Positions 1-64,000 are shown, counted from the first letter of the stretch. The stretch is DNA of 64,000 nt from Kiritimatiellia bacterium (GCA_026417735.1 JAOACR010000010.1:1-64000); one strand, 5' to 3'. Made by a program: numbers and translations. The notes: generated by a model not told the origin, from the letters alone.

Positions 1-182
1 CGCAGCAGCGCGCTCGCCCACCCGTCCCCGCCGATGTCCAGACAGCGCAGGTTCGTGACGTCGCCCAGCAGAATCTCGATCTGCCGCAGCAACAGCGCGG
101 TCATCAGCGAACCGCGCGCGGCCCGCCGCAGCGCCTCCGGCGCAAAGGGGATGTCTCGCGGAATCGCCGCCCGGCTGCTCAT
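1..182 (-). CDS. Class I SAM-dependent methyltransferase, N-terminal part (runs off the window)
   Basis: Only the first 60 or so codons are present; the gene continues past base 1. The ATG at 182-180 is preceded by AGAAGG at a good Shine-Dalgarno distance, which decides the start although the frame stays open upstream (a GTG at 200 is possible). Near residues 48-56 the peptide reads CLDIGGDGW, which fits motif I (the SAM-binding Gly-rich loop) of class I methyltransferases. The preceding helix-rich stretch resembles the region before motif I in small-molecule or lipid methyltransferases. The substrate cannot be judged. It is divergent from rnc, with about 100 bp between them. Confidence 0.6.
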   Translation of the reverse strand, partial: MSSRAAIPRDIPFAPEALRRAARGSLMTALLLRQIEILLGDVTNLRCLDIGGDGWASALL

Positions 183-283
183 CGCCGCCTTCTCATACAC
201 CGCCGTCGCCGCCCCGCGCAACCGGCCCACCTCACCCACCGCGCCGCGTTGAAATTCGCGCCGCGCCCGCGCATCCTCACGGT

Positions 284-1006
284 ATGTTCGGGCGCCGGCC
301 CTATCGCGAACTGGAACGGGCCCTCGGATACCGCTTCCGTCGCGTCGAGCTGGTCGAGGCCGCGCTCACCCATCCCTCGTACCGGCACGAAACGCGGGGC
401 GTCACCACCGACAATCAACGCCTCGAGTTTCTCGGCGATGCGGTGCTCTCGCTGCTGGCCTCCGCGTGGCTCTACGCGAAATACCCGAACCTCTCGGAAG
501 GCGAACTGACCCAGCGGCGCGCCCGGCTGACCCGCTCGACGACATTGGCGGCAGTTGCGCGCCAGCTCGATCTCGGCCGCCAGCTGCGCCTCGGCCGCGG
601 CGAGGCAATGGCCGGCGGCCGCGAACGCGCAAAGATCCTCGAGGACGCCGCCGAAGCGTTGATCGGCGCGGTGTTTCTCGACGGCGGCATCAAGGCCGCG
701 CAGCACGTGTTCGAGCGGTGCGTGCTGCCCTGCCTCCCCATCGCGCTCGATTCGACCCACTGGGACAATCCGAAGGGAGCGCTACTGGAGTGGTCACATC
801 AGCAGGGCCTGCCCTCCCCGCAGTACCACGTGGTGGACGCACGCGGACCGATGCACGCGCGCGAGTTCGTCGTCGAGGTCTGCATCAACGGCGAGCCCCG
901 CGGCCGCGGCACGGGCCCCAGCAAGAAGTCCGCGGAACACGAGGCCGCACTCGCCGCGCTCCGAGCATTACCCCGCCAGCTTCCCCGCCGCCCTAGCGAC
1001 CGCTGA
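284..1006 (+). CDS. rnc: Ribonuclease III
   Basis: Double-strand-specific endoribonuclease for rRNA and mRNA processing, 240 aa, the usual length. The RNase III signature NQRLEFLGDAVL lies at residues 44-55, with metal-binding Glu48 and Asp52. The second half of the active site is EDAAEALIG, with Asp121 and Glu124. A double-stranded-RNA-binding domain fills about residues 160-232 and ends with the typical GPSKKSAEHEAA helix. The gene is convergent with hisA, only 13 bp away, so any shared terminator must lie inside coding sequence. Confidence 0.95.
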   Translation: MFGRRPYRELERALGYRFRRVELVEAALTHPSYRHETRGVTTDNQRLEFLGDAVLSLLASAWLYAKYPNLSEGELTQRRARLTRSTTLAAVARQLDLGRQLRLGRGEAMAGGRERAKILEDAAEALIGAVFLDGGIKAAQHVFERCVLPCLPIALDSTHWDNPKGALLEWSHQQGLPSPQYHVVDARGPMHAREFVVEVCINGEPRGRGTGPSKKSAEHEAALAALRALPRQLPRRPSDR

Positions 1007-1019
1007 GCCTCCCCTCCGC

Positions 1020-1754
1020 TCAGCGCTCCGCCGCCTGCAATAACTCCGGCAGCGACACGGTCTTCTCGTAGAGCGCGCGCCCAGCGATCACACCCCAGAG
1101 GTTCCCGCGGTTCAGACCGCGCAGCGCTCGCACATCCTCCGCCGACGCGACGCCGCCCGAGGCGATCACCGGGATTCGCACCGCGTCGCAGACCTCCGCA
1201 ACGGCTGCCGTGTTGACGCCGCCCAGCATGCCGTCCCGCCCGATGTCGGTGACAATCAGCCAGCGGACGCCCTCCCCCTCGAGCCGTCGCGCCGCCTCGA
1301 TCAGCGACCAGCACGTTTCGGCGGTCCACCCGCGCGCCCGCACCCGTCCCTCGTTCGCGTCCAGCCCCACCGCCAAACGATCCCCCAGCCACCGCGCCAG
1401 ACGCGACGCCTCGCCGCCCGACTCGAGCAGGCGGGTGCCCAGGATCACCCGTGCCGCACCTGCCGCGAGCGTCGCCTCAATGTCCGCGTCGGTGCGTAGC
1501 CCTCCGCCGACCTCCACCGGCACCCCCGCGGCGCGGACGATCTCCCCGATCAGCGCGGTGTGAACGGGCCGGCCCTCGAACGCGCCGTCGAGATCCACCA
1601 CATGCAGCCAGCGCGCACCCTGCGCGACCCATTCGCGCGCGACCGCCACCGGGTCGGCCGAATAGTCGGTCTGATCCTCCGCGCGTCCCTGCCGCAGCCG
1701 CACACAGCGGCCGCCGCGCAGATCGATCGCCGGCAGCACCACCAGCGGACTCAC
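1020..1754 (-). CDS. hisA: Phosphoribosylformimino-5-aminoimidazole carboxamide ribotide isomerase
   Basis: Fourth step of histidine synthesis: Amadori isomerisation of ProFAR to PRFAR. It is a TIM barrel of about 244 aa starting VSPLVVLPAIDLRGG, with the first catalytic Asp at residue 11 and the second in VGLDANEG. Phosphate-binding loops are VEVGGGLR and IASGGV. The start is a GTG at 1754-1752 that overlaps the hisH stop (GTGA). The frame is open further upstream, but that extension lies inside hisH and is not protein-like. It is last of hisB-hisH-hisA. The hisF partner of HisH is not in this window. Confidence 0.93.
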   Translation of the reverse strand: MSPLVVLPAIDLRGGRCVRLRQGRAEDQTDYSADPVAVAREWVAQGARWLHVVDLDGAFEGRPVHTALIGEIVRAAGVPVEVGGGLRTDADIEATLAAGAARVILGTRLLESGGEASRLARWLGDRLAVGLDANEGRVRARGWTAETCWSLIEAARRLEGEGVRWLIVTDIGRDGMLGGVNTAAVAEVCDAVRIPVIASGGVASAEDVRALRGLNRGNLWGVIAGRALYEKTVSLPELLQAAER

Positions 1755-2386
1755 GGCGCGCCCACCTGCCCGACGCCCGCTGCCGCCGCAAAATTGCGCA
1801 ACAGCCGCAGCCCGTGCGCCTGGCTTTTCTCCGGGTGAAACTGCACCGCAAACAGCGCCCCCCGCCGCACCGCGCTGCAAAACGTCACGCCGTAGTCCGT
1901 GCGCGCCGCAACGACCGTCGCGTCCAGCGGGCACGCATAATACGAGTGCACAAAGTACATGTGCGCACCGTCCGGAATGCCCTCGAACAGCTCCGCGCCC
2001 GGCGCCTCCACCCGAACTCGGTTCCATCCCATGTGCGGCACCTTCAGCTCGGGCGGCAGCCGGAACCGGCGCACCTCGCCCGCCAGCACACCCAGACCCG
2101 GCACGCCAGGCGACTCCTCGCTGGACTCAAACAGCACCTGCAGCCCCAGACAAATCCCGAGGAACGGCCGGTCCGCCGCAATCCACTCGCGCAGCACCGG
2201 CTCCCACCCCCGCTCACGCAACTGCCGCAAGCCGTCGCCGAACGCGCCAACGCCCGGCAACACCAGCGCGCGACACGCCGCCGCGCCCTCCGGGCCGTCC
2301 AGCACCTGCGCGCTCAGACCGAGCGCACGGCACGCGTTCAGTACGCTGCCGAGATTGCCCATGTCGTAGTCGATGACGCCAATCAT
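1751..2386 (-). CDS. hisH: Imidazole glycerol phosphate synthase, glutaminase subunit
   Basis: Class I glutamine amidotransferase that supplies ammonia to HisF in histidine synthesis; 211 aa. The oxyanion strand PGVGAFGDG, nucleophile elbow GICLGLQ (Cys79) and FHPEKSQ (His184, Glu186) complete the catalytic triad. The start is the ATG giving MIGVIDYDMGNLGS, the canonical HisH N-terminus. It begins 7 bp after hisB and its stop overlaps the hisA start, so translational coupling is likely. Confidence 0.95.
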   Translation of the reverse strand: MIGVIDYDMGNLGSVLNACRALGLSAQVLDGPEGAAACRALVLPGVGAFGDGLRQLRERGWEPVLREWIAADRPFLGICLGLQVLFESSEESPGVPGLGVLAGEVRRFRLPPELKVPHMGWNRVRVEAPGAELFEGIPDGAHMYFVHSYYACPLDATVVAARTDYGVTFCSAVRRGALFAVQFHPEKSQAHGLRLLRNFAAAAGVGQVGAP

Positions 2387-2393
2387 CGGCCGC

Positions 2394-2984
2394 CTAGATG
2401 CGCCCCTTGCTCGAGGGCACCCCCCGCTCGCGCGGATCCAGCGCACAGGCCATCCGCAGCGCCCGCGCCAGTCCCTTGAACACCGACTCGTACGCGTGAT
2501 GCGGATCGCGCCCGTACAGGTGCACCACATGGAGATTCATCCGCGCTCGCGTCGAGAACGCGCGCAGCATCTCCTCGATCAGCCCGAGGTCGAAGTCCAG
2601 AATCTTCCGGCGCCGATTCGCGATCTCGTACACCAGATACGGCCGGCCCCCGAGATCCACCGCCACCAGGCTCAGCGACTCGTCCATCGGAAGAACACTG
2701 TGCCCATACCGCACAATGCCCGCCCGGTCGCCCAGCGCCCGGTCGAGCGCTTCCCCCAGCACCAACCCGATGTCCTCCACCGTGTGGTGGTGGTCCACCT
2801 CCAGGTCACCCCGCGCCCGCAGCCGCAGATCAAACAGCGAGTGCCGCGCGAACAGCTCGAACATGTGCTGCAAAAACGGCAGCGGAATGTCTACCTCTGC
2901 CTGTCCCTCCCCATCGAGATCCAGCACCACCTCGATGCGGGTCTCGCGGGTCTGCCGTCTCACCTCAGCCCGGCGCGCTCTCAT
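2394..2984 (-). CDS. hisB: Imidazoleglycerol-phosphate dehydratase
   Basis: Mn-dependent dehydration of imidazole glycerol phosphate to imidazole acetol phosphate; 196 aa, the monofunctional form without a phosphatase domain. It has two related half-domains: a DHHHTVED motif near residues 64-71, and DPHHAYESVFKGLARAL near the C terminus, both giving manganese ligands. The N-terminus RARRAEVRRQTRETRIEV is typical of the family. It is first in the hisB-hisH-hisA run and divergent from the glycosyltransferase operon. Confidence 0.94.
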   Translation of the reverse strand: MRARRAEVRRQTRETRIEVVLDLDGEGQAEVDIPLPFLQHMFELFARHSLFDLRLRARGDLEVDHHHTVEDIGLVLGEALDRALGDRAGIVRYGHSVLPMDESLSLVAVDLGGRPYLVYEIANRRRKILDFDLGLIEEMLRAFSTRARMNLHVVHLYGRDPHHAYESVFKGLARALRMACALDPRERGVPSSKGRI

Positions 2985-3067
2985 GGGGCCCCACTATAGC
3001 GCGGCGACCCGCGCCGGCAACAGCGCGCTCCTTGGCCGCCCCTGTGCCCACCGGTAGGATGTGCGCC

Positions 3068-4195
3068 ATGCGGGTCTGTCTCGACATCCAGGCCGCGATC
3101 GCGCAGCGCGCCGGCGTCGGCCGGTACGTCGCCTGCCTCGCGACCCATCTGGCGCGGGAACAACCGCCCGACGCGCACCTGCGGTTCTTCTGCTTCGACT
3201 TCCGCGGCCGCGCCCGATGCCCCACCCCGGCCGGCACCTCGCTGCGCCGGCTCCGCTGGCTGCCCGGCCGTGTCGTGCAAAAAGCCTGGAGCTGGCTCCG
3301 CTGGCCGCCGTTCGACTGGCTCGCCGGCGCGGCAGACGTGTTCCACTTCCCGAACTTCCTCCGCCCTCCGCTCCACCGCGGCCGCAGCGTCGTCACCATC
3401 CACGACCTCTCCTTCCTCCGCCACCCGGAGACGACCGAAGAACGGAACCTCCGCCATCTGCGGGCACACATCCAGCAGACAGTTGCCCGCGCCGACGCGA
3501 TCCTCACCGACTCCCATACGATCGCCGACGAGATCCGACAACAGTGGCCCGCCGCCGCGCCGCGCGTCGTCGCGGTGCCGCTGGCCGCGCCGGAGGGTTT
3601 CGCCCGCCCACCCGACGAAGCGATCGCCCGCGCACGGGCCGCGCGCGGGCTCGACCGCCCGTACCTGCTCTCCGTCGGCACGCTCGAGCCGCGAAAAAAC
3701 TACGCGTTCCTCGTCGAGGTCTTCGAGCACCTCGCCGACTTCGATGGGGACCTCGTGCTCGCGGGCCGGCCCGGTTGGAAGTGGGCGGCGACCGCGGCCC
3801 GCATCGCGGCTTCGCCGCGCGCCGCGCGCATCCGCCATCTGGAGCCGGCAGATGACGCGGAGATCTGCGCGCTCTACGCCGGAGCGGAGGCGTTCGTCTG
3901 CGCCTCGCTGTATGAGGGCTTTGGATTCCCGCCGCTCGAGGCGATGGCCTGCGGCACGCCGGTGGTGGTCTCCGCCGGCGGCTCGCTGCCCGAGGTCTGC
4001 GGCGACGGCGCGCTGATCGTCCCCGGATTCGAGGCCGACGTGTGGGCGGCGTCAATCCGACGGGTGCTGAGCGACCGCCAGCTGCGCGCGGCACTCGTCG
4101 AGCGCGGCCACCGCAACCTCGCCCGCTACTCTTGGGCGCAAACTGCCCGGCAGACCTGGGCGGTGTATCGGGCGGTCGCGGAGGGGCACCGATGA
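3068..4195 (+). CDS. Glycosyltransferase family 4 (first of a pair)
   Basis: Retaining GT-B glycosyltransferase, about 375 aa, cytosolic. The N-terminal Rossmann half has a Gly-rich loop (AGVGRY) and a conserved TIHDLSF segment. The C-terminal half begins with SVGTLEPRKNY and carries the nucleotide-sugar EX7E region in the segment EAFVCASLYEGFGFPPLE, followed by AMACGTPVV. These are hallmarks of GT4 enzymes of the mannosyltransferase type. The start is the ATG at 3068 with TAGGA upstream; an in-frame ATG at 3059 is an alternative. Its stop overlaps the next glycosyltransferase by ATGA. Donor and acceptor are unknown; extracellular or lipid-linked glycan assembly is likely. Confidence 0.88.
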   Translation: MRVCLDIQAAIAQRAGVGRYVACLATHLAREQPPDAHLRFFCFDFRGRARCPTPAGTSLRRLRWLPGRVVQKAWSWLRWPPFDWLAGAADVFHFPNFLRPPLHRGRSVVTIHDLSFLRHPETTEERNLRHLRAHIQQTVARADAILTDSHTIADEIRQQWPAAAPRVVAVPLAAPEGFARPPDEAIARARAARGLDRPYLLSVGTLEPRKNYAFLVEVFEHLADFDGDLVLAGRPGWKWAATAARIAASPRAARIRHLEPADDAEICALYAGAEAFVCASLYEGFGFPPLEAMACGTPVVVSAGGSLPEVCGDGALIVPGFEADVWAASIRRVLSDRQLRAALVERGHRNLARYSWAQTARQTWAVYRAVAEGHR

Positions 4196-5400
4196 GCCTG
4201 CCGCTGCGCCGCGCCGTGCTCGACGCGCGCTGGATCTTCCGCGAGATCAGTGGCATCGGCCTCTACACCCGACAGTTGCTGCGCCACCTGCCGCTCGTCG
4301 CGCCGGAAATCGAGTTCATCGCGCTGTTTTGCGATGCGGCCGTGATGGAGCGCGAGTGCGCCGCCCGGGACGACTGGCGTCCGCCGCCGAACCTCTCGCC
4401 GCGGACGGTGCGATGGACACCGTTCGACCCGGCCGGTCAGCTCGGCCTGTGCGGCTGGCTGCGCCACCAGCATGTGCAGGTCTTCCACTCCCCCAACTGG
4501 CTCATTCCGCTGGCGGCCGTTGCCCGGCGCGGCCCACGGCCCCGCGCCGTGATCACCATCCACGACCTCATCCCGCTGTTGTTTCCGCACTTCACCCCCC
4601 GCGCGCGGAAAAACCGCTGGCGACTCCTGTTCCGGTGGCTGCTGCGCGCCGGCGCCCGGCGCGCCGCCGCGGTGATCGTCCCCAGCCGCACCACCGCCAC
4701 CGACGTCGCCCGCACACTCGGTCCTGACATCGCCGCACGCGTCCGCGTGGTGCCGGAGGCCGCCGACCCGCTCTTCTCCGCTGTCGCAGCGGCCACCGCC
4801 TCCCCCACCGCCCGCCCCCCCACCATCCTCTATGTGGGCCGCCGCGACCCGTACAAAAACCTCGTCGGCATGATCCGGGCCTTCGCCCGCGTGCGTGCGC
4901 GCCTCCCGGAAGCTCGGCTGATCGTCATCGGGCCGCCCGACGCTCGCTACCCCGAACCCGAGCGTGAGGCGGCACGGTTGGGCGTCGGCGACGCCGTCGA
5001 GTGGCGCGGCTATGTGTCCGGGCCGGAGCTGGCGACGGCCTATCGCGCGGCGGGAGTGTTCGCCCTGCCGTCGTTGTATGAAGGATTCGGCCTCACCGTG
5101 CTCGAAGCGATGGCCTGTGGCACACCCGTCGTCGTCTCCGACCGCGCCTCGCTGCCCGAGGTCGCCGGCGATGCCGCGGTGTACGCGCCACCGGACGATC
5201 CCGATGCGCTCGGGGCGGCGCTTCTCCGCGTGTTGACCGACCGCACCCTCGCCGACGACTTGCGCCGCCGCGGACTGCAGCGCGCCGCGCAGTTTTCCTG
5301 GGAACGTACCGCGCGGGAAACCCTCGAGGTGTATCGGGACGCGATGCGGATTGACGACCCCGCGCCCGCCCCGCAGACTCCGCCGGGTTCGCGCCGATGA
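4192..5400 (+). CDS. Glycosyltransferase family 4 (second of a pair)
   Basis: Second GT-B retaining glycosyltransferase, about 402 aa, with the same architecture as its neighbour: LDARWIFREISGIGLYTRQLL at the N-terminus (a loop often seen in GT4 mannosyltransferases), then VITIHDLIP, LYVGRRDPYKNL, and the EX7E block in GVFALPSLYEGFGLTVLE followed by AMACGTPVV. The ATG at 4192 overlaps the upstream stop and follows a GAGGGG ribosome-binding site. The pair probably arose by duplication and may add successive sugars to one glycan. Its stop overlaps the pyrK-like gene (ATGA), an unusual partner. Confidence 0.87.
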   Translation: MSLPLRRAVLDARWIFREISGIGLYTRQLLRHLPLVAPEIEFIALFCDAAVMERECAARDDWRPPPNLSPRTVRWTPFDPAGQLGLCGWLRHQHVQVFHSPNWLIPLAAVARRGPRPRAVITIHDLIPLLFPHFTPRARKNRWRLLFRWLLRAGARRAAAVIVPSRTTATDVARTLGPDIAARVRVVPEAADPLFSAVAAATASPTARPPTILYVGRRDPYKNLVGMIRAFARVRARLPEARLIVIGPPDARYPEPEREAARLGVGDAVEWRGYVSGPELATAYRAAGVFALPSLYEGFGLTVLEAMACGTPVVVSDRASLPEVAGDAAVYAPPDDPDALGAALLRVLTDRTLADDLRRRGLQRAAQFSWERTARETLEVYRDAMRIDDPAPAPQTPPGSRR

Positions 5401-6194
5401 CGCTCGAAGACGCCATCGTGGTGGCGCATACGCCCGACGCCGGTGACTATCGGCGGCTGACGCTGCGTTCGCCCGCGATCGCCCCGCAGGTGCGCCCCGG
5501 CCAGTTCGTGCACGTGCGCCTGCCCGCCCCCGCCGACGCGCTGCTCCGCCGCCCGTTCAGCGTCTTCCGCACCGACGGCGATCACCTTCAGCTGCTCTAC
5601 AAACCGGTCGGGCGCGGCACCCGAGCGATGACCGAACTGCGGCCCGGCGCGGTCGTCGGCCTGCTGGGGCCGCTCGGCCACGGCTTCCCAACACCCGCGG
5701 CGCAGCATCTGCCGGTGCTGGTCGCCGGCGGCTACGGAATGGCGGCGCTCTACCTGCTGGCCCGCGAGTGCGGGCGCGGCGGTCTGGTCTTCGTCGGCGG
5801 CGCCCGCGCAGTGGACGTACTCTGCGTGCCGGAGTTCGAGGCGCTCGGCTGGACCGTCCGAGTCACCACCGAGGACGGCTCGCTCGGCCTCCGCGGCCTC
5901 GTCACCGACGCGCTCGACCTGTGGCTGCAGACCGAGCGGGACGCGCAGGTGCCGGAGTTTTTCGCGTGCGGCCCCAACGGCATGCTGCGCGCGGTCGGCG
6001 ACCGCGCGATCGCCGGCGGCTGGACCGCGTGGTTGTCCCTCGATCGCTCGATGGGCTGCGGTGTCGGCGCCTGCCTCACCTGCGTACAAAAAGTGCGCGA
6101 CCCTTCCCAGCCCGGGGGCTGGACGTGGGCCCGCGTCTGCCGCGAAGGGCCCGTCTTCGAATGCCGCCAGATCGTCTGGGAGGAGACACCATGA
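5397..6194 (+). CDS. pyrK: Dihydroorotate dehydrogenase B electron-transfer subunit
   Basis: FAD/[2Fe-2S] subunit that lets class 1B PyrD pass electrons to NAD; 265 aa. The N-terminal FAD-binding barrel has RRPFSVFR, and the NAD-binding half has VAGGYGMAALY and FACGPNGML. The C-terminal cluster ligands are Cys221, Cys226, Cys229 and Cys248 (C-x4-C-x2-C-x18-C). The partner pyrD lies one gene downstream, separated by an FkbM methyltransferase. The start overlaps the glycosyltransferase stop by four bases, so the whole run is probably one transcript. Confidence 0.93.
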   Translation: MTLEDAIVVAHTPDAGDYRRLTLRSPAIAPQVRPGQFVHVRLPAPADALLRRPFSVFRTDGDHLQLLYKPVGRGTRAMTELRPGAVVGLLGPLGHGFPTPAAQHLPVLVAGGYGMAALYLLARECGRGGLVFVGGARAVDVLCVPEFEALGWTVRVTTEDGSLGLRGLVTDALDLWLQTERDAQVPEFFACGPNGMLRAVGDRAIAGGWTAWLSLDRSMGCGVGACLTCVQKVRDPSQPGGWTWARVCREGPVFECRQIVWEETP

Positions 6195-6901
6195 GCGCGC
6201 CGCTGCGCGACGCGTGGCGGCGCTGGCAGCTGTGGCGGCACGGCGTGCGCGTTGAACTCGACGAACCCGTCGTGCATGCCGGTCCCGATCGGGGCGCCTG
6301 GGCGTTGGTGCCCAGGGGCCTGGGCGCAGCCAGCGCAATCTACTCCTTCGGCGTCGGCCGGCACATCGGATTCGACCTCTGGATCATTGATCACTTCGGC
6401 GCGACAGTGCACGCGTTCGACCCCACCCCGGCCGCCCGAGACTGGATCGCCACGCAGTCGTTGCCGCCTCGCTTCCACTTCCACGCCGTCGGCCTGGCCG
6501 ATTTCGACGGCGAACAGTCCTTCTACGCGCCGCGGCGGCCGGACTCGCCAGACTATTCCCCCGTCCCCCGCAGTGCCCGGCCCGCCGCCCCTGCCGCGCG
6601 CGGCCCGGTGCGCCGGCTCGCCACGCTCATGCGCGAGCTCGGCCACCCGCGTGTGGACCTGGTGAAAATGGACATCGAAGGCGGCGAATACCGCGTGATC
6701 GCGGATCTTGTGGAGATGCCCGCCGCCGCCCGCCCCATCCAGCTCCTCGTCGAGTTTCATCACAACTTCCCCTCTGTGCCGATGGACTGGACGCTCACGG
6801 CAATCGCGCGGTTGCGCGGCGCGGGTTACCGGGTTGCACACATCAGCCCCCGCGGCCTCGAGTTCTGCTTCCGACGCGATCCGGCGGAGGCCGCCCGATG
6901 A
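6191..6901 (+). CDS. FkbM-family methyltransferase
   Basis: SAM-dependent methyltransferase of the FkbM type, 236 aa. The SAM site is weakly conserved (IYSFGVGRHIGFD), followed by VHAFDPTPAA with the acidic residue expected for the ribose hydroxyls. The family's strongest mark is VDLVKMDIEGGEY near residues 156-168, then LLVEFHH. FkbM enzymes O-methylate sugars or polyketide-like hydroxyls, so the substrate may be the glycan made by the two upstream glycosyltransferases. It is inserted between pyrK and pyrD, with 4-base overlaps on both sides. Confidence 0.82.
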   Translation: MSAPLRDAWRRWQLWRHGVRVELDEPVVHAGPDRGAWALVPRGLGAASAIYSFGVGRHIGFDLWIIDHFGATVHAFDPTPAARDWIATQSLPPRFHFHAVGLADFDGEQSFYAPRRPDSPDYSPVPRSARPAAPAARGPVRRLATLMRELGHPRVDLVKMDIEGGEYRVIADLVEMPAAARPIQLLVEFHHNFPSVPMDWTLTAIARLRGAGYRVAHISPRGLEFCFRRDPAEAAR

Positions 6902-7845
6902 ACGCCGAGACCTCCCCCTCGCTCGCCGTGCGGCTCGGCCCCCTCACGCTGCGCAATCCGGTGATGGTCGCCTCGGGCACGTTCGGCTACGGCCCCGAGT
7001 ACGCGGAGCTGGTGGACCTCGCCGCGCTCGGCGCGATCGTGGTGAAGGGCATCTGCCTCCAGCCGACCCGCGGCAACCCGCCGCCCCGCACCGTCGAGAC
7101 CCCGTCAGGCCTGATCAACGCGATCGGTCTGCCCGGCCCCGGCGTCGAGGGCTTCCTGCGCGACTATTTGCCGTTTCTCCGCCGCGTGCCGACGCCGGTG
7201 ATCGTGAACGTGTGGGGCCACACCGTCGACGAGTACGGCGAAGTGGTCAGCGCGCTGGACCGCGCAGAGGGCATCCACGCCTACGAAATCAACGTCTCCT
7301 GTCCCAATGTCAAGGAGGGCAGCCGTGCGTTCGGCGTCCACCTCGACATGTTCCGCCGCGTGCTGGACCGCGTCCGCGCCGCCACGCGCCGCCCGGTGAT
7401 CCCGAAGCTGGCGCCCAACGTCAGCGACATCGCCGCGTTCGCGCGCGCCGCCGAGGAGTGCGGCGCGGACGCGATTTCGCTGATCAATTCGATTCCTGCG
7501 ATGGCGGTGGACATCGAAACCCGTCGGCCGATCCTCGGCAACGTGACCGGCGGGCTCACCGGCCCAGCGATTCACCCGATCGCGGTAAAGCTCGTCTGGG
7601 AGGCGGCGCAGGCGGTGCGGATTCCGACGATCGCAATGGGCGGCATCCGCGATGCAGCCGACGCGATCGAGTTCCTGATCGTCGGCGCCAGCGCGGTGGC
7701 GGTGGGTACCGCGAACTTCACCGAGCCCCGCACCGCGCTGAACGTGGTGCAGGGCATCCGCGAGTATCTGGTCCGTCACCGGCTGCGCTCCGTCGCCGAG
7801 CTGACCGGTTCTCTGCGGCTGGAGGGCCCGCCGTGCGGCGTCTGA
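6898..7845 (+). CDS. pyrD: Dihydroorotate dehydrogenase, class 1B catalytic subunit
   Basis: FMN-dependent oxidation of dihydroorotate to orotate in pyrimidine synthesis; 315 aa, cytosolic TIM barrel. The substrate loop is NAIGLPGPG. The catalytic base is Cys135 in INVSCPNVKEG, which marks class 1 and, with PyrK nearby, class 1B. FMN phosphate contacts are in GGLTGPAI, IAMGGI and VGASAVAVGTA. The ATG overlaps the FkbM gene stop. Confidence 0.95.
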   Translation: MNAETSPSLAVRLGPLTLRNPVMVASGTFGYGPEYAELVDLAALGAIVVKGICLQPTRGNPPPRTVETPSGLINAIGLPGPGVEGFLRDYLPFLRRVPTPVIVNVWGHTVDEYGEVVSALDRAEGIHAYEINVSCPNVKEGSRAFGVHLDMFRRVLDRVRAATRRPVIPKLAPNVSDIAAFARAAEECGADAISLINSIPAMAVDIETRRPILGNVTGGLTGPAIHPIAVKLVWEAAQAVRIPTIAMGGIRDAADAIEFLIVGASAVAVGTANFTEPRTALNVVQGIREYLVRHRLRSVAELTGSLRLEGPPCGV

Positions 7846-9407
7846 GCCGGCCGGCCGCGCTGATCGCCGCGGCCGCCGCCTCCGCGGCCTGGATCGCACA
7901 CGTACCGTACCGGCCGGCCTCCCCCGCCCGCGCCGTCCCCTATGGCGCGCGCTGGATCAGCCGCCACCGCGCCCCCGCCGCGCGCTGGCACCAGATCCGC
8001 CGCTCCCCGCTGGCCGATCTGGCCGGCCGGCTCGCCGGCGCCCCCCCACCGGAATGGTCCGAACTGCTCGCCAGCGAGGAGACCGCCGCCTGGGTGCGGC
8101 GGTTCGGCTCGCGCGAGGTGTGGCTGTTCGACCTGCACGATCGCGACCCCTCCACGGTGGGGGCGGCCGCCTGGCTCGGCGGCGCCGCCTGGCGATGGCG
8201 GATCGCACTGCACGCCGGCTGGATCCGTGGCTGGCGACGCTACGCCGATCACCGCGGCCGAACCATCTGGCTCTGGCCCCGCCGGCTCGGCACCAATGGA
8301 CCGTTCCTCTCCATCGCGCTCGAAGAAGGCCTGCTGCTCGCCTGTCTGAGCCCCCGCCCCGCCGACATGACCCGTTTGCTCGATGCCTACGACGGCACCA
8401 CACCGCGCTCCCCCGATTCTGTGCGCCTTCAGGGGCGGCCGGACTCCGACCTGCTGCTCGTTCAGCTCGGCCGCGGCCCCGGCCCCGACCTCATCGAAAT
8501 CAAGCTCGACAGCCTCGACGGAGCGCGGATCCGCGGCACCGCGCACATCGAGGGCTGGGAACTGGCACCGCCGCCTCGAGGCTCACCCGCCGCGTCCGCC
8601 CCTCCCCCGTCGCGACTGGTCGCGGCGCTGCTCGATCACGCCGCCGCCACGCTCATCCTGCCACCCGAAGCTGCGGATCGGTGGTGGCCCGACCGCCCTG
8701 CCGGCTGGCTTTCCGAGCTCCGCGCCCTGCTGCGTTCGGCCACCGGCTCCCCCTGGATTCTCACCCTCCACGATGAACCGCTCGCGGGCCGGCTGCTCGG
8801 GATCCGCGTGCCGGGTGTGATCCTGTCCATGCCGTTGGCCGACCTTCCTGCGTTTGAGCGGCAGCTCGACGAACTCTTCGACCGCTGGAACGCCGCCTCG
8901 CAGTGGGGCCTCATCCGCGGGCCGGCGCCCCGCACGCCACAGCTGCGCGTGATTGAAAGCGCGGGGGGCGGTCCGCTGCGGCGATGGCTAGGCAGCAGCG
9001 GGCTCGCCTACCGCTGGGCGGATGGCTGGCTGACGCTCGCCGGTTCCGCCGAGACGCTGCAGACGTTGCTCGCCGCCGAGTCCGCCGTTGTCGCGGCGCC
9101 CGCGACCGCCCTGCCGGCCGACGGACGCCCCCGCGCCTCCGCACGTGGCGCGGCGCTCGCCTCCACCTTGCGACTGGCGGTCGCCGCCTACGTATTGTAC
9201 CGCGCCGTCTCCGACCCCGAGGGATCCGAGCGCGAACGCGCAGCGCTGCTGGCAGCGATCCCGTCGCTCGACGTGCTCCGCGAACTCGACCGACTGGAGA
9301 TGACGCTGGACACGGAGGATGCGCGATGGCGGATTGAGTTCGCCGCGCTGCTGGCGCCCGGCGAAGCCCCTCGCGCGGCGTCGCCCCCCACCGAGCGCAC
9401 GCCGTGA
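7833..9407 (+). CDS. Unrecognised exported or membrane-anchored protein, about 524 aa
   Basis: I do not recognise the family. The GTG at 7833 follows GGAGGG at ideal spacing and overlaps the last 13 bases of pyrD in another frame. The first 22 residues are basic (VRRLSRP) then an Ala-rich hydrophobic segment, either a signal peptide or an N-terminal anchor. The rest is soluble, rich in Trp, Arg and Leu, with repeated alpha/beta-like stretches (GLAYRWADGWLTLAGSAETL). The general look recalls large exported proteins of unknown function such as DUF3352, but this is only an impression. It is coupled to the next gene by GTGA. Confidence 0.7.
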   Translation: MRRLSRPAALIAAAAASAAWIAHVPYRPASPARAVPYGARWISRHRAPAARWHQIRRSPLADLAGRLAGAPPPEWSELLASEETAAWVRRFGSREVWLFDLHDRDPSTVGAAAWLGGAAWRWRIALHAGWIRGWRRYADHRGRTIWLWPRRLGTNGPFLSIALEEGLLLACLSPRPADMTRLLDAYDGTTPRSPDSVRLQGRPDSDLLLVQLGRGPGPDLIEIKLDSLDGARIRGTAHIEGWELAPPPRGSPAASAPPPSRLVAALLDHAAATLILPPEAADRWWPDRPAGWLSELRALLRSATGSPWILTLHDEPLAGRLLGIRVPGVILSMPLADLPAFERQLDELFDRWNAASQWGLIRGPAPRTPQLRVIESAGGGPLRRWLGSSGLAYRWADGWLTLAGSAETLQTLLAAESAVVAAPATALPADGRPRASARGAALASTLRLAVAAYVLYRAVSDPEGSERERAALLAAIPSLDVLRELDRLEMTLDTEDARWRIEFAALLAPGEAPRAASPPTERTP

Positions 9408-10270
9408 CCGCCCGCCTCCCCTCCCCCAGCCCGCGGCTGTTGGCGCTGGACTCCGACGGCACGGTGTTTCCGAACATGCCGCTCAAGTTTCGGGTGATGC
9501 TCGACACGATCATCGAGCACTACGGCCTGCAGCGCGCCCCAGAGGCGGCGGAGCGCGTCGTCCGTTTCTTCAATCTGGAGAGCCGCTGGCGCGGTGGCCA
9601 CCGGTTCGTGTTGCTCGCGGAAATCTTGGATGCGCTTCGGAACCAGCCCGAGGTCCGCGCCACCGGTATCCAGGTGCCGTCCGCCGCCCCACTGCGCCAG
9701 TACCTCACCGAAGGCGGCGCGCGGTCAAACGAGGCGCTGGCCCGCGCCGCCCGTCGGGATCCCACTGGCGAACTCTCGCGTGCGCTTCGCTGGTCCACCG
9801 AGGTCAGTGCCCGGCTCGCGGCGCTGCCCGCGGTGCCGCCCTTCACGGAGGCGGCGATCGCGCTGCGCGAGCTGCGCGACGACGCGGTCCGGCGCGTCGT
9901 CGTATCGCAGGCGCCGCTGGACCAGATCCGCCGCGAATGGAGCGGCGCGGATCTCGCGCGGTACGTAGATCGCCTGTGGGGCAGCGAGATCGGGCCCAAG
10001 CCCGGGCAGTTGGAGCGGGCGATGCGCGAGTTCGGGGTTCCACCAGAGCGCACGTTGCTTCTCGGCGACTCCGCCGGCGATCTCGAGGCGGCGCGGGTGT
10101 GCGGTGCGCGCTTCTATCCGATTGTGCCGGGGCGGGAGGAAGACTCCTGGCGGCGGTTTCGGGTCGAGATCTGGCCGCTGTGGTTGGCCGGCGGTTACGG
10201 AGAAGCCGAGCAGACCGCCCACGCGCTCGAGCTGGAGCGCGCGCTGCCGTCGCAGCCGAGCTGGCTGTAA
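9404..10270 (+). CDS. HAD-superfamily hydrolase (phosphatase-like)
   Basis: Haloacid dehalogenase-fold phosphohydrolase, 288 aa. Motif I is LALDSDGTVF (nucleophile Asp16, acid/base Asp18), motif II is VVVSQAPL (Ser), motif III Lys is in EIGPKPGQL, and motif IV is LLLGDSAGDLEAA. A helical cap sits between motifs I and II. The spacing fits phosphoglycolate-phosphatase or sugar-phosphatase relatives, but the substrate is not evident. It starts at a GTG overlapping the previous stop and is the last gene of the 3068-10270 run before the repeat array. Confidence 0.82.
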   Translation: MTARLPSPSPRLLALDSDGTVFPNMPLKFRVMLDTIIEHYGLQRAPEAAERVVRFFNLESRWRGGHRFVLLAEILDALRNQPEVRATGIQVPSAAPLRQYLTEGGARSNEALARAARRDPTGELSRALRWSTEVSARLAALPAVPPFTEAAIALRELRDDAVRRVVVSQAPLDQIRREWSGADLARYVDRLWGSEIGPKPGQLERAMREFGVPPERTLLLGDSAGDLEAARVCGARFYPIVPGREEDSWRRFRVEIWPLWLAGGYGEAEQTAHALELERALPSQPSWL

Positions 10271-10304
10271 GAGGTCCCGCAGGTCTTCGCCTGGTACGCT
10301 CTCC

Positions 10305-10740
10305 AAAATCCCTCCGTTCGGCGGCCCGCTGGAGGGGCACGCGCCCGCGTGCCCACCGGAGGATCACGGCCCCTTGGAGGGACGCCTTCCACGGCGTCCC
10401 CAAATCCAATCCGCGACGGCGCGGGTGGAACCGCGCCCTCCAAAATTCCTCCGCTGCGCGGCCGCTGGACGATCACGGCCCCTTGGAGGGACGCCTTCCA
10501 CGGCGTCCCCAAATCCAATCCGTGACGGCGCGCGTGGAACCGCGCCCTCCAAAATTCCTCCGCTGCGCGGCCGCTGGACGATCACGGCCCCTTGGAGGGA
10601 CGCCTTCCACGGCGTCCCCAAATCCAACCCGCGATGGCGCGGGTGGAACCGCGCCCTCCAAACCCCCTCGGTTTCTCGGTCCCGCTGGAGGGGCACGCTC
10701 CCGCGTGCCCGTTTACGGGCAACCGAGAGGTTGCCCTTCC
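10305..10740. repeat. Hairpin-rich tandem repeat array, 109-bp unit
   Basis: Three nearly identical units start at 10362, 10471 and 10580 (exact 109-bp period; the third stops near 10662). A partial unit precedes them. Each unit carries two strong hairpins with 6-nt loops: GGACGCC/GGCGTCC, and GGCGCGG/CCGCGCC. TGGAGG or CCTCCA sits beside the stems. The array is bracketed by near-copies of another hairpin, GGGCACGC/GCGTGCCC (10335-10354 and 10691-10710), then GGGCAACC/GGTTGCCC at 10717-10736. The translations are not protein-like. From 10741 to the ileS stop at 10927 I see no gene. The array lies between convergent genes and could act as a transcription terminator or REP/BIME-like element. 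Confidence 0.85.
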
Positions 10741-10926
10741 GGCGCATGGGCGGTTTACGGTCTTTACGCCTCTGCGGCCAGAAGCGGGCAGCCCCTCTTG
10801 GTCTCGCGCGGCGTGCGACACTTTGCCAAGGCACGACCGCACGGGTGAGCGCGGGACGGGGGGCTGGGGCAAGGTTCGCGCATGCCCGGGGCGAAACGCC
10901 GACCACGGGTCGCCCGAACAACCTCC

Positions 10927-13900
10927 TCACGTCTCAACCGGCTCGATCTCGATCCGGCACGGATGGCCGTTGAGCTCATCCTTTCCCGCCCCCTCGACCG
11001 CCGCGCCGGTGTACGCGAGATCCACCGCGAGGGTTTCGGCGCGGATGTAGTCAGCATGGCGCTCCACCGCCTCCCGGATCGCCTCGTCCGCCACAAACCG
11101 CACACGGATGCGCTGCGCAACGTCCAGATCGGCGTCCTTCCGGAGGTTCTGCACGCGGTTCACGAACTCGCGCGCAAGGCCCTCCGCAATCAGCGCGGGC
11201 GTGAGGCGCGTGTCGAGCGCGACCACCCACTCGCCCTCCGCCGCCACCGCCATCCCCTCTCGCGGGATTCGCTCGATCAAAATCTCCTGCGCGCCGAGCT
11301 CCACCGGCCCCTTCGAGGTCTCCACCTGCAGCGTGCCGCCCTGCACGATCTGCTCGATCGTTGCGTCATCGAGGTTTCGCAGCACCTCGGTGATGCGCGG
11401 CAGATCAGGCCCGAGGCGGGGCCCCAGCAGCCGAAAGTTCGGCTTCGCCCGCAGTCGGGCGAGCAGGCGCGTGTCCGTCTCAAACCGCACCGCGTCCACA
11501 TTCAGCTCGTCCGCGATCAGCTCCTGAACCTCCCGGAGCGCCGCCAGGCGCTCCGGATCACCGCCGGCCACGTACATCGCGGCGAGCGGCTGCCGGACCT
11601 TCAGATCGTGCTGCCGCCGGATCTGCCGGCCGAGCGAGACGACCGCCATCGCGTCGTCCATCTGCCGTTCGAGCTTCGGATCGCGCCGCGACCCGTCGCT
11701 GACGGGGTAGTCGCACAGGTGCACGGACTCGGGGAGGTCGTCGGACCGGAGATTGCGCCAGATTGCCTCGCTGATGAACGGGATGAACGGCGCGGCGATG
11801 CGGCTGAAGGTCAGCAGCACCTCGTAGAGCGTCGCGTAGGCAGCGCGCTTGTCGAGATCGTCGCCGGACTTCCAGAAGCGGCGGCGGCTGCGGCGGATGT
11901 ACCAGTTGGTCAGCTCGTCGGTGAACCGCAGGAACGGGCGCACCGCCCCCTGCAGATCATACGCGTCCATCGCGGTGACCACCTCCTGGGTCAGGCGGTC
12001 GAGCGCGCTGAGGATCCAGCGGTCGAGCCGGCTGCGCGGCACCGCGGCGTCGGCGGCGGAGGGGCGCCAACCGTCCACGCGCGCATAGGTGGTGAGGAAC
12101 ACCAGCGCGTTCCAGATCGGAATCAACAGTTCGCGCAGCGCGTGCCGGACGCCCTGCTCCGAAAAGCACAGGTCCTCCGCGTGCACCACCGGCGACGAGA
12201 TCAAATACAGCCGCAGCGCATCCGCGCCGTAGGTGTCCATGATGTAGGACGGGTCCGGATAGTTCTTCAGCCGCTTGCTCATCTTGCGGCCGTCCTCGGC
12301 GAGGATCAGCCCGTTCACGATGACGTTGCGATAGGCGCTGCGGCCGTAGAGCGCGGTGGAGAGCACCAGCAGCGTGTAGAACCAGCCGCGGGTCTGGTCG
12401 AGCCCTTCGGCGATAAACTCGGCGGGGAAGAACCGGTCGAGCTCCTCCGCTCGTTCAAACGGGTAGTGCTGCTGTGCCCAGGGCATCGCGCCGGACTCGA
12501 ACCAGCAGTCGAGCACTTCGGGCGTGCGGCGATAGAGCTTGCCGTTGCGCACGAACGTGACCTTGTCCACGTGGTGTTTATGCAGATCGGTCAGGCGCAC
12601 GCCCGAGAGCGCCTCGAGCTCTGCGATCGAGCCGACGCAGATCGCATCGGAGCCGTCCTCCGCGATCCACACCGGGATGCAGGACCCCCAGAAGCGGTTG
12701 CGGCTGATGTTCCAGTCCTTCGCCTCGCGCAGCCAGTTGCCGAAGCGCTTCTCGCCGACCGCGGCGGGCACCCAGTGGACGCCGGCGTTGTTGGCGACCA
12801 GCTGATCGCGCAGGTCCTCCACGCGCACGTACCAGGCCTCGATCGCGCGATAGATCAGCGGCGTGTCGGTGCGCTCGCAGAACGGGTAGCTGTGCACGAT
12901 CGTGCTCTGGTGCACCAGCTTACCCTCGCGCTTGAGCCGGCGAATGATGTCCGCATCGGCGTCCTTGCAGAAGCGCCCTGCGTAGTCCGGCACCGCGGCG
13001 GTGAAGCGGCACTCCGCGTCGAGCACGTCCACCAGCTCGATGCCGGCCGCGCGGCAGACGCGGAAGTCGTCCTCCCCGTAGGCGGGCGCCATGTGGACGA
13101 TGCCGGTGCCCTCATCGGTGGACACAAACGGGTCGGTCAACACCCGGAACGCACCCGGCCGCCCTTCGAACCAGGGGAAGGGCGGCTCGTAGGTCCAGCC
13201 GGCCAGCTCGCGCCCGGGGAAACGGGCGAGCACGCGATACTCGTGCGGCGAGCGGTACACGACATTGAGCCGGCACTCGGCCAGCACGTACACCGCGCCC
13301 TCCTGCCGGTCCAGCACCGCGACGTACTCGATGTCGGGGCCGGCGCAGACGGCGAGGTTGGCGGGCAGCGTCCAGGGCGTGGTGGTCCAAATCAGCAGAT
13401 AGACGGGTGCGCCGTCGGCCTCCGCGGGCGGCGACCAGCCGCTGCGCACACGCAGCCGCACCGTGATCGAGGGGTCCTGCACGTCGCGGTAGTTGCGCCC
13501 CGCCTCGAAGTTCGACAGCGGCGTGGAGAGCTTCCACGAGTAGGGCATGATCCGGTACGAGCGGTAGATGCGGCCGCGGTCCCAGAGCTGCTTGAAGACC
13601 CACCAGACCGTTTCCATGAACGGCAGATCCATCGTCTTGTAGTCGTTGTCGAAATCCACCCAGCGACCCATTCGGGTGACGATCTGCCGCCACTGCGCGG
13701 TGTAGGTGAGCACCATCGAGCGGCAGGTCTCGTTGAACACGTCCACACCGCGCTCGAGGATCTGGCGTGCACCGGAGAGGCCCAGCCGCTCCTGCGCGAG
13801 CGCCTCGATCGGCAGCCCGTGGCAGTCCCAACCGAACCGCCGCTCGACGTAGCGGCCGCGCATCGTGTGGTAGCGCGGCACGATGTCCTTGATCGTGCCG

Positions 13901-14082
13901 GCCAGTAGGTGGCCGTAGTGCGGCAGGCCGGTCGCGAACGGCGGGCCGTCATAGAACACGTACTCCGGCGCGCCGCGCCGCTGTTCGAGCGAGCGCCGAA
14001 ACACATCGGCTTCCGCCCACCACCGCAGGATGTCCTCCTCGAGGCGCGGAAACGAAACCTTGTTGGACACCGGCTCCAGCAT
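10927..14082 (-). CDS. ileS: Isoleucyl-tRNA synthetase, type 2 (eukaryote-like)
   Basis: Charges tRNA-Ile; 1,051 aa, class I synthetase. The HIGH motif appears as HYGH at residues 55-58 in GLPHYGHLLAGTIKD, and KMSKR is at 600-604. The HYGH form, the long editing domain (WTTTPWTLPANLAV region) and the lack of the C-terminal Cys zinc ribbon mark the eukaryote-like type 2 enzyme. That type is often tolerant to mupirocin; tolerance here is inference. The gene stands alone, divergent from a PHP-domain gene. I saw no T-box in the short leader. Confidence 0.96.
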   Translation of the reverse strand: MLEPVSNKVSFPRLEEDILRWWAEADVFRRSLEQRRGAPEYVFYDGPPFATGLPHYGHLLAGTIKDIVPRYHTMRGRYVERRFGWDCHGLPIEALAQERLGLSGARQILERGVDVFNETCRSMVLTYTAQWRQIVTRMGRWVDFDNDYKTMDLPFMETVWWVFKQLWDRGRIYRSYRIMPYSWKLSTPLSNFEAGRNYRDVQDPSITVRLRVRSGWSPPAEADGAPVYLLIWTTTPWTLPANLAVCAGPDIEYVAVLDRQEGAVYVLAECRLNVVYRSPHEYRVLARFPGRELAGWTYEPPFPWFEGRPGAFRVLTDPFVSTDEGTGIVHMAPAYGEDDFRVCRAAGIELVDVLDAECRFTAAVPDYAGRFCKDADADIIRRLKREGKLVHQSTIVHSYPFCERTDTPLIYRAIEAWYVRVEDLRDQLVANNAGVHWVPAAVGEKRFGNWLREAKDWNISRNRFWGSCIPVWIAEDGSDAICVGSIAELEALSGVRLTDLHKHHVDKVTFVRNGKLYRRTPEVLDCWFESGAMPWAQQHYPFERAEELDRFFPAEFIAEGLDQTRGWFYTLLVLSTALYGRSAYRNVIVNGLILAEDGRKMSKRLKNYPDPSYIMDTYGADALRLYLISSPVVHAEDLCFSEQGVRHALRELLIPIWNALVFLTTYARVDGWRPSAADAAVPRSRLDRWILSALDRLTQEVVTAMDAYDLQGAVRPFLRFTDELTNWYIRRSRRRFWKSGDDLDKRAAYATLYEVLLTFSRIAAPFIPFISEAIWRNLRSDDLPESVHLCDYPVSDGSRRDPKLERQMDDAMAVVSLGRQIRRQHDLKVRQPLAAMYVAGGDPERLAALREVQELIADELNVDAVRFETDTRLLARLRAKPNFRLLGPRLGPDLPRITEVLRNLDDATIEQIVQGGTLQVETSKGPVELGAQEILIERIPREGMAVAAEGEWVVALDTRLTPALIAEGLAREFVNRVQNLRKDADLDVAQRIRVRFVADEAIREAVERHADYIRAETLAVDLAYTGAAVEGAGKDELNGHPCRIEIEPVET

Positions 14083-14116
14083 CGTTGGGTCCTCGATTGA
14101 ACGAAGCGATCAGCGG

Positions 14117-14145
14117 AGCCTAGTTTTCGAGGGCGAAGGTTTCAA
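14117..14145 (-). promoter_or_regulatory. Putative sigma-70 promoter of ileS
   Basis: Read on the minus strand: TTGAAA, a 17-bp spacer, then TAGGCT, about 35 bp before the ileS ATG. The hexamers are imperfect and were picked by eye, but spacing and position are right. Confidence 0.4.
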
Positions 14146-14175
14146 GTATCATGCGCGGCCTCGGAGTTCACCGCG

Positions 14176-15558
14176 ATGATGAACCGACCCGAAGGTGCCG
14201 CGCCGGGCGCGGACGACCTGACCGCCGCACTCGGTGACCCGGATCCCGGCCGTCGGCGCGCGGCGTTGGAACGGGCCGGCGCGGAGCTCGCCTCCGGCCG
14301 GCGCCCCCGCCCGCCCGACACCGGCTGGGTGAATCTGCACTACCACACCTGCTACTCCTACAACCCGAACGGCTGGACCCCCTCGCAGATCGCGTGGCTC
14401 GCGCTGCAGCGCGGACTGCACGCGGCCGGCATCGTGGACTTCGACGTGCTCGACGGTGTGGACGAGATGCTCGCCGCCGGCGCGATCCTCGACCTGCGCA
14501 CCACCGCCGGGCTCGAGTGCCGCGTGTACGTGCCCGCCCTCGCCGCGCACGAGATCAACTCACCGGGCGAGCCCGGCATCGCCTACCACATGGGAATCGG
14601 CTTCGCCGCCTCGGAGGTGCCCGCCGCGCTGCGACCGTTTCTGCGGCGGTTACGCGAGATCTCCGAACGGCGCAACCGCGAGCTGGTGCGCCGCGTGAAC
14701 GCGTACCTGTCGCCGGTCGAGCTGGACTACGATCGCGACGTGCGACCGCTCACGCCGGCCGGCAACGCGACCGAGCGGCACATTTGCCTCGCCTACGCGC
14801 GTAAGGCCCGCCACCTCTTCGGCGGGGAAGCTTCGCTGATCGCCTTCTGGAGCGAAAAACTCCGCTGCGACGCTTCGGAACTCGAGCCGCCGGAGGGCGT
14901 GCCGCTGCAGAACCGGATCCGCGCGGTGACGATGAAGGCCGGCGGTGTCGGCTACGTGAAGCCCGACAGCGGCTCGTTCCCGACGATCGAGCAGACCAAC
15001 CGCTTCTTCCTGGACGCCGGCGCGATCCCGCTGGCCACCTGGCTCGACGGCACCTCGCCGGGCGAGCGCTCGCCGGATGAGCTGCTCGACTTGCACCTGG
15101 CCGGCGGCGCCGCCGGCGTCAACATCATCCCGGACCGCAACTACCGCGCCGGCGTGCTGGACGAGAAGCTGCGCAACCTGCGCCGGATCGTCGAGGCGGC
15201 GCTCGCGCGGGAGATGTTCCTGGTCGCCGGCACCGAAATGAACAGCCCGGGCAACAAGTTCGTGGACGACTTCCACACCGAAGAGCTGCGCCCGCTGCTG
15301 CCGCACTTCGTGCGCGGCGCACACATCGTCTACGGCCACACCGTGTTGCTCCGGCACGCGGGCCTGGGCTACACCGGCGAGTGGTCCGCACGAGCGTTTG
15401 CGTCACGGGCCGACCGCAACAACTTCTACGAAACGGTCGGCCGGCTCGTGCCCCCCGCACGCGCCGCCGAACTGCTGCGCAACCTCCCCGCCGCGCGCGG
15501 TCCCGGCGCGGTGCTGGACACGATCCTACACGCGCTCGGCTGCTGCGCCGCCGGCTGA
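14176..15558 (+). CDS. PHP-domain metal-dependent hydrolase
   Basis: 460-aa protein of the PHP (polymerase and histidinol phosphatase) superfamily. Metal ligands visible are His55-x-His57 in NLHYHTCYSYNP, an acidic pair in GIVDFDVLDG, Glu354 in GTEMNSPG and His388 in YGHTVLLRH. The order matches the trinuclear-metal PHP barrel. It is longer than histidinol phosphatase (about 270 aa), with an insertion at about residues 120-300, so the substrate is unknown; no DNA polymerase or signal peptide is present. An N-terminal 45-residue Arg/Ala-rich lead is poorly conserved-looking. Monocistronic, between ileS and sppA. Confidence 0.8.
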   Translation: MMNRPEGAAPGADDLTAALGDPDPGRRRAALERAGAELASGRRPRPPDTGWVNLHYHTCYSYNPNGWTPSQIAWLALQRGLHAAGIVDFDVLDGVDEMLAAGAILDLRTTAGLECRVYVPALAAHEINSPGEPGIAYHMGIGFAASEVPAALRPFLRRLREISERRNRELVRRVNAYLSPVELDYDRDVRPLTPAGNATERHICLAYARKARHLFGGEASLIAFWSEKLRCDASELEPPEGVPLQNRIRAVTMKAGGVGYVKPDSGSFPTIEQTNRFFLDAGAIPLATWLDGTSPGERSPDELLDLHLAGGAAGVNIIPDRNYRAGVLDEKLRNLRRIVEAALAREMFLVAGTEMNSPGNKFVDDFHTEELRPLLPHFVRGAHIVYGHTVLLRHAGLGYTGEWSARAFASRADRNNFYETVGRLVPPARAAELLRNLPAARGPGAVLDTILHALGCCAAG

Positions 15559-15571
15559 CCCCGCCCACCGT

Positions 15572-16609
15572 TCACGGCGCCCAGAGCATCAGCAACTGGG
15601 GACCCAGACGGCGGGCCGCGGGGCCGACCGTCGCACCGAACAGCTCGCGCAGAAAGAGCGGACGGTCTTCGTAGCGGATCACCCGCACCGTCTCGACCCC
15701 CAATTCCCGCGCGGTGGCCGCGACCGCCTCCTCCCAGAACCCGATCTCGTCAACCATCCGCCGCGCGCGCGCATCCGCGGCGGTGAACACCGTCCCGTCC
15801 GCCAAGCTGCGCACCTCCTCCACCGGCAGGTTGCGCCCCTTCGCCACCAGCTCGCAGAACCGGCGGTGGCAGTCGTCCACAATCCGCTTCAGAATCTCCA
15901 GGTGGTTGGTGTCCACCGGCCGGAATGGGTTCATCAGGTCCTTGTTTTCGCCCGACTTCACGACCGCCGCGTCGACCCCGAGCTTGCGCGCCAGCTCATG
16001 CCAGTTCAGGCTCTCGAACAGCACGCCGATCGACCCGACGATCGCGGTCGGTTGTGCGACGATCCGGTCGGCCGCGACCGCGACGTAGTAGCCGCCCGAT
16101 GCGGCCAGGTCCCGCACCAGCGCGACCACGCGGCGGTCCTCGCGCGATTCGCGGAAGCGCCGAAGCGCGGCGTGGATCTCGTCGCAGGGCGTCACCGCAC
16201 CGCCGGGCGAGCTGACGTCCAGCAGGATCGCGCGCACGTGCTCGTCGTTCGACGCCGCGCGGATCTGCCGCAGCACGCTCTCCACGAGGTCGCCGCCGGC
16301 AAAGAACCCAACCGAACCGCGGAAGATCGGCCCATCCAGCCGAATGCACGCCACCTTCGTCGTGCCGGAGCCGTACGACCAGCGCTCGCGCAGCCGCGGA
16401 AACTCGTCCTCCCCGCCGCGCTGCCCGATCCAGCGAGCGGCCGGCGCACCGGCCAGCTCGGCGACGCGTCGCTGGCCTGCAACCACGATCAGCGCGACCA
16501 CCGCGACCACCGCCACCGTCCACGGCAACCAGCAGCGGCGCGGTCGCGGCAGCGGCGGCGGCTGACCCGGCGGCACCGCCGGCGAAGGGGGAGAGATTTC
16601 TGTGTTCAT
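15572..16609 (-). CDS. sppA: Signal peptide peptidase SppA (S49 family)
   Basis: Membrane-anchored serine protease that degrades remnant signal peptides; about 345 aa, the short single-domain form. A Pro-rich N-terminus is followed by one transmembrane segment at about residues 28-46 (PWTVAVVAVVALIVVAG). The oxyanion loop is DVSSPGGAV. The nucleophile is Ser171 in AASGGYY, and the general base is Lys223 in SGENKDLMNP; the 52-residue spacing is as in Bacillus SppA. The start is the ATG at 16609; the frame is open upstream but not protein-like. Confidence 0.92.
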   Translation of the reverse strand: MNTEISPPSPAVPPGQPPPLPRPRRCWLPWTVAVVAVVALIVVAGQRRVAELAGAPAARWIGQRGGEDEFPRLRERWSYGSGTTKVACIRLDGPIFRGSVGFFAGGDLVESVLRQIRAASNDEHVRAILLDVSSPGGAVTPCDEIHAALRRFRESREDRRVVALVRDLAASGGYYVAVAADRIVAQPTAIVGSIGVLFESLNWHELARKLGVDAAVVKSGENKDLMNPFRPVDTNHLEILKRIVDDCHRRFCELVAKGRNLPVEEVRSLADGTVFTAADARARRMVDEIGFWEEAVAATARELGVETVRVIRYEDRPLFLRELFGATVGPAARRLGPQLLMLWAP

Positions 16610-16730
16610 CGCACCCGCATGATGCGCCGCGCGCACCCGCGGCGCAATCCCGGCCGCGAGCGCCGCAGGCCGCGGCTTTTCCGCCCCTGCCCTCCCGCGG
16701 TAGCATGCAAAGCCGGAACGCCTGCACCCG

Positions 16731-18140
16731 ATGCCCAACGCAACCCACCGCCGGATGTGCGCCGCGCTGGCGCTGGCCGCCGCGCCGCTGCCGACCGACG
16801 ACGGTTACCGCGGTATCTGGTACTTCAACCAGCCGACGCGCGACGAGTACCGCTACAAGTACAGCGGCGGCATGGCCACCTATCCGCAGCAGCACGTCCC
16901 GATCGCGATCTACTGCGCCGAGGTCCGCAAAACCTTCTTCGTGTACGGCGGCACCACCGCCCGCGCCCCCGGCGACCGCCAGGAACTGCTGCACATGATC
17001 TCATACTTCGACCACGAAACCGGCCGCGTGCCCCGCCCCCGCATCCTCCTCAACAAACACACCGACGACGCGCACGACAACCCCGTCCTCTCCGTGGACG
17101 CCGCCGGCCACCTCTGGATCTTCTCCGCCGCGCACGGCACCGCCCGGCCCGCGTTCATCCACCGCAGCCGCCGCCCGTACTCCATTGACGAGTTCGAACG
17201 GGTGGCGGTCACGAACTTCTCCTATCCACAGCCGTGGTACGTGCCGGGTGACGGCTTCCTCTTTCTCCACACCCGCTACCGCGGCGCGCGCGAGATCAGC
17301 CCCGCCGCAATCCGCTGCCTCTTCTGGAGCACCAGCCCGGATGGCCGCAGCTGGGCGGAGCCGCGGCTGCTGGCCGCGATCGAACAGGGCAACTACCAGA
17401 TCAGCTGGGGCGATGGCCGCCGCATCGCCACCGCCTTCGATTACCACCCGCAACCCGTCGGCCTCAACGCGCGCGCAAACCTGTACTACCTGGAAACCCG
17501 CGACTTCGGCCGTTCCTGGCAGACCGCCGACGGGCGCACCGCCGACCTTCCGCTCACCCGGCCGGACAATCCCGCGCTCGTCTACGACTCGCGGCGCGAC
17601 CGCCGGCTGGTCTACCTGAAGGACCTCGCGTTCGACACCGACGGCCGCCCCGTGGTGCTCTACCTCACCAGCGCCGGCTACGAGCCTGGCCCCGCCAACG
17701 ATCCGCGGCAGTGGTGGGTCGCGGTCTGGACCGGCCGCGAGTGGCGCCATCATCCCGTCACCCGCTCGCTGAACAACTACGACCACGGCTCGCTCTACCT
17801 CGAGCCCGACGGCACCTGGCGGATCATCGGCCCGACCGAACCCGGCCCCCAGCGCTACAATCCGGGCGGCGAAATGGCGATGTGGGTGAGCACCGACCGC
17901 GGCGCAACGTGGCGCCGCATCCGCGAACTGACACGTGGCAGCCCACGCAACCACAACTACGCGCGCCGCCCGCTACACGCCCACCCGGACTTCTACGCGA
18001 TCTGGGCCGACGGCCACGGGCGCGAACCGTCCGAATCGCATCTGTACTTCACCGACCGAGAGGGCACGCGCGTCTGGCGCTTGCCGCCCGTGATGTCCGG
18101 CGAGTTTGCGGAGCCGGAGCCGATGCCGGTCACACCCTGA
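16731..18140 (+). CDS. BNR-4 repeat-containing exported protein
   Basis: 469-aa beta-propeller-type protein. The mature part opens with DDGYRGIWYFNQP and has KYSGGMATYPQQH and FFVYGGTT. This pattern is characteristic of the BNR-4 family of PVC and Bacteroidota bacteria, relatives of which include ulvan-type polysaccharide lyases and uncharacterised sugar-binding proteins. Internal Asp-box-like turns (STSPDGRSW, STDRGATWRR) support a propeller. A short Ala-rich segment at residues 9-18 is a weak signal peptide. No strong ribosome-binding site precedes the ATG. Catalytic activity cannot be claimed from the motifs. Confidence 0.78.
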   Translation: MPNATHRRMCAALALAAAPLPTDDGYRGIWYFNQPTRDEYRYKYSGGMATYPQQHVPIAIYCAEVRKTFFVYGGTTARAPGDRQELLHMISYFDHETGRVPRPRILLNKHTDDAHDNPVLSVDAAGHLWIFSAAHGTARPAFIHRSRRPYSIDEFERVAVTNFSYPQPWYVPGDGFLFLHTRYRGAREISPAAIRCLFWSTSPDGRSWAEPRLLAAIEQGNYQISWGDGRRIATAFDYHPQPVGLNARANLYYLETRDFGRSWQTADGRTADLPLTRPDNPALVYDSRRDRRLVYLKDLAFDTDGRPVVLYLTSAGYEPGPANDPRQWWVAVWTGREWRHHPVTRSLNNYDHGSLYLEPDGTWRIIGPTEPGPQRYNPGGEMAMWVSTDRGATWRRIRELTRGSPRNHNYARRPLHAHPDFYAIWADGHGREPSESHLYFTDREGTRVWRLPPVMSGEFAEPEPMPVTP

Positions 18141-18153
18141 TCGCGCCGCGGCG

Positions 18154-18198
18154 TCCAATCCTTGGAACGCGAACAGCCGGGCACGTCCAACCCTTGGA
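18154..18198. repeat. 45-bp element: two 13-bp imperfect palindromes 32 bp apart
   Basis: TCCAATCCTTGGA at 18154-18166 and TCCAACCCTTGGA at 18186-18198 start exactly 32 bp apart, 14 bp after the BNR-4 gene stop. Each is an imperfect palindrome (TCCAA-ycc-TTGGA). The same two palindromes, in the other order and with the same 32-bp offset, occur inside recD at 49965-50009. The 19-bp cores differ. It is probably a dispersed small palindromic repeat. Confidence 0.65.
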
Positions 18199-18802
18199 GA
18201 CTCCCGCCGCGGCAAACAGCTGGGCGGCACGCCCGGCGCGCTCACCTCACCGCTTCTCCGAGGCCGCCGGCAGGCTCTGCCCCGGCGATCGTTGACGCGC
18301 AGGTCTCTCGCGACGCCCCGTCCGCCCCAGCGCGCGCCATCCCGTGGGCACCGGCGAGCGATCCGGTGCTCTCCCGGCCGGTTCTCCCCTCGCAACTCGG
18401 TGCGCTCGCCGCGCCGCCGGGTGTGCGGGGCGCACAGTCTGGCAACGACGACTGGCCGCCGGCGCTCACCGGCTACGAACCGTTCCGGCGCGGCGTCGCC
18501 GCCCGTCGGCCACCGGCCAGAGGGCGTTCGCGGAGGTGCTAGAGCCGCTGGCGAGACGCCCGCGCGGCGCGGTCATCCGCACCGGCCGGCGAAACGTGGA
18601 GCCCTCGCTCGACGATACGTTCGGGTCCGCTCGGTTGATCCTCGGAACGGGCTGGCCGGTGGGGGAGACCACCGCATCGGATGCCATCGCCGTTGCACCG
18701 GCGCGCTGCGCACAGCGCTTGGCGCGGCCAAGCGCGGCGATGGTATCCCCCCGCGGGAGCCACCGCTCGCGAGGGCGGGTCGCGTTCGGTATGGTGGGGG
18801 GC
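18199..18802. other. About 600-bp stretch without a recognisable gene
   Basis: All six frames were inspected. The longest open stretches are Arg/Pro/Ala-rich and show no domain, signal peptide or good ribosome-binding site. Composition is like that of the neighbours. It may hold the promoter of the downstream glycosyltransferase (no convincing hexamers found) or the remains of a gene too decayed to recognise. Confidence 0.5.
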
Positions 18803-20416
18803 ATGGGCGCAGCACGAACGCGTCGCCGCCGCCTCCGCCGCGAGACCCTGGCGGTGCTCGCGGTGCTGCTGGCCAGCGGCGTGGTGCTGTGTGTGAGCGC
18901 GGCGCGCATGCCGCTGTGTCGCGAGCAGGAGCTGCGCGTGGCGCTGACCGCGCGCACGATGGCGCAATCCGGCGGGTGGCTGCGGCCGGAGTACCGCGGC
19001 ACCCCGCGCTACCAAAAGCCGCCGTTGATGTACTGGCTGACCGCGCTGACCTATCGGGCGGCGAGGACGACGCGCGTGGCAGCGATCGCGCGGCTTCCCG
19101 GCCTCGCGTTCGCGCTGGGGCTGCTCGCGCTGATCTACGCGGGCGGCCGGAGGCTGGTGGGACGCCGCGGTGCGGCACTGGCGACGGCGTTTGCGGCCGG
19201 GTCATATGCGATGCTGCGGTTTGGCTTCCGCGCGGAGGGCGACATCGCCCAATCATTCTGGACCGCCGCGGCGGTGTTCGGCGCCGGGCATGCGCTGCGC
19301 GCTCCCCCGCGAGCGTGGTGGTGGTGGCTGGCCGCGGGCGCGGCGGCAGGCGCGGGCATGCTGGCCAAAAGCCCCGCGCCGCCCGCGATTCTGCTGCTGA
19401 CGGCGGCCTCCGCGGCGGCGCTGCACGCGCCGCTACGCCGCGGCCTCGCCCAGGGCCTGCTCCTGGCGATCGCCGGCGCCGCCGCGCTCGCGCTGCCGTG
19501 GTACGCGGTGGCGCTGTTCGGCCCTGCGAGCGAGGCGGCGGGCCGTGCCCTCGCCAGTGAAATGTCCGCGCTCATGCGCCGGCCGACTCATCCGGGCCCG
19601 TGGTTCTACTACCTCTACGCGCTGCCGGCCGCGCTGGCGCCCTGGAGCCTGGCACTGCCGGCCGCGCTCGCGCGGCTGGCGCGCCGGGTACGCGGACGCG
19701 CGCGCGAGGCGTTGCTGGCCGGCTGGCTACTGGCGGCGCTGTTGTTGCTTTCCGCGATGCGCAACAAACAGATCCACTACACGACCCTGCTGTTGCCGCC
19801 CGCCGCGCTGGCGCTGGGCGGCTGGGCGGCCCGCGTGCGCACCCGGCGTGCGGCGGGGGCGCTCACGTTCTACGGCCGCGCGATCGCGCTCACGCTGTTG
19901 CTGGCCGGCACCGTGTCCGCGGTCGCGGCGCCCGCGCTGCGCGCCGCCGGCTGGCCCACCGCGATTGCACTGGGCCTTGCGCTTACGGTGGCCGGCACCG
20001 CCGCTTGGCGCGCCGCCGAGCACGCGCCCCACATCCCCGCCCCGGCCGCGCTCGCCGGCATCTTGCTCGCCGCGCTGACGTTGAGCGGCCCCTGGGCACC
20101 ATGGATCGAAAACGAACACATCCTGGTACCGTTTGCGAACCGGCTCGCGGAGCGGCTGAGCGCGGAGACGACCGTCTGGGTCGCCGGCGACGATGACGGT
20201 GCACTCGAGTTCCACCTCGGCCGGCCCGTTCGCACCGCGCCCGCATTCGAGACCGCGTGGGCGGCGGCCGCACCCGGCGACGTGGTCGTCGTGGCCGCGA
20301 CCGACCATGCCCAGCGGTTCCCGGACAGGCCCGCTCCGCTCTGCGAGGTCCGCCATCGCGCGCATCGCGTGGCGGCCTACCTGCGCGCCCCCGCCACCCT
20401 CCGCGCGCCGCGCTGA
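18803..20416 (+). CDS. ArnT/PMT-type membrane glycosyltransferase
   Basis: About 537 aa, polytopic inner-membrane GT-C enzyme using a polyprenyl-phosphate sugar donor. After the first membrane helix, the first periplasmic loop contains CREQELRVALTARTMAQSG with the acidic residue typical of this fold, then YQKPPLMYWLTALTYR, which is diagnostic of ArnT/4-amino-4-deoxyarabinose transferase-like and PMT_2 proteins. Roughly 10-11 further hydrophobic helices and a short soluble C-terminus follow. The ATG at 18803 sits after GGGGGG; ATG 18791 is in frame. The acceptor (lipid A or a protein) is unknown. Confidence 0.82.
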   Translation: MGAARTRRRRLRRETLAVLAVLLASGVVLCVSAARMPLCREQELRVALTARTMAQSGGWLRPEYRGTPRYQKPPLMYWLTALTYRAARTTRVAAIARLPGLAFALGLLALIYAGGRRLVGRRGAALATAFAAGSYAMLRFGFRAEGDIAQSFWTAAAVFGAGHALRAPPRAWWWWLAAGAAAGAGMLAKSPAPPAILLLTAASAAALHAPLRRGLAQGLLLAIAGAAALALPWYAVALFGPASEAAGRALASEMSALMRRPTHPGPWFYYLYALPAALAPWSLALPAALARLARRVRGRAREALLAGWLLAALLLLSAMRNKQIHYTTLLLPPAALALGGWAARVRTRRAAGALTFYGRAIALTLLLAGTVSAVAAPALRAAGWPTAIALGLALTVAGTAAWRAAEHAPHIPAPAALAGILLAALTLSGPWAPWIENEHILVPFANRLAERLSAETTVWVAGDDDGALEFHLGRPVRTAPAFETAWAAAAPGDVVVVAATDHAQRFPDRPAPLCEVRHRAHRVAAYLRAPATLRAPR

Positions 20417-20493
20417 GCAGCGCCGCCCGGCTCGTCAGCAGGCCGCCGGCCGGGTAGCATCGGGCGCTCGTACACGGCACCGGAGACCCGAAC

Positions 20494-21720
20494 ATGTTTG
20501 ATCTGCAATCGCGTTTCGCACGGCGCATCGGCGGCGCGTCGTTCGGCGAATCGAACGCGATCTACAAGTTCGAAAAGATCAAGCGCGCAAAGGCCGCCGC
20601 GCTCGCGGCGCGGCCGAACGTGGAGCTGCTGGACTTTGGCGTCGGCGAGCCAGACCAGATCGCGCCGGCCCCGATCCGCGAGGCGCTGAAGCTGGCGGTG
20701 GACGACCCCGCCAACCGCGGCTACGCGGACAACGGCATCCGCGAGTTCCGCGTCGCGGCCGCGCGCTACATGGCCGAGTTCTTCGGCGTGCGCGACCTGG
20801 ACCCCGACCGCCACATCAACCACAGCATCGGCTCGAAGTCCGCGCTCGCGATGTTGCCGCTGTGCTTCGTGGACCCGGGCGACGTGGTGCTCGCCACCGT
20901 GCCCGGCTATCCGGTGATGGCGACCCACGCGCGATACCTCGGCGCGCGCATCGTGCCGGTGCCGCTCCGGGAACAGAACGGCTTCCACCCGGACCTCGAT
21001 GAGATCGCGCCGGCGGATGCGGACGCGGCGAAGCTCTTCTACGTGAACTATCCCAACAATCCGACCGGCGCGGCGGCGACGGACGAACTGTTCGACCGGC
21101 TCATCGAATTCGCCCACCGCCACAATGTGTTGATCGTGCACGACGCCGCCTACGCGACGCTCGTCTATGACCAACCGCGACGATCGATCCTTTCGCGTCC
21201 CGGCGGCCTCGAGTGCGCGATCGAGCTGCACTCGATGAGCAAGTCCTACAACATGACCGGCTGGCGGCTGGGGTTTGTCGCCGGGCCGGCCCGCGCGGTG
21301 CAGGCGTTTGCGGAGGTGAAAGACAACACCGACTCCGGCCAGTTCAAAGCGATCCAGCGCGCCGCCTGCGCGGGCATCGCCGACCTCTCGCTGGCGGAGG
21401 CGATCCGCGAACACTACCGCCGCCGGCTGGTGCGGCTGGTGGAGGTGCTGCGCGGCGCCGGCTTCGAGGCGCAGATGCCGGGCGGCACGTTCTACCTGTA
21501 CGTGCGCGCACCGCGCGGCGCGGGGCCCACCCGCTTCGCGACCGCGGAGGAGGCCTCGCAGTATCTGATTCGCGAGCACTCCGTCTCCACCGTGCCGTGG
21601 GACGACGTCGGCGCGTATTTGCGATTCTCTGCGACGTTCGAGGCGCGAGACGAGGCCGACGAGTCGCGCGTGCTCGACGAGCTCGGCCGCCGGCTGCGCG
21701 CCGCGCGGCTGTGGTTCTAG
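20494..21720 (+). CDS. dapL: LL-diaminopimelate aminotransferase
   Basis: PLP enzyme converting tetrahydrodipicolinate directly to LL-diaminopimelate for lysine and peptidoglycan; 408 aa, fold-type I. The N-terminal segment FGESNAIYKFEKIK and GVGEPDQIAP, the NPTG-type loop YPNNPTGAAA, and PLP Lys250 in SMSKSYNMTGWRLGF match the DapL family. The DapL route is typical of Chlamydiae, Verrucomicrobia and relatives, which supports the lineage guess. A closely related aminotransferase of other specificity cannot be excluded without alignment. The next gene follows after about 12 bp. Confidence 0.85.
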   Translation: MFDLQSRFARRIGGASFGESNAIYKFEKIKRAKAAALAARPNVELLDFGVGEPDQIAPAPIREALKLAVDDPANRGYADNGIREFRVAAARYMAEFFGVRDLDPDRHINHSIGSKSALAMLPLCFVDPGDVVLATVPGYPVMATHARYLGARIVPVPLREQNGFHPDLDEIAPADADAAKLFYVNYPNNPTGAAATDELFDRLIEFAHRHNVLIVHDAAYATLVYDQPRRSILSRPGGLECAIELHSMSKSYNMTGWRLGFVAGPARAVQAFAEVKDNTDSGQFKAIQRAACAGIADLSLAEAIREHYRRRLVRLVEVLRGAGFEAQMPGGTFYLYVRAPRGAGPTRFATAEEASQYLIREHSVSTVPWDDVGAYLRFSATFEARDEADESRVLDELGRRLRAARLWF

Positions 21721-21732
21721 GGAGTGGCGCCG

Positions 21733-22917
21733 GTGGCGGTCTTTTCGCTGGGCTATCCGGAAGCGCTGGAGCGGGCCTGGCTGCGGCTGGCCATGCGCGC
21801 GACCGGCGCCACATCGCCGGAGGACGCCTGCGACCGGCTCGCGCGCGCGGCCGCCGAACTCTCCGATCGCTTCACCACCGACCGCGAAGCCGGATTCGGC
21901 GGATACGGCCGCGATGCGCGGCTGACCGCCGCCTATGGGCTGTTCTTTTTCCCTCGCACCCACGTTCGCGCGCGGCTCGTGTTGGCGGAGTGTGCGACGG
22001 TCGCCTCCGAGACCACGTGGTTTCGACTGCGCCGGCCGGACGTTCTCATTGCGGACATCGGCGCCGGCACCGGTGCGGCGGGGCTGGCCGCGGTGGACAT
22101 CGTCCGCGCGCTTCGCCCCCGCGCCCGATGCCGCCTCCTCGCCTGTGACCAGCACGCCGGTGCACTGGACCGACTCGTCGGCCTCGCGCGCGAACTCGGC
22201 AGCCGCCGTAATCCGGTGGTGGTGCGCGCGCCCGCCGACGCGACCGTGTGGCTACCGCCGGAACCGGTGGACATCGCGATCGCCGGCTTCTCACTGAACG
22301 AGATGTTTGAAACCGCGTCGGACGCAACGGTGCTGGAGTGGATGCGACGGCACATCGAACAGCTGCGGCCCGGCGGATGGCTGGTGCTGCTGGAACCGGC
22401 GACCCGCGCCTGCGCCGTGCGGATCGAGCGTCTGCGCGACGCGCTCGCCGTGCGCGACGATCTGCGAATCCTCGCCCCTTGCCCCCACCACCGACCCTGC
22501 CCGATCCTCGCGCTGGGCCGCTCCAACGTGTGGTGTCACGAGGTCCGGCGCTGGAACGTGCCGGCCAGCCTGCGATGGATGAACCGCCGGCTACATCGCG
22601 ACATCGGAGTGCTCTCGTACTCCTTTCTGGCGGTCGAGCGCGCCCCCGCACCGGCCGCCTCCTCCGACCCCTCCAGCGGCCGGCTGGTCGGCCCCGTGCG
22701 CCACACCGGCGGCCGCATCCAGTCGTGGCTGTGCGCCGCGGACGGCTCGATGCGCTCCTGCGAAGTGCTCACGCGCCATCTCGAGCGCGCGCGGACCAAA
22801 CGCCTGCTCGAGCAGCTCGAACGCGGCGCGCGCGTGCGTCTGATCGGCGCCGAACTGATCGGTGACGGCCGCATTCTGCGCGGACGCGACTTCGAACTGG
22901 CCAGCGGCCCGGACTGA
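21733..22917 (+). CDS. Rsm22-family (METTL17-like) small-ribosomal-subunit methyltransferase
   Basis: About 394 aa. SAM motif I is LIADIGAGTGAAG, followed by GFSLNEM, a family-specific post-motif. Three cysteines in the pattern CPHHRPCP...WCH (22486-22545) and another Cys pair near WLCAADGSMRSC match the Fe-S cysteines of Rsm22/METTL17. Those proteins act in small-subunit rRNA maturation in mitochondria; bacterial members are poorly studied. The GTG at 21733 has GGGAG eight bases upstream; a GTG at 21724 is too close to the ribosome-binding site. Probably co-transcribed with dapL. Confidence 0.75.
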   Translation: MAVFSLGYPEALERAWLRLAMRATGATSPEDACDRLARAAAELSDRFTTDREAGFGGYGRDARLTAAYGLFFFPRTHVRARLVLAECATVASETTWFRLRRPDVLIADIGAGTGAAGLAAVDIVRALRPRARCRLLACDQHAGALDRLVGLARELGSRRNPVVVRAPADATVWLPPEPVDIAIAGFSLNEMFETASDATVLEWMRRHIEQLRPGGWLVLLEPATRACAVRIERLRDALAVRDDLRILAPCPHHRPCPILALGRSNVWCHEVRRWNVPASLRWMNRRLHRDIGVLSYSFLAVERAPAPAASSDPSSGRLVGPVRHTGGRIQSWLCAADGSMRSCEVLTRHLERARTKRLLEQLERGARVRLIGAELIGDGRILRGRDFELASGPD

Positions 22918-22996
22918 TCGGCCGCGCGGCTGGCCGCACGCGCGGGTCTTCGGTAGAGTGCAATCCGCCCCCCACGGGGGGTTGAGGAGAGCCGCG

Positions 22997-25021
22997 ATGA
23001 TCCGAATCCGCTTCGCCGGGTCGGCGGCCGTTCTGTTGCCGGTGGCTCTCGTCGGCGCCGCCGGGACCTCCCCGCCGCTGCCGCCACCGCGCGCATGGCT
23101 GCAGTACGAAGTGATCCTCTGGGTCGGCGAGAGCGCGCACAGCGACCCCTCACGCTGGCCGCTGTTCCTGCAGCGGTTGCGCGAGCTGGGCGCGACCGCC
23201 GGCATGGTGCACGGCCGTGCCGCGCCGGACCCGTGGGTGGCCGCGGGCGTGCGGTACTACGTTGAGAACGTCGTCAACCGCGGCCTCTGCCTCAAATGGA
23301 ACTCGTCCGTGCGGGACTGGAATGCGTTCATCAACCGCTGGATGGCGACCCGCGACCCCGCCGCGTTCGTGCGCGAGTACGGACTTTATGATCCCGAGTG
23401 GCGCGCCTGGGCCCGCCGCGAGGCGCGCGAGAGCGCCCGCCGCCATGCGCCGCACTCGCCGCTGGCCTACAACCTGCGCGACGAGCTCTCGATCACCATC
23501 TCCGCAAATCCGTTCGACTACGACTGGTCCGGCCCCACCCTCGAAGCGTTTCGCGCGTGGCTGCGCAACCGGTACACCGATCTGGACGCGCTGAACCGAG
23601 CGTGGGCAACCCGCTTCCCGGACTGGTCGGCGGTCCGTCCCTTCTCCACCGACGAGATCAAACACCGGATGGTCTCCGGCGCCGACCACCCGCAGGGGGC
23701 ACCCGACTGGTCCGCGCTGGCGCGCGTCGTGTTCCGGGCGGAGGAAGCGCGCCGGACGCCCCGGCGGTGGAATTTCGCGCCGTGGTGCGAGTTCCGCACT
23801 TTTCTCGACCAGACCTGGGCCGAGCTGCTCGACGAGCTGCGCCGCGAGATGCGCGCGGTCGATCCCCTCACACCGGTGGGCATCGAGGGCACGCAGATGC
23901 CGCACGCGTTCGGCGGCTTCGACCTCGAGCGGCTGGCGCGTGCGGTGGACTGGGCGGAGCCCTACGACATCGGCGCCGCGCGCGCGATCTTCGGCTCGTT
24001 CATGGAGGATCGGCCGCTGCTGAGCACGATCGGTGAGGCGGACGAAGCGACCGCGCGCCGTCGTTTGTGGCGTCTGCTGCTGGAGGGCGACCGCGGCTGC
24101 ATCCTCTGGTGGAGCGAGGACTGTCTGCAGTGGGACGCGCCCGATCTGCCGCTCACGCCGAAAGGTCGCGCGCTGGCCGCGGCGGTGCGGCCGCTGCGGG
24201 GCCCGCTCACGGAGCTGTGGCTGCGCGCGACGCCGGAATGGGACCCGATCGCGATCCACTATTCGCAGCCCAGCATCCAGGTGAACTGGCTGCTGGAGTC
24301 CACGGTGGACGGCCGCACCTGGCCGCGCCGCTTTTCCAGCTACGAGGCGCAGCACAACCGGCAGGCCGCGCTCCGGGTGCGATGGCTCTCCGCTCTGCGC
24401 GCCGCCGGCTGGAGCCCGCGCTTCCTCGCGTCTTCCCAGATCGAGGCCGGTGAGCTGCTCCGCGGCCGCTGGCGCGCGCTGGTGATGCCGGGGTCTTGGG
24501 CGATGTCGGACCGGGAGCTCGCAGCGCTGCGCGAATTTACCGCCGCCGGCGGACGGCTGATCTACGACGGCGAGCCCGCCGCCTGGGACGAGCGCGGACG
24601 GTTGCGCGAGACCGCGGCGATGCCGCCACAAAGCTCGGATCCGCCGCCCGATCCGGTTGCGCACTTGGCGGATCTTGCCCCACCGCTGCGCGTCGAGGGC
24701 GGCGGGCCGGTCGCAGTGTTCCGCCGCCGGCTCGACGCGGTGCGGCTCGTTGGCCTCAGCCCGGAAACCGGCGCAACGATGGGCGAGGACCTCACCATCA
24801 CCGAGCGGGCCGCGGCAGACGCCACCGAGGTTGAGGTGGTCTTCGCGCAGCCGCTGCACGCCGCGGATCTTCGCACCGGCCGTCGGTTCGGCCGGGTCGA
24901 CCGCCTGCGGCTGCGGCTGGACCCCGCGGAGCCGCCGTTGCTGGCGGTCAGCGATGCGCCACTGCCGGAGGCCAGCGACTTGGTTGGCGCGCTGCTCGGT
25001 CCCGCCTCGGGCCCGAGATGA
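22997..25021 (+). CDS. Exported GH42-like beta-galactosidase-type glycosidase
   Basis: About 674 aa with a signal peptide at residues 1-22. A (beta/alpha)8 barrel includes LAYNLRDELSIT (probable acid/base Glu) and PVGIEGTQ (candidate nucleophile Glu). A glutaminase-like beta/alpha domain follows: ALVMPGSWAMSDRELAALRE and AAGGRLIYDGE, as in the trimerisation domain of GH42 enzymes. GAGGAGA precedes the ATG at 22997. It probably acts on galactoside or related plant or algal glycans in the periplasm. The family call rests on layout, and GH42 membership needs a profile search. Confidence 0.65.
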   Translation: MIRIRFAGSAAVLLPVALVGAAGTSPPLPPPRAWLQYEVILWVGESAHSDPSRWPLFLQRLRELGATAGMVHGRAAPDPWVAAGVRYYVENVVNRGLCLKWNSSVRDWNAFINRWMATRDPAAFVREYGLYDPEWRAWARREARESARRHAPHSPLAYNLRDELSITISANPFDYDWSGPTLEAFRAWLRNRYTDLDALNRAWATRFPDWSAVRPFSTDEIKHRMVSGADHPQGAPDWSALARVVFRAEEARRTPRRWNFAPWCEFRTFLDQTWAELLDELRREMRAVDPLTPVGIEGTQMPHAFGGFDLERLARAVDWAEPYDIGAARAIFGSFMEDRPLLSTIGEADEATARRRLWRLLLEGDRGCILWWSEDCLQWDAPDLPLTPKGRALAAAVRPLRGPLTELWLRATPEWDPIAIHYSQPSIQVNWLLESTVDGRTWPRRFSSYEAQHNRQAALRVRWLSALRAAGWSPRFLASSQIEAGELLRGRWRALVMPGSWAMSDRELAALREFTAAGGRLIYDGEPAAWDERGRLRETAAMPPQSSDPPPDPVAHLADLAPPLRVEGGGPVAVFRRRLDAVRLVGLSPETGATMGEDLTITERAAADATEVEVVFAQPLHAADLRTGRRFGRVDRLRLRLDPAEPPLLAVSDAPLPEASDLVGALLGPASGPR

Positions 25022-25048
25022 TCCGGTCGCCGCCGTGGGCGACGCAAT

Positions 25049-25510
25049 CTAATCCATGCGACGCTGCGGGTCGGGCAGCACGAACACAAAGTGGGATTCG
25101 GCCGTCGTGCCGTCCGGCTTCGGCTCCAGCAGCGTGACCAGCACGTGGAGGTTGTCCGGATAGTCTTCGATCGGTCGGGTGCCGTAGTAACGCTGGCGGT
25201 TCCCGTGCTCGTCCGGCGTCTGGCGATACAGCGTGTCGAAGAGCTCGCCCTCCGCGGTGTACACGCGCACCTGCTCGATGCGGTCGCTGTACGCTGCCGG
25301 AAAGACCAGCTTCAGCGTGCCGCGGCTGTTCTCCGGGTTGTTCACAAAGCCGCCGGGTCCGTCGGCGAGGTTGCGCCGCTCGACGTGGCTCAGAAAGGTT
25401 GCGGCGTTTTCATCGGCGACCGGCGGAACATTGCCCTGGCCGGGCTCAAACTCACAGCCCAGCAATAGCACGATAAGGATGGGCGCTGTGATTCGGATCG
25501 TTGTCTGCAT
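25049..25510 (-). CDS. Small lipoprotein of unknown function
   Basis: 153 aa. A short N-terminal hydrophobic segment ends in a lipobox, VLLLGC, with Cys at residue 19, so it is lipidated. The mature domain has beta-rich text such as RGTLKLVFPAAYSDRIEQVRV and LLEPKPDGTTAESHFVF, which looks like an immunoglobulin-like or carbohydrate-fibre domain; I do not recognise it. AGGAG precedes the ATG. It lies 28 bp downstream of the envelope protein gene at 25539-26402 and is probably in the same operon. Convergent with the GH42-like gene. Confidence 0.75.
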   Translation of the reverse strand: MQTTIRITAPILIVLLLGCEFEPGQGNVPPVADENAATFLSHVERRNLADGPGGFVNNPENSRGTLKLVFPAAYSDRIEQVRVYTAEGELFDTLYRQTPDEHGNRQRYYGTRPIEDYPDNLHVLVTLLEPKPDGTTAESHFVFVLPDPQRRMD

Positions 25511-25538
25511 TGCATGATCTCCTGAGCCGCGGCGGCTG

Positions 25539-26402
25539 TTAGTACAGTCCGCCGATCGTGAGCTGCACGAACGGTGCCTCGTCCACATCCAGCGGCGTGC
25601 CGCCGTTGGTGAAGTCAATTTCGCGGGCGAACACCACCCCGCCGACCAGCGAGAGCCGCACGACGCGGGCGATGTCCCATTCGAGGCCCAGCCACGCGCG
25701 AGCCTCGCGGAACTGTACCCGCTCACGAGGGTCATCCGGCATGTCGTACTCCGGCCAGCGCCGGTACCATCCGCCCATCACAAACCGCAGTCCGTCCGGA
25801 TCGCCCACTGCAAATTTCGTCTCGGGATAGCCGAGCTCGAGCCGCAGATGGGGGCCCGGCCGCCAGACAAGACCCGCCTGCGGGTCCACCACCACGTCGA
25901 AGCCCGGATACGCCGTGGCGCCGAGCAGAATCGCCCATTCGGGCGAGGGCGCCTGCACCAGCGTCAGGCCCGCAGGGCATCCGAGCGCGCGCGCGCTCAG
26001 CCCGTCAAACGTCGTGTAGAGCCCCGGCGAGGCGTGCACGATCGAGCCAAATCCGCCCAGATACCGCTGCTGCCACGCCACTCGCAGATATCCTCGGTGC
26101 AACAGATAGAACGAAGTGCCCTCGCCATAGCCCTCCAGCGTCTGCACCGCCCAGTGGCCGCTCAGCAGCACGTCCGCGCCAAGGTCGTTTTCCCAGTACC
26201 ACAGATCGCCGCCGACCTCGAACTCGGCCACTCCCATTTCGCGGGCACCCCGCTCCGAGAGCGCCGCCCGCCCGACGTAGCCGGCGGAGCCCTGCACAAA
26301 CTGCGCCGGCGGCACGTCGAGCACCGGGCAAACCATCTCCGCCGCCCGACTGCTCGCGACCGCCGCGACGGCGCCGATAACCCACCACCATCCACCTCTC
26401 AC
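25539..26402 (-). CDS. Putative outer-membrane beta-barrel-like protein
   Basis: 287 aa. Signal peptide residues 1-21 (WWWVIGAVAAVASSRAAE). The mature chain has alternating hydrophobic and polar strands with many Gly, Tyr and Trp (GTSFYLLHRGYLRVAW, FVMGGWYRRWPEY) and ends in an aromatic residue (TIGGLY), as expected of a small outer-membrane barrel. I do not recognise the family. It is followed by the lipoprotein gene, so the two may form an envelope pair. It is divergent from the membrane fusion gene, with 135 bp between. Confidence 0.7.
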   Translation of the reverse strand: MRGGWWWVIGAVAAVASSRAAEMVCPVLDVPPAQFVQGSAGYVGRAALSERGAREMGVAEFEVGGDLWYWENDLGADVLLSGHWAVQTLEGYGEGTSFYLLHRGYLRVAWQQRYLGGFGSIVHASPGLYTTFDGLSARALGCPAGLTLVQAPSPEWAILLGATAYPGFDVVVDPQAGLVWRPGPHLRLELGYPETKFAVGDPDGLRFVMGGWYRRWPEYDMPDDPRERVQFREARAWLGLEWDIARVVRLSLVGGVVFAREIDFTNGGTPLDVDEAPFVQLTIGGLY

Positions 26403-26537
26403 GCTGCGACCTCCACACCCTGGCGACCGGAGAACTGCGCGCCGGGCGCGCGCATATTGTGCAGCCTCATTGCCGCCGTCAAGCCCGGCACCAGAAAACG
26501 CATTGCCCCGCCACCGCTCGAGCCTATGCTAGGCGCG

Positions 26538-29500
26538 ATGAACCCGTCCGATGCCGGCGAGCCGATCCGGCCGTTGCCCGCTGCCGCCGCCGCACTCGTG
26601 AGCGCGGCGGGAATGTGGGCGGTCGTCGCCCAGACGGTGCTGTTTCGCGCCTTTTTCGAAACGGTCGAGGGCAGCGAGTTCGGCGTTGCTGCATTCTTCG
26701 CCGCGTGGCTGATGTGGGTCGCGGTCGGCGCGGCGGCGGGCCGCGGGCTGGCGCGCCGGTCGCCGTCGTGGCCCGCGGTCGCGCTCGCCGCGCTCGCCCA
26801 GCTGCCCGCCACGGCGCTGCAGGTTCTCCTCACGCTCAACCTTCGCCCCCTGGCCGGTGTCTCGCCACACGAGCTGTTCCCGATCGTGCGGCTGCTGCCA
26901 CTGGCCTGGGTGGTCAATGCGCCGGTCAGCTTCGTCACCGGATTGGTGTTCACCGCCGCCTGCGGTGTCGCGCGGCTCGGGGGCGGACGCTCCGTCGCGC
27001 GCGTCTACCGGCTCGAGGCGCTCGGCGCGGCGGCCGGTGGCCTGGGCGCGACCCTTGCGCTGAGCGCCGGCTGGGCGGAGGAACGGCTGGCGCTCGCCGG
27101 GATGGCACTGCTGGCGGCAGCCGCCGCGTTCGCCAGCGGGCGCGGTGCGCGTTGCGCTGCGCCGGCGGCGCTGCCGCTGGCCGCGGCGCTCACGGTCGCG
27201 CTGAGGCTCGACCAACAGCTCACCGAGCGGCGCGACCGGTTCGTATGGTCGCGCCTGCTGCCGGTCTCCGCGTTCCGGGGACGCTTCGCCACCGGCCAGG
27301 CCACGTACCGGTTCGGTGAACGGGAGGGGGCGTGGATCGCGCAGTCCCGCGAGTCGATCGTCGAAACCGTCGGCGCCGGCGACCACGCCGCCGCAACCGC
27401 CGCGATCTACCTTTCCACCGTGCCGACCGCTCGCCGCGTGCTGGTGGCCGGTCCGGACACGTACGGGCTGGCGCTCGCGCTGCTGCGCCTGCCGAGCATC
27501 GAGCGCGTCGTCTGGGCGCCTCCCGATCCCGGTTTCGCGCGCGCGTGGCCCGCGCGTCTGCCACCGCACCTGCGGCCGGATCCCGCGCGGATGGTCGCGC
27601 TGGAGGGGGACCTACGCGCATGGCTGGCCGCGACGAAGGAAAGGTTCGACCTCATCGCGATCGAGGCGGGCCCGCCACTGACGCTCGCCGATCACCGGCT
27701 CCTGACCGCAGAGTTCCTCGCGCTGGTCCGCGCGCGGCTGACGGAGGGCGGCGTGGCGGGGCTGCGATTCCCCGGCGGTGCGGCCTACCTGGGGCCCGAG
27801 CTCTCGCGACTGGGCGCGGCGCTCGCAGCGACCGCCGAGGGAGTCTTCCGGCACGTACTCCTGCAGCCCGGCGATGAAAGCCGCTGGTTGATGACCGATC
27901 GGATCTCGGGTTTCGCCCCGCCGCTGCGGCTGGCGCGACTGTACGCGGCGATCCCGGGCGCGGAACGCCTTGCGCCGGCGGATGTCGTCACTGCGGCATT
28001 CCCGCCCGAGCGCGCGGAAGCACAGCTCGCCCGCTACGCGCAATGGCGACGACGCATCGGCGACGACGCGCTCAGGCTGAGCGACGCGCGGCCGGCGGCG
28101 CTGATTCCGGCGCTCGCGCTCGGGCTGCGGCAGGCGGGCCATCCGCGTGCGGCGGCGGTGTGGAGCAGGTCGGTGCGGCCGGCCGCGCTGGCGCTGATTG
28201 CCGCCATGCTGGCCGCCACCGCGCTGCGGCTGGCCGCCCGTCGCCGCGGGCGTGATGCCGCCGCGCCGGTGCCGCTGGGCGAAGCGGCGCTGATGATTGG
28301 GGCGACTGGCGCGGCGGGAATGACGGGCGCGCTCGCCGTGATGCTGGCCTGGCAGACGCACCACGGTAGCCTGTTCCTTCACGTCGGTGCGCTGTCGGCG
28401 CTCTATATGACCGGCGCGTGGGTGGGCGCGTCGGCGGGCGAGCGCATCTGGATGCGCGGCGGTCCAATGCCCTCTCGGCCGCCGCTGTGGCTGGTGCTCG
28501 CGCTGCATCTGGTCCTGCTCGCATCGCTCGGTCGTGCGGAGGGACGGCTGCCGCAGTCGGCGCTGGCCGCTGCCTCCGCTGCGCTCGGCGCACTCGGCGG
28601 CGCATACGTCCCCTTCGCCGCCCGCCGGCTCGCCGGCCGCCTGCCGGAAGTGTCCGCCGGTGCAATCCTCGAGCTGTTCGATCACCTCGGCGGGATGCTC
28701 GGCGCGCTCGTCTCGGGGCTGGTGGTGATCCCGGCGCTGGGGCTGGGCGGTTGGGCCGGGTGGGCCGCCGCGCTGCTCACCGCCGTGCTGCCCGCCTCGC
28801 TCCCCGCGCCACCTGTCCGCCGGCCAGTGGATGACACCGCCGACGTCGTCGCGCGGCGCATCGGTGCGGTCGCCGGCTGGTGGTTCCTCGTCGCGGCGGT
28901 GTTCACGCTCGCATGGCGCGCGGAACCGGGCGGCGACACCGGCGAGGCGCTGGCGGCCGCAGCCCGCGCGCTGCTGCCCGACCGCGAGCTGCGCCCCCAG
29001 ACGTGGAGCACTCCGGACGGCCGCCGCATCCGCGGTTACGTGGCCGGCCCCGCCAGCTCGCCCGAGGCGTGGTGCTTCTCCACCGCGGATGTCGCCGCGA
29101 CGGTGCCTGGCTACGCAGGCCCGATCGAACTGGCGGTCGCGCTCGATCGCGACGGCGCGATCCTCGGCGTGCGCGTGCTCCGGTCCCGCGAAACGCCGCG
29201 CTATTTCGAGCGGCTGCAGCACTGGTGGGGCGCGCTGCGCGGCTGGCGCATCGCGGATCCGGGCGCACCACCACCGGTGGACGCGGTCAGCGGCGCAACG
29301 GTCTCGTCCCGCGCGGTGCTCGACACGCTGCGCGAAGCGGGGCCCCGTTTCGCGGCGGCCGTACAGCTGCGCGGCGCGCACGAAACCGCCGCGAACCGCA
29401 CCGCCCGCATCCCCCACCAGACGCTCACGCTTGCGGCGTTCGCGCTTGGCGCGCTCGTGCTGCGCCGAGCGCCGGCGCGGCGGCATATCCGCATCCTCGC

Positions 29501-30458
29501 GCTCGCGGCGACGGCCGCGGTGCTGGGGCGCTGGCTGAACGTGCAGTTGTCGGTGGCCCACCTGCGGGTCTGGCTGGAGTGGCCCTGGCCGGCACCGGGC
29601 TGGAATCTCGCATGGGTGTTGCCGGTTGCGGTACCGCTGCTGGTCGCGCTCGTCGGCAACGTTTACTGCGGCTGGCTGTGCCCGTTCGGCGCAGTGCAAG
29701 AGCTGGCCGCGGCGCTGCGGCCCCGGCGCTGGCGACCGCCGCCGGCCGCCGCATGGCGGGAGGCGCGGTGGGTGAAATACGCGCTGCTCGGCCTGGCCGC
29801 GACGGCGATGCTGGCGGCGCCGACAGCGCGCCTCGAGGACCTCGACCCGCTCGCGCTCGCGTTTGCGCACGACCTGTCACGGCCTGCCGGCGCGGCGGTG
29901 CTGACGCTGATCGCGATCTCATGGTTCGTACCGCGGTTCTGGTGCCGCGCGCTCTGCCCCACCGGTGCGTGGCTTGCAGCGGTCGCCGCGCTGCGGCCGC
30001 TCGAGCGGTTCTGGCCCGCGGTTCGCCCCCGCGCCTGTGAGTTCGGCGTGCGGGCGCGCACGGATCTGGACTGTCTGGCCTGCGATCGCTGCCGCGACGA
30101 TGCCGCGGAGCTCGTCGCCGCCGCTCCCGTCTCGGTCTGGCGCCGCTGGCTGGGCGCAATGACCGCGATCGCGCTGATGGCGATCGGCGGGGCCGCGCGG
30201 CACCGCCCTGACACATGGACCGCTGCCACGGCGGCGCCGACGGCAGAGGCCGAACATCCCGCGCGCCGCGGTGGCACTGCGCTCGACGAGGACACGTTGC
30301 GCCGGATCCGCGAGCGTCAGCGCGCGGGGCATTTGTCCGACCGAGAAGCGATGTACTATTCCCGGCTGGGGCCGCCCGAAGGCTCCGACACAGCGTCACC
30401 GCCGCGGCCACGGTGGCGGGGCGGCCGTCCGGCCCCGGAGGAACCGACGCCACCATGA
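26538..30458 (+). CDS. Giant membrane fusion: spermidine-synthase-like module + FMN-binding (flavinylated) domain + NosR/NapH-type 4Fe-4S membrane module
   Basis: About 1,306 aa. Residues 1 to about 240 form six membrane helices. About 290-510 is a Rossmann domain like spermidine synthase, but the site that should read DxxDP is FDLIAIEAGPP, so aminopropyl transfer is doubtful. About 540-790 holds seven more helices. About 800-940 is an FMN-binding domain with the flavinylation motif DAVSGATVSS (Thr921 the attachment site). About 950-1160 is a polyferredoxin-type membrane module with CGWLCP (Cys1044, Cys1048) and CRALCP (Cys1136, Cys1140). Cys1179, 1182 and 1185 form a degenerate cytosolic ferredoxin site. 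It probably moves electrons across the membrane. ATG 26526 is an alternative start. It overlaps the next lipoprotein gene (ATGA). Confidence 0.8.
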   Translation: MNPSDAGEPIRPLPAAAAALVSAAGMWAVVAQTVLFRAFFETVEGSEFGVAAFFAAWLMWVAVGAAAGRGLARRSPSWPAVALAALAQLPATALQVLLTLNLRPLAGVSPHELFPIVRLLPLAWVVNAPVSFVTGLVFTAACGVARLGGGRSVARVYRLEALGAAAGGLGATLALSAGWAEERLALAGMALLAAAAAFASGRGARCAAPAALPLAAALTVALRLDQQLTERRDRFVWSRLLPVSAFRGRFATGQATYRFGEREGAWIAQSRESIVETVGAGDHAAATAAIYLSTVPTARRVLVAGPDTYGLALALLRLPSIERVVWAPPDPGFARAWPARLPPHLRPDPARMVALEGDLRAWLAATKERFDLIAIEAGPPLTLADHRLLTAEFLALVRARLTEGGVAGLRFPGGAAYLGPELSRLGAALAATAEGVFRHVLLQPGDESRWLMTDRISGFAPPLRLARLYAAIPGAERLAPADVVTAAFPPERAEAQLARYAQWRRRIGDDALRLSDARPAALIPALALGLRQAGHPRAAAVWSRSVRPAALALIAAMLAATALRLAARRRGRDAAAPVPLGEAALMIGATGAAGMTGALAVMLAWQTHHGSLFLHVGALSALYMTGAWVGASAGERIWMRGGPMPSRPPLWLVLALHLVLLASLGRAEGRLPQSALAAASAALGALGGAYVPFAARRLAGRLPEVSAGAILELFDHLGGMLGALVSGLVVIPALGLGGWAGWAAALLTAVLPASLPAPPVRRPVDDTADVVARRIGAVAGWWFLVAAVFTLAWRAEPGGDTGEALAAAARALLPDRELRPQTWSTPDGRRIRGYVAGPASSPEAWCFSTADVAATVPGYAGPIELAVALDRDGAILGVRVLRSRETPRYFERLQHWWGALRGWRIADPGAPPPVDAVSGATVSSRAVLDTLREAGPRFAAAVQLRGAHETAANRTARIPHQTLTLAAFALGALVLRRAPARRHIRILALAATAAVLGRWLNVQLSVAHLRVWLEWPWPAPGWNLAWVLPVAVPLLVALVGNVYCGWLCPFGAVQELAAALRPRRWRPPPAAAWREARWVKYALLGLAATAMLAAPTARLEDLDPLALAFAHDLSRPAGAAVLTLIAISWFVPRFWCRALCPTGAWLAAVAALRPLERFWPAVRPRACEFGVRARTDLDCLACDRCRDDAAELVAAAPVSVWRRWLGAMTAIALMAIGGAARHRPDTWTAATAAPTAEAEHPARRGGTALDEDTLRRIRERQRAGHLSDREAMYYSRLGPPEGSDTASPPRPRWRGGRPAPEEPTPP

Positions 30459-30802
30459 GACGACACGACTGGCTGGGCGCGATCCTTGTGATCGTTGCGG
30501 CTGGCGGCTGCGAGGCCGACGATGCCCCCCCGCTGCCCGACGGCGGTGCATACATTCGCGGCGTAATCACCGCCGTTGAGCGCGATCGCGTCAGGATTGA
30601 AGAGAATCCGCGCGAGCCTTCCGGCTCGCAGAAGGCGGTGCTGCGGGTCACCGCGCACACCGTGCTGCGCTGGCGCGGGAGCGGCGCACCGGCGACGCTC
30701 GCCGATCTGCGCCCGGGGCGAACGGTCCGCGCTTGGGTCACCGGCCCGGTTGCGGAGTCCTACCCCGTTCAGGGCACCGCCGCGAAGATCGAGATCGAGT
30801 AG
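30455..30802 (+). CDS. Small lipoprotein coupled to the flavin/iron-sulfur fusion protein
   Basis: 115 aa. The signal peptide ends in the lipobox VAAGGC (Cys19). The mature part (IRGVITAVERDRVRIEENP, then VLRVTAHTVLRW) looks like a small OB-type or DUF3221-like beta domain of unknown role. The ATG at 30455 overlaps the stop of the fusion gene by four bases, a strong hint that the products act together, perhaps as an envelope partner of the electron-transfer chain. Convergent with gltA. Confidence 0.72.
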   Translation: MRRHDWLGAILVIVAAGGCEADDAPPLPDGGAYIRGVITAVERDRVRIEENPREPSGSQKAVLRVTAHTVLRWRGSGAPATLADLRPGRTVRAWVTGPVAESYPVQGTAAKIEIE

Positions 30803-30812
30803 CGACGGCGGT

Positions 30813-32147
30813 TCAGGGGCGCTGATCCATCGGCACGAACGGGCGCGCCGTCTCGCCCGTGTACAGCTGGCGCGGACGTCCGATCTTCTGCGCGGGATCC
30901 CGGCGGTTCTCCATCCAGTGCGCGATCCAACCCGGCAGCCGGCCGATCGCGAACATCACGGTGAACATGTTCGTCGGGATGCCCATCGCGCGGTACGCGA
31001 TGCCGGTGTAGAAGTCTACGTTCGGGTAGAGGTGCCGCTCCTGGAAGTACGGATCCTGCAGTGCGCGCTCCTCCAGCTCCATCGCGACCTCCAGCACCGG
31101 ATCGTTGTGCATGCCGAGCCGCGCGAGCAGCTTCGTGCACGCGTCCTTCGCGATTCGCGCACGGGGATCGTACGTCTTGTAAATACGGTGACCGAACCCC
31201 ATCAGCCGGTGCTTCGGGTCGCCCTTCTTCGCGCGCTCGATCACCTTGTCCACGCGGCCGCGGTCCTCCCGCAGGATCCGCTCCAGCATTTCGATCACTG
31301 CCTGGTTCGCGCCGCCGTGGAGCGGCCCCCACAGCGCACAGATGCCTGCGGAGATCGAGGCGTACAGGCTGCTGCCCGCGCTGCCGACGATGCGCACCAC
31401 CGAGGTCGAGCAGTTCTGTTCGTGGTCCGCATGAAGGATCAGGAACAGATTCAGCGCCCGCACGACGACCGGATCCGGCCAGTAGTCGTTCACCGGCGAG
31501 GAGAACATCATGTTCAGAAAGTTCTCGCAGTAGCTCATCCGATGGCTCGGATAGACGAACGGCTCGCCGATCGACTTCTTGTAGGAAAACGCCGCGATCG
31601 TGCGCAGTTTCGACAGTAGCCGCGTCGCGGTGATGTCGAGCGGCTCGTCCGGGTCTTGCTGCTCGATCTCGGGATAGAACGAAGAGAGCGAGACGACCAT
31701 CGCGGAGAGGACCGCCATCGGATGCGCGTGTTCGGGGTAGTTCAGGAAGAATGCGCGCATGTCCTCGTGGATCATCGAGTGGCGGTTCATCAGGTCCGAG
31801 AACCGCTGCCACTCGCGGCGGTTCGGCAGCTTGCCGAGAATCAGCAGGTGCGCCACCTCGAGGAACACACAGTGCTCGGCGAGGTCCTCGATCGCGTAGC
31901 CGCGGTGCCGCAAAATGCCGCGCTCGCCGTCAATGTAGGTGATGTCGCTGGTGCAGGCGCCGGTGTTGACGAAGCCCGGATCCAGCGTGATCAGACCGGT
32001 GTCGCGCCGCAGCGTGGAGATGTCCACCGCGACCTCGCCCTCGGTGCCCCGGCGCACCGGATAGGTCCAGCTCCGCCCGCCCCACGTTAGCCGGACGTGA
32101 TCCTCGCTGGTGGACGGAGCACTGGTCGAGCGGCGGCGCGCACCCAT
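30813..32147 (-). CDS. gltA: Citrate synthase
   Basis: Condenses oxaloacetate with acetyl-CoA at entry to the TCA cycle; 444 aa. An N-terminal beta domain (VRLTWGGRSWTYPV) marks the Gram-negative-type enzyme. The catalytic set is His in HADHEQNCSTS, His in GPLHGGANQAV and Asp in NVDFYTGIAY; MGFGHRIYKTYDPRA binds CoA and oxaloacetate. It lies 16 bp downstream of rpmB in the same direction, an unusual pairing that suggests read-through from the rpmB promoter. Confidence 0.96.
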   Translation of the reverse strand: MGARRRSTSAPSTSEDHVRLTWGGRSWTYPVRRGTEGEVAVDISTLRRDTGLITLDPGFVNTGACTSDITYIDGERGILRHRGYAIEDLAEHCVFLEVAHLLILGKLPNRREWQRFSDLMNRHSMIHEDMRAFFLNYPEHAHPMAVLSAMVVSLSSFYPEIEQQDPDEPLDITATRLLSKLRTIAAFSYKKSIGEPFVYPSHRMSYCENFLNMMFSSPVNDYWPDPVVVRALNLFLILHADHEQNCSTSVVRIVGSAGSSLYASISAGICALWGPLHGGANQAVIEMLERILREDRGRVDKVIERAKKGDPKHRLMGFGHRIYKTYDPRARIAKDACTKLLARLGMHNDPVLEVAMELEERALQDPYFQERHLYPNVDFYTGIAYRAMGIPTNMFTVMFAIGRLPGWIAHWMENRRDPAQKIGRPRQLYTGETARPFVPMDQRP

Positions 32148-32163
32148 CCGGACCGCCCTCCGC

Positions 32164-32391
32164 TCAGACCGCCGCGGCGCCCACCCGCCGGAAACAGCTC
32201 ATGCACACCTTGCGGGTCACCCACGAGGTGCCCTCGCGAACACGCACCTTGCGTAGGTTCGGCAGAAAACGGCGACGCGTCACCGCGGTGGTGTGCATGC
32301 CGATGCCGCCCTTTTTCTTCGCCAGACCGTGCCGGACAATGCGATTGCCCGTCACCGGTTTCTTTCCGCACAGCTCGCAGACTCGTGCCAT
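32164..32391 (-). CDS. rpmB: 50S ribosomal protein L28 (zinc-ribbon form)
   Basis: 75 aa. It starts MARVCELCGKKPVTGN and ends with KVCMSCFRR. Cys5, Cys8, Cys63 and Cys66 make the four-Cys zinc ribbon, so this is the C+ paralogue type. The basic centre (GLAKKKGG) and RRFLPNLRKVRV are typical of L28. No rpmG lies nearby. A promoter is predicted just upstream. Confidence 0.95.
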   Translation of the reverse strand: MARVCELCGKKPVTGNRIVRHGLAKKKGGIGMHTTAVTRRRFLPNLRKVRVREGTSWVTRKVCMSCFRRVGAAAV

Positions 32392-32430
32392 GGCCGTCGC
32401 GCTCCTGCGTGACTTTCGAACAAGTCCGCC

Positions 32431-32459
32431 AGTCTACCCTCGCTCGGGAGAGCCGGCAA
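32431..32459 (-). promoter_or_regulatory. Putative sigma-70 promoter of rpmB-gltA
   Basis: On the minus strand: TTGCCG, 17-bp spacer, TAGACT, about 40 bp before the rpmB ATG. It lies between the ABC ATPase stop and rpmB. Selected by eye. Confidence 0.42.
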
Positions 32460-32473
32460 CCCCATCGCTCCGC

Positions 32474-33565
32474 TCAGCCGGGCAGCGCCACGAGGTCCTC
32501 CGGCGCCACTGCCAGCCACACCTCCATCATCTCCCCTTCCCGTGCACGCACGGTGGGACGCAGCTCCACGACTTCGAAAAGCACCGTCGCCTCTCCCCGG
32601 CCCACTTGCACTTCGTGGCGCACCGTCTCGCCCAGCCATACCGACCTCACCAGCCGCGCCGCGAACACGTTCGGCCCCTCCACCGCGACGCGGTCCGTCA
32701 GAAGGCGGCACGCTTCCGGTCGCACGCACAGCGTCACGACCCGCCCCTCCGCCGGATAGTTGACTCCACATGAGGCCAGCACCGTCCCCACCGGCGTTTC
32801 GACCCGCAGCGCCCCTCCGCTGCGGCCGACAATGCGACCCTCCAGAAAGTTCGCCGCACCAAGAAACCGGGCGACGAAACGGTTCGCGGGCCGCGCGTAT
32901 ACCTCCTCCGGCGTCCCGCACTGTTCCAGCCGGCCGTCCCGGAGCACGGCGAGCCGGTCGGCGATCGCAATCGCTTCCCGCTGATCGTGCGTGACGTACA
33001 GTGTGGTCAGTCCGGCCTCGCGACAGAGCCGGCGGATTTCGCCGCGCATCTCAAGGCGCAGTTGCGCATCCAGGTTCGAGAGCGGCTCGTCGAGCAGCAG
33101 GCACCGCGGCTCCGCCGCCAGCGCGCGCGCCAGCGCGACCCGCTGCTGCTGGCCGCCCGAGAGCTCCGCCGGTCGTGCGTCCGCCCGGTCGGCCAGCCGT
33201 ACCCGCTCCAACGCTTGCATGGCGCGACGCCGCACCTCCGCCGCAGACCGGCGCTGGACCCGCAGCGCAAACGCGACATTTTCGAACACGGTCATGTGCG
33301 GCCACAGCGCGTAGGACTGGAAGACCATCGCAGTACCGCGCAGGTGGGTCGGGCGGTCGGTGATATCCGCGCCGTCCAGTCGGATGCGACCCGCATCTGG
33401 GCGGCAGAGCCCGGCGACGCATCGCAGCAGCGTCGTTTTGCCGCAGCCGCTGGGCCCCAACAGAAAGAAGAGCTCCCCCGGCTCGATCTTCGCAGAGACT
33501 TCGTCGAGCGCCACGCGGCCGCCAAACCGTTTGGTCAGGCCCTCAATCGCCAGCGGAGCGGGCAT
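32474..33565 (-). CDS. ABC transporter ATP-binding protein (PotA/FbpC/MalK-like)
   Basis: 363-aa importer ATPase. Walker A GPSGCGKTT at residues 37-45, Q-loop VFQSYALWPH, signature LSGGQQQR from residue 135, Walker B LLLDEP (156-161), and H-loop His193. The C-terminal third (from about 240) is a TOBE regulatory domain as in polyamine, iron, sulfate and sugar importers. No permease or binding-protein gene is nearby, so the substrate is open; as with shared MsmK-type ATPases it may serve several importers. Confidence 0.9.
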   Translation of the reverse strand: MPAPLAIEGLTKRFGGRVALDEVSAKIEPGELFFLLGPSGCGKTTLLRCVAGLCRPDAGRIRLDGADITDRPTHLRGTAMVFQSYALWPHMTVFENVAFALRVQRRSAAEVRRRAMQALERVRLADRADARPAELSGGQQQRVALARALAAEPRCLLLDEPLSNLDAQLRLEMRGEIRRLCREAGLTTLYVTHDQREAIAIADRLAVLRDGRLEQCGTPEEVYARPANRFVARFLGAANFLEGRIVGRSGGALRVETPVGTVLASCGVNYPAEGRVVTLCVRPEACRLLTDRVAVEGPNVFAARLVRSVWLGETVRHEVQVGRGEATVLFEVVELRPTVRAREGEMMEVWLAVAPEDLVALPG

Positions 33566-33606
33566 CGGGGGTGGTTCCCGGCAAGCGCGCGGCCGACCTT
33601 TCGGAA

Positions 33607-33691
33607 TGGTGCTCGGGGGGGGATTCGAACCCCCACGCCTTGCGGCACATGCCCCTCAAACATGCGTGTCTGCCGATTCCACCACCCGAGC
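33607..33691 (-). tRNA. tRNA-Leu (anticodon GAG)
   Basis: 85 nt including an encoded CCA. Acceptor stem GCTCGGG/CCCGAGC with discriminator A, Leu-type D arm (GTGGAATCGGCAGAC), anticodon loop TTGAGGG, long variable arm (TGCCGCAAGGCGT) and T arm GGGGG-TTCGAAT-CCCCC. The class II structure and anticodon agree. Confidence 0.95.
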
Positions 33692-33767
33692 ACCGGGCTT
33701 CATGGACGCCGCAAATGAGCCTAGCCCAGCCGGCCGGCAGGCGCAAGGCGCGGCGGTGCGCCGGTGT

Positions 33768-34862
33768 TCACCTCGGCGCGGCTCCCTCCCTTGCCAGCTG
33801 GGCCAGCGCCGCGTCCGCCAGAACCAGGGCCGCCATCGCCTCAACAATCGGCACCGCCCGCGGGACCACACACGGGTCATGCCGACCCCCGGCCTCCAAC
33901 ACCGTCGGTTCGCCGTCGAAACGCGCGGTGGTCTGGGGCCGGCCGATCGTCGCGGGCGGTTTGAACGCGACCCGAAACACGATCGGTTCCCCGTTCGATA
34001 CCCCTCCCTGGACCCCTCCACTGCGGTTCGTCGCGGTGCCGAGCCGGCCGCCCTTCCAAACAAACAGGTCGTTGTGCTGCGAGCCCCGCAGCCGCGCGCC
34101 CTGAAAACCGGAGCCGATCTCGAACCCTTTCGTCGCCGGTATCGAGAGCATCGCCTGGGCGAGCCGCGCCTCCAGCTTCTCAAACACCGGCTCGCCCCAG
34201 CCGGCCGGAACCCCGCGGCACACACAACCGATAACACCACCCACCGAGTCCCCCTCCTCCCGCGCCGCGCGCACCGTCGCCGCCATCGCCTCCGCGGCCG
34301 CCGCATCGGGACAGCGCGTCGGATGCGCATCCACCTGCGCGCGACTGAGCGTCTCCACCGCCGGTTCCGGCGCGGCCACCTCGCCGATCGCAGCCACCCA
34401 GGCAACGATCTCGACATCAAACCGACGGCGCAGCCAGGTCTCCGCAACCGCGCCGGCGGCCACCCGGCCGATGGTTTCCCGCGCACTGGAGCGCCCGCCA
34501 CCGCTGGACGCATGAATGCCATACTTCGCCAGATACGTGAAATCAGCGTGGGATGGGCGCGGTGCCGCGCGCACCGCGGCATAATCGCCCGGCCGCATGT
34601 CGCGATTGGCAACCACCAGCGCGATCGGCGTGCCGAGCGTCAGACCATTCTCCACACCGGAGAGTATCGAAACCCGGTCCGGTTCATTCCGCGGCGTCGC
34701 GAGGTCGCTTTGGCCCGGCCGCCGCCGGTCGAGCTGCGGTTGGATGTCCGCCTCCGACAGCGGCAGCCGGGGAGGACAGCCGTCCACGACGCAGCCCACG
34801 CCGCCCCCGTGCGACTCGCCAAACGTCGTTACGCGAAACCAGGTGCCGAACGTGCTGGACAT
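33768..34862 (-). CDS. aroC: Chorismate synthase
   Basis: Last step of the shikimate pathway (EPSP to chorismate, needs reduced FMN); 364 aa. Signatures: the N-terminal [21 protein letters not shown], the loop [18 protein letters not shown], and the C-terminal [15 protein letters not shown]. The start ATG overlaps the stop of the thioredoxin-like gene by one base (TGATG), so the two are coupled. Confidence 0.96.
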
Positions 34863-35953
34863 CAGCGCTCTCCGCTCACCGGCCCCTCCGACGCTGCCGG
34901 GCGGTTCGTCAACGTGTCGAGCGCGGCGGCACGCGCCGCTTCCGCCTGCGATCGCGCCGCGCGTACACGGCGGAGAAATTCGAGATTCTTCCTCACCTCG
35001 GCCTTCGTCTCCGGGTCCCCCGCGACCTCGAGCGCCCGCTCTTCGACTTCGATCGCCGCGTCGGTGAGGCCGCTGAACTGCAACACGATCGCGAGCGTGT
35101 CGAGAATCGAAGCATCGCGCCCGCCGGTGAGCTCCACCGCCCGCCGGGCGGCGCGAATTGCCACCTCCGCATCCCGCATTTCCAGCGGCAGCGGCGAGGG
35201 CGCCGCGAGCGTCCAGGCCAGGTCATTCAGTTCCCGCGGCGCATCCGCGAACACCTCGAGCAAGCGCCGCTGGTGCTGCCGCACCCCGTCGAGATCGCCG
35301 GTTTGGGCCAGCAGCCCCATCCGCAGATGGTGCAACTCCATCCGCCGTGGCTCCTCCCGCAACATCTGATCCACGATGCCGAGCGCCTTCGGAAAATCCT
35401 GCGCCTGCAGCGCGCCGGCCAGAAGCTCCTGCTGCTGGTCGCGCTGTTGCCGCCGCGCAGGGCTGTAGCCGCCTTGCACCAGCTCCGCCAGCACATCCCG
35501 GAGGCCATCCATCGGATGTCCAGCCCAGACGATCACGCCGTTGGTGTCGACCACAAACGCGTGCGGAATCCCTTCCACATCGCGGAACCACGCCTCGGTG
35601 GAGGTCCGCTTCGGGTCAATCGCGATCCGATAGTTGAGCTTCAGTGACTCGACGAACGGGCGCACCTTCGCCTCGTCCTCATCGGTCAGGCCCACAATGA
35701 CCACGCCGCGGTCCTTGAATTCCGCGTGCAGCTCGTTCAGATGCGGCGCGGTCACCCGGCATGGCCCGCACCACGTCGCCCAAAGCTCGACGACATACCG
35801 CGTTTTCCCGTCGGGCTTCGAGGGTTGAACTGCATCGCCGTTGAGCCAGACTGCGACGCCATCGAGCGGCGGGGCGCGGTCGCCAATGTCGAGGGCCAAT
35901 GCCGTCCCCGCACCGAGCGCGGCGATCACAAGCGGACGAAGCGATGTGTGCAT
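34862..35953 (-). CDS. TlpA-like exported thioredoxin with a C-terminal TPR-like region
   Basis: About 363 aa. A signal peptide at residues 1-20 leads to a thioredoxin fold with the active site WATWCGPC (Cys62, Cys65), the cis-Pro loop EGIPHAFV and a TlpA/ResA-type insertion, so it is probably a periplasmic thiol-disulfide reductase. From about residue 190 it continues as an all-helical, Gln/Arg-rich region with repeat-like helices ([33 protein letters not shown]), likely TPR repeats for partner binding. The ATG at 35953 was chosen because the signal peptide follows it. Cotranscribed with aroC. Confidence 0.83.
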
Positions 35954-36029
35954 GCCTCCACTATCCCAGAACCCGCCGGCGACGCAAGACGGCGGAACGC
36001 CGCCCCTCGTGCCTTCGCGGCTGATGTGC

Positions 36030-36058
36030 TTGCCTTCGGATCGGCTGACCCGTACCGT
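36030..36058 (+). promoter_or_regulatory. Putative promoter of tRNA-Ser
   Basis: TTGCCT, 17-bp spacer, TACCGT, ending 23 bp before the mature tRNA. Position and spacing fit a sigma-70 tRNA promoter. Judged by eye. Confidence 0.45.
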
Positions 36059-36081
36059 AGCGGCGGTCACGCAGTTCGGCC

Positions 36082-36176
36082 GGAGAGGTGGCTGAGTGGC
36101 TGAAAGCGGCGGTTTGCTAAACCGTTATACTGGTGTAAAACCGGTATCGGGGGTTCGAATCCCCCCCTCTCCGCCA
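36082..36176 (+). tRNA. tRNA-Ser (anticodon GCT)
   Basis: 95 nt including encoded CCA. Acceptor GGAGAGG pairs with CCTCTCC, discriminator G as expected for Ser, anticodon loop TTGCTAA, a long variable arm typical of class II tRNAs, and T arm around GGTTCGAATCC. Confidence 0.95.
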
Positions 36177-36223
36177 GATGGCGCACCTCCTCCTCTCCTC
36201 GCAGGTCGGATCGCTTCATCCAT

Positions 36224-36252
36224 TTGACAGGTCCGGCCTGCAGTGTTCGAAT
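36224..36252 (+). promoter_or_regulatory. Putative sigma-70 promoter of tRNA-Val
   Basis: A perfect -35 TTGACA, a 17-bp spacer and TCGAAT, ending 11 bp before the tRNA 5' end. This is the best -35 match in the window and sits exactly where a tRNA promoter is needed. Confidence 0.55.
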
Positions 36253-36263
36253 AGCCAAGCGTC

Positions 36264-36340
36264 GGGCGCTTAGCTCAGTTGGCTAGAGCACTACCTTGAC
36301 ATGGTAGGGGTCACAGGTTCAAGTCCTGTAGCGCCCACCA
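36264..36340 (+). tRNA. tRNA-Val (anticodon GAC)
   Basis: 77 nt including encoded CCA. Acceptor GGGCGCT/AGCGCCC, discriminator A, D arm TAGCTCAGTTGGCTAGAGC, anticodon stem CTACC/GGTAG with loop TTGACAT, T arm CAGGTTCAAGTCCTG. Confidence 0.95.
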
Positions 36341-36438
36341 TTCCCTGCGCCCCGCCCGGGCCGCAGCGGCCCTCGAATTCCAGAACGCGGAAGTCTGCGC
36401 TGAGGGCGCTCGGCTCGCAACACCGTCGCCCGCCGTCT

Positions 36439-38244
36439 TCAGCGCGCCACCGGCTCGAGCCGCACGCTGCGCAAGTGCATCAGCGTGCTCGCCTTTTCCG
36501 GCTTGCGGCCGCGCACCACCGCGCGCCACTCTCCCGGCTCCGCGAGCGTGATGCGGCCGAGCTCCCTGCGCTGGAAGCGATGAGAGCTGCCCGTGGCGGC
36601 GACCTCGCCGGTCACCACCTGGTCCACCACCGTCACTTGGACGGTGCCGCCCTCCTCCCCCTTCGCACACGCGTACTCGATCTCGACGCGATAGTCGCCA
36701 GCCCGCTTGAGATGGAAGACCCAGGCGGCCGCCTCCTCGGTGGTGGTCCAGCCGCTGAGGCTATCCGTCGGCATCTCGTAGCGCAATCCGCTGCCATCTA
36801 ACCGCGCGTCGGAGGCGGGCAGTTCAACGGTCCCGTCCTCCTCCTGCGTGATCGGGACCGGCACGGTCGCGGGCAATCCCTCCACCTCGACCAGAACCGT
36901 GGAGACGTGCGGATCGGGCAGCTCCGCAGGAATGCGGACCGCGCTGGCGCCCTCGTGCCGGAGGAGTTCCAGCGGCGCACCGGTCGCCAGCCAGCGGGCA
37001 CTGCGGACCGCGTTGGTCAGGCCGCGCAGGACCACCAGACCGGACGCCGGCCGCTCAAAGACATGCACGTACAGCCGGCCGTCCTTCTTCGTGCAGCGCT
37101 GCCTCAGCCGCGCAAACGGCGTCGCCGTGGTCCCGTAAATCGATTCCCCGTTTTTCTCCATCCACCGCCCGATCGCGTCCAACCGCTCAACAATCTCGAG
37201 CGGGAACGTTCCATCCGCTTTCGGGCCCACGTTCAGCAGCAGGTTACCGCCCTTTGAAGCGACGTCCACGAGAGTGCGAATCAGCTGCGTCGTGCTTTTC
37301 CAGTTGTGGTCGTTCTTTTTGTACCCCCACGTGTCGTTGATCGTCATGCAGCTTTCCCAGTACACCCCCTCGGGAAAGCCGCGGGAGGGAACCTCCTGCT
37401 CGGGCGTGCCGTAATCGCCCGCAAACTCTCCCTCCGCGGTCATGCCGGCCATGCCCTTGCGCCCCTTGTCCACGCGGTTGTTGACGATGATCGACGGCTG
37501 GAGCGAGCGAACATAGTTGTAGAGATCCACGCCGCGCTCGTGGGTCCAGGTCGCTTCCCACTCGCCGTCGAACCACAGGATGCCTAGCGGCCCCATCCCC
37601 TCCACCAGCTCGCGCAGCTGCGCCTTCATATACCGGACATACGCGTCCATGTCCGGGCGATGGCCGGGGCGATCCTTGTCCCAGGCCGGCAGCGGATCGT
37701 AGTTGGGATGCTGCCAGTCCATGATCGAGTAGTAGAAGCACATCCGAAGGCCGGCGGCGCGGGCGGCTTCCGCGAGCGGCCGCAGCAGGTCCCGCTGGTA
37801 GGGAGTGGAGGCGACGTCGTAGTCCGTTTCCTTCGAATCCCACAGGCAAAAGCCATCGTGGTGTTTGGAGGTGATCACGATGTAGCGCATGCCGGCACGT
37901 TTCGCGATGCGGACCCATTCCGCCGGGTCATACTGGACCGGGTTGAACTGCTGCACCAGCTGCCGGTACTCGGCCAGCGGAATCTTTGCGTGGTGCATGA
38001 TCCACTCGCCAATGCCGGGGATTTCGCGGCCGTTCCATTCGCCGGCGGGAATTGAGTACAGGCCCCAGTGGATGAACATGCCGAAGCGCGCCTCGTTGAA
38101 CCACGCCATTCGGGCGGCGCGCTCGGCCGGCGATTCGCGCATGAAATCCCGCGCAGCCTCCGCACCCGCCACCAAATCTGCGGCGGCCAGGCACAACCAC
38201 AGCGCAGCAAGAAAAACGAATGGCGAGCGGCGAGCGGTGATCAT
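36439..38244 (-). CDS. Exported alpha-L-fucosidase (GH29)
   Basis: About 601 aa. Signal peptide at residues 1-26 (SPFVFLAALWLCLAAADL). The GH29 barrel is clear: WFNEARFGMFIHWGLYS, ITSKHHDGFCLWDS, and the nucleophile Asp226 in ILWFDGEWE, then GGNLLLNVGPKADGTFP. A C-terminal beta domain (about 400-600) is probably sugar-binding. It hydrolyses alpha-fucosyl links of host or algal glycans outside the cytoplasm. GGGAGA precedes the ATG at 38244. It stands alone, next to the tRNA genes. Confidence 0.93.
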   Translation of the reverse strand: MITARRSPFVFLAALWLCLAAADLVAGAEAARDFMRESPAERAARMAWFNEARFGMFIHWGLYSIPAGEWNGREIPGIGEWIMHHAKIPLAEYRQLVQQFNPVQYDPAEWVRIAKRAGMRYIVITSKHHDGFCLWDSKETDYDVASTPYQRDLLRPLAEAARAAGLRMCFYYSIMDWQHPNYDPLPAWDKDRPGHRPDMDAYVRYMKAQLRELVEGMGPLGILWFDGEWEATWTHERGVDLYNYVRSLQPSIIVNNRVDKGRKGMAGMTAEGEFAGDYGTPEQEVPSRGFPEGVYWESCMTINDTWGYKKNDHNWKSTTQLIRTLVDVASKGGNLLLNVGPKADGTFPLEIVERLDAIGRWMEKNGESIYGTTATPFARLRQRCTKKDGRLYVHVFERPASGLVVLRGLTNAVRSARWLATGAPLELLRHEGASAVRIPAELPDPHVSTVLVEVEGLPATVPVPITQEEDGTVELPASDARLDGSGLRYEMPTDSLSGWTTTEEAAAWVFHLKRAGDYRVEIEYACAKGEEGGTVQVTVVDQVVTGEVAATGSSHRFQRRELGRITLAEPGEWRAVVRGRKPEKASTLMHLRSVRLEPVAR

Positions 38245-38296
38245 CGTCGTGTCTCCCGTGCGGCGCATTGTAGGCGGGGGGCCGCGGCGGCGCAAT

Positions 38297-39490
38297 TCAC
38301 TCTCCGCGCAGCGCGCCAGCGGGTTGCGACCACGTACCGCGCCGGGCCCATCGGCGCAGCTCCGCATGGCGTTGGAGGACCACCGCCAGCACGCGGAGGT
38401 CGGCCGTCGAAAAGGCGAGCTGTCGAGCGTCGGCGGGGCGGATCCAGCCGACGGCGGCGCAGCGCAGCGGGCGCGCGCGGCCCCGCACCGGCCGGCATGC
38501 GTACGCGTGCAGCGTGATCCTGAAATGCGTATAGTCGTGCCGGACCCGCGCGATTTCCGGTCCCACCTCGACCTCCAATCCCAGCTCCTCGATCAGTTCG
38601 CGCCGGATGCATTCGCGGATCGTTTCGCCGGGCTCCACCTTGCCGCCGGGAAACTCCCAGAGCCCGCCGAGCATCGAGTTGTCCGGCCGTTGGGCAACCA
38701 GCACTCGCCCCCGCGCATCCAGCGTCACCGCGGCGCCGACTGTCCAGTGCGGCCGCGGCGCCCGGCGGCGCGGGCGGGGAACCGCGGCCGGATCGCCCCC
38801 CAGAAACGCGCGGCAGACCGCCCGCAGCGGACAGCGCCCGCAGCAGGGCCGCCGGGGACGACACACCGTCGCGCCCAGCTCCATCCACGCCTCGTTGAAC
38901 TCACCGGGATCATCGCGTGGCAGCAGTGACGCGAGGCGCCGCCGGCAGTCCGGCACCGTCATATCCTCGCCCGCCAGCCTCGAGACCACGCGCCGAACAT
39001 TGCCATCCACCGCGACCAGGGGAACCCCAAAGGCGAGGCTGCCCACCGCCGCAACCACGTACGGCCCCATCCCCGGCAGCGCGCGGAGCGCGGCCGGCTC
39101 CGCGGGCAGCCGCCCCCCATGGCGCTCCATCACCCGGCGCGCCAGCGCGTGGAGCCGGCGGGCGCGCGCGTAATACCCGAGCCCCTCCCATGCCTTCAAC
39201 ACCTCGTGCACGTCCGCCGCCCCCAGCGCCCGCCAGCCCGAAAACCGCCGCAGAAACGCCCGGTAATAGCGTGCCGCAGTCTCGGCCCGCGTCTGCTGCA
39301 ACATGAACTCCGCCACCACAACCCGGTACGGCGTACGCGCAACACGCCATGGCAGCGGCCGAGCGTGACGACGAAACCACCCCCTCAATCGGCGCACCGC
39401 AGCACGCCGACTGCGCTCCGGCAGCTCGAAGAATCCCACGGGCTCACCGGCCACGGCCGGCGACGGCGTCCCGCCCCGCCCGGGGGTCAT
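38297..39490 (-). CDS. mutY: Adenine DNA glycosylase MutY fused to an intact Nudix (MutT-like) domain
   Basis: 397 aa. The glycosylase half has catalytic Glu61 in VAEFMLQQT, the helix-hairpin-helix LPGMGPYVVAAV, Asp162 in AVDGNVRRV, and a [4Fe-4S] loop with Cys210, 217, 220 and 226 (C-x6-C-x2-C-x5-C). The C-terminal half, normally a degenerate MutT fold that only recognises 8-oxoG, here carries a complete Nudix box (GX5EX7REUXEEXGU) at residues 283-305. The product could therefore both remove A opposite 8-oxoG and hydrolyse oxidised dNTPs; the second activity is inference. Start ATG overlaps the ahpC stop (TGATG). Confidence 0.93.
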   Translation of the reverse strand: MTPGRGGTPSPAVAGEPVGFFELPERSRRAAVRRLRGWFRRHARPLPWRVARTPYRVVVAEFMLQQTRAETAARYYRAFLRRFSGWRALGAADVHEVLKAWEGLGYYARARRLHALARRVMERHGGRLPAEPAALRALPGMGPYVVAAVGSLAFGVPLVAVDGNVRRVVSRLAGEDMTVPDCRRRLASLLPRDDPGEFNEAWMELGATVCRPRRPCCGRCPLRAVCRAFLGGDPAAVPRPRRRAPRPHWTVGAAVTLDARGRVLVAQRPDNSMLGGLWEFPGGKVEPGETIRECIRRELIEELGLEVEVGPEIARVRHDYTHFRITLHAYACRPVRGRARPLRCAAVGWIRPADARQLAFSTADLRVLAVVLQRHAELRRWARRGTWSQPAGALRGE

Positions 39491-40050
39491 CAAATCTTGC
39501 CGACCAGCTCAAGCCCGGGCTTCAAGCCCTTCTTCCCAGGCTCCCAGCTCGCGGGGCACACCTCTCCGTGCTCCGCCACGAACCGCGCGGCTTGCAGCTT
39601 CCGCAGCAGCTCCTTTGCGCTGCGGCCGATGCTGTTGTCGTGAATCTCAATGATCTTCAGCACGCCCTTCGGGTCCACCAGGAACGTGCCGCGCAGCGAG
39701 AGCCCCGCCTCCGGGATGTACGTGCCAAACTCACGGCAGAGATTGCCGGTCGGATCGGCGAGCATCGGGAAGCGGATCTTGTGAATCGCCTTCGAGGTGT
39801 CGTGCCACGCCTTGTGCACGTACACGGTGTCGGTGCTGACACTGAGCACCTCCGCGTCGAGTTTCTGGAACTCCGAATAGTGGTCCGCCATCTCCTCCAG
39901 TTCGGTCGGACACACAAAGGTGAAGTCGGCGGGATAGAAAAACAGAATCAACCAGCGACCTCGATAGTCGGAGAGCCGTATCGTTTTCACCTCGTCGTTG
40001 TGATAGGCCTCGAGCTCAAGGTCAGGAATCACATGACCAATCCGTACCAT
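39490..40050 (-). CDS. ahpC: Alkyl hydroperoxide reductase / typical 2-Cys peroxiredoxin
   Basis: 186 aa, cytosolic thiol peroxidase. Peroxidatic Cys47 lies in DFTFVCPTELEE; resolving Cys165 lies in GEVCPASWEPG. The family dimer/decamer contacts (SVSTDTVYVHKAWH, FPMLADP) are present. A good AAGGAG precedes the ATG. No ahpF or ahpD is adjacent; mutY is coupled downstream, so the operon combines peroxide removal with repair of oxidised guanine pairs. Confidence 0.95.
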   Translation of the reverse strand: MVRIGHVIPDLELEAYHNDEVKTIRLSDYRGRWLILFFYPADFTFVCPTELEEMADHYSEFQKLDAEVLSVSTDTVYVHKAWHDTSKAIHKIRFPMLADPTGNLCREFGTYIPEAGLSLRGTFLVDPKGVLKIIEIHDNSIGRSAKELLRKLQAARFVAEHGEVCPASWEPGKKGLKPGLELVGKI

Positions 40051-40096
40051 GACGCATCTCCTTTGTTGCCTCGGTCACACGACCGATCAGACTGGG

Positions 40097-40124
40097 ACTG
40101 TACTGCCGCATGCGGACTTTTCAA
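40097..40124 (-). promoter_or_regulatory. Putative ahpC-mutY promoter with a palindromic spacer
   Basis: On the minus strand: TTGAAA, 16-bp spacer, TACAGT, 47 bp before the ahpC ATG. The spacer holds the perfect palindrome CCGCATGCGG (40105-40114), which could be a regulator site. The rest of the 40051-40424 gap, apart from the tRNA-Phe promoter, shows no gene. Confidence 0.45.
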
Positions 40125-40361
40125 CCGGCGGCATTGCTTTGAGTTTCGAGGCCTGCGCGCCACCAGCCGGCACCCCGGCCAAACCTCACCGACTCCGACG
40201 CGTGGGTGGGCGCGGCGTCGAGGAGCTCCCGCGGACCGCCGGGGATCCGGTCTGGCTCTTCGCGCTCAACAAGCAACCGGCCTCGGATCGCCGCCGGAGT
40301 GGCGCGGAGGATGGCACCCAACGGCCCCGAGCCGAAGTCGCGCGCTCCGCACCCCGCCGCG

Positions 40362-40389
40362 TTGACTCGCCGGCAGCCACACGTATTAT
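40362..40389 (+). promoter_or_regulatory. Putative sigma-70 promoter of tRNA-Phe
   Basis: TTGACT, 16-bp spacer, TATTAT. Both hexamers differ from consensus at one position, a strong match for this GC-rich DNA. It lies 36 bp before the tRNA. Confidence 0.6.
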
Positions 40390-40424
40390 GAGCGGCGCGC
40401 CGGCTGCGGCCGGCCTACGGTCGT

Positions 40425-40497
<73 letters not shown>

Positions 40498-40565
40498 CCC
40501 CCCCCGCCGCAGCGCAGACCTCGGGAGAAGGGGAGGAAGAGGTCACGCCCGTGCGGTGATTCGTG

Positions 40566-40595
40566 TTGCGCGGCGGCAAATCCGCCGTCTATAGT
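40566..40595 (+). promoter_or_regulatory. Putative promoter of the rpsP-trmD-rplS operon
   Basis: TTGCGC, 18-bp spacer, TATAGT, 84 bp before rpsP. The spacer contains a small hairpin, GGCGG/CCGCC. The -10 box is strong and the -35 weak. Judged by eye. Confidence 0.5.
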
Positions 40596-40679
40596 GGAGG
40601 TTTCAGTCCGCGGACGCCGGGGCCCCGGCGGCGGCCCCGCGGTTCCGGAGCGGCCGGGGCGAAACAATTGGGTACGCGC

Positions 40680-40940
40680 ATGTCTGTCTCCATTCGGCTG
40701 CATCGCGCCGGCAGCAACAAGAAGCCGTTCTTCCGCCTCGTTGCCGCGGATTCCCGGCGCGCCACCTCCGGCAAGATTCTCGAGGTGCTCGGCTGGTACG
40801 ATCCGAAAAAGCCCTACCCCGACAACTTCTCGCTCAACATGGAGAGGATCGAACACTGGCTGAGCGTTGGCGCGCACATGTCAGAAACAGCCCGTGCGCT
40901 GGTGCGAACGCATCGCCGGCGCGCCTCCGCGAGCAGCTGA
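40680..40940 (+). CDS. rpsP: 30S ribosomal protein S16
   Basis: 86 aa, starting MSVSIRLHRAGSNKKPFFRLV, with LGWYDPKKP and NMERIEHWLSVGAHMSETA as in all S16 proteins. First gene of the classic rpsP-khpA-trmD-rplS order. The frame is open upstream but the homology begins at the ATG at 40680. Confidence 0.96.
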   Translation: MSVSIRLHRAGSNKKPFFRLVAADSRRATSGKILEVLGWYDPKKPYPDNFSLNMERIEHWLSVGAHMSETARALVRTHRRRASASS

Positions 40941-40958
40941 GCAGCAGCGGGGCCGTCC

Positions 40959-41189
40959 ATGAAAGCCATGCTGGAGTACATTCTGCGGCATCTGGTGGAC
41001 CACCCCGACCAGGTCCGCATCACCGAGGTTCAGGGCGAGCGCACCGCGATGTACGAGGTTCGCTGCCATGCGGACGACATCGGCAAGGTGATCGGCAAGA
41101 ACGGAAAAACGATCGGCGCGATCCGTCTGCTGCTGTCCACCGCCGCCGCGCGGAACGGCCGTCGCGCCGTGCTGGAAGTGATCGAATGA
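40959..41189 (+). CDS. khpA: KH-domain RNA-binding protein KhpA
   Basis: 76 aa, a single type II KH domain. The GxxG loop is IGKNG (residues 45-49) in DDIGKVIGKNGKTIGAIR. It lies between rpsP and trmD, its usual place; in many bacteria rimM sits between it and trmD, but here trmD follows after 9 bp. KhpA acts with KhpB on small RNAs and cell-length control in some bacteria. Confidence 0.92.
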   Translation: MKAMLEYILRHLVDHPDQVRITEVQGERTAMYEVRCHADDIGKVIGKNGKTIGAIRLLLSTAAARNGRRAVLEVIE

Positions 41190-41198
41190 CCGGAGGCG

Positions 41199-41912
41199 AT
41201 GACGGACACCCTCCAGGTGGACATCGTGACGATCTTCCCGCGCATGCTCGAAGGATTCCTCGGTGAAAGTATGCTGCGGCGGGCCGCCCAGTCGGGTCGC
41301 GTCGCATTCCGGCTGGTGGACCTGCGCGACTTCACACACGACCGGCACCGAACCACGGATGACCGCCCGTACGGCGGCGGGCCGGGCATGGTGATGAAGC
41401 CGGAGCCATTCTTCGAGGCGGTGGACTCGCTGCGCACGCCGCACGCCCGGGTGATCCTGCTCACGCCCCAAGGACGCCGCTTCACGCAGGCCATCGCACG
41501 CGAACTGGCCCGCGAACAGCACCTGATCCTGCTGTGTGGCCACTACGAGGGTGTGGATGAACGCGTCCGGCTCGGACTGGCGACGGACGAAATTTCGATC
41601 GGCGACTACATCCTGACGAACGGCGCGCTGGCGGCGGCGGTCGTTGCAGACGCGGTCGTCCGACTGCGTCCCGGCGTGCTCGGCAATGCGCAGGGCGCCA
41701 CCGAGGAGTCGTTCAGCGAGTCGCTGCTTGAATATCCCCAGTACACCCGTCCCCCGGAGTACCGGGGCATGCGGGTGCCGGAAGTTCTGCTGTCCGGCGA
41801 TCACGAGGAAATCCGCAGGTGGCGGCGGGCGCAGGCGCTTGCGCGCACCGCCCAGCGGCGCCCGGATCTCCTCGGCGCCCCGCCGGCCGGCGAGGAAAGG
41901 ACTGCACCATGA
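41199..41912 (+). CDS. trmD: tRNA (guanine-37-N1)-methyltransferase
   Basis: 237 aa, SPOUT trefoil-knot enzyme that makes m1G37 and prevents +1 frameshifting. Conserved blocks are [27 protein letters not shown], and the knot [13 protein letters not shown] followed by [14 protein letters not shown]. The stop overlaps the rplS start (ATGA). Confidence 0.96.
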
Positions 41913-42262
41913 AACACCGTCTTCTGGAAAAAATTGACGTCGAACAGCGCCGCAAGGATGACCTGCCGGACTTCCGCATCGGTGACACCGTCGCCGTCCA
42001 TGTGCGCATCAAAGAAGGCGACAAGGAGCGCGTGCAGGTGTTCCGAGGTACTGTGATCGCCCGTGATGGGGGCGGCTCGACCGAGACGTTCACCGTCCGG
42101 CGCATTTCCTTCGGCTACGGCGTCGAGCGGGTGTTCCCACTGCATTCGCCCTCGATCGTGAAGTTGGAAGTCGAGGGTCGGGGGCGCGTCCGGCGCGCCA
42201 AGCTCTACTACCTGCGCCGGCGCAAGGGGAAGGCCGCCGGCGTCGAAACACGGCAAGCCTAG
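41909..42262 (+). CDS. rplS: 50S ribosomal protein L19
   Basis: 117 aa. Signature blocks [52 protein letters not shown] and the basic end [14 protein letters not shown]. The ATG at 41909 overlaps the trmD stop. rnhB follows after 8 bp. Confidence 0.96.
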
Positions 42263-42270
42263 GGCGCAGA

Positions 42271-42912
42271 TTGCGGGAGTTCGAATCAGCCGCCTACGCG
42301 GCCGGCCACCGGCGCCCCGCCGGCGTGGACGAGGCGGGGCGCGGGCCGCTGGCCGGCCCGGTGGTGGCCGCATGCGTCGTTCTGCCCGGCGCACCAGAGG
42401 CGCCGCCCACCCGCGACTCGCGCTGGGACGGCCTGACCGACTCGAAACGGCTGACCTCCTCCGCCCGCGTCGCATGGCTTACCCGGCTGCGGTCCACGCC
42501 CGGCGTCGCGATCGGCATCGGCTGGGCAACGGTCGCCGAAATCGCCCGCCTGAACATTCTGCGCGCGACGCACCTTGCAATGCGCCGCGCAGTGGCGCGG
42601 GTGCGCCCTCCGCCGGACTACCTCCTGGTGGACGGCCGCCCCGTGCCAGGCCTGCCCTGCGCGGCCGCTGCAATTGTGCGCGGCGACCAGCTTTGCCTCT
42701 CGATCGCAGCCGCCAGCGTCGTCGCAAAGGTCGTCCGCGACCGCTACATGGAAAGGCTCGAACGGCGGCATCCGGGGTACGGCTTCGCACAACACAAAGG
42801 GTATGGTACGCCCGCCCATCTCGATGCGCTGCGGCGGCTCGGGCCCTGCCCCGCTCACCGGCTGCATTTCCGACCTGTCGCACGGCTGGCCGGTTCCGCC
42901 CCCATCCGCTGA
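42271..42912 (+). CDS. rnhB: Ribonuclease HII
   Basis: 213 aa. Removes ribonucleotides from DNA and RNA of hybrids. Active-site VDEAGRGPLAGPVVAA gives Asp20 and Glu21; further acidic ligands are in YLLVDGRP and near VVAKVVRDRYM. GYGFAQHKGYGTPAHLDAL is the family C-terminal block. The start is a TTG at 42271, with AGGG upstream; no ATG or GTG lies before the catalytic motif. The classical rplS-rnhB order is kept. Confidence 0.93.
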   Translation: MREFESAAYAAGHRRPAGVDEAGRGPLAGPVVAACVVLPGAPEAPPTRDSRWDGLTDSKRLTSSARVAWLTRLRSTPGVAIGIGWATVAEIARLNILRATHLAMRRAVARVRPPPDYLLVDGRPVPGLPCAAAAIVRGDQLCLSIAAASVVAKVVRDRYMERLERRHPGYGFAQHKGYGTPAHLDALRRLGPCPAHRLHFRPVARLAGSAPIR

Positions 42913-42961
42913 GCCGGCATCCTCCCCCCCCGCGCCGTTTTTTCCGATATAGTGGGGCACC

Positions 42962-45900
42962 ATGCTGAGGGTCGTCGTCAGCGACCGGCTGGAAATGCTG
43001 GCGGATGCGCTTGCGGTGCGCCTGGCCACAGCGCCCTCGGAGGAGCTCTGGGCGGGACCCACGATCGTCGTGCCCAGCCGCGGCATGGAACGCTGGCTGA
43101 CCATGCGGTTGGCCGGCCGTTTCGGCATCTGGGCCGGCGCGTCGTTCCCGTTTCCGGAACGATGGCTGGAATCGCTGGCGGCGGCGCTGGGTCTCGCACC
43201 GGCGGAGCCCTCCCGCTGGTCGCGTGGCGCAGTGGAGTGTGCGCTCTACGACCTGCTGCGCAGTTCGAACGACCCCGAAATCCGCGCCTGGACCGGGGGC
43301 GAAAGGGAAGGTCGCCGGTTACTCGCACTCGCGCGCCAGATCGCCGAGTGCTTCGATCAGTATGCGGCCTACCGTCCCGACTGGCTCCTCGCCTGGGACG
43401 AGGGCCGCTGCCCTCCCGACCTCGGGCCGCAGAATTCCGACGCCACCTGGCAGGCCCGCCTGTGGACCGCGCTCGTCGCCCGGCTCGGTCCCGACCATCC
43501 CGCCCGCCGGCTCGCACGCATCGGCGAGGAGCTCCGCCGCCGCCGAGCGCCGCCCGAAGGCCTGGCTCTCCCGCTCCATCTGTTCGGCCTCTCCGCGCTG
43601 CCGCCGATCCATCTGCAGCTGCTGGCCGAGTTCGCCCGCATCGCGGACGCAAACGTCTGGGTCTTCAATCCGTGCCGCGAAATGTGGTTCGAGACCACAC
43701 CACCCACCACCGCCGCCGACGCCGCGGAGCTGGCGGACGTTTCGCCCGCCGCCGACGTAGCGCCCTGGCTGTTGTCGTTGAACGGACGGCTGGCCCGCGA
43801 CTTCCTCGCGCAGCTCTACGAGGCCGCCAACTGGCAGGTTGAGGAACTGTGGTCGGAACCGGACCGCGATCCGCCGGGTGCGCTCGGCACGCTGCGACGT
43901 CGAATTCTCGAGGGTCTCCCCGAGCCCGCTCCCGGCCAGCCGCGTGCGCCGTGGCCGGACGACCCCACACGACCTTCAATCGCCGTGCACGTGTGCCACT
44001 CACCCCGACGCGAAATCGAAGTGCTGCGGGACCGGCTGCTGGATCTGTTCGATCGTGACGCGGATCTGACCCCCCGCGACGTGTTGGTGATGGCACCGGA
44101 TATTGAGCCGTACACACCGCACATCGCCGCAGTGTTCGGCAGCGAAGAGCCCCCGCTGCCCTGGTCCATCGCGGATCGCAGTCCGCTGCTCGTCGGCCAT
44201 CTCGCAGACGCGCTGCGACGGATTCTGCGTCTGCCGGACGGCGAGACCACCGCGCCGGAGCTCTTCGACCTGCTCGCGTTGCCGCCCGTGCGAGCCCGCT
44301 TCGGCCTCGACGACGATTCGCTCGCACGCATTCGCGACTGGTTGACCCGCGCCGCGATCCGTCGCGGCGGCGACGAGCCTGACCGTCCCAACTCCTGGTG
44401 CAGCGGGCTCGAGCGCCTCACGCTCGGCGCGATGGTTCGGCTTCCACCCCTCGTAACGATCGGCGACCGGCTGCCCGTCGAGCTCGACGACACCGCGACG
44501 CTGGACACACTCTGGGCCTTCTGGGCCGAGATATGCAACGCGCACCGCGACCTCGCCGGCCCCCATCACCCCGAAGAATGGCGCCGGCTCGTGCTCCGCG
44601 CGATGGACCGATTGCTCGCGCCCTCCCCGGAGGAAACCTTCGAATATGCGGAACTGCGCCGGTCGGTCGAACGCTGGGCCGATGACTGCACCGTCGCCGG
44701 CCTGACCGCCCCGCTGCCGCTGCCAGTCGTCCGCGACATGATCGAGCAGCGGCTGGATCCGAGCGCGCTCGCCGCGCCGTTCCTGCGCGGCGGCATCACC
44801 TTCTGCAATCTCCGGCCGATGCGAAGCGTCCCCTTTCGCGTCATCGCGCTGCTGGGCATGAACGACACCGATTTTCCCCGGCGCGACACCCCGGCCCCCT
44901 TTGACCTAATGCGCGTCGCGCCTCGCCGCGGCGACCGCCGGCGCCGGCTGGACGATCGACAGCTCTTTCTCGAAACGCTGTTCGCAGCCCGCGATCACCT
45001 CCACATCAGTTACGTCGGGCGCGACGCGCGCAACAACGAACCCCGCCCCCCCAGCGTGTGCGTCGGCGAACTGCTCGACGCGCTCGACCGCACCTTCGAC
45101 GCCGCCGGCCGCCCGCCGCGCGAGTTCGCCTGCGTCGAACACCCGCTCCACCCGTTCAGCCCGCTCTACTTCGACGCAGCGCCCGGGCCGCTGTTCAGCT
45201 ACTCCGCGCGCGCCCGCCGCGCCGTGGCCGCGCTCCGCGAGCGCGCAGCGCCATGCCCGGCAATCCTTTCACTGCAGCTGCCGCCGCCGGAGGAGCCGGT
45301 CCGGCTCACCCTCGAAGAACTCGTCCGCTTTTTCCGTGACCCCGTCGCGGACCTGCTCCGCCGCCGGCTCGATGCCACCGTCAGCCGGCCCGACGAGGAA
45401 CTCAACGACGCGGAACCGCTCCCCGGCTTCGACGAACCGCCGCGCGCGCTGGTCCGAGCCTGGATCGAGATTTCGGACGAGGCGCTCGGCGAGCGGCCTG
45501 TCCCGCTCGACCGGCTGCTGGCGGCCGCCGGCCACTTACCGCCCGGGCCAGCGGGATTCGCAATGCTTCAGCAGGTTCGATGCGTCGCCGATGGCCTCGT
45601 GCGCCGGCTCGCGCCGCTCCGCGAACCGCCCCTGCCACCCGTTGAGCTGCACCGCGAAACGCCACGCGGCATTGTGCTGGACGCTCAACTCACGGACCTG
45701 CGGCCCTCCGGCTTGCTCCGCTGGACCCCAGGGCGCATCCGGCCCGCCGACCGGCTCGCCGCATGGCTCGCCCACCTGGTGCTCCACGCCGCCCGCCCCG
45801 ACGGTCGCTGGCGAACTGTCCTGGTTGGCAGCGAGGAGACACTCGAGCTCCCGCCGCCCGACGACCCCCTCGCGCAGCTCGACCGGTGGCTCGAGGCGTT

Positions 45901-46165
45901 CGCCGATGGTCTCTGCCGACCGCTCGCAATCTGGCCCGATTGCGCGCTCGCGTTCGTCAGCGCCCACGATCCGGACGCCGCCGCCGCAGCCGCCCGCAGC
46001 GCGTGGTCGAACGAGCGCGGTCATGGTCTGCGCGACCGCCGCCCGCTGCTGCGCGCACTGTTTCCGGCCGATCACGACATCGTGACGCCCGACTTCGTCC
46101 GCCTCGCAAACACGCTGTTTCGGCCGCTGGCCACCGTGCCCGAGGCCGCGGGAGCCAGCGAATGA
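42962..46165 (+). CDS. recC: Exodeoxyribonuclease V subunit RecC
   Basis: 1,067 aa, near the usual length. Family blocks seen: PTIVVPSRGMERWLTMRLA and FGIWAGASFPFP at the N-terminus, HVCHSPRREIEVLRDRLLDLF and DVLVMAPDIEPYTPHI in the middle, RPMRSVPFRVIALLGMND and FPRRDTPAPFDLM later. RecC is an inactive helicase-nuclease fold that splits the duplex and reads Chi in the RecBCD complex. A -10-like TATAGT lies at 42945-42950. Stop overlaps recB (ATGA). Confidence 0.94.
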   Translation: MLRVVVSDRLEMLADALAVRLATAPSEELWAGPTIVVPSRGMERWLTMRLAGRFGIWAGASFPFPERWLESLAAALGLAPAEPSRWSRGAVECALYDLLRSSNDPEIRAWTGGEREGRRLLALARQIAECFDQYAAYRPDWLLAWDEGRCPPDLGPQNSDATWQARLWTALVARLGPDHPARRLARIGEELRRRRAPPEGLALPLHLFGLSALPPIHLQLLAEFARIADANVWVFNPCREMWFETTPPTTAADAAELADVSPAADVAPWLLSLNGRLARDFLAQLYEAANWQVEELWSEPDRDPPGALGTLRRRILEGLPEPAPGQPRAPWPDDPTRPSIAVHVCHSPRREIEVLRDRLLDLFDRDADLTPRDVLVMAPDIEPYTPHIAAVFGSEEPPLPWSIADRSPLLVGHLADALRRILRLPDGETTAPELFDLLALPPVRARFGLDDDSLARIRDWLTRAAIRRGGDEPDRPNSWCSGLERLTLGAMVRLPPLVTIGDRLPVELDDTATLDTLWAFWAEICNAHRDLAGPHHPEEWRRLVLRAMDRLLAPSPEETFEYAELRRSVERWADDCTVAGLTAPLPLPVVRDMIEQRLDPSALAAPFLRGGITFCNLRPMRSVPFRVIALLGMNDTDFPRRDTPAPFDLMRVAPRRGDRRRRLDDRQLFLETLFAARDHLHISYVGRDARNNEPRPPSVCVGELLDALDRTFDAAGRPPREFACVEHPLHPFSPLYFDAAPGPLFSYSARARRAVAALRERAAPCPAILSLQLPPPEEPVRLTLEELVRFFRDPVADLLRRRLDATVSRPDEELNDAEPLPGFDEPPRALVRAWIEISDEALGERPVPLDRLLAAAGHLPPGPAGFAMLQQVRCVADGLVRRLAPLREPPLPPVELHRETPRGIVLDAQLTDLRPSGLLRWTPGRIRPADRLAAWLAHLVLHAARPDGRWRTVLVGSEETLELPPPDDPLAQLDRWLEAFADGLCRPLAIWPDCALAFVSAHDPDAAAAAARSAWSNERGHGLRDRRPLLRALFPADHDIVTPDFVRLANTLFRPLATVPEAAGASE

Positions 46166-49100
46166 GCGCGTTCGATCCGTGCCGGATTCCGCTCGCCGGC
46201 CGCCAGCTACTCGAGGCCAGCGCCGGCACCGGCAAGACCCACGCGCTGGCGGAACTGCACCTGCGTCTGCTCGCCGAGCGGGCCGATCTCGCCATCACCG
46301 GCATCCTCGTGCTGACCTTCACCAACGCCGCCGCCGCCGAGCTTCGCGACCGGCTCCGCGCGCGCCTGCTCGCCGCGCAGTCCTGCCTGAACACCGGCCA
46401 GCGCGCCCTCGATCCGATCCTCGCCCGCGTTCGCGCCGACGACCGCGATCTGCGCGGCCGGCTCGCCCGAGCGCTGTCGGACTTTGATGCCGCTCCGATC
46501 GGCACGATCCACTCGTTCTGTCTGCGCGTGCTGCAGGAGCATCCCGTCGAATGCGGCGTTCCCACCGCGGTGCGTGTTCTTTCCCCCTCCGCCGATCTCG
46601 AAAACAACCTGGTTCGCGAAGTCGCCCGCGACGCGCTCGAGAAGGCGGCCGGCGACGGCAAACTGACGCTGGCGTGGGCATGCCATTACCTCGACGCGGC
46701 GGTACTGGCGCGAATCGTCGGCGAGGCCGTCGGCCGTGCGCACCGCATTGTCCCCGATCCCGCGCCGGCCGACGAGGGCGCGGTGGAAGAGTTCTTCGCC
46801 GATCGGCTCGCGCACGCCCGCGCGCTGTGGGAGCGGTTTCGCGACGAGCTGGCCGATCGTCTCCGCGCCGCCCCACTCCACCGCGGCCGTTACGGACCCG
46901 CGCAGCTGTCCCGCCTGCTGGAAAGCGTCGAGCGGTGGCTGCAGACACCCTTGCCACCGACTCCGCCCGACACCCCCCTTCCGATCGCCGCCCTCACCTC
47001 CGCCGCGCTGCGGGCCGCCACTCACAAGGGCCACGCCGACGAGGTTCCCTCGCATCCGCTGCTCGACGCGCTCGACGAACTTCATGCCGCCGCGCTCGAG
47101 CTGGACCGCGTTGCGCACACGCGGGCGCTCGCAATCCGCGCACAAGTCGCCCGCCTCACCCCCACCGTCCGCCGCCGCCGGCTCGACCGCCTCGACGCAC
47201 TCGACTACGACGAGCTCACGTTCCGGCTACTCGACGCGCTTCGCGGCGCATCCGGCGAGCGCCTCGCTCACCGGCTCGCCCGCGAATACCCCGCCGCCCT
47301 CGTGGACGAGGCGCAGGACACCGATCCGGCTCAGCACGAGATCCTCGAGGCGCTTCACGCCCACGGCACCGCGCTGTTTCTGATCGGCGACCCGAAACAG
47401 TCGATCTACGCGTTCCGCGGCGCGGACGTCTTCGCGTACGCGCGCGCCGCCGCCCGCGCCTCTCGCCACTCGCTCGACCGCAACTGGCGCGCCACGCCCC
47501 CCCTGGTCGCCGCCGTCCAGGCGGCATTTGCGCGCCCGAACGCCTTCGGGTGGTCCTTCATCACATTGCCCGACGTCCGCCCCGCCGACGGCGCCACCAC
47601 GCTCCGACTCGAGCTCGGCGACAGCGCGCCGCCCCCCTTCCGGATCTGGCTGATCCCGCCCCCCGAGGCGGGCGGCCGCCGCCCGCTGCCGGCCGGCCGC
47701 GCGCGCCGCCACATCGCCGACGCGCTCGCCGCGGAGATCGCCGCGCTGCTCGCCCCCCATTCCCCCGCCCGCCTCGTCGGCCCCGACGGCCCGCGTGCCG
47801 TCGAACCGGCGGACGTCGCGGTGCTCGTTACGCGCCACCTCGAAGCAGCCGAGGTGCTCGCCGCACTGTCGCGCGCCGGCGTCCCCGCGGTTGCCTCCAG
47901 CAATAGCAGCGTCTTCGCCAGCGATGACGCGATCTACCTGCGCATCGTACTCGACGCGCTCGCCCGACCCCGCCGCGAAGATCTCGCCCGCGGCGCCGCG
48001 CTGACACCCATCCTCGCCGTGGATCCCGCCGCGCTCGCCGACCCCGCGTCCGCCGCCTGGACCGCGTTCATGAACCGCTGGGTCGCCGCCGCGGAACTCT
48101 GGCCCCGGCGCGGCGTCCGCGAAACCCTCGAACGCCTGTTTGCGACCGAAGCAGTGTTCGAACGTTTGCTCGCCCGGACCGACGGCGAACGCCGCGCGAC
48201 AAACCTCCGCCACCTGACCGACCTTCTCGGCGCGGCGGAGTCGCAGCGGCGCATGGGCCCCGGCGCACTCCTCGCGTGGTTCGACGCACAGATCGCCGCC
48301 TCCGAAAGCTCCGCTGAAGAGACCGAACTGCAGCTCGATAGCGACGCGCGCCGCGTCCGCGTCGCCACCATCCACCACAGCAAAGGCCTGCAGTACCCGA
48401 TCGTCTATTGCCCCTTCCTCTGGGCGCTGCCGCACGGCCAGCGCAACCTCGCCGACCTTGCCGTCTGCCACGACGACCACACCGGCGAGCGCATTCTCGA
48501 CGTCGGCGGGCCGGACCTCGAGGCGCACGCCGAGCGCGAGCGGCTCGAACGGTTCTTCGAGAGCGTCCGGCTCACGTACGTCGCAGTCACGCGGGCCCGC
48601 GCCGCCTGCACCGTAGTGTGGGGGCCCTTTCGCGGTGCGGCCGCCTCCCCGCTGGCCTGGCTGTGGCATGCGGCGCCCGACCATCCGCCGGGCGAAGAGG
48701 TCGACACGGTCCAGCGCTGGGATGACCGCCGCATCGCCGCCGACCTCGAACAGCTTGCCGCCGCCGCACCCGGTTCCATCGTCGTCGGCCCGCCGCCCGT
48801 CACCACGCCCTCGCTCCCACCCCCGCCGGCACAGCCCCTCCCGCCCCCCGGCCCCGCACGCCAGATCCGCCGGCCTCTCGACGACGGCTGGCGCATTGTC
48901 AGCTTCACTTCCCTGCGCGCGATCGCCGGGACCGACGCCGACGAACAGCCCGACGTCGACGCCGCTGTCGCACCCCTACCGGTGGACGAAACCGCGCAAC
49001 CGCGCTTCCGCTTCCCCGCCGGCCCCGCCGCCGGCACCGTGCTCCATGCGCTCCTTGAACGCGTGGACTTCGCCAACCCCGCCCGCGACCGCCTCCTCGC

Positions 49101-49731
49101 CGACGCCGCGGCCGCTCTCAGCCTCCACGGCCTGGACGCCGCCTGGGCCGAGACCGCCACCGATCTGGTCATCGCCGCACTGACCACTCCGCTCGACGAC
49201 CGCGGTCTGCGCCTCTGCGACCTCGACCCGCGCCGCTGCGTCCGCGAGCTCCCGTTCCTGATGCGCCTCGGCCGCGTGACCGCCGCCGCACTGAACGAGC
49301 GCCTCGGACGCACCGCCCGTTCCGACGCGCACCGGCCCCCACCGCTCGTCTTCGAGCCGGTCCGCGGATTTCTCCGGGGTTTCGTGGACCTCGTCTTCGA
49401 AGCCGACGGCCGTTGGTACGTGCTCGATTACAAGTCCAACCTGCTCGGCCACGCGGTGGACGACTACCGCCCCGACCGTCTCGCCGCCGAAATGGCCGCC
49501 GCCGATTACGAGCTTCAGGCGTTGATCTACGCCGTCGCTCTCCGCCGCCTGGCCCTCGCCCGCGGCATTTCGGAGGAGACCTTTGCCGACCGCTGGGGCG
49601 GCTGCATCTACCTCTTTCTCCGCGGGCTCTCCCCCGAAACCGGCCCCTCGCGCGGCGTCGTCCGCTGGCGCCCTGACCCCGCTGAGCTGGCGGAGCTCTC
49701 CGACCTTCTCGATCGCGGAGACACCCCGTGA
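46162..49731 (+). CDS. recB: Exodeoxyribonuclease V subunit RecB (helicase-nuclease)
   Basis: 1,189 aa. SF1A helicase: Walker A LLEASAGTGKTHALAEL (GTGKT near residues 22-26), Walker B VDEAQDTDP, motif III LIGDPKQSIYAFRGADVF, later VRVATIHHSKGLQYPIVY and TYVAVTRARAACTVVW. The C-terminal nuclease has GFVDLVF (Asp1076) and VLDYKSN (Asp1089, Lys1091), the intact RecB active site. The ATG at 46162 overlaps recC; the stop overlaps the recD GTG. It unwinds and degrades double-strand ends. Confidence 0.96.
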   Translation: MSAFDPCRIPLAGRQLLEASAGTGKTHALAELHLRLLAERADLAITGILVLTFTNAAAAELRDRLRARLLAAQSCLNTGQRALDPILARVRADDRDLRGRLARALSDFDAAPIGTIHSFCLRVLQEHPVECGVPTAVRVLSPSADLENNLVREVARDALEKAAGDGKLTLAWACHYLDAAVLARIVGEAVGRAHRIVPDPAPADEGAVEEFFADRLAHARALWERFRDELADRLRAAPLHRGRYGPAQLSRLLESVERWLQTPLPPTPPDTPLPIAALTSAALRAATHKGHADEVPSHPLLDALDELHAAALELDRVAHTRALAIRAQVARLTPTVRRRRLDRLDALDYDELTFRLLDALRGASGERLAHRLAREYPAALVDEAQDTDPAQHEILEALHAHGTALFLIGDPKQSIYAFRGADVFAYARAAARASRHSLDRNWRATPPLVAAVQAAFARPNAFGWSFITLPDVRPADGATTLRLELGDSAPPPFRIWLIPPPEAGGRRPLPAGRARRHIADALAAEIAALLAPHSPARLVGPDGPRAVEPADVAVLVTRHLEAAEVLAALSRAGVPAVASSNSSVFASDDAIYLRIVLDALARPRREDLARGAALTPILAVDPAALADPASAAWTAFMNRWVAAAELWPRRGVRETLERLFATEAVFERLLARTDGERRATNLRHLTDLLGAAESQRRMGPGALLAWFDAQIAASESSAEETELQLDSDARRVRVATIHHSKGLQYPIVYCPFLWALPHGQRNLADLAVCHDDHTGERILDVGGPDLEAHAERERLERFFESVRLTYVAVTRARAACTVVWGPFRGAAASPLAWLWHAAPDHPPGEEVDTVQRWDDRRIAADLEQLAAAAPGSIVVGPPPVTTPSLPPPPAQPLPPPGPARQIRRPLDDGWRIVSFTSLRAIAGTDADEQPDVDAAVAPLPVDETAQPRFRFPAGPAAGTVLHALLERVDFANPARDRLLADAAAALSLHGLDAAWAETATDLVIAALTTPLDDRGLRLCDLDPRRCVRELPFLMRLGRVTAAALNERLGRTARSDAHRPPPLVFEPVRGFLRGFVDLVFEADGRWYVLDYKSNLLGHAVDDYRPDRLAAEMAAADYELQALIYAVALRRLALARGISEETFADRWGGCIYLFLRGLSPETGPSRGVVRWRPDPAELAELSDLLDRGDTP

Positions 49732-51485
49732 ACGATCCCCGGATCGCCGCGCTGCTCGACGCCAACCTCCTCAGCGAACTCGATGCCGGCTGGGCGCGCC
49801 TCCTCGCCCGCGTGGCCGGCGGTCCGCTGCCCGCGGACCTCGCGCTGGCTGCCGCAATGCTCTCCGCGCTCCAGCGCGCCGGGCACACCTCGCTCGACCT
49901 GCGGCAGACCCCGGCCGAACTCTTCGACGAGTCCGGCCTGGCGCCGCCCGCGCTGCCGGCGCTCTCCAACCCTTGGACGCTTCCCGATCGTCACCTTCCA
50001 ATCCTTGGAGGCCCCGGCGACACCGCGCCGCTGATCCGCGACGGGCCGCGCCTGTATCTGCAACGCCACTGGCGCGACGAATGCGACGTTGCCGACGCGA
50101 TTGCAGCGCGTACCGCCGCCCCGCCCACCTCGGCACCGTCCTCGCTGCCCGCCGACCTTTGGTCCCGCCCGGAAGAGGCCGCCCAGCGCGCCGCCGCGCA
50201 CGCCGCACTCTCGCGCCCCCTTGCGGTGATCGCCGGCGGGCCCGGCACCGGGAAAACCGGCTGTGTGGTCCGCGCGCTGCGTGCGGCACGCGAGAGCGGC
50301 CGCATCATTGAGCGCATCGCGATCGCCGCCCCCACCGGCAAAGCCGTCGCGCGGCTGCGCGAGGTCTGGACCGCGGCGCGCACTGGTCCCGCCCCACCGG
50401 TGGAAATCGCCACGCTGCACCGGCTGCTCGGGCTGCATCCCGACCGCGTCGAGCCGCGGTACGGACCGGGCCGCCCACTGCCGCATGAGCTGGTCGTCGT
50501 GGACGAAATGTCCATGGTGGACCTCGGCCTCATGGCCGCGCTCGTCCGCGCGCTGCGGCCGGACGCTCGGCTCGTGCTGATCGGCGACCACCAGCAGCTG
50601 GCGTCGGTGCAACCGGGCAGCGTGTTCCGCGATCTGTGTGAAGGCCTGCGCGCGGTGTCGCCAGCGGAGGACGCGATGGGACCGCTGATCGAGCTGCACC
50701 ACAACTTTCGTTTCTCGGCCGGCCGGCCGATCGGTCGTCTCGCCGCGGCGGTTCGCGCCGGCGACGCGGACGCGGCGCTCGAGGCGCTCCGCGACGGTGG
50801 CGCGGAGGCCGCGCTGGCCGAGCTGCCGCCGCGCCGCAGTCTCGGCGCCCAATTGCGCGAGCGCATCGCGGTTGCCTGGGCGCCGCTGTTGGCCGCCACC
50901 ACGCCCGCGGAGGCGCTCACCGCGCTGCGCGGTTTCCGCGTGCTGTGCTCCCACCGCGTGGGGCCCTACGGCGCGGAACGCGTTGGCGCAGAGCTGGCCG
51001 CCGCCGCGCGCAGAGGCCCCGCCGGCACACCGCTGATCATCACCGCGAACGACCCCGCGCGGGGCCTCTACAACGGAGATGGCGGCGTGTGGTGGCGCGG
51101 GCCGGCCGGCTGGGGCGCGGTGATCGAGGCCGAGGGCGGCGTGGTCGAGCTGCCGGAGGGACGCGTCCCGCCCTGGGCGCCCGCGTGGGCGCTCACCGTC
51201 CACAAAAGCCAAGGCTCCGAATACGGCGAGGTGCTGCTGGTGCTGCCCGACCGCGACTCACCACTGCTCACGCGGGAACTCGTCTACACCGCGATCACCC
51301 GCGCGCGCCGCCGCGTGGAAGTCTGGGCACCCGCCCCCTTGCTCGCGGAGGCGATCCAGCGCACCGCGCACCGCTCCAGCGGCCTCGCCGACGCGATCCG
51401 GCGCCGACTCAGCGGTGAAACCACCAGTCCGCCGTCGCCACGATCACGCACAACCCCGACAACACCACTGTGGCCGCAATCGTGA
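49728..51485 (+). CDS. recD: Exodeoxyribonuclease V subunit RecD (5'-3' helicase)
   Basis: 585 aa, SF1B helicase. N-terminal RecB-binding helices, then LYLQRHWRDE, Walker A AGGPGTGKTG (GTGKT near 172-176), VVVDEMSMVDLGLM, LIGDHQQLASVQPGSVF, and near the end ALTVHKSQGSEYGEVLLVLP and YTAITRARRRVEVW. GTG start overlaps the recB stop. Residues 80-94 are encoded by a 45-bp palindromic repeat element (separate entry). The last 25 codons overlap a small gene on the opposite strand. Confidence 0.95.
   Translation: MNDPRIAALLDANLLSELDAGWARLLARVAGGPLPADLALAAAMLSALQRAGHTSLDLRQTPAELFDESGLAPPALPALSNPWTLPDRHLPILGGPGDTAPLIRDGPRLYLQRHWRDECDVADAIAARTAAPPTSAPSSLPADLWSRPEEAAQRAAAHAALSRPLAVIAGGPGTGKTGCVVRALRAARESGRIIERIAIAAPTGKAVARLREVWTAARTGPAPPVEIATLHRLLGLHPDRVEPRYGPGRPLPHELVVVDEMSMVDLGLMAALVRALRPDARLVLIGDHQQLASVQPGSVFRDLCEGLRAVSPAEDAMGPLIELHHNFRFSAGRPIGRLAAAVRAGDADAALEALRDGGAEAALAELPPRRSLGAQLRERIAVAWAPLLAATTPAEALTALRGFRVLCSHRVGPYGAERVGAELAAAARRGPAGTPLIITANDPARGLYNGDGGVWWRGPAGWGAVIEAEGGVVELPEGRVPPWAPAWALTVHKSQGSEYGEVLLVLPDRDSPLLTRELVYTAITRARRRVEVWAPAPLLAEAIQRTAHRSSGLADAIRRRLSGETTSPPSPRSRTTPTTPLWPQS
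49965..50009. repeat. 45-bp paired-palindrome element inside recD
   Basis: TCCAACCCTTGGA at 49965-49977 and TCCAATCCTTGGA at 49997-50009 start 32 bp apart, the same geometry as at 18154-18198. The 45-bp length is a multiple of three and is read in frame as SNPWTLPDRHLPILG in a linker of RecD before LYLQRHWRDE. It looks like insertion of a mobile palindromic unit into a tolerant protein loop. Confidence 0.65.
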
Positions 51486-51627
51486 AATTGTAGGCCGCCC
51501 GCGGGTAGTCCAGCCCGACGTGTGGTCGCATCAGCCACGCAATCGAGCCGCCGGCCGCCGCAATGAGCAGCGCCAGCAACCAGAGCCAGCGGCGCGGACC
51601 CGGTGTTCGGTAGCGGCGCGGTTGCAT
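51409..51627 (-). CDS. Small two-helix membrane protein
   Basis: 72 aa. Two hydrophobic helices (WLWLLALLIAAAGGSIAWLM and FTIAATVVLSGLCVIVATADW) joined by a short loop, with a basic N-terminus (QPRRYRTPGPRR). I do not recognise it. The ATG at 51627 has GGGG upstream; an ATG at 51648 is also possible. Its 3' end overlaps the 3' end of recD by 77 bp on the opposite strand. Helix quality and positive-inside charge argue it is real. Confidence 0.6.
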   Translation of the reverse strand: MQPRRYRTPGPRRWLWLLALLIAAAGGSIAWLMRPHVGLDYPRAAYNFTIAATVVLSGLCVIVATADWWFHR

Positions 51628-51732
51628 CGCCCCGATTTTAAGCCCCATCCGCCCGAACACAATCCGCGGTCGTGCATTCCACATTGCCAGATCTGAACGC
51701 ACCCGCTAGCGTGGACGACCGGAGATGATCCC

Positions 51733-52914
51733 ATGCACCCACACCACGCCCATCGTCCGCTGTTCGCACTGCTCGCGCTCGCGGTGTGCCGCGCGCCCCT
51801 CTGCCGGGCCGATCCCGTCACCGCCGCCCTCCAGCCGTTCCTCGATCGGGGCGAGATCGCGGGTGCGGTGACGCTGGTCGCCAACCGCGATCGCGTGCTT
51901 CATTGCGCCGCGATCGGATGGGCGAACCTTGAACGCCGAGTGCCGATCGCAACCAACTCGCTGTTCTGGATCGCCTCGATGACGAAGCCGCTGACCGCCG
52001 CGCTAGTGCTCTCGTTGTGCGACGAGGGCCGCTGCACGCTGGACGACCCTCTCGCCCGTTGGCTGCCGGAGTTCCGCGGCCTCACCTTCTCAAACGGCGC
52101 GCCCGCCGAACCAATGCCAACCCTTCGGCACCTGCTCACCCACACCTCCGGACTGGACACGCCGCCGCCGACCCGATGGGACGCGCCGCTCAGCGAGATC
52201 GTCGCGGCCAGTGCGGCCCGGCCGCTGCATTTTCCGCCCGGCTCGCGCTGGGAATATTGCAACGGCGGCATCAACGCGCTCGGGCGGGTCGTCGAAGTGA
52301 TCGAGCAGGCCCCCTTCGCGGAGGTGCTGCAGCGCCGACTGCTCGAGCCCCTCGGCATGACCGACACGACGTTCTGGCCCGACGAGGACGCGGCGGACCG
52401 GCTCGCGACCGCGTACGAGCCCGACGGGGCTGGCGGTCTGCGGCCCACCGGCATCTTCTTTCTGCAGGGACCTCTCACCGACCGCCGCCGCACCCCGCTG
52501 CCCGCGGGTGGTCTGTTTTCCACCGCAGCCGATTACGCGAAGTTCCTGCAGATGCTGCTCAATGGCGGCGTCACCCCCTCCGGCCGCCGGATCCTGTCCG
52601 AGGCGGCGGTGCGGGAGATGACCCGGACCCAGACCGGAGACCTGAAAACCGGCTTTGTTGACGGCATGAGCTTTGGGCTGGGCGTGGGCGTCGTCCGCGA
52701 ACCCCGCGGTGTCACCGCCGCCCTTTCTCCGGGCACGTTCGGTCACGGTGGCGCCTACGGTACCCAGGCGTGGGCCGATCCGGTCCGCGGCCGACTCTAC
52801 ATCCTGCTGATCCAGCGCGCGAAGCTGCCCAACGCGGACGGCTCGGAGATACGCGCCGCGTTCCAGGCCGCGGCGGCTGCGCTCCCGGAGCCGCCCGCCG
52901 ATACGACCCGCTGA
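51733..52914 (+). CDS. Exported serine beta-lactamase-like protein (class C / S12 esterase family)
   Basis: 393 aa with signal peptide 1-25. SxxK is SMTK (82-85, nucleophile Ser82), YxN is YCN (175-177), and the third motif is HGG at 338-340 rather than KTG, as in S12 esterases and penicillin-binding-protein-like hydrolases. LLTHTSGLD and PGSRWEYCNGG are family blocks. It is probably a periplasmic esterase or peptidase; a true beta-lactamase role is unlikely with HGG. Confidence 0.86.
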   Translation: MHPHHAHRPLFALLALAVCRAPLCRADPVTAALQPFLDRGEIAGAVTLVANRDRVLHCAAIGWANLERRVPIATNSLFWIASMTKPLTAALVLSLCDEGRCTLDDPLARWLPEFRGLTFSNGAPAEPMPTLRHLLTHTSGLDTPPPTRWDAPLSEIVAASAARPLHFPPGSRWEYCNGGINALGRVVEVIEQAPFAEVLQRRLLEPLGMTDTTFWPDEDAADRLATAYEPDGAGGLRPTGIFFLQGPLTDRRRTPLPAGGLFSTAADYAKFLQMLLNGGVTPSGRRILSEAAVREMTRTQTGDLKTGFVDGMSFGLGVGVVREPRGVTAALSPGTFGHGGAYGTQAWADPVRGRLYILLIQRAKLPNADGSEIRAAFQAAAAALPEPPADTTR

Positions 52915-52942
52915 GCCTGCAGCGATCGCCGCCTTTGCCAGT

Positions 52943-52970
52943 TTGCAAACGCCCGCCCCGGTCGTATGTT
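52943..52970 (+). promoter_or_regulatory. Putative promoter of the Cys/Gly-rich mini-protein
   Basis: TTGCAA, 16-bp spacer, TATGTT, lying between the beta-lactamase-like stop and the small gene, 43 bp before its ATG. An AGGAGA ribosome-binding site follows. Confidence 0.5.
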
Positions 52971-53013
52971 GAGACTACTGCAGTGGCAATCTGCAGCGCA
53001 GGAGACACAACAC

Positions 53014-53187
53014 ATGAAGGCATGGTGGTTGGTGGTGGCGGCGGTTGTGGCGGCGACGTGGACGTGGTCCGCCGCAATGGCCGGCTCGTGTGGCGGCTGC
53101 GGGAAGGGGAAGAAGGGCGGCGACGCCCAGGCCCCGACGAACGCCCCGGCGGCCCAAGCGCAGAGCCAAGGCGCAGCTGCCCAATAG
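53014..53187 (+). CDS. 57-aa secreted Cys/Gly/Lys-rich mini-protein
   Basis: Starts MKAWWLVVAAVVAATWTW, a full signal peptide with probable cleavage after AMA at residue 22-24. The mature part is only about 33 residues: GSCGGCGKGKKGGDAQAP, then a Pro/Ala/Gln tail. The CxxC could bind metal or be oxidised. AGGAGA ribosome-binding site, own promoter and a strong intrinsic terminator make an independent unit. I do not recognise a family; short GSCGGCGKGKK-type exported peptides may be common in this lineage, but I cannot confirm. Confidence 0.65.
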   Translation: MKAWWLVVAAVVAATWTWSAAMAGSCGGCGKGKKGGDAQAPTNAPAAQAQSQGAAAQ

Positions 53188-53201
53188 GCAACCTTTCGCA
53201 A

Positions 53202-53248
53202 CCGCGGCCGCCCGTCGGAGCGCTGCCGGTGGGCGGCTGCGGTTTTTT
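53202..53248 (+). terminator. Rho-independent terminator of the mini-protein gene
   Basis: Stem CCGCGGCCGCCC (53202-53213) pairs with GGGCGGCTGCGG (53231-53242) with one G-T pair, 17-nt loop, followed directly by six T. It lies 15 bp after the stop codon. Confidence 0.88.
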
Positions 53249-53369
53249 GGGGAAGACGCCGCGGCGGTCCGCCGCACCCCGCCTGAGGCGAAACGCCTTG
53301 CAGCAACGACGCCGACCCGCCCATACTGGCGGCGACCGGCGCAGTCCCCGCCGGCGCGGAGGTGGCAAA

Positions 53370-54287
53370 ATGATACGGCACACCATCCTGATTCCGGCAC
53401 TCGTGGCCCTCACCCTCGCTGCGGACGCCCCCGCGGCGATGACCCTCGCGGACCTTGCGGATCCCTCCGCGGCCCCGGTGGTGCTCGGCGAAGGCTACGG
53501 ATTCTGCGAGGGACCGGCCGCCGACGGCGCCGGCAACGTGTACTTCTCCGACGGTCGCCACGACCGCATCCACCTTTGGCGGCCCGGCCGGCCGGTCGAA
53601 GTCTTCGTGAGCGACAGCTTCGACGCAAACGGCATGATGTTCAACTCGCGCGGCGAACTCGTCGTCTGCGAGGGCGCCGCGTACCGCATCGTCGCGATCG
53701 ACGTGCGCACGAAGTCCCGCCGGGTGCTCGTCGGCGGCGGGCCGCAACGCGAATACAACGAGCCCAACGACCTGACGATTGACCGTCAGGACGGCTTCTA
53801 CTTCACCGACCCGAACTACCGACACCGCGGCCAGCCGACGATCCGCAAAGAAGACGTGTACTACGTGGCGCCGAACGGCCGGGTGACGACCGTCTCCACC
53901 GTCTGCAAAAAGCCCAACGGCATTCTGCTGACGCCGGACAACAAGGTGCTGTATGTCGCCGACAATGCGGACCGGTGCATCTATCGCTACGACGTGCTCG
54001 GTCCCGGCCAGCTGACGAATGAATGCCGCTGGGCCGAGCTGCCCGGCGGCCCCGACGGGATGACGCTCGACGAGCACGGCCACCTCTACGTCGCCTGCGG
54101 CGGCAAGGGCATCCACGTGTTGGCGCCGGACGGCCGTGCGGTGGGCACGCTGCTGCCGGGCACGTACGCCTCCAATGTCGTGTTTGGCGGGCCCGAGTTC
54201 CGCATGCTGCTGATCACCTCGCGCGACAAGTTCCTCGGCCTGCCGATGAAGGTGCGTGGCGTTCGTCCGCTCGCGCCGCCGCCGTGA
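53370..54287 (+). CDS. Exported SMP-30/gluconolactonase-like beta-propeller protein
   Basis: About 305 aa, signal peptide 1-22. Six-bladed propeller of the SMP-30/gluconolactonase family: GEGYGFCEGPAADGAGNVYF (metal Glu), EYNEPNDLTIDRQDGFYFTD, KKPNGILLTPDNKVLYVAD and GGPDGMTLDEHGHLYVAC match the family's calcium-binding Glu, Asn and Asp positions. A lactonase for sugar acids in the periplasm is likely. GGAGGT precedes the ATG. It overlaps the next gene by GTGA. Confidence 0.87.
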   Translation: MIRHTILIPALVALTLAADAPAAMTLADLADPSAAPVVLGEGYGFCEGPAADGAGNVYFSDGRHDRIHLWRPGRPVEVFVSDSFDANGMMFNSRGELVVCEGAAYRIVAIDVRTKSRRVLVGGGPQREYNEPNDLTIDRQDGFYFTDPNYRHRGQPTIRKEDVYYVAPNGRVTTVSTVCKKPNGILLTPDNKVLYVADNADRCIYRYDVLGPGQLTNECRWAELPGGPDGMTLDEHGHLYVACGGKGIHVLAPDGRAVGTLLPGTYASNVVFGGPEFRMLLITSRDKFLGLPMKVRGVRPLAPPP

Positions 54288-55402
54288 GCGCCCTGCGGCT
54301 GCGTACACTGGCGATCGTGCTCGGCCTGGTCGCCGCCGCGGCACGCGCGCCGGCCGCCGCGCTCGAGCGCGTCGCGGTTTCGCCCGACGGCGCCGGATTC
54401 GTGCTGCGGCCCTCGGGTCGCCCGTTTCGCCCCTGGGGATTCAACTACGATCACGACCGGGACGGGCGGTTGTTGGAGGAGTACTGGGCGACGGAGTGGA
54501 CGAACGTCGTCGGAGACTTCCACGAGATGCGGACGCTCGGCGCCAACGTGGTGCGGATCCATTTGCAGTTCGGCGCGTTCATCGAGGCGCCGGACCGACC
54601 GAACGCGGCCGCGCTGGACCGGCTCCAGCAGCTGGTGGAGGTTGCGCGACAGTGCGGTCTGCGGCTGATCCTCACCGGTCTGGGCGGCTACCGCCGCCGC
54701 GCAGTACCGCGATGGTACGATGAACTGGATGAGACCGGCCGCTGGCGGGCACAGGCGGCGTTCTGGCGAGCCGTCGCGCGGAGGTGCCGCGGCCGCCCGG
54801 AGGTGTTCGCCTACGACCTGATGAACGAACCCGTGATCGGTGGCGGCACGAACCGCGCCGACTGGTACACCGGTGAGCTGGCGGGGCTGGTCTATGTCCA
54901 GCGCATCGCGCTCGACACCGCCGGACGGCCGCGCGAGGCGATCGCCACCGACTGGGTTCGTGCGCTGGCGACTCCGATCCGGGAGGAGGACCCCGAAGCG
55001 CTGATCACCGTCGGCGAGATTCCGTGGGCGATGGTGTGGCCGGGTGCGCGCTCGGTGTTTCACACTCCGGCGGTGTCGAACCTGCTCGACTTCGTCTCCA
55101 TCCACGTCTACCCGCGGGGGGGAGAACTGGAGCGCGCGTCTGGCGCGGTGCGGGCGAATGCGGTGGGCAAGCCCGTGGTCGTGGAGGAAATCTTTCCACT
55201 CGAGTGCGGCATTGAAGAACTGGAACGCTGGATGCGATCCGTCCGCGACCAGGTCGCCGGCTGGGTCGGCTTTTACTGGGGCGCCACGCCGGAGGAACTG
55301 CGAGCCGCGCCCGCATCCATCTCGAACGCGCTTTTGCTCGGGTGGCTGGAGCTCTTCCGGCGCGCGGCGCCGGAGTTCGCGCGGCCGTGGCCACCTGACT
55401 AG
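54284..55402 (+). CDS. Exported GH5-like glycosidase
   Basis: About 372 aa. Signal peptide 1-25 after a GTG start overlapping the previous stop. Clan GH-A barrel: RPFRPWGFNYDHD, GANVVRIHLQFG, acid/base Glu182 in AYDLMNEPV, and nucleophile Glu301 or Glu302 in KPVVVEEIF. The arrangement fits GH5-type mannanases or cellulases; exact subfamily is not visible. Coupling to the lactonase-like gene suggests one sugar-degradation unit. Confidence 0.8.
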   Translation: MSALRLRTLAIVLGLVAAAARAPAAALERVAVSPDGAGFVLRPSGRPFRPWGFNYDHDRDGRLLEEYWATEWTNVVGDFHEMRTLGANVVRIHLQFGAFIEAPDRPNAAALDRLQQLVEVARQCGLRLILTGLGGYRRRAVPRWYDELDETGRWRAQAAFWRAVARRCRGRPEVFAYDLMNEPVIGGGTNRADWYTGELAGLVYVQRIALDTAGRPREAIATDWVRALATPIREEDPEALITVGEIPWAMVWPGARSVFHTPAVSNLLDFVSIHVYPRGGELERASGAVRANAVGKPVVVEEIFPLECGIEELERWMRSVRDQVAGWVGFYWGATPEELRAAPASISNALLLGWLELFRRAAPEFARPWPPD

Positions 55403-55420
55403 CCGCTCGCCGGCCGTCAA

Positions 55421-56551
55421 TCAACGCGCGGGGTTCTCGAGCCAGTAGAGGCCGCTCTTGCCCGGGCAGAGCACATCCGGGTCGCCGTCGCCGTCCAGGT
55501 CGCCCGCCATTGTCGCGATACCGAAGCCCGCGCGCGTCCCGAACACCAGCACCCGTCGCCGCCATGCGCCCGTGGCGGCGTCAACGGCATAAGCGACAAC
55601 GATGCGCGGCTCCAGTTCGCCCGTGTCGCGGCCGTTGTGTGCCCAGTACCGTTTACCGGTCACAACTTCTTGCCGGCCATCGCCGTCGAGATCCACCGCC
55701 ACCATCGTGTGCGCCTGGGACCAGCTGCTATCCACTTCGTGCCGCCGCCAGCCCCGACGGCCGGAGCTGTCGCGCGTCTGCTCAAGCCACCGTACGCCCA
55801 CGTCGTGCGCGGAGCCCCAGACGAGGTCGGCGTCGCCATCACCGTCTTGGTCGCCCACCAGAATCGGCACGCTCGCGCGTTCTTTGAGGTCGTACTCCGC
55901 GAACCACACCCAGCCGGTCGGCGCATTCTGCAACCATCCGCGCGGGGTGACCACGTCCACACGGCCGTCGCCATCCACATCGCCCACCCCCAGGCCGTGC
56001 ACGCCGGCCTGACCGGGCAGCGGATGCTCCGTCCAGCGTGCGCCGCCCGCTACTGCGGGATCCCGCTGGAACGAATACCAGACCGGCCGGCCCACGACGT
56101 TCGGAACCAGATCCAACTGGCCGTCGCCGTTGATATCGGCTGCCAGCAGGGTTTCGATGGGGCCCGGGGTGCCCACCTCGAAGCGGCTCCATCGGTGTGC
56201 CGGCCGCCCGGGATTCCGGAGCCAGAACACGTCGCGGCCATGCCAGGAACAGCTGGCGATGTCCGTCCACCCGTCGCCATCCACGTCCAGCGGCACCGCG
56301 CCAAAGTCCAGGTGATAACCGTCGCGCGCTTCAATCTCCCGGACGGGATGAGGCGTCCAGCCTGGCGCCTCATACCAGAAGGCTCCGCAGAACACGTCCG
56401 GCCGCCCGTCGTTGTTCAGATCCGCAATCGCGGCCGCCTCGAACGGCGAGTCGGGACGAATCGGATGCAGCCGCCAGCCGGCGGTGTCCTCGGCGAACCC
56501 CGCCAGCGCGGCCAGCGCCGCGCCGGCCGCCCAGCGCGGTGTCCTCGTCAT
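55421..56551 (-). CDS. Exported FG-GAP/VCBS repeat protein
   Basis: 376 aa. A short signal peptide (AAGAALAALAGFAE) is followed by at least six repeats of the calcium-binding type DxDGDGxxD: DLNNDGRPDVF, DVDGDGWTDIA, DINGDGQLDLV, DVDGDGRVDVV, DQDGDGDADLV, DLDGDGRQEVV and DLDGDGDPDVL. These form an integrin-alpha-like beta propeller, usually surface exposed in PVC bacteria; binding partner unknown. GGAGGAG precedes the ATG; bioB lies 28 bp upstream on the same strand. Confidence 0.88.
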   Translation of the reverse strand: MTRTPRWAAGAALAALAGFAEDTAGWRLHPIRPDSPFEAAAIADLNNDGRPDVFCGAFWYEAPGWTPHPVREIEARDGYHLDFGAVPLDVDGDGWTDIASCSWHGRDVFWLRNPGRPAHRWSRFEVGTPGPIETLLAADINGDGQLDLVPNVVGRPVWYSFQRDPAVAGGARWTEHPLPGQAGVHGLGVGDVDGDGRVDVVTPRGWLQNAPTGWVWFAEYDLKERASVPILVGDQDGDGDADLVWGSAHDVGVRWLEQTRDSSGRRGWRRHEVDSSWSQAHTMVAVDLDGDGRQEVVTGKRYWAHNGRDTGELEPRIVVAYAVDAATGAWRRRVLVFGTRAGFGIATMAGDLDGDGDPDVLCPGKSGLYWLENPAR

Positions 56552-56579
56552 CTCGGGCTCCTCCAGCGCCGCCCGGCGC

Positions 56580-57566
56580 TCACGCCTTCACCCAGTGACC
56601 GATTTCGAAGCCGGCCTCCGCGATCATCGCGCGGTCGCGTTCCCAGCCCTGGCCCGGGGTGGTGAGGTAACCCTGCGTGAAGATCGAGTTCGCCGCCCAC
56701 AGCGCCAGCGGCTGCAGACTGCGCAGGCATGCCTCGCGCCCCCCCGCGCAGCGAATTTCCCGGTCCGGACACACATAGCGAAACATCGCCAGCACCTTCA
56801 GGCACGTGACCGGCGAGAGCCGCTCGCGCCCGGCCAGCGGCGTCCCCGGCCGTGGGTCGAGAAAGTTCACCGGGATCGAGTCCGCCCCCACCTCCCGAAT
56901 CGCCAGCGCCAGGTCCACCCGGTCCTCGTCCGTTTCCCCCATGCCCACCAGACCGCCACAACAGACCTCCATGCCCGCCGCTTTCGCGCGAGCGATCGTC
57001 TCGCGGCGCTCCTGCCAGGTGTGGGTGGAACAAATCTGCGGAAAGAACCGTTCGGAGGTCTCGAGGTTGTGGTTGTACCGGTCCACCCCGGCCGCAGCCA
57101 GACGCCGGGCCGCGGCATCGTCGAGCAGCCCCAGCGAGGTGCAGATCTGAAGGTCGAGCTCGCGTTTGATCCGCTCCACCGCGGCGCAGACACGGTCCAG
57201 CTCGTTCGGGTCCGGCTCGCGGCCGCTGGCGACAATACAGAACCGAACCGCACCACACGCGGCCGCCGCCCGGGCGTGTTCGAGCATGGTAGCCGGGTCC
57301 CGCGTCTCATGCACCGGCACGTCCGCGGAGGACACCGCAGACTGGCTGCAGTATGCGCAGTCCTCGCTGCACAGTCCGCCGCGCGCGTTCTCGATCACGT
57401 GCAGGTCCACCCGGCGACCGAACGCGCGGCGCCGCAGCTCAAATGCCCCCTGCAGCATCGCCAGCAGCTCGTCCTCCGACGCACGCAACATCGCGAGCGC
57501 CTCCTCCCGCGAGACCGGCCGGCCTGCCGCAACTCGAGCGGCCAGTTCGATCCAGTTCGTCGTCAT
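56580..57566 (-). CDS. bioB: Biotin synthase
   Basis: 328 aa, radical-SAM enzyme converting dethiobiotin to biotin. The [4Fe-4S] motif is CSEDCAYC (Cys66, 70, 73). The [2Fe-2S] ligands include Cys in RFCIVASGR and EVCCGGLVGMGET. NHNLETSERFF and NFLDPRPGTPL are conserved. No other bio genes lie in the window. Confidence 0.95.
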   Translation of the reverse strand: MTTNWIELAARVAAGRPVSREEALAMLRASEDELLAMLQGAFELRRRAFGRRVDLHVIENARGGLCSEDCAYCSQSAVSSADVPVHETRDPATMLEHARAAAACGAVRFCIVASGREPDPNELDRVCAAVERIKRELDLQICTSLGLLDDAAARRLAAAGVDRYNHNLETSERFFPQICSTHTWQERRETIARAKAAGMEVCCGGLVGMGETDEDRVDLALAIREVGADSIPVNFLDPRPGTPLAGRERLSPVTCLKVLAMFRYVCPDREIRCAGGREACLRSLQPLALWAANSIFTQGYLTTPGQGWERDRAMIAEAGFEIGHWVKA

Positions 57567-57666
57567 GGTCCGAGGTCACTATACACAAGACGCCCGCCCG
57601 ACGCGGCAGCGCAGCCACCTCAGCCGGGGTCTGCCATCCGAAACGCAAACGCGGATTCCGCAGCGG

Positions 57667-58398
57667 CTAGAACGTGTAACGCGCAGAAAGGCCCCAGCTC
57701 GTGCCGTCCAGAAACTCCAGCTGCAGCCCCAGCAGAAAATTGTGCGAGAGGTGCACCTCCGCACCCGCCGCCACCCCCCACGCCGACTCCCCCTCGAAGT
57801 CCTCGCGAATCGGCCCCGATTCGCTACGTCCGTCCAACGCGGAGTACAGCGGCCCGGCATACAGCGCGAAACTGAAGGGCACCCGGTCGGTGGACGCGGG
57901 CGAATCCGCGAACATCTCGAAGTGCAGATCGGCGGAGCCGGACGCGGTTTGCCAGTGCCCACCGTCACTGTCCGCACGCCGGAACTCCCCGCCCGCCCGC
58001 ACCGACCAGCGGCCGGCCAGAAACTCCGGATCTTTGAGATCGTACCGCCACAGCCGCAGATGCATGCCCAGGCTCCAGCCCAGTCCTTCGCCGAGCGCGT
58101 CCGGGCCCACATCCGCGCTCGCACGGCCCAACGCTCCGTAGAGCAACATCCAGCGCGTCGGCCGCAGGCCAAGAAAGGCGCCGTACCAGTCCCCTTCCAG
58201 CTCGCCCGGAAAGCCCTCCTGCGTGACGTCCCTCCGCAGCTGCAACGCATCGGCGCCGACGACCCAGCGACGGATTTCCACCACCTCGATCATCGCGTCT
58301 CGGCTTCCCCCGACGATCGGCGTTGCCGCCGGCGTCCGGGGAGCCAACGCGCACGCGGCCAGCCACGCGAGAAAGCCGACCCTCAGCATTCGTTTCAT
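57667..58398 (-). CDS. Putative outer-membrane beta-barrel protein
   Basis: About 243 aa. Signal peptide at residues 1-24 (LAWLAACALAPRTPAA). The rest alternates polar and hydrophobic residues in strands (WYGAFLGLRPTRWMLLYGAL, FSFALYAGPLYSALDG) and ends SARYTF, with the C-terminal Phe typical of BAM-inserted barrels. AGGAG precedes the ATG. Family not recognised. Flanked by hypF and bioB on the same strand. Confidence 0.72.
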   Translation of the reverse strand: MKRMLRVGFLAWLAACALAPRTPAATPIVGGSRDAMIEVVEIRRWVVGADALQLRRDVTQEGFPGELEGDWYGAFLGLRPTRWMLLYGALGRASADVGPDALGEGLGWSLGMHLRLWRYDLKDPEFLAGRWSVRAGGEFRRADSDGGHWQTASGSADLHFEMFADSPASTDRVPFSFALYAGPLYSALDGRSESGPIREDFEGESAWGVAAGAEVHLSHNFLLGLQLEFLDGTSWGLSARYTF

Positions 58399-58443
58399 CG
58401 CGATCGCTCCTGCCGCCAGCATCGCCCGGGCCGGCGGACGATG

Positions 58444-60780
58444 TCAAACCTCCGGTCGGCGGCCCGCCACCCACGCCTGCCCCGCCGCGATGCCGCCGTC
58501 GTTCGGCGGGACCGCGCGATGCACCAGCACCTGAAAACCGTCCGCCTCAAGCCGGCCGCGGGTTTCCTCGTGCAGGATTCGGTTCATGAACACACCGCCG
58601 GTCAGCGCCACGGTCGAGTGACCGGTCCGCTCGCGGCCATGGCGAGCCATCGCGAGGGCCGCATCCGCGAGCGAAACGTGCAGCGCCCGCGCGAGCACCG
58701 CGGCGGTGTCCGGCTCGACCGGCCCGCGGTCAAAGAGCTCCAGCAGCAGCGGCGACCAGTTCACCCTCAGCATCCCCTCCTGCTCGCTCGCCCGCCACCA
58801 GGCGCCCGGGGCCTTCACTGTGGCCGCGCGCGCAGCCAGCCCCTCCAGCCGGATCGCGGTCTGGCCCTCGTAACTGACGCGTTCCGGAGCAACGCCCAGC
58901 GCCGCCGCGACCGCATCGAAGAGCCGACCCGCCGCGTGCGTGAGTGGCGCAAGCGGCCCGCCCGCCCTCAGCCGGCTCCACACTTCCAGCTGCGCCTCCG
59001 CCAGCCCCAGCGCCTGTCGCCACTGCGCTGTGAGGGCCAAGCCCAGCGCGGCCCAGCGCGCAACGATCTGCCGTCTCGGCTCAAGGACCGCGGCATCGCC
59101 ACCCGGCAACGGCGCGGGCTCGAATGTCGCCAGCCGCTCCATGCGGCCATCCTCGGGCAACCACAGCAACTCGGCCCCCCAGATACGCCCATCCGTGCCC
59201 AGACCGGTGCCGTCCCATGTCAGCGCCAGCAGGGCTTCCACGCCGTGTTCGGCCATCGCGGCGGCCGCATGCGCGTGGTGATGCTGAACCTCCACCACGC
59301 CGCAGCCGAGACGTGCGGCCAGTTCGCGACCGAGCCGCGTCGCGTGATAGTCGGGATGAAGATCCACGGCGATCACCGCCGGATCAATGCGAAGAAACCG
59401 CGGTAGATGCTCCGCGACTCTCCGCAACTGATCCACGGCGTCCGGGTCCTCCAGATCACCGATGTGCGGGGACAGGTACACCTCCGCGCCGGCTCCCACC
59501 GCGATCGCATTCTTCAGCTCCGCGCCCATCGCCAGCACGGCCCGGCGCAGCGGGCGGGCCAACGGGAGCGGACGTGGCGCATACCCGCGGGCGCGCCGCC
59601 ACAGCTGGGGCCGGCCATCCCGCAACGCCACCAGCGAGTCGTCCGCGCGGAACCGGATCTCGCGATCGTGCAGCAGAAACACGTCTGCGACTGCGCCCAG
59701 TTCCCGAAGCGCACCGGCATTGTCCAGGCAGATCGGCGCTCCACTGCGGTTGCCGCTGGTCATGACCAACAGCTCGAACACGGGCACTGGATCGCCACCG
59801 ATGGGCACCGCCAGCAGCAGCTGCAGCGGGGTGGCCGGCAACATCACGCCGACGGTCCGCACGTCGGGAGAAATCGCCTCCACCGGCAGCGCCCCCTCGC
59901 CGCGCGGCTCGAGGATCACGATCGGCGCCTCCGCGGAGCCCAGCAGCTCCGCGGCGACGCCGGACACTACGCAGAACTTCTCCGCCGCCGCCAGCGACGC
60001 GGCCATCACCGCGAACGGCTTGTATGGCCGGCGCTTGCGTTCCCTCAACCGCAGGATCGCACCGCGGTTCAATGCGTCGACCGCTAGCAGGAACCCCCCC
60101 AGCCCCCGCAGCGCGACAATGCCGCCGCCGGCCAGCGTCGCGCGGGCCAGCCGGATCGGATCACCCTCCAGCACCCGCCCCGCCGGATCGGTCGCCCACA
60201 ACCGCGGACCGCAACGCGGGCACGCAATGCTCTCGGCGTGGTACCGCCGCGACGCGGGGTCCTCGTACTCGCGCCGGCACTCCTCACAGAGCTGAAACAC
60301 CGACATCGTCGTTCGCTCCCGGTCGTACGGCATGTCGCCGATGACCGTGTAGCGTGGACCGCAGTCGCAGCAGGTGGTGAACGGATAGCCGTGGCGCCGG
60401 TCCGCCGGATCGAGCACCTCCGCCCGACATGCCGCGCACATCGCCAGATCCGGCGGCACCTGTGGGCGGGCGAGCTCGCGGAGGTCGCTGTCCACCACGC
60501 GAAAATCGGGCGAAGCGGCCGCGGCCGGAATCGTTTCGCGCGCGACGAGCTCGATCCGCTCAATCCGAGCGCGCGGCGGCGCGTGGTCGCGGAGCGCCTT
60601 CACAAACGCGGCAACCCGCTCGGACGGTCCTTCGAGAATCAACCGCACCGTGCCGCGCCGATTGCAGATGCTCCCGCGCAGACCCACCGCGCGCGCCCGC
60701 CGCGCGATCGCCGGGCGGAATCCGACACCCTGCACCAGCCCGGACACCTCAATGGTTTCTCTCGTCCAACGGTCGCTCAT
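58444..60780 (-). CDS. hypF: Carbamoyltransferase HypF ([NiFe] hydrogenase maturation)
   Basis: 778 aa. Acylphosphatase domain (IEVSGLVQGVGFRP, residues 9-93), two zinc fingers (Cys115, 118, 137, 140 and Cys165, 168, 187, 190), a YrdC-like domain (about 205-390) and a Kae1-like carbamoyltransferase domain with HPDYHATRLG and VQHHHAHAAA metal histidines. It makes the cyanide ligand of [NiFe] hydrogenases together with HypE. No other hyp or hydrogenase genes are nearby. The ATG at 60780 fits homology; GTG 60804 is possible. Confidence 0.93.
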   Translation of the reverse strand: MSDRWTRETIEVSGLVQGVGFRPAIARRARAVGLRGSICNRRGTVRLILEGPSERVAAFVKALRDHAPPRARIERIELVARETIPAAAASPDFRVVDSDLRELARPQVPPDLAMCAACRAEVLDPADRRHGYPFTTCCDCGPRYTVIGDMPYDRERTTMSVFQLCEECRREYEDPASRRYHAESIACPRCGPRLWATDPAGRVLEGDPIRLARATLAGGGIVALRGLGGFLLAVDALNRGAILRLRERKRRPYKPFAVMAASLAAAEKFCVVSGVAAELLGSAEAPIVILEPRGEGALPVEAISPDVRTVGVMLPATPLQLLLAVPIGGDPVPVFELLVMTSGNRSGAPICLDNAGALRELGAVADVFLLHDREIRFRADDSLVALRDGRPQLWRRARGYAPRPLPLARPLRRAVLAMGAELKNAIAVGAGAEVYLSPHIGDLEDPDAVDQLRRVAEHLPRFLRIDPAVIAVDLHPDYHATRLGRELAARLGCGVVEVQHHHAHAAAAMAEHGVEALLALTWDGTGLGTDGRIWGAELLWLPEDGRMERLATFEPAPLPGGDAAVLEPRRQIVARWAALGLALTAQWRQALGLAEAQLEVWSRLRAGGPLAPLTHAAGRLFDAVAAALGVAPERVSYEGQTAIRLEGLAARAATVKAPGAWWRASEQEGMLRVNWSPLLLELFDRGPVEPDTAAVLARALHVSLADAALAMARHGRERTGHSTVALTGGVFMNRILHEETRGRLEADGFQVLVHRAVPPNDGGIAAGQAWVAGRRPEV

Positions 60781-60808
60781 CGGAAGGGCCGGCCGCACCG
60801 GCACCGAG

Positions 60809-61216
60809 CTACACCAGACCCGGCGGAGGCGGCTGAGTGATCCGCTGCACCAGCAGCGGGAAGCGGATCTTGAGGTCCCCCTCGAGCAGCACTTCGACCC
60901 AGTGCGGCCCCTCGGTCTGAATCACCTTGTTCACAAACACTTCGACGTTCGTCGCGGTCGCTTGGGGATTGGGCAGATGGAACGGGATCGGCTGGCCCTC
61001 CATCACCACGGTCGTCTGGTCGGGTGCAAGAATTCGCGTGCGCTGATGAAAGGTGCCCTCGCCGCTGCACCAGCGGGTCACGACGAACATCCGCGGGTAC
61101 ACGAACGGAAACGTCGCAGAACCGACAACGTCGAACAGTCCAATCAAAATGAACTTGCCGTTGCGCTCCTGCCGTACGTCATCACACAGCAGGCAGGCTT
61201 GCAGGTCGGGCAACAT
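60809..61216 (-). CDS. DUF6941-like small protein
   Basis: 135 aa. LQACLLCDDVRQERNGKFIL, IGLFDVVG and FPFVYPRMFVVTRWCSGEG recall a conserved family of unknown function (DUF6941), seen in Planctomycetes and Verrucomicrobia. No signal peptide; mostly beta strands with two or three Cys. It sits between ctpA and hypF on the same strand, 28 bp from hypF. Role unknown; the DUF number should be checked. Confidence 0.6.
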   Translation of the reverse strand: MLPDLQACLLCDDVRQERNGKFILIGLFDVVGSATFPFVYPRMFVVTRWCSGEGTFHQRTRILAPDQTTVVMEGQPIPFHLPNPQATATNVEVFVNKVIQTEGPHWVEVLLEGDLKIRFPLLVQRITQPPPPGLV

Positions 61217-61258
61217 GGGACCGCGCTCCAGCGGGCCGTGGGGTGGCGGAGGGGGGCG

Positions 61259-62500
61259 TCATCCGGCGCGACCAGGTCCAGTCGCGGGCTGGCCGTACTT
61301 CAGTACCCCCCGCAACATGTCCGCAGCCTTCAGCAGCTGGGGGTCCGACGACGGCGACATCGGCGCGTCGTTCGCGCGGCCGAGTTCCTGCTCCGCCCAG
61401 GGCACCAGCACGTCCGGCTCAATGCCCAGCTCGTGAATCATCCGCCGGTTCGGCGTGTAGTAGCGCGCGGTCGTCAGCCGCAACGCGGAGCCGTCCGAGA
61501 GCGGCAATAGCGACTGCACTGACCCCTTGCCGAAACTGCGCTCGCCAATCAACACGGCGCGGCGATGGTCCTGCAGACAGCCCGCGACGACCTCCGCGGC
61601 GCTCGCGCTGCCCTCGTTCAACAACACCGCGATCGGCCACTCGTATACCTTCGGCGCCGCGCGGGTGAGGAACGTCTGGCGTTGCCGCTCGTCGCGTCCC
61701 TGCGTGATCAGCACCATCCGGCCGCGCGGCAGAAACCGGCTACACACCTCCACCGCGCTCTCCAGCAGCCCGCCAGGGTTGTTCCGCACGTCGAGGATCA
61801 GCGCGCGCGCACCCTCCCGCTCCAGCCGTGCGAGCGCGCGGTCGAGCATCTCCGCGGTTCGCGCATCGAACTGCGTGATGCGTACGTAGCCGATCCCGTC
61901 GCCCAATACGCGCACGGACTCGACGCTGTCCACTTCGATCTTCGCGCGTTGCAACACCAGCTCCACCGGCTCGGGGCGGCCGGGCTTCAGTACCTTGATG
62001 CGCACCGTCGTGCCCGGCGGCCCGCGCATCAGCCGCACCGCCTCGCCCAGATCCATTTCGGACGTCGGACGTCCGTTGATTTCCACCAGCCGATCGCCGC
62101 TGCGCAGTCCCGCCTTCGCGCCGGGCGTGCCGTCAATCGGCGAGATCACCACCAGCGCGCCCTCCCGCATACCAACGACCAGTCCCACCCCGCCAAACTC
62201 GCCCTCCGTGTCCTCCTGCATCGCGCGATACTCCGCCGAGTCCATGAACTCGGAGTACTCGTCCAGCGACGCAATCAGCCCGCGCATCGCACCGTTGATC
62301 AGCTCCGCGTACGAGGTGCGATTCGTGTCCACGTAGTGCCGCCGCACCTGCAGCAGCACCTCCGCGAACTTCGCAATGCCGGCGTACGCCTCGTCCTGCG
62401 CCGCCACCTCGGGCCGCGGCGCCGGCGCGGCCCCCGCGATCGCGCCGTAGAGCGCACCCGCAAGGACCGACCAAGCTCTGCGTGGACGGCAGCGTGCCAT
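61259..62500 (-). CDS. Carboxy-terminal processing protease (S41, CtpA-like)
   Basis: About 413 aa, exported. After the signal peptide (residues 1-24) a helical N-domain leads to a PDZ domain (about 100-185; EFGGVGLVVGM, GLRSGDRLVEINGRP) and the catalytic domain with DVRNNPGG. Ser300 in EGSASAAE and Lys325 in FGKGSVQ are 25 residues apart, the standard Ser/Lys dyad. It trims proteins at their C termini in the periplasm. It heads a ctpA-DUF6941-hypF run. Confidence 0.94.
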   Translation of the reverse strand: MARCRPRRAWSVLAGALYGAIAGAAPAPRPEVAAQDEAYAGIAKFAEVLLQVRRHYVDTNRTSYAELINGAMRGLIASLDEYSEFMDSAEYRAMQEDTEGEFGGVGLVVGMREGALVVISPIDGTPGAKAGLRSGDRLVEINGRPTSEMDLGEAVRLMRGPPGTTVRIKVLKPGRPEPVELVLQRAKIEVDSVESVRVLGDGIGYVRITQFDARTAEMLDRALARLEREGARALILDVRNNPGGLLESAVEVCSRFLPRGRMVLITQGRDERQRQTFLTRAAPKVYEWPIAVLLNEGSASAAEVVAGCLQDHRRAVLIGERSFGKGSVQSLLPLSDGSALRLTTARYYTPNRRMIHELGIEPDVLVPWAEQELGRANDAPMSPSSDPQLLKAADMLRGVLKYGQPATGPGRAG

Positions 62501-62561
62501 GCTGAATATTATCGCGCCGCCCGCGCCCGGCCGCAAACCTCCGGCGGCCGCCGCAGCGGCC

Positions 62562-64000
62562 TCACTGCGCCCCCAGCGGCGGCACCCGAAGGAACCAAGA
62601 GGGCGTGCAGCACCAGACGTCGCAGTCGCTGTTCACCAGATGGCTCTGGTAGGACGGCCCGCGCTCGTTCGCCGCCACCCAAACCTCACCAGAACGCGTC
62701 GGCGCCCCCCTCGATCCTCCCGCCCCAGTATCGCTCGATGTGCTCCGGCGCCTCGCTCGAGCGCTCCGACCGCCACCCCGCCTCCACCACTAGATAAGGC
62801 GTCACCGGGGTGCGCACAGCCGAGGTCACAACGCATGCACCGCCGGCCCCTCCAGCACGCCCGCCGGCACCATCCAGGCCTGCGAGGCCCAGGAGACCTG
62901 ACGCGAGGCCCCGCTGACGAAAAGCGCCAGCGACTCGTCCCACAAATGCCGGCGGGCCGCTCCCCTCATCCGTGCAATCTCCGCCGGCAGAAACCACACA
63001 TCTCCCTCGCGGTCCCGTTGGCGGCCTAGCTCGAGCGTCGCACGCAGCCCAAACAGGATCGTCGCCGGCTCCGCCGCCTCCCAGTCCAGCCCCGGATCCC
63101 CGTCCACGAACAACCACCAGCTCTTGGCATCGCGCAACAGACCGTCCGGCCCGACCGGCTCCAGCGGGAACTCGAGCTGCCGGGCCGCCCCCGGCCAGAG
63201 CTCCGCGGCGGTGTCGCGGTCGCCGCTGGCCTCGAGATACACCAACGGCGCCGGCGCAAACAGCGCGGGGGCGTCAAGGATATTGTTGCGACCCCGCACC
63301 GGCTCCGTTCGCTCGACCTGACAAGTCGCGAGCAGACCGCGGGCGGTCGCGGTGCCCGCGTGCAGGTGGAGACATCGCCGCACAAGCTCGCAGTTCCGAA
63401 ACGTCGCGAAGTTCCGCCCGCAGGCGCAGGTCGCCCAACCACAGCCACCGGTCGCGTTTCGGGCCGTCCTCCACCGCCGTCGGCATGCAGTTGCGCAGCG
63501 TGCATCGGGGCAACTCGTGAATCCGCTGCTGCCGCTCGGTGAGCGCCGACGGCGCGAGCGGCATGCCGCGTTCGTCCGCCGAGGTCACCGCCTCTACCCG
63601 CGGCGCGCGCACGATCGCGCGGGCGTGCGGACTGCCCGGCAGCACCTCGACGCGCACATATTCGGAATGCGTACCGCCGCGGCGACCAGATCTCCGCCAG
63701 CGCGTCGTCCACGTTGACGACCTCATCCTGCAGCGATGAGCGCGCGAGGCTCGCCGGATAGAGATCGAAGGGTTCGCCCGCTTCCGTGGGCCTTTCCACA
63801 AAGACCGCCCGCAACCGCACCGGCGCGTCAATCGGATGGGCGGGCGGACCGATCTACAGCGCGGAGCGGCCGACGAGGTGCTCACCGAAGTCCAGCGTAA
63901 ACTGATCGTCGCGTTTCAGCCGCTGCTGCTCCAGCTGCGCCGGCTCACCCACCACCTCCACCCGCCGGCGTCCGCAGCCGGCCGGACCAGCGCACGCGGC
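62562..64000 (-). pseudogene. Decayed alpha-L-rhamnosidase (GH78), C-terminal part; continues beyond the window
   Basis: Read on the minus strand, conserved GH78-type blocks appear in order but in changing frames: LDFGEHLVGRSAL, then TAG at 63856-63854, then DAPVRLRAVF and RRYAFR; frame change near 63660 to VRVEVLPG and GPKRDRWLWLGD; frame change near 63415 to LVRRCLHLHAGTATARGLL, DPGLDWEAAEP and SWASQAWMVPAGVLEG; frame change near 62828 to VTPYLVVEAGW and RYWGGRIEGGADAFW; frame change near 62688 to SHLVNSDCDVWCCTPSWFLR and the stop at 62562. One nonsense codon and four single-base-type shifts cannot be an expressed enzyme. It suggests loss of rhamnose-glycan use. Confidence 0.85.

Follow-up and report, generated by a model that had tools for sequence, protein, structure and literature searches.

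A spermidine-synthase-like membrane protein carrying a flavinylation motif and an iron-sulfur module in Kiritimatiellia: a candidate electron-supply component of an exported AmmeMemoRadiSam branch

NapH-like flavinylated systems, including NosR and PceC, were described by Meheust et al. (2021; PMC8238504) and serve many oxidoreductases. The protein studied here, named C0, is encoded on the + strand at positions 26538-30458 of a 64,000-nucleotide stretch of DNA from a Kiritimatiellia bacterium (GCA_026417735.1 JAOACR010000010.1:1-64000; hereafter the window). It shares with these systems an extracytosolic FMN domain followed by a Fer4_5 module with CxxxCP pairs, and the need for ApbE, and it fits their published sequence definition (a PF12801 module plus an extracytosolic FMN-binding domain). 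It differs from them in that the module is fused behind a spermidine-synthase-like protein of about 15 TM helices and in its putative partner, the AmmeMemoRadiSam system; the words radical, SAM, Memo and AMMECR1 and the stem "spermi-" do not occur in the text of PMC8238504. With RnfG/NqrC, C0 shares the fold of the FMN domain and the threonine flavinylation motif, but its score lies below the RnfG cut-off (44.3 vs 102 bits), which rejects an RnfG or Rnf subunit proper, and the domain is part of a far larger protein. NosR and NapH carry two C-terminal cysteine sets, and C0 has one; assignment to NosR/NapH proper was likewise rejected, as C0 remains below the curated cut-offs (NF046105, 58.5 vs 1000 bits; TIGR02163, 35.8 vs 213 bits). 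Spermidine synthases and polyamine aminopropyltransferases (1uir, 3anx) share the fold of residues 245-490, but in C0 this domain lacks the catalytic D-x-x-D, is set between membrane domains and is predicted to lie outside. The linkage of AMMECR1, Memo and a radical-SAM protein is already known (NCBIfam names; PMC7159879), and these three families (TIGR04335, TIGR04336 and TIGR04337) co-occur with C0 in operon or genome. Compared with the other AmmeMemoRadiSam copies in these genomes, which have no export signals, MEMO and AMMECR1 here form one exported protein, and the C0 branch adds a twin-arginine peptide and C0 itself as a putative fourth component. Within the literature that could be searched, the combination of C0 with AmmeMemoRadiSam seems undescribed: no paper was found on spermidine synthase with FMN or flavinylation, or with radical SAM and twin-arginine, and no characterised homologue of the architecture was found in the literature searched, the coverage of which is incomplete. 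The name AmmeMemoRadiSam itself turned up in five papers, once in each.

C0 is a complete open reading frame of 1306 amino acids with zero internal stops (Table 1). The fusion in one polypeptide, as put forward in the preliminary description of the window, was borne out by a survey of domain order across the phylum (241 genomes): the same order in one reading frame was found in 20 genomes, namely 17 of the class (window genome included) together with G187, G149 and G097, added through this survey, the last of them from outside the class. One orthologue is 71% identical over its full length, and relatives show 25% to more than 70% identity to the window protein in each half. The recurrence of an identical order in 20 genomes, including the 71%-identity orthologue, rules out the frameshift or assembly join that the preliminary description had envisaged. 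A genome-wide search for related loci matched a single congener, and no plasmid match was found.

Table 1. Features of C0 and of the adjoining reading frame, in window coordinates.
Feature	Position	Strand	Basis or remark
C0	26538..30458	+	order: 7 TM, SpdSyn-like, ~8 TM, FMN domain, NapH-like Fe-S module, conserved C-terminal tail
N-terminal 7-TM domain, residues 15-221	26580..27200	+	AF2 helices; positive-inside rule gives N-in
SpdSyn-like domain, residues 245-490, predicted extracytoplasmic	27270..28007	+	profile and Foldseek
Degenerate catalytic motif, E376-A-G-P-P380	27663..27677	+	replaces D-x-x-D-P; N-x-P-D in most relatives
Second membrane domain, residues 536-794	28143..28919	+	AF2 helices
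FMN_bind domain, residues 858-934, extracytoplasmic	29109..29339	+	Pfam PF04205, E 2.4e-14
ApbE flavinylation motif, D915-A-V-S-G-A-T921; T921 predicted FMN site	29280..29300	+	conservation and consensus fit
NapH/NosR-like Fe-S membrane module, residues 955-1225	29400..30212	+	Fer4_5; sub-cut-off NosR/NapH matches
First CxxxCP, C1044-GWL-C1048-P	29667..29684	+	motif invariant, 20 sequences
Second CxxxCP, C1136-RAL-C1140-P	29943..29960	+	cysteines invariant, 20 sequences
Cytoplasmic-side cysteines C1167, C1179, C1182, C1185	30036..30092	+	invariant, 20 sequences; enough for one predicted [4Fe-4S] cluster
C-terminal tail motif L-S-x-x-E-A-x-x-Y, residues 1266-1274	30333..30359	+	L, S, A, Y invariant
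Lipoprotein-like ORF, 115 aa, DUF3221	30455..30802	+	DUF3221 match, E 1.2e-6; 4-nt overlap with C0

The spermidine-synthase part of C0 was below detection in a Pfam search, and its fold was recognized by comparison with the PDB. The single sequence matched spermidine synthase (1uir/3anx) at residues 293-410 with an E-value of 3e-8, and a 30-member family profile matched 1uir at residues 245-411 with an E-value of 4.4e-29. C0 was modelled with AlphaFold (AF2) in two halves and without cofactors; the first (residues 1-800) reached a pLDDT of 88 and a pTM of 0.87, while the second was moderate (pLDDT 75). Aminopropyltransferases were the top PDB matches of the first half in Foldseek (1uir, E 4e-9, TM-score 0.60 by target length). 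The AGPP noted in the preliminary description is part of I375-E-A-G-P-P380, at the position of D-x-x-D-P in active enzymes. Profile and model confirm the fold of a polyamine aminopropyltransferase, with E376 and P379 in place of the catalytic aspartates. An active spermidine synthase was rejected on this motif, and the loss of D-x-x-D supports the suggestion made earlier that the fold was recruited for another role. The Rossmann glycine G305, D330 and D371 are nevertheless invariant among 30 relatives; the ribose-binding acid is kept in some relatives and is a proline in the window protein. We infer that the domain may bind a ligand or a partner.

The membrane topology was assessed from hydropathy and charge, averaged over 17 orthologues, and compared with the AF2 helices. 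Both approaches agree on seven N-terminal TM helices (15-43, 47-74, 78-100, 116-148, 152-176, 181-199 and 204-221 in the model) with the N-terminus inside, so that the synthase-like domain is predicted outside. In the second membrane domain (helices 536-570, 580-609, 612-640, 647-667, 673-699, 704-747 and 767-794), the inner loops are rich in K and R and the outer loops are not, and the positive-inside topology places both the synthase-like and the FMN domains outside and the cysteines inside. To have the FMN domain outside as well, however, the segment 704-747 must form a hairpin, as hydropathy suggests it may, whereas the AF2 model draws one long helix; the outer position of the synthase-like domain, as judged from sequence and model, is therefore likely, but not certain. 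That of the FMN domain is secure, because in G227 this domain stands alone as a signal-peptide protein, encoded directly after the synthase-like gene.

Domain search of the C-terminal part confirmed FMN_bind (54 bits, cut-off 22) and Fer4_5 (residues 1027-1068, E 2.2e-12, 47 bits against a cut-off of 22) by Pfam, and Foldseek matched the FMN domain to RnfG (8rb8, E 1e-4). The SGATVSS recognized earlier as a flavinylation motif belongs to D915-A-V-S-G-A-T921, the D, G, A and T of which are kept in at least 94% of 17 orthologues, and fits the consensus D-x-x-[S/T]-G-A-[S/T] (PMC12052999). Both membrane CxxxCP motifs were also found as described, and conserved. ApbE, the absence of which would have refuted the preliminary proposal, is represented by two genes over the cut-off in the window genome and is present in 18 of the 18 genomes with C0. 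The transmembrane electron conduit proposed in the preliminary description is supported as regards a flavinylated FMN/NapH-like path, but not as "self-contained": it has conserved partners, which were not visible from the window because they are encoded on other contigs here.

Related operons indicate which part of C0 is the older. The synthase-like membrane protein occurs with the same C-terminal tail, but without FMN domain or Fe-S module, in G189, G248 and G257, and with the FMN domain but without Fe-S module in G178 and G225. As there are operon members without FMN domain and Fe-S module, the synthase-like protein is the core; the simplest view of the redox modules is that they were added to it. 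The 4-base overlap (ATGA) of C0 with the lipoprotein-like reading frame downstream is real; this frame, however, was found next to C0 in no genomes other than the window's and that of one congener (G001), and the idea that the lipoprotein is a core partner of C0 was abandoned.

Clustering of the genes around C0 orthologues yielded two recurrent families instead, the AmmeMemoRadiSam radical-SAM protein (TIGR04337) and a fusion of MEMO (TIGR04336) with AMMECR1 (TIGR04335); no other neighbour family recurred beyond a few loci. The order radical-SAM gene, small peptide gene, MEMO-AMMECR1 gene and C0 is found, for example, in G056, G029, G033, G017, G187 and G097, with 4-nt overlaps at some junctions. 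The peptide has 52-67 amino acids, a twin-arginine motif, a hydrophobic stretch and a C-terminal W-x-G, and at many loci its gene overlaps the end of the radical-SAM gene by about 10 nt. Radical-SAM, MEMO or AMMECR1 genes lie within 8 kb of 15 of the 24 FMN-bearing C0 loci, against about 0.4 expected on the assumption of roughly four such loci in 3.5 Mb, and no partner is nearby at the other nine. Among 58 genomes, the peptide-bearing radical-SAM protein and FMN-bearing C0 are both present in 17 and both absent in 39 (17/18 vs 1/40; Fisher p=1.6e-12, genome relatedness not removed); the two discordant genomes are 68% (G003) and 87% (G035) complete. In the window genome itself (G000), all three families exceed their cut-offs but are not clustered with C0: the radical-SAM protein and its peptide are on contig C19, MEMO-AMMECR1 with an N-terminal signal on C7, ApbE on C15 and C18, and TatC on C17. 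Because of this scatter, the link to C0 in this genome rests on orthology. A second pair, in which a synthase-like protein overlaps a Tat-signal radical-SAM protein, is present on C12.

The MEMO-AMMECR1 fusions with a readable start have a Sec or lipoprotein signal (e.g., LASVSC, LTSC, LGAC), and a stand-alone MEMO (G056, C12) has none. The twin-arginine signal is borne either by the radical-SAM protein or by the overlapping small protein: 19 related radical-SAM proteins have a Tat signal of their own and in no case the peptide, and those of the C0 operons have the peptide and lack the Tat signal. Four apparent Tat motifs (L116/L081, L083, L120) were discounted because they lie in upstream extensions of the frame, ahead of the true start; the peptide of L120, missed by the profile, was recovered by pattern. 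A tree of 92 radical-SAM proteins places the peptide type in what is essentially a single clade and the Tat type in two or more groups, so that the mutual exclusion of peptide and Tat signal corresponds to few independent events. On these sequence features, it seems simplest to assume that the peptide would carry its radical-SAM protein through Tat.

From these results, C0 on balance probably serves an exported AmmeMemoRadiSam branch as its membrane component and electron supply. That radical-SAM chemistry itself takes place outside the cytoplasmic membrane, with a Tat-exported AmmeMemoRadiSam system, its own transmembrane flavin/Fe-S reductase and an aminopropyltransferase fold turned into an extracytoplasmic binding domain, is a more tentative proposal, plausible but somewhat short of probable. 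From a mechanistic point of view, a cytoplasmic or quinol donor would, if electrons flow outwards, reduce the cluster held by C1167, C1179, C1182 and C1185; by way of the paired CxxxCP site within the membrane, the electrons would then reach FMN on T921 and finally the presumed recipient, the exported radical-SAM enzyme. This enzyme would fold in the cytosol and leave through Tat, by its own signal or by piggy-backing on the twin-arginine peptide. On the outer side, the synthase-like domain would perform no aminopropyl transfer but rather binding or docking, perhaps of a SAM-derived nucleoside, and SAM would need to be available outside the membrane.

The same operon could also be read with the radical-SAM enzyme remaining in the cytosol and modifying the small peptide, which would then be exported as a RiPP-like product or cofactor precursor, to be finished by the outer MEMO-AMMECR1 while C0 supplies or removes electrons there. 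The W and G of the W-x-G motif are indeed invariant in 23 of 23 aligned peptides, the overlap of about 10 nt is usual for precursor-enzyme pairs, and MEMO-AMMECR1 and the FMN domain are outside either way. By contrast, the lack of the peptide where a radical-SAM protein has its own Tat signal points to a signal carrier more than to a substrate, and a variable core region of the kind typical of natural products is absent from the peptide; we regard this account as unlikely.

Rather improbable, in our opinion, is that C0 serves another respiratory or iron-reducing enzyme as a quinol-linked conduit of the NapH/NosR-like type, tied to AmmeMemoRadiSam by a shared regulon only. Its C-terminal part does belong with the NapH-like FMN proteins, which serve many oxidoreductases (PMC8238504), and stand-alone FMN/NapH-like proteins without a synthase domain occur in the phylum, but the operon is conserved in more than one class, its genes overlap, co-occurrence is near-perfect, and no alternative neighbour family recurs beyond a few loci. 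Finally, the invariance of G305 and D330, and the ribose-binding acid retained in some members, would suit a synthase-like part still acting on SAM or decarboxylated SAM (e.g., amino-carboxypropyl or aminopropyl transfer), redox being secondary; the loss of D-x-x-D (E376 and P379 in C0, N-x-P-D in most relatives) and the proline at the ribose position make this very doubtful. Electron supply to an exported AmmeMemoRadiSam branch remains the reading that we prefer for C0.

MEMO and AMMECR1 are distributed from archaea to humans, and to our knowledge the AmmeMemoRadiSam triad has no known reaction. Neither do we know of an earlier case of radical-SAM chemistry outside the cytoplasm, of which the C0 system, if this reading is true, would be the first. 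The operon is small enough for testing in a laboratory strain, and an exported branch with a dedicated conduit, if true, would point to a substrate in the cell envelope and to a need for low-potential electrons there.

The window genome carries a second, paralogous pair on contig C12 (locus L159), in which the genes for a spermidine-synthase-like membrane protein and a radical-SAM protein overlap, the latter protein bearing a clear Tat signal. N-terminal Tat signals were found on many radical-SAM proteins of the TIGR04337 type in the class of the window genome (loci L166, L168, L170-L173, L175, L176, L180, L184, L188, and L196-L199), and some of these loci have no synthase-like gene within reach. 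The small twin-arginine peptides form a conserved family, with a member in the window genome (L112) and without a library model, the member from genome G040 having given no NCBIfam match. The DUF3221 lipoprotein-like ORF was common only to the window genome and one congener.

Coordinates of the features in the window genome (G000)
Feature	Location	Coordinates	Remark
Small twin-arginine peptide	L112 (C19)	about 5894-6064	C-terminal WAG; directly 3' of radical-SAM gene
Synthase-like membrane protein	L159 (C12)	7675-10014	without FMN; paralogous pair
Radical-SAM gene	L159 (C12)	9992-11077	paralogous pair; Tat signal GRRRFAQLLGGGLAGIG
DUF3221 lipoprotein-like ORF	window	30455-30802	4-nt overlap

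FMN plus NapH-like proteins were also observed alone, without the synthase domain (L152-L156, L160, L161, and L164), and AmmeMemoRadiSam genes were absent among the neighbours of these loci.

The C-terminal tail R-D-V-N/D-M...L-S-x-x/K-E-A-x-F-Y was retained by the FMN-less members L147, L149, and L150, in two of which extra transmembrane helices replace the redox modules (FMN domain and NapH-like Fe-S module), which suggests that this tail is a docking element.
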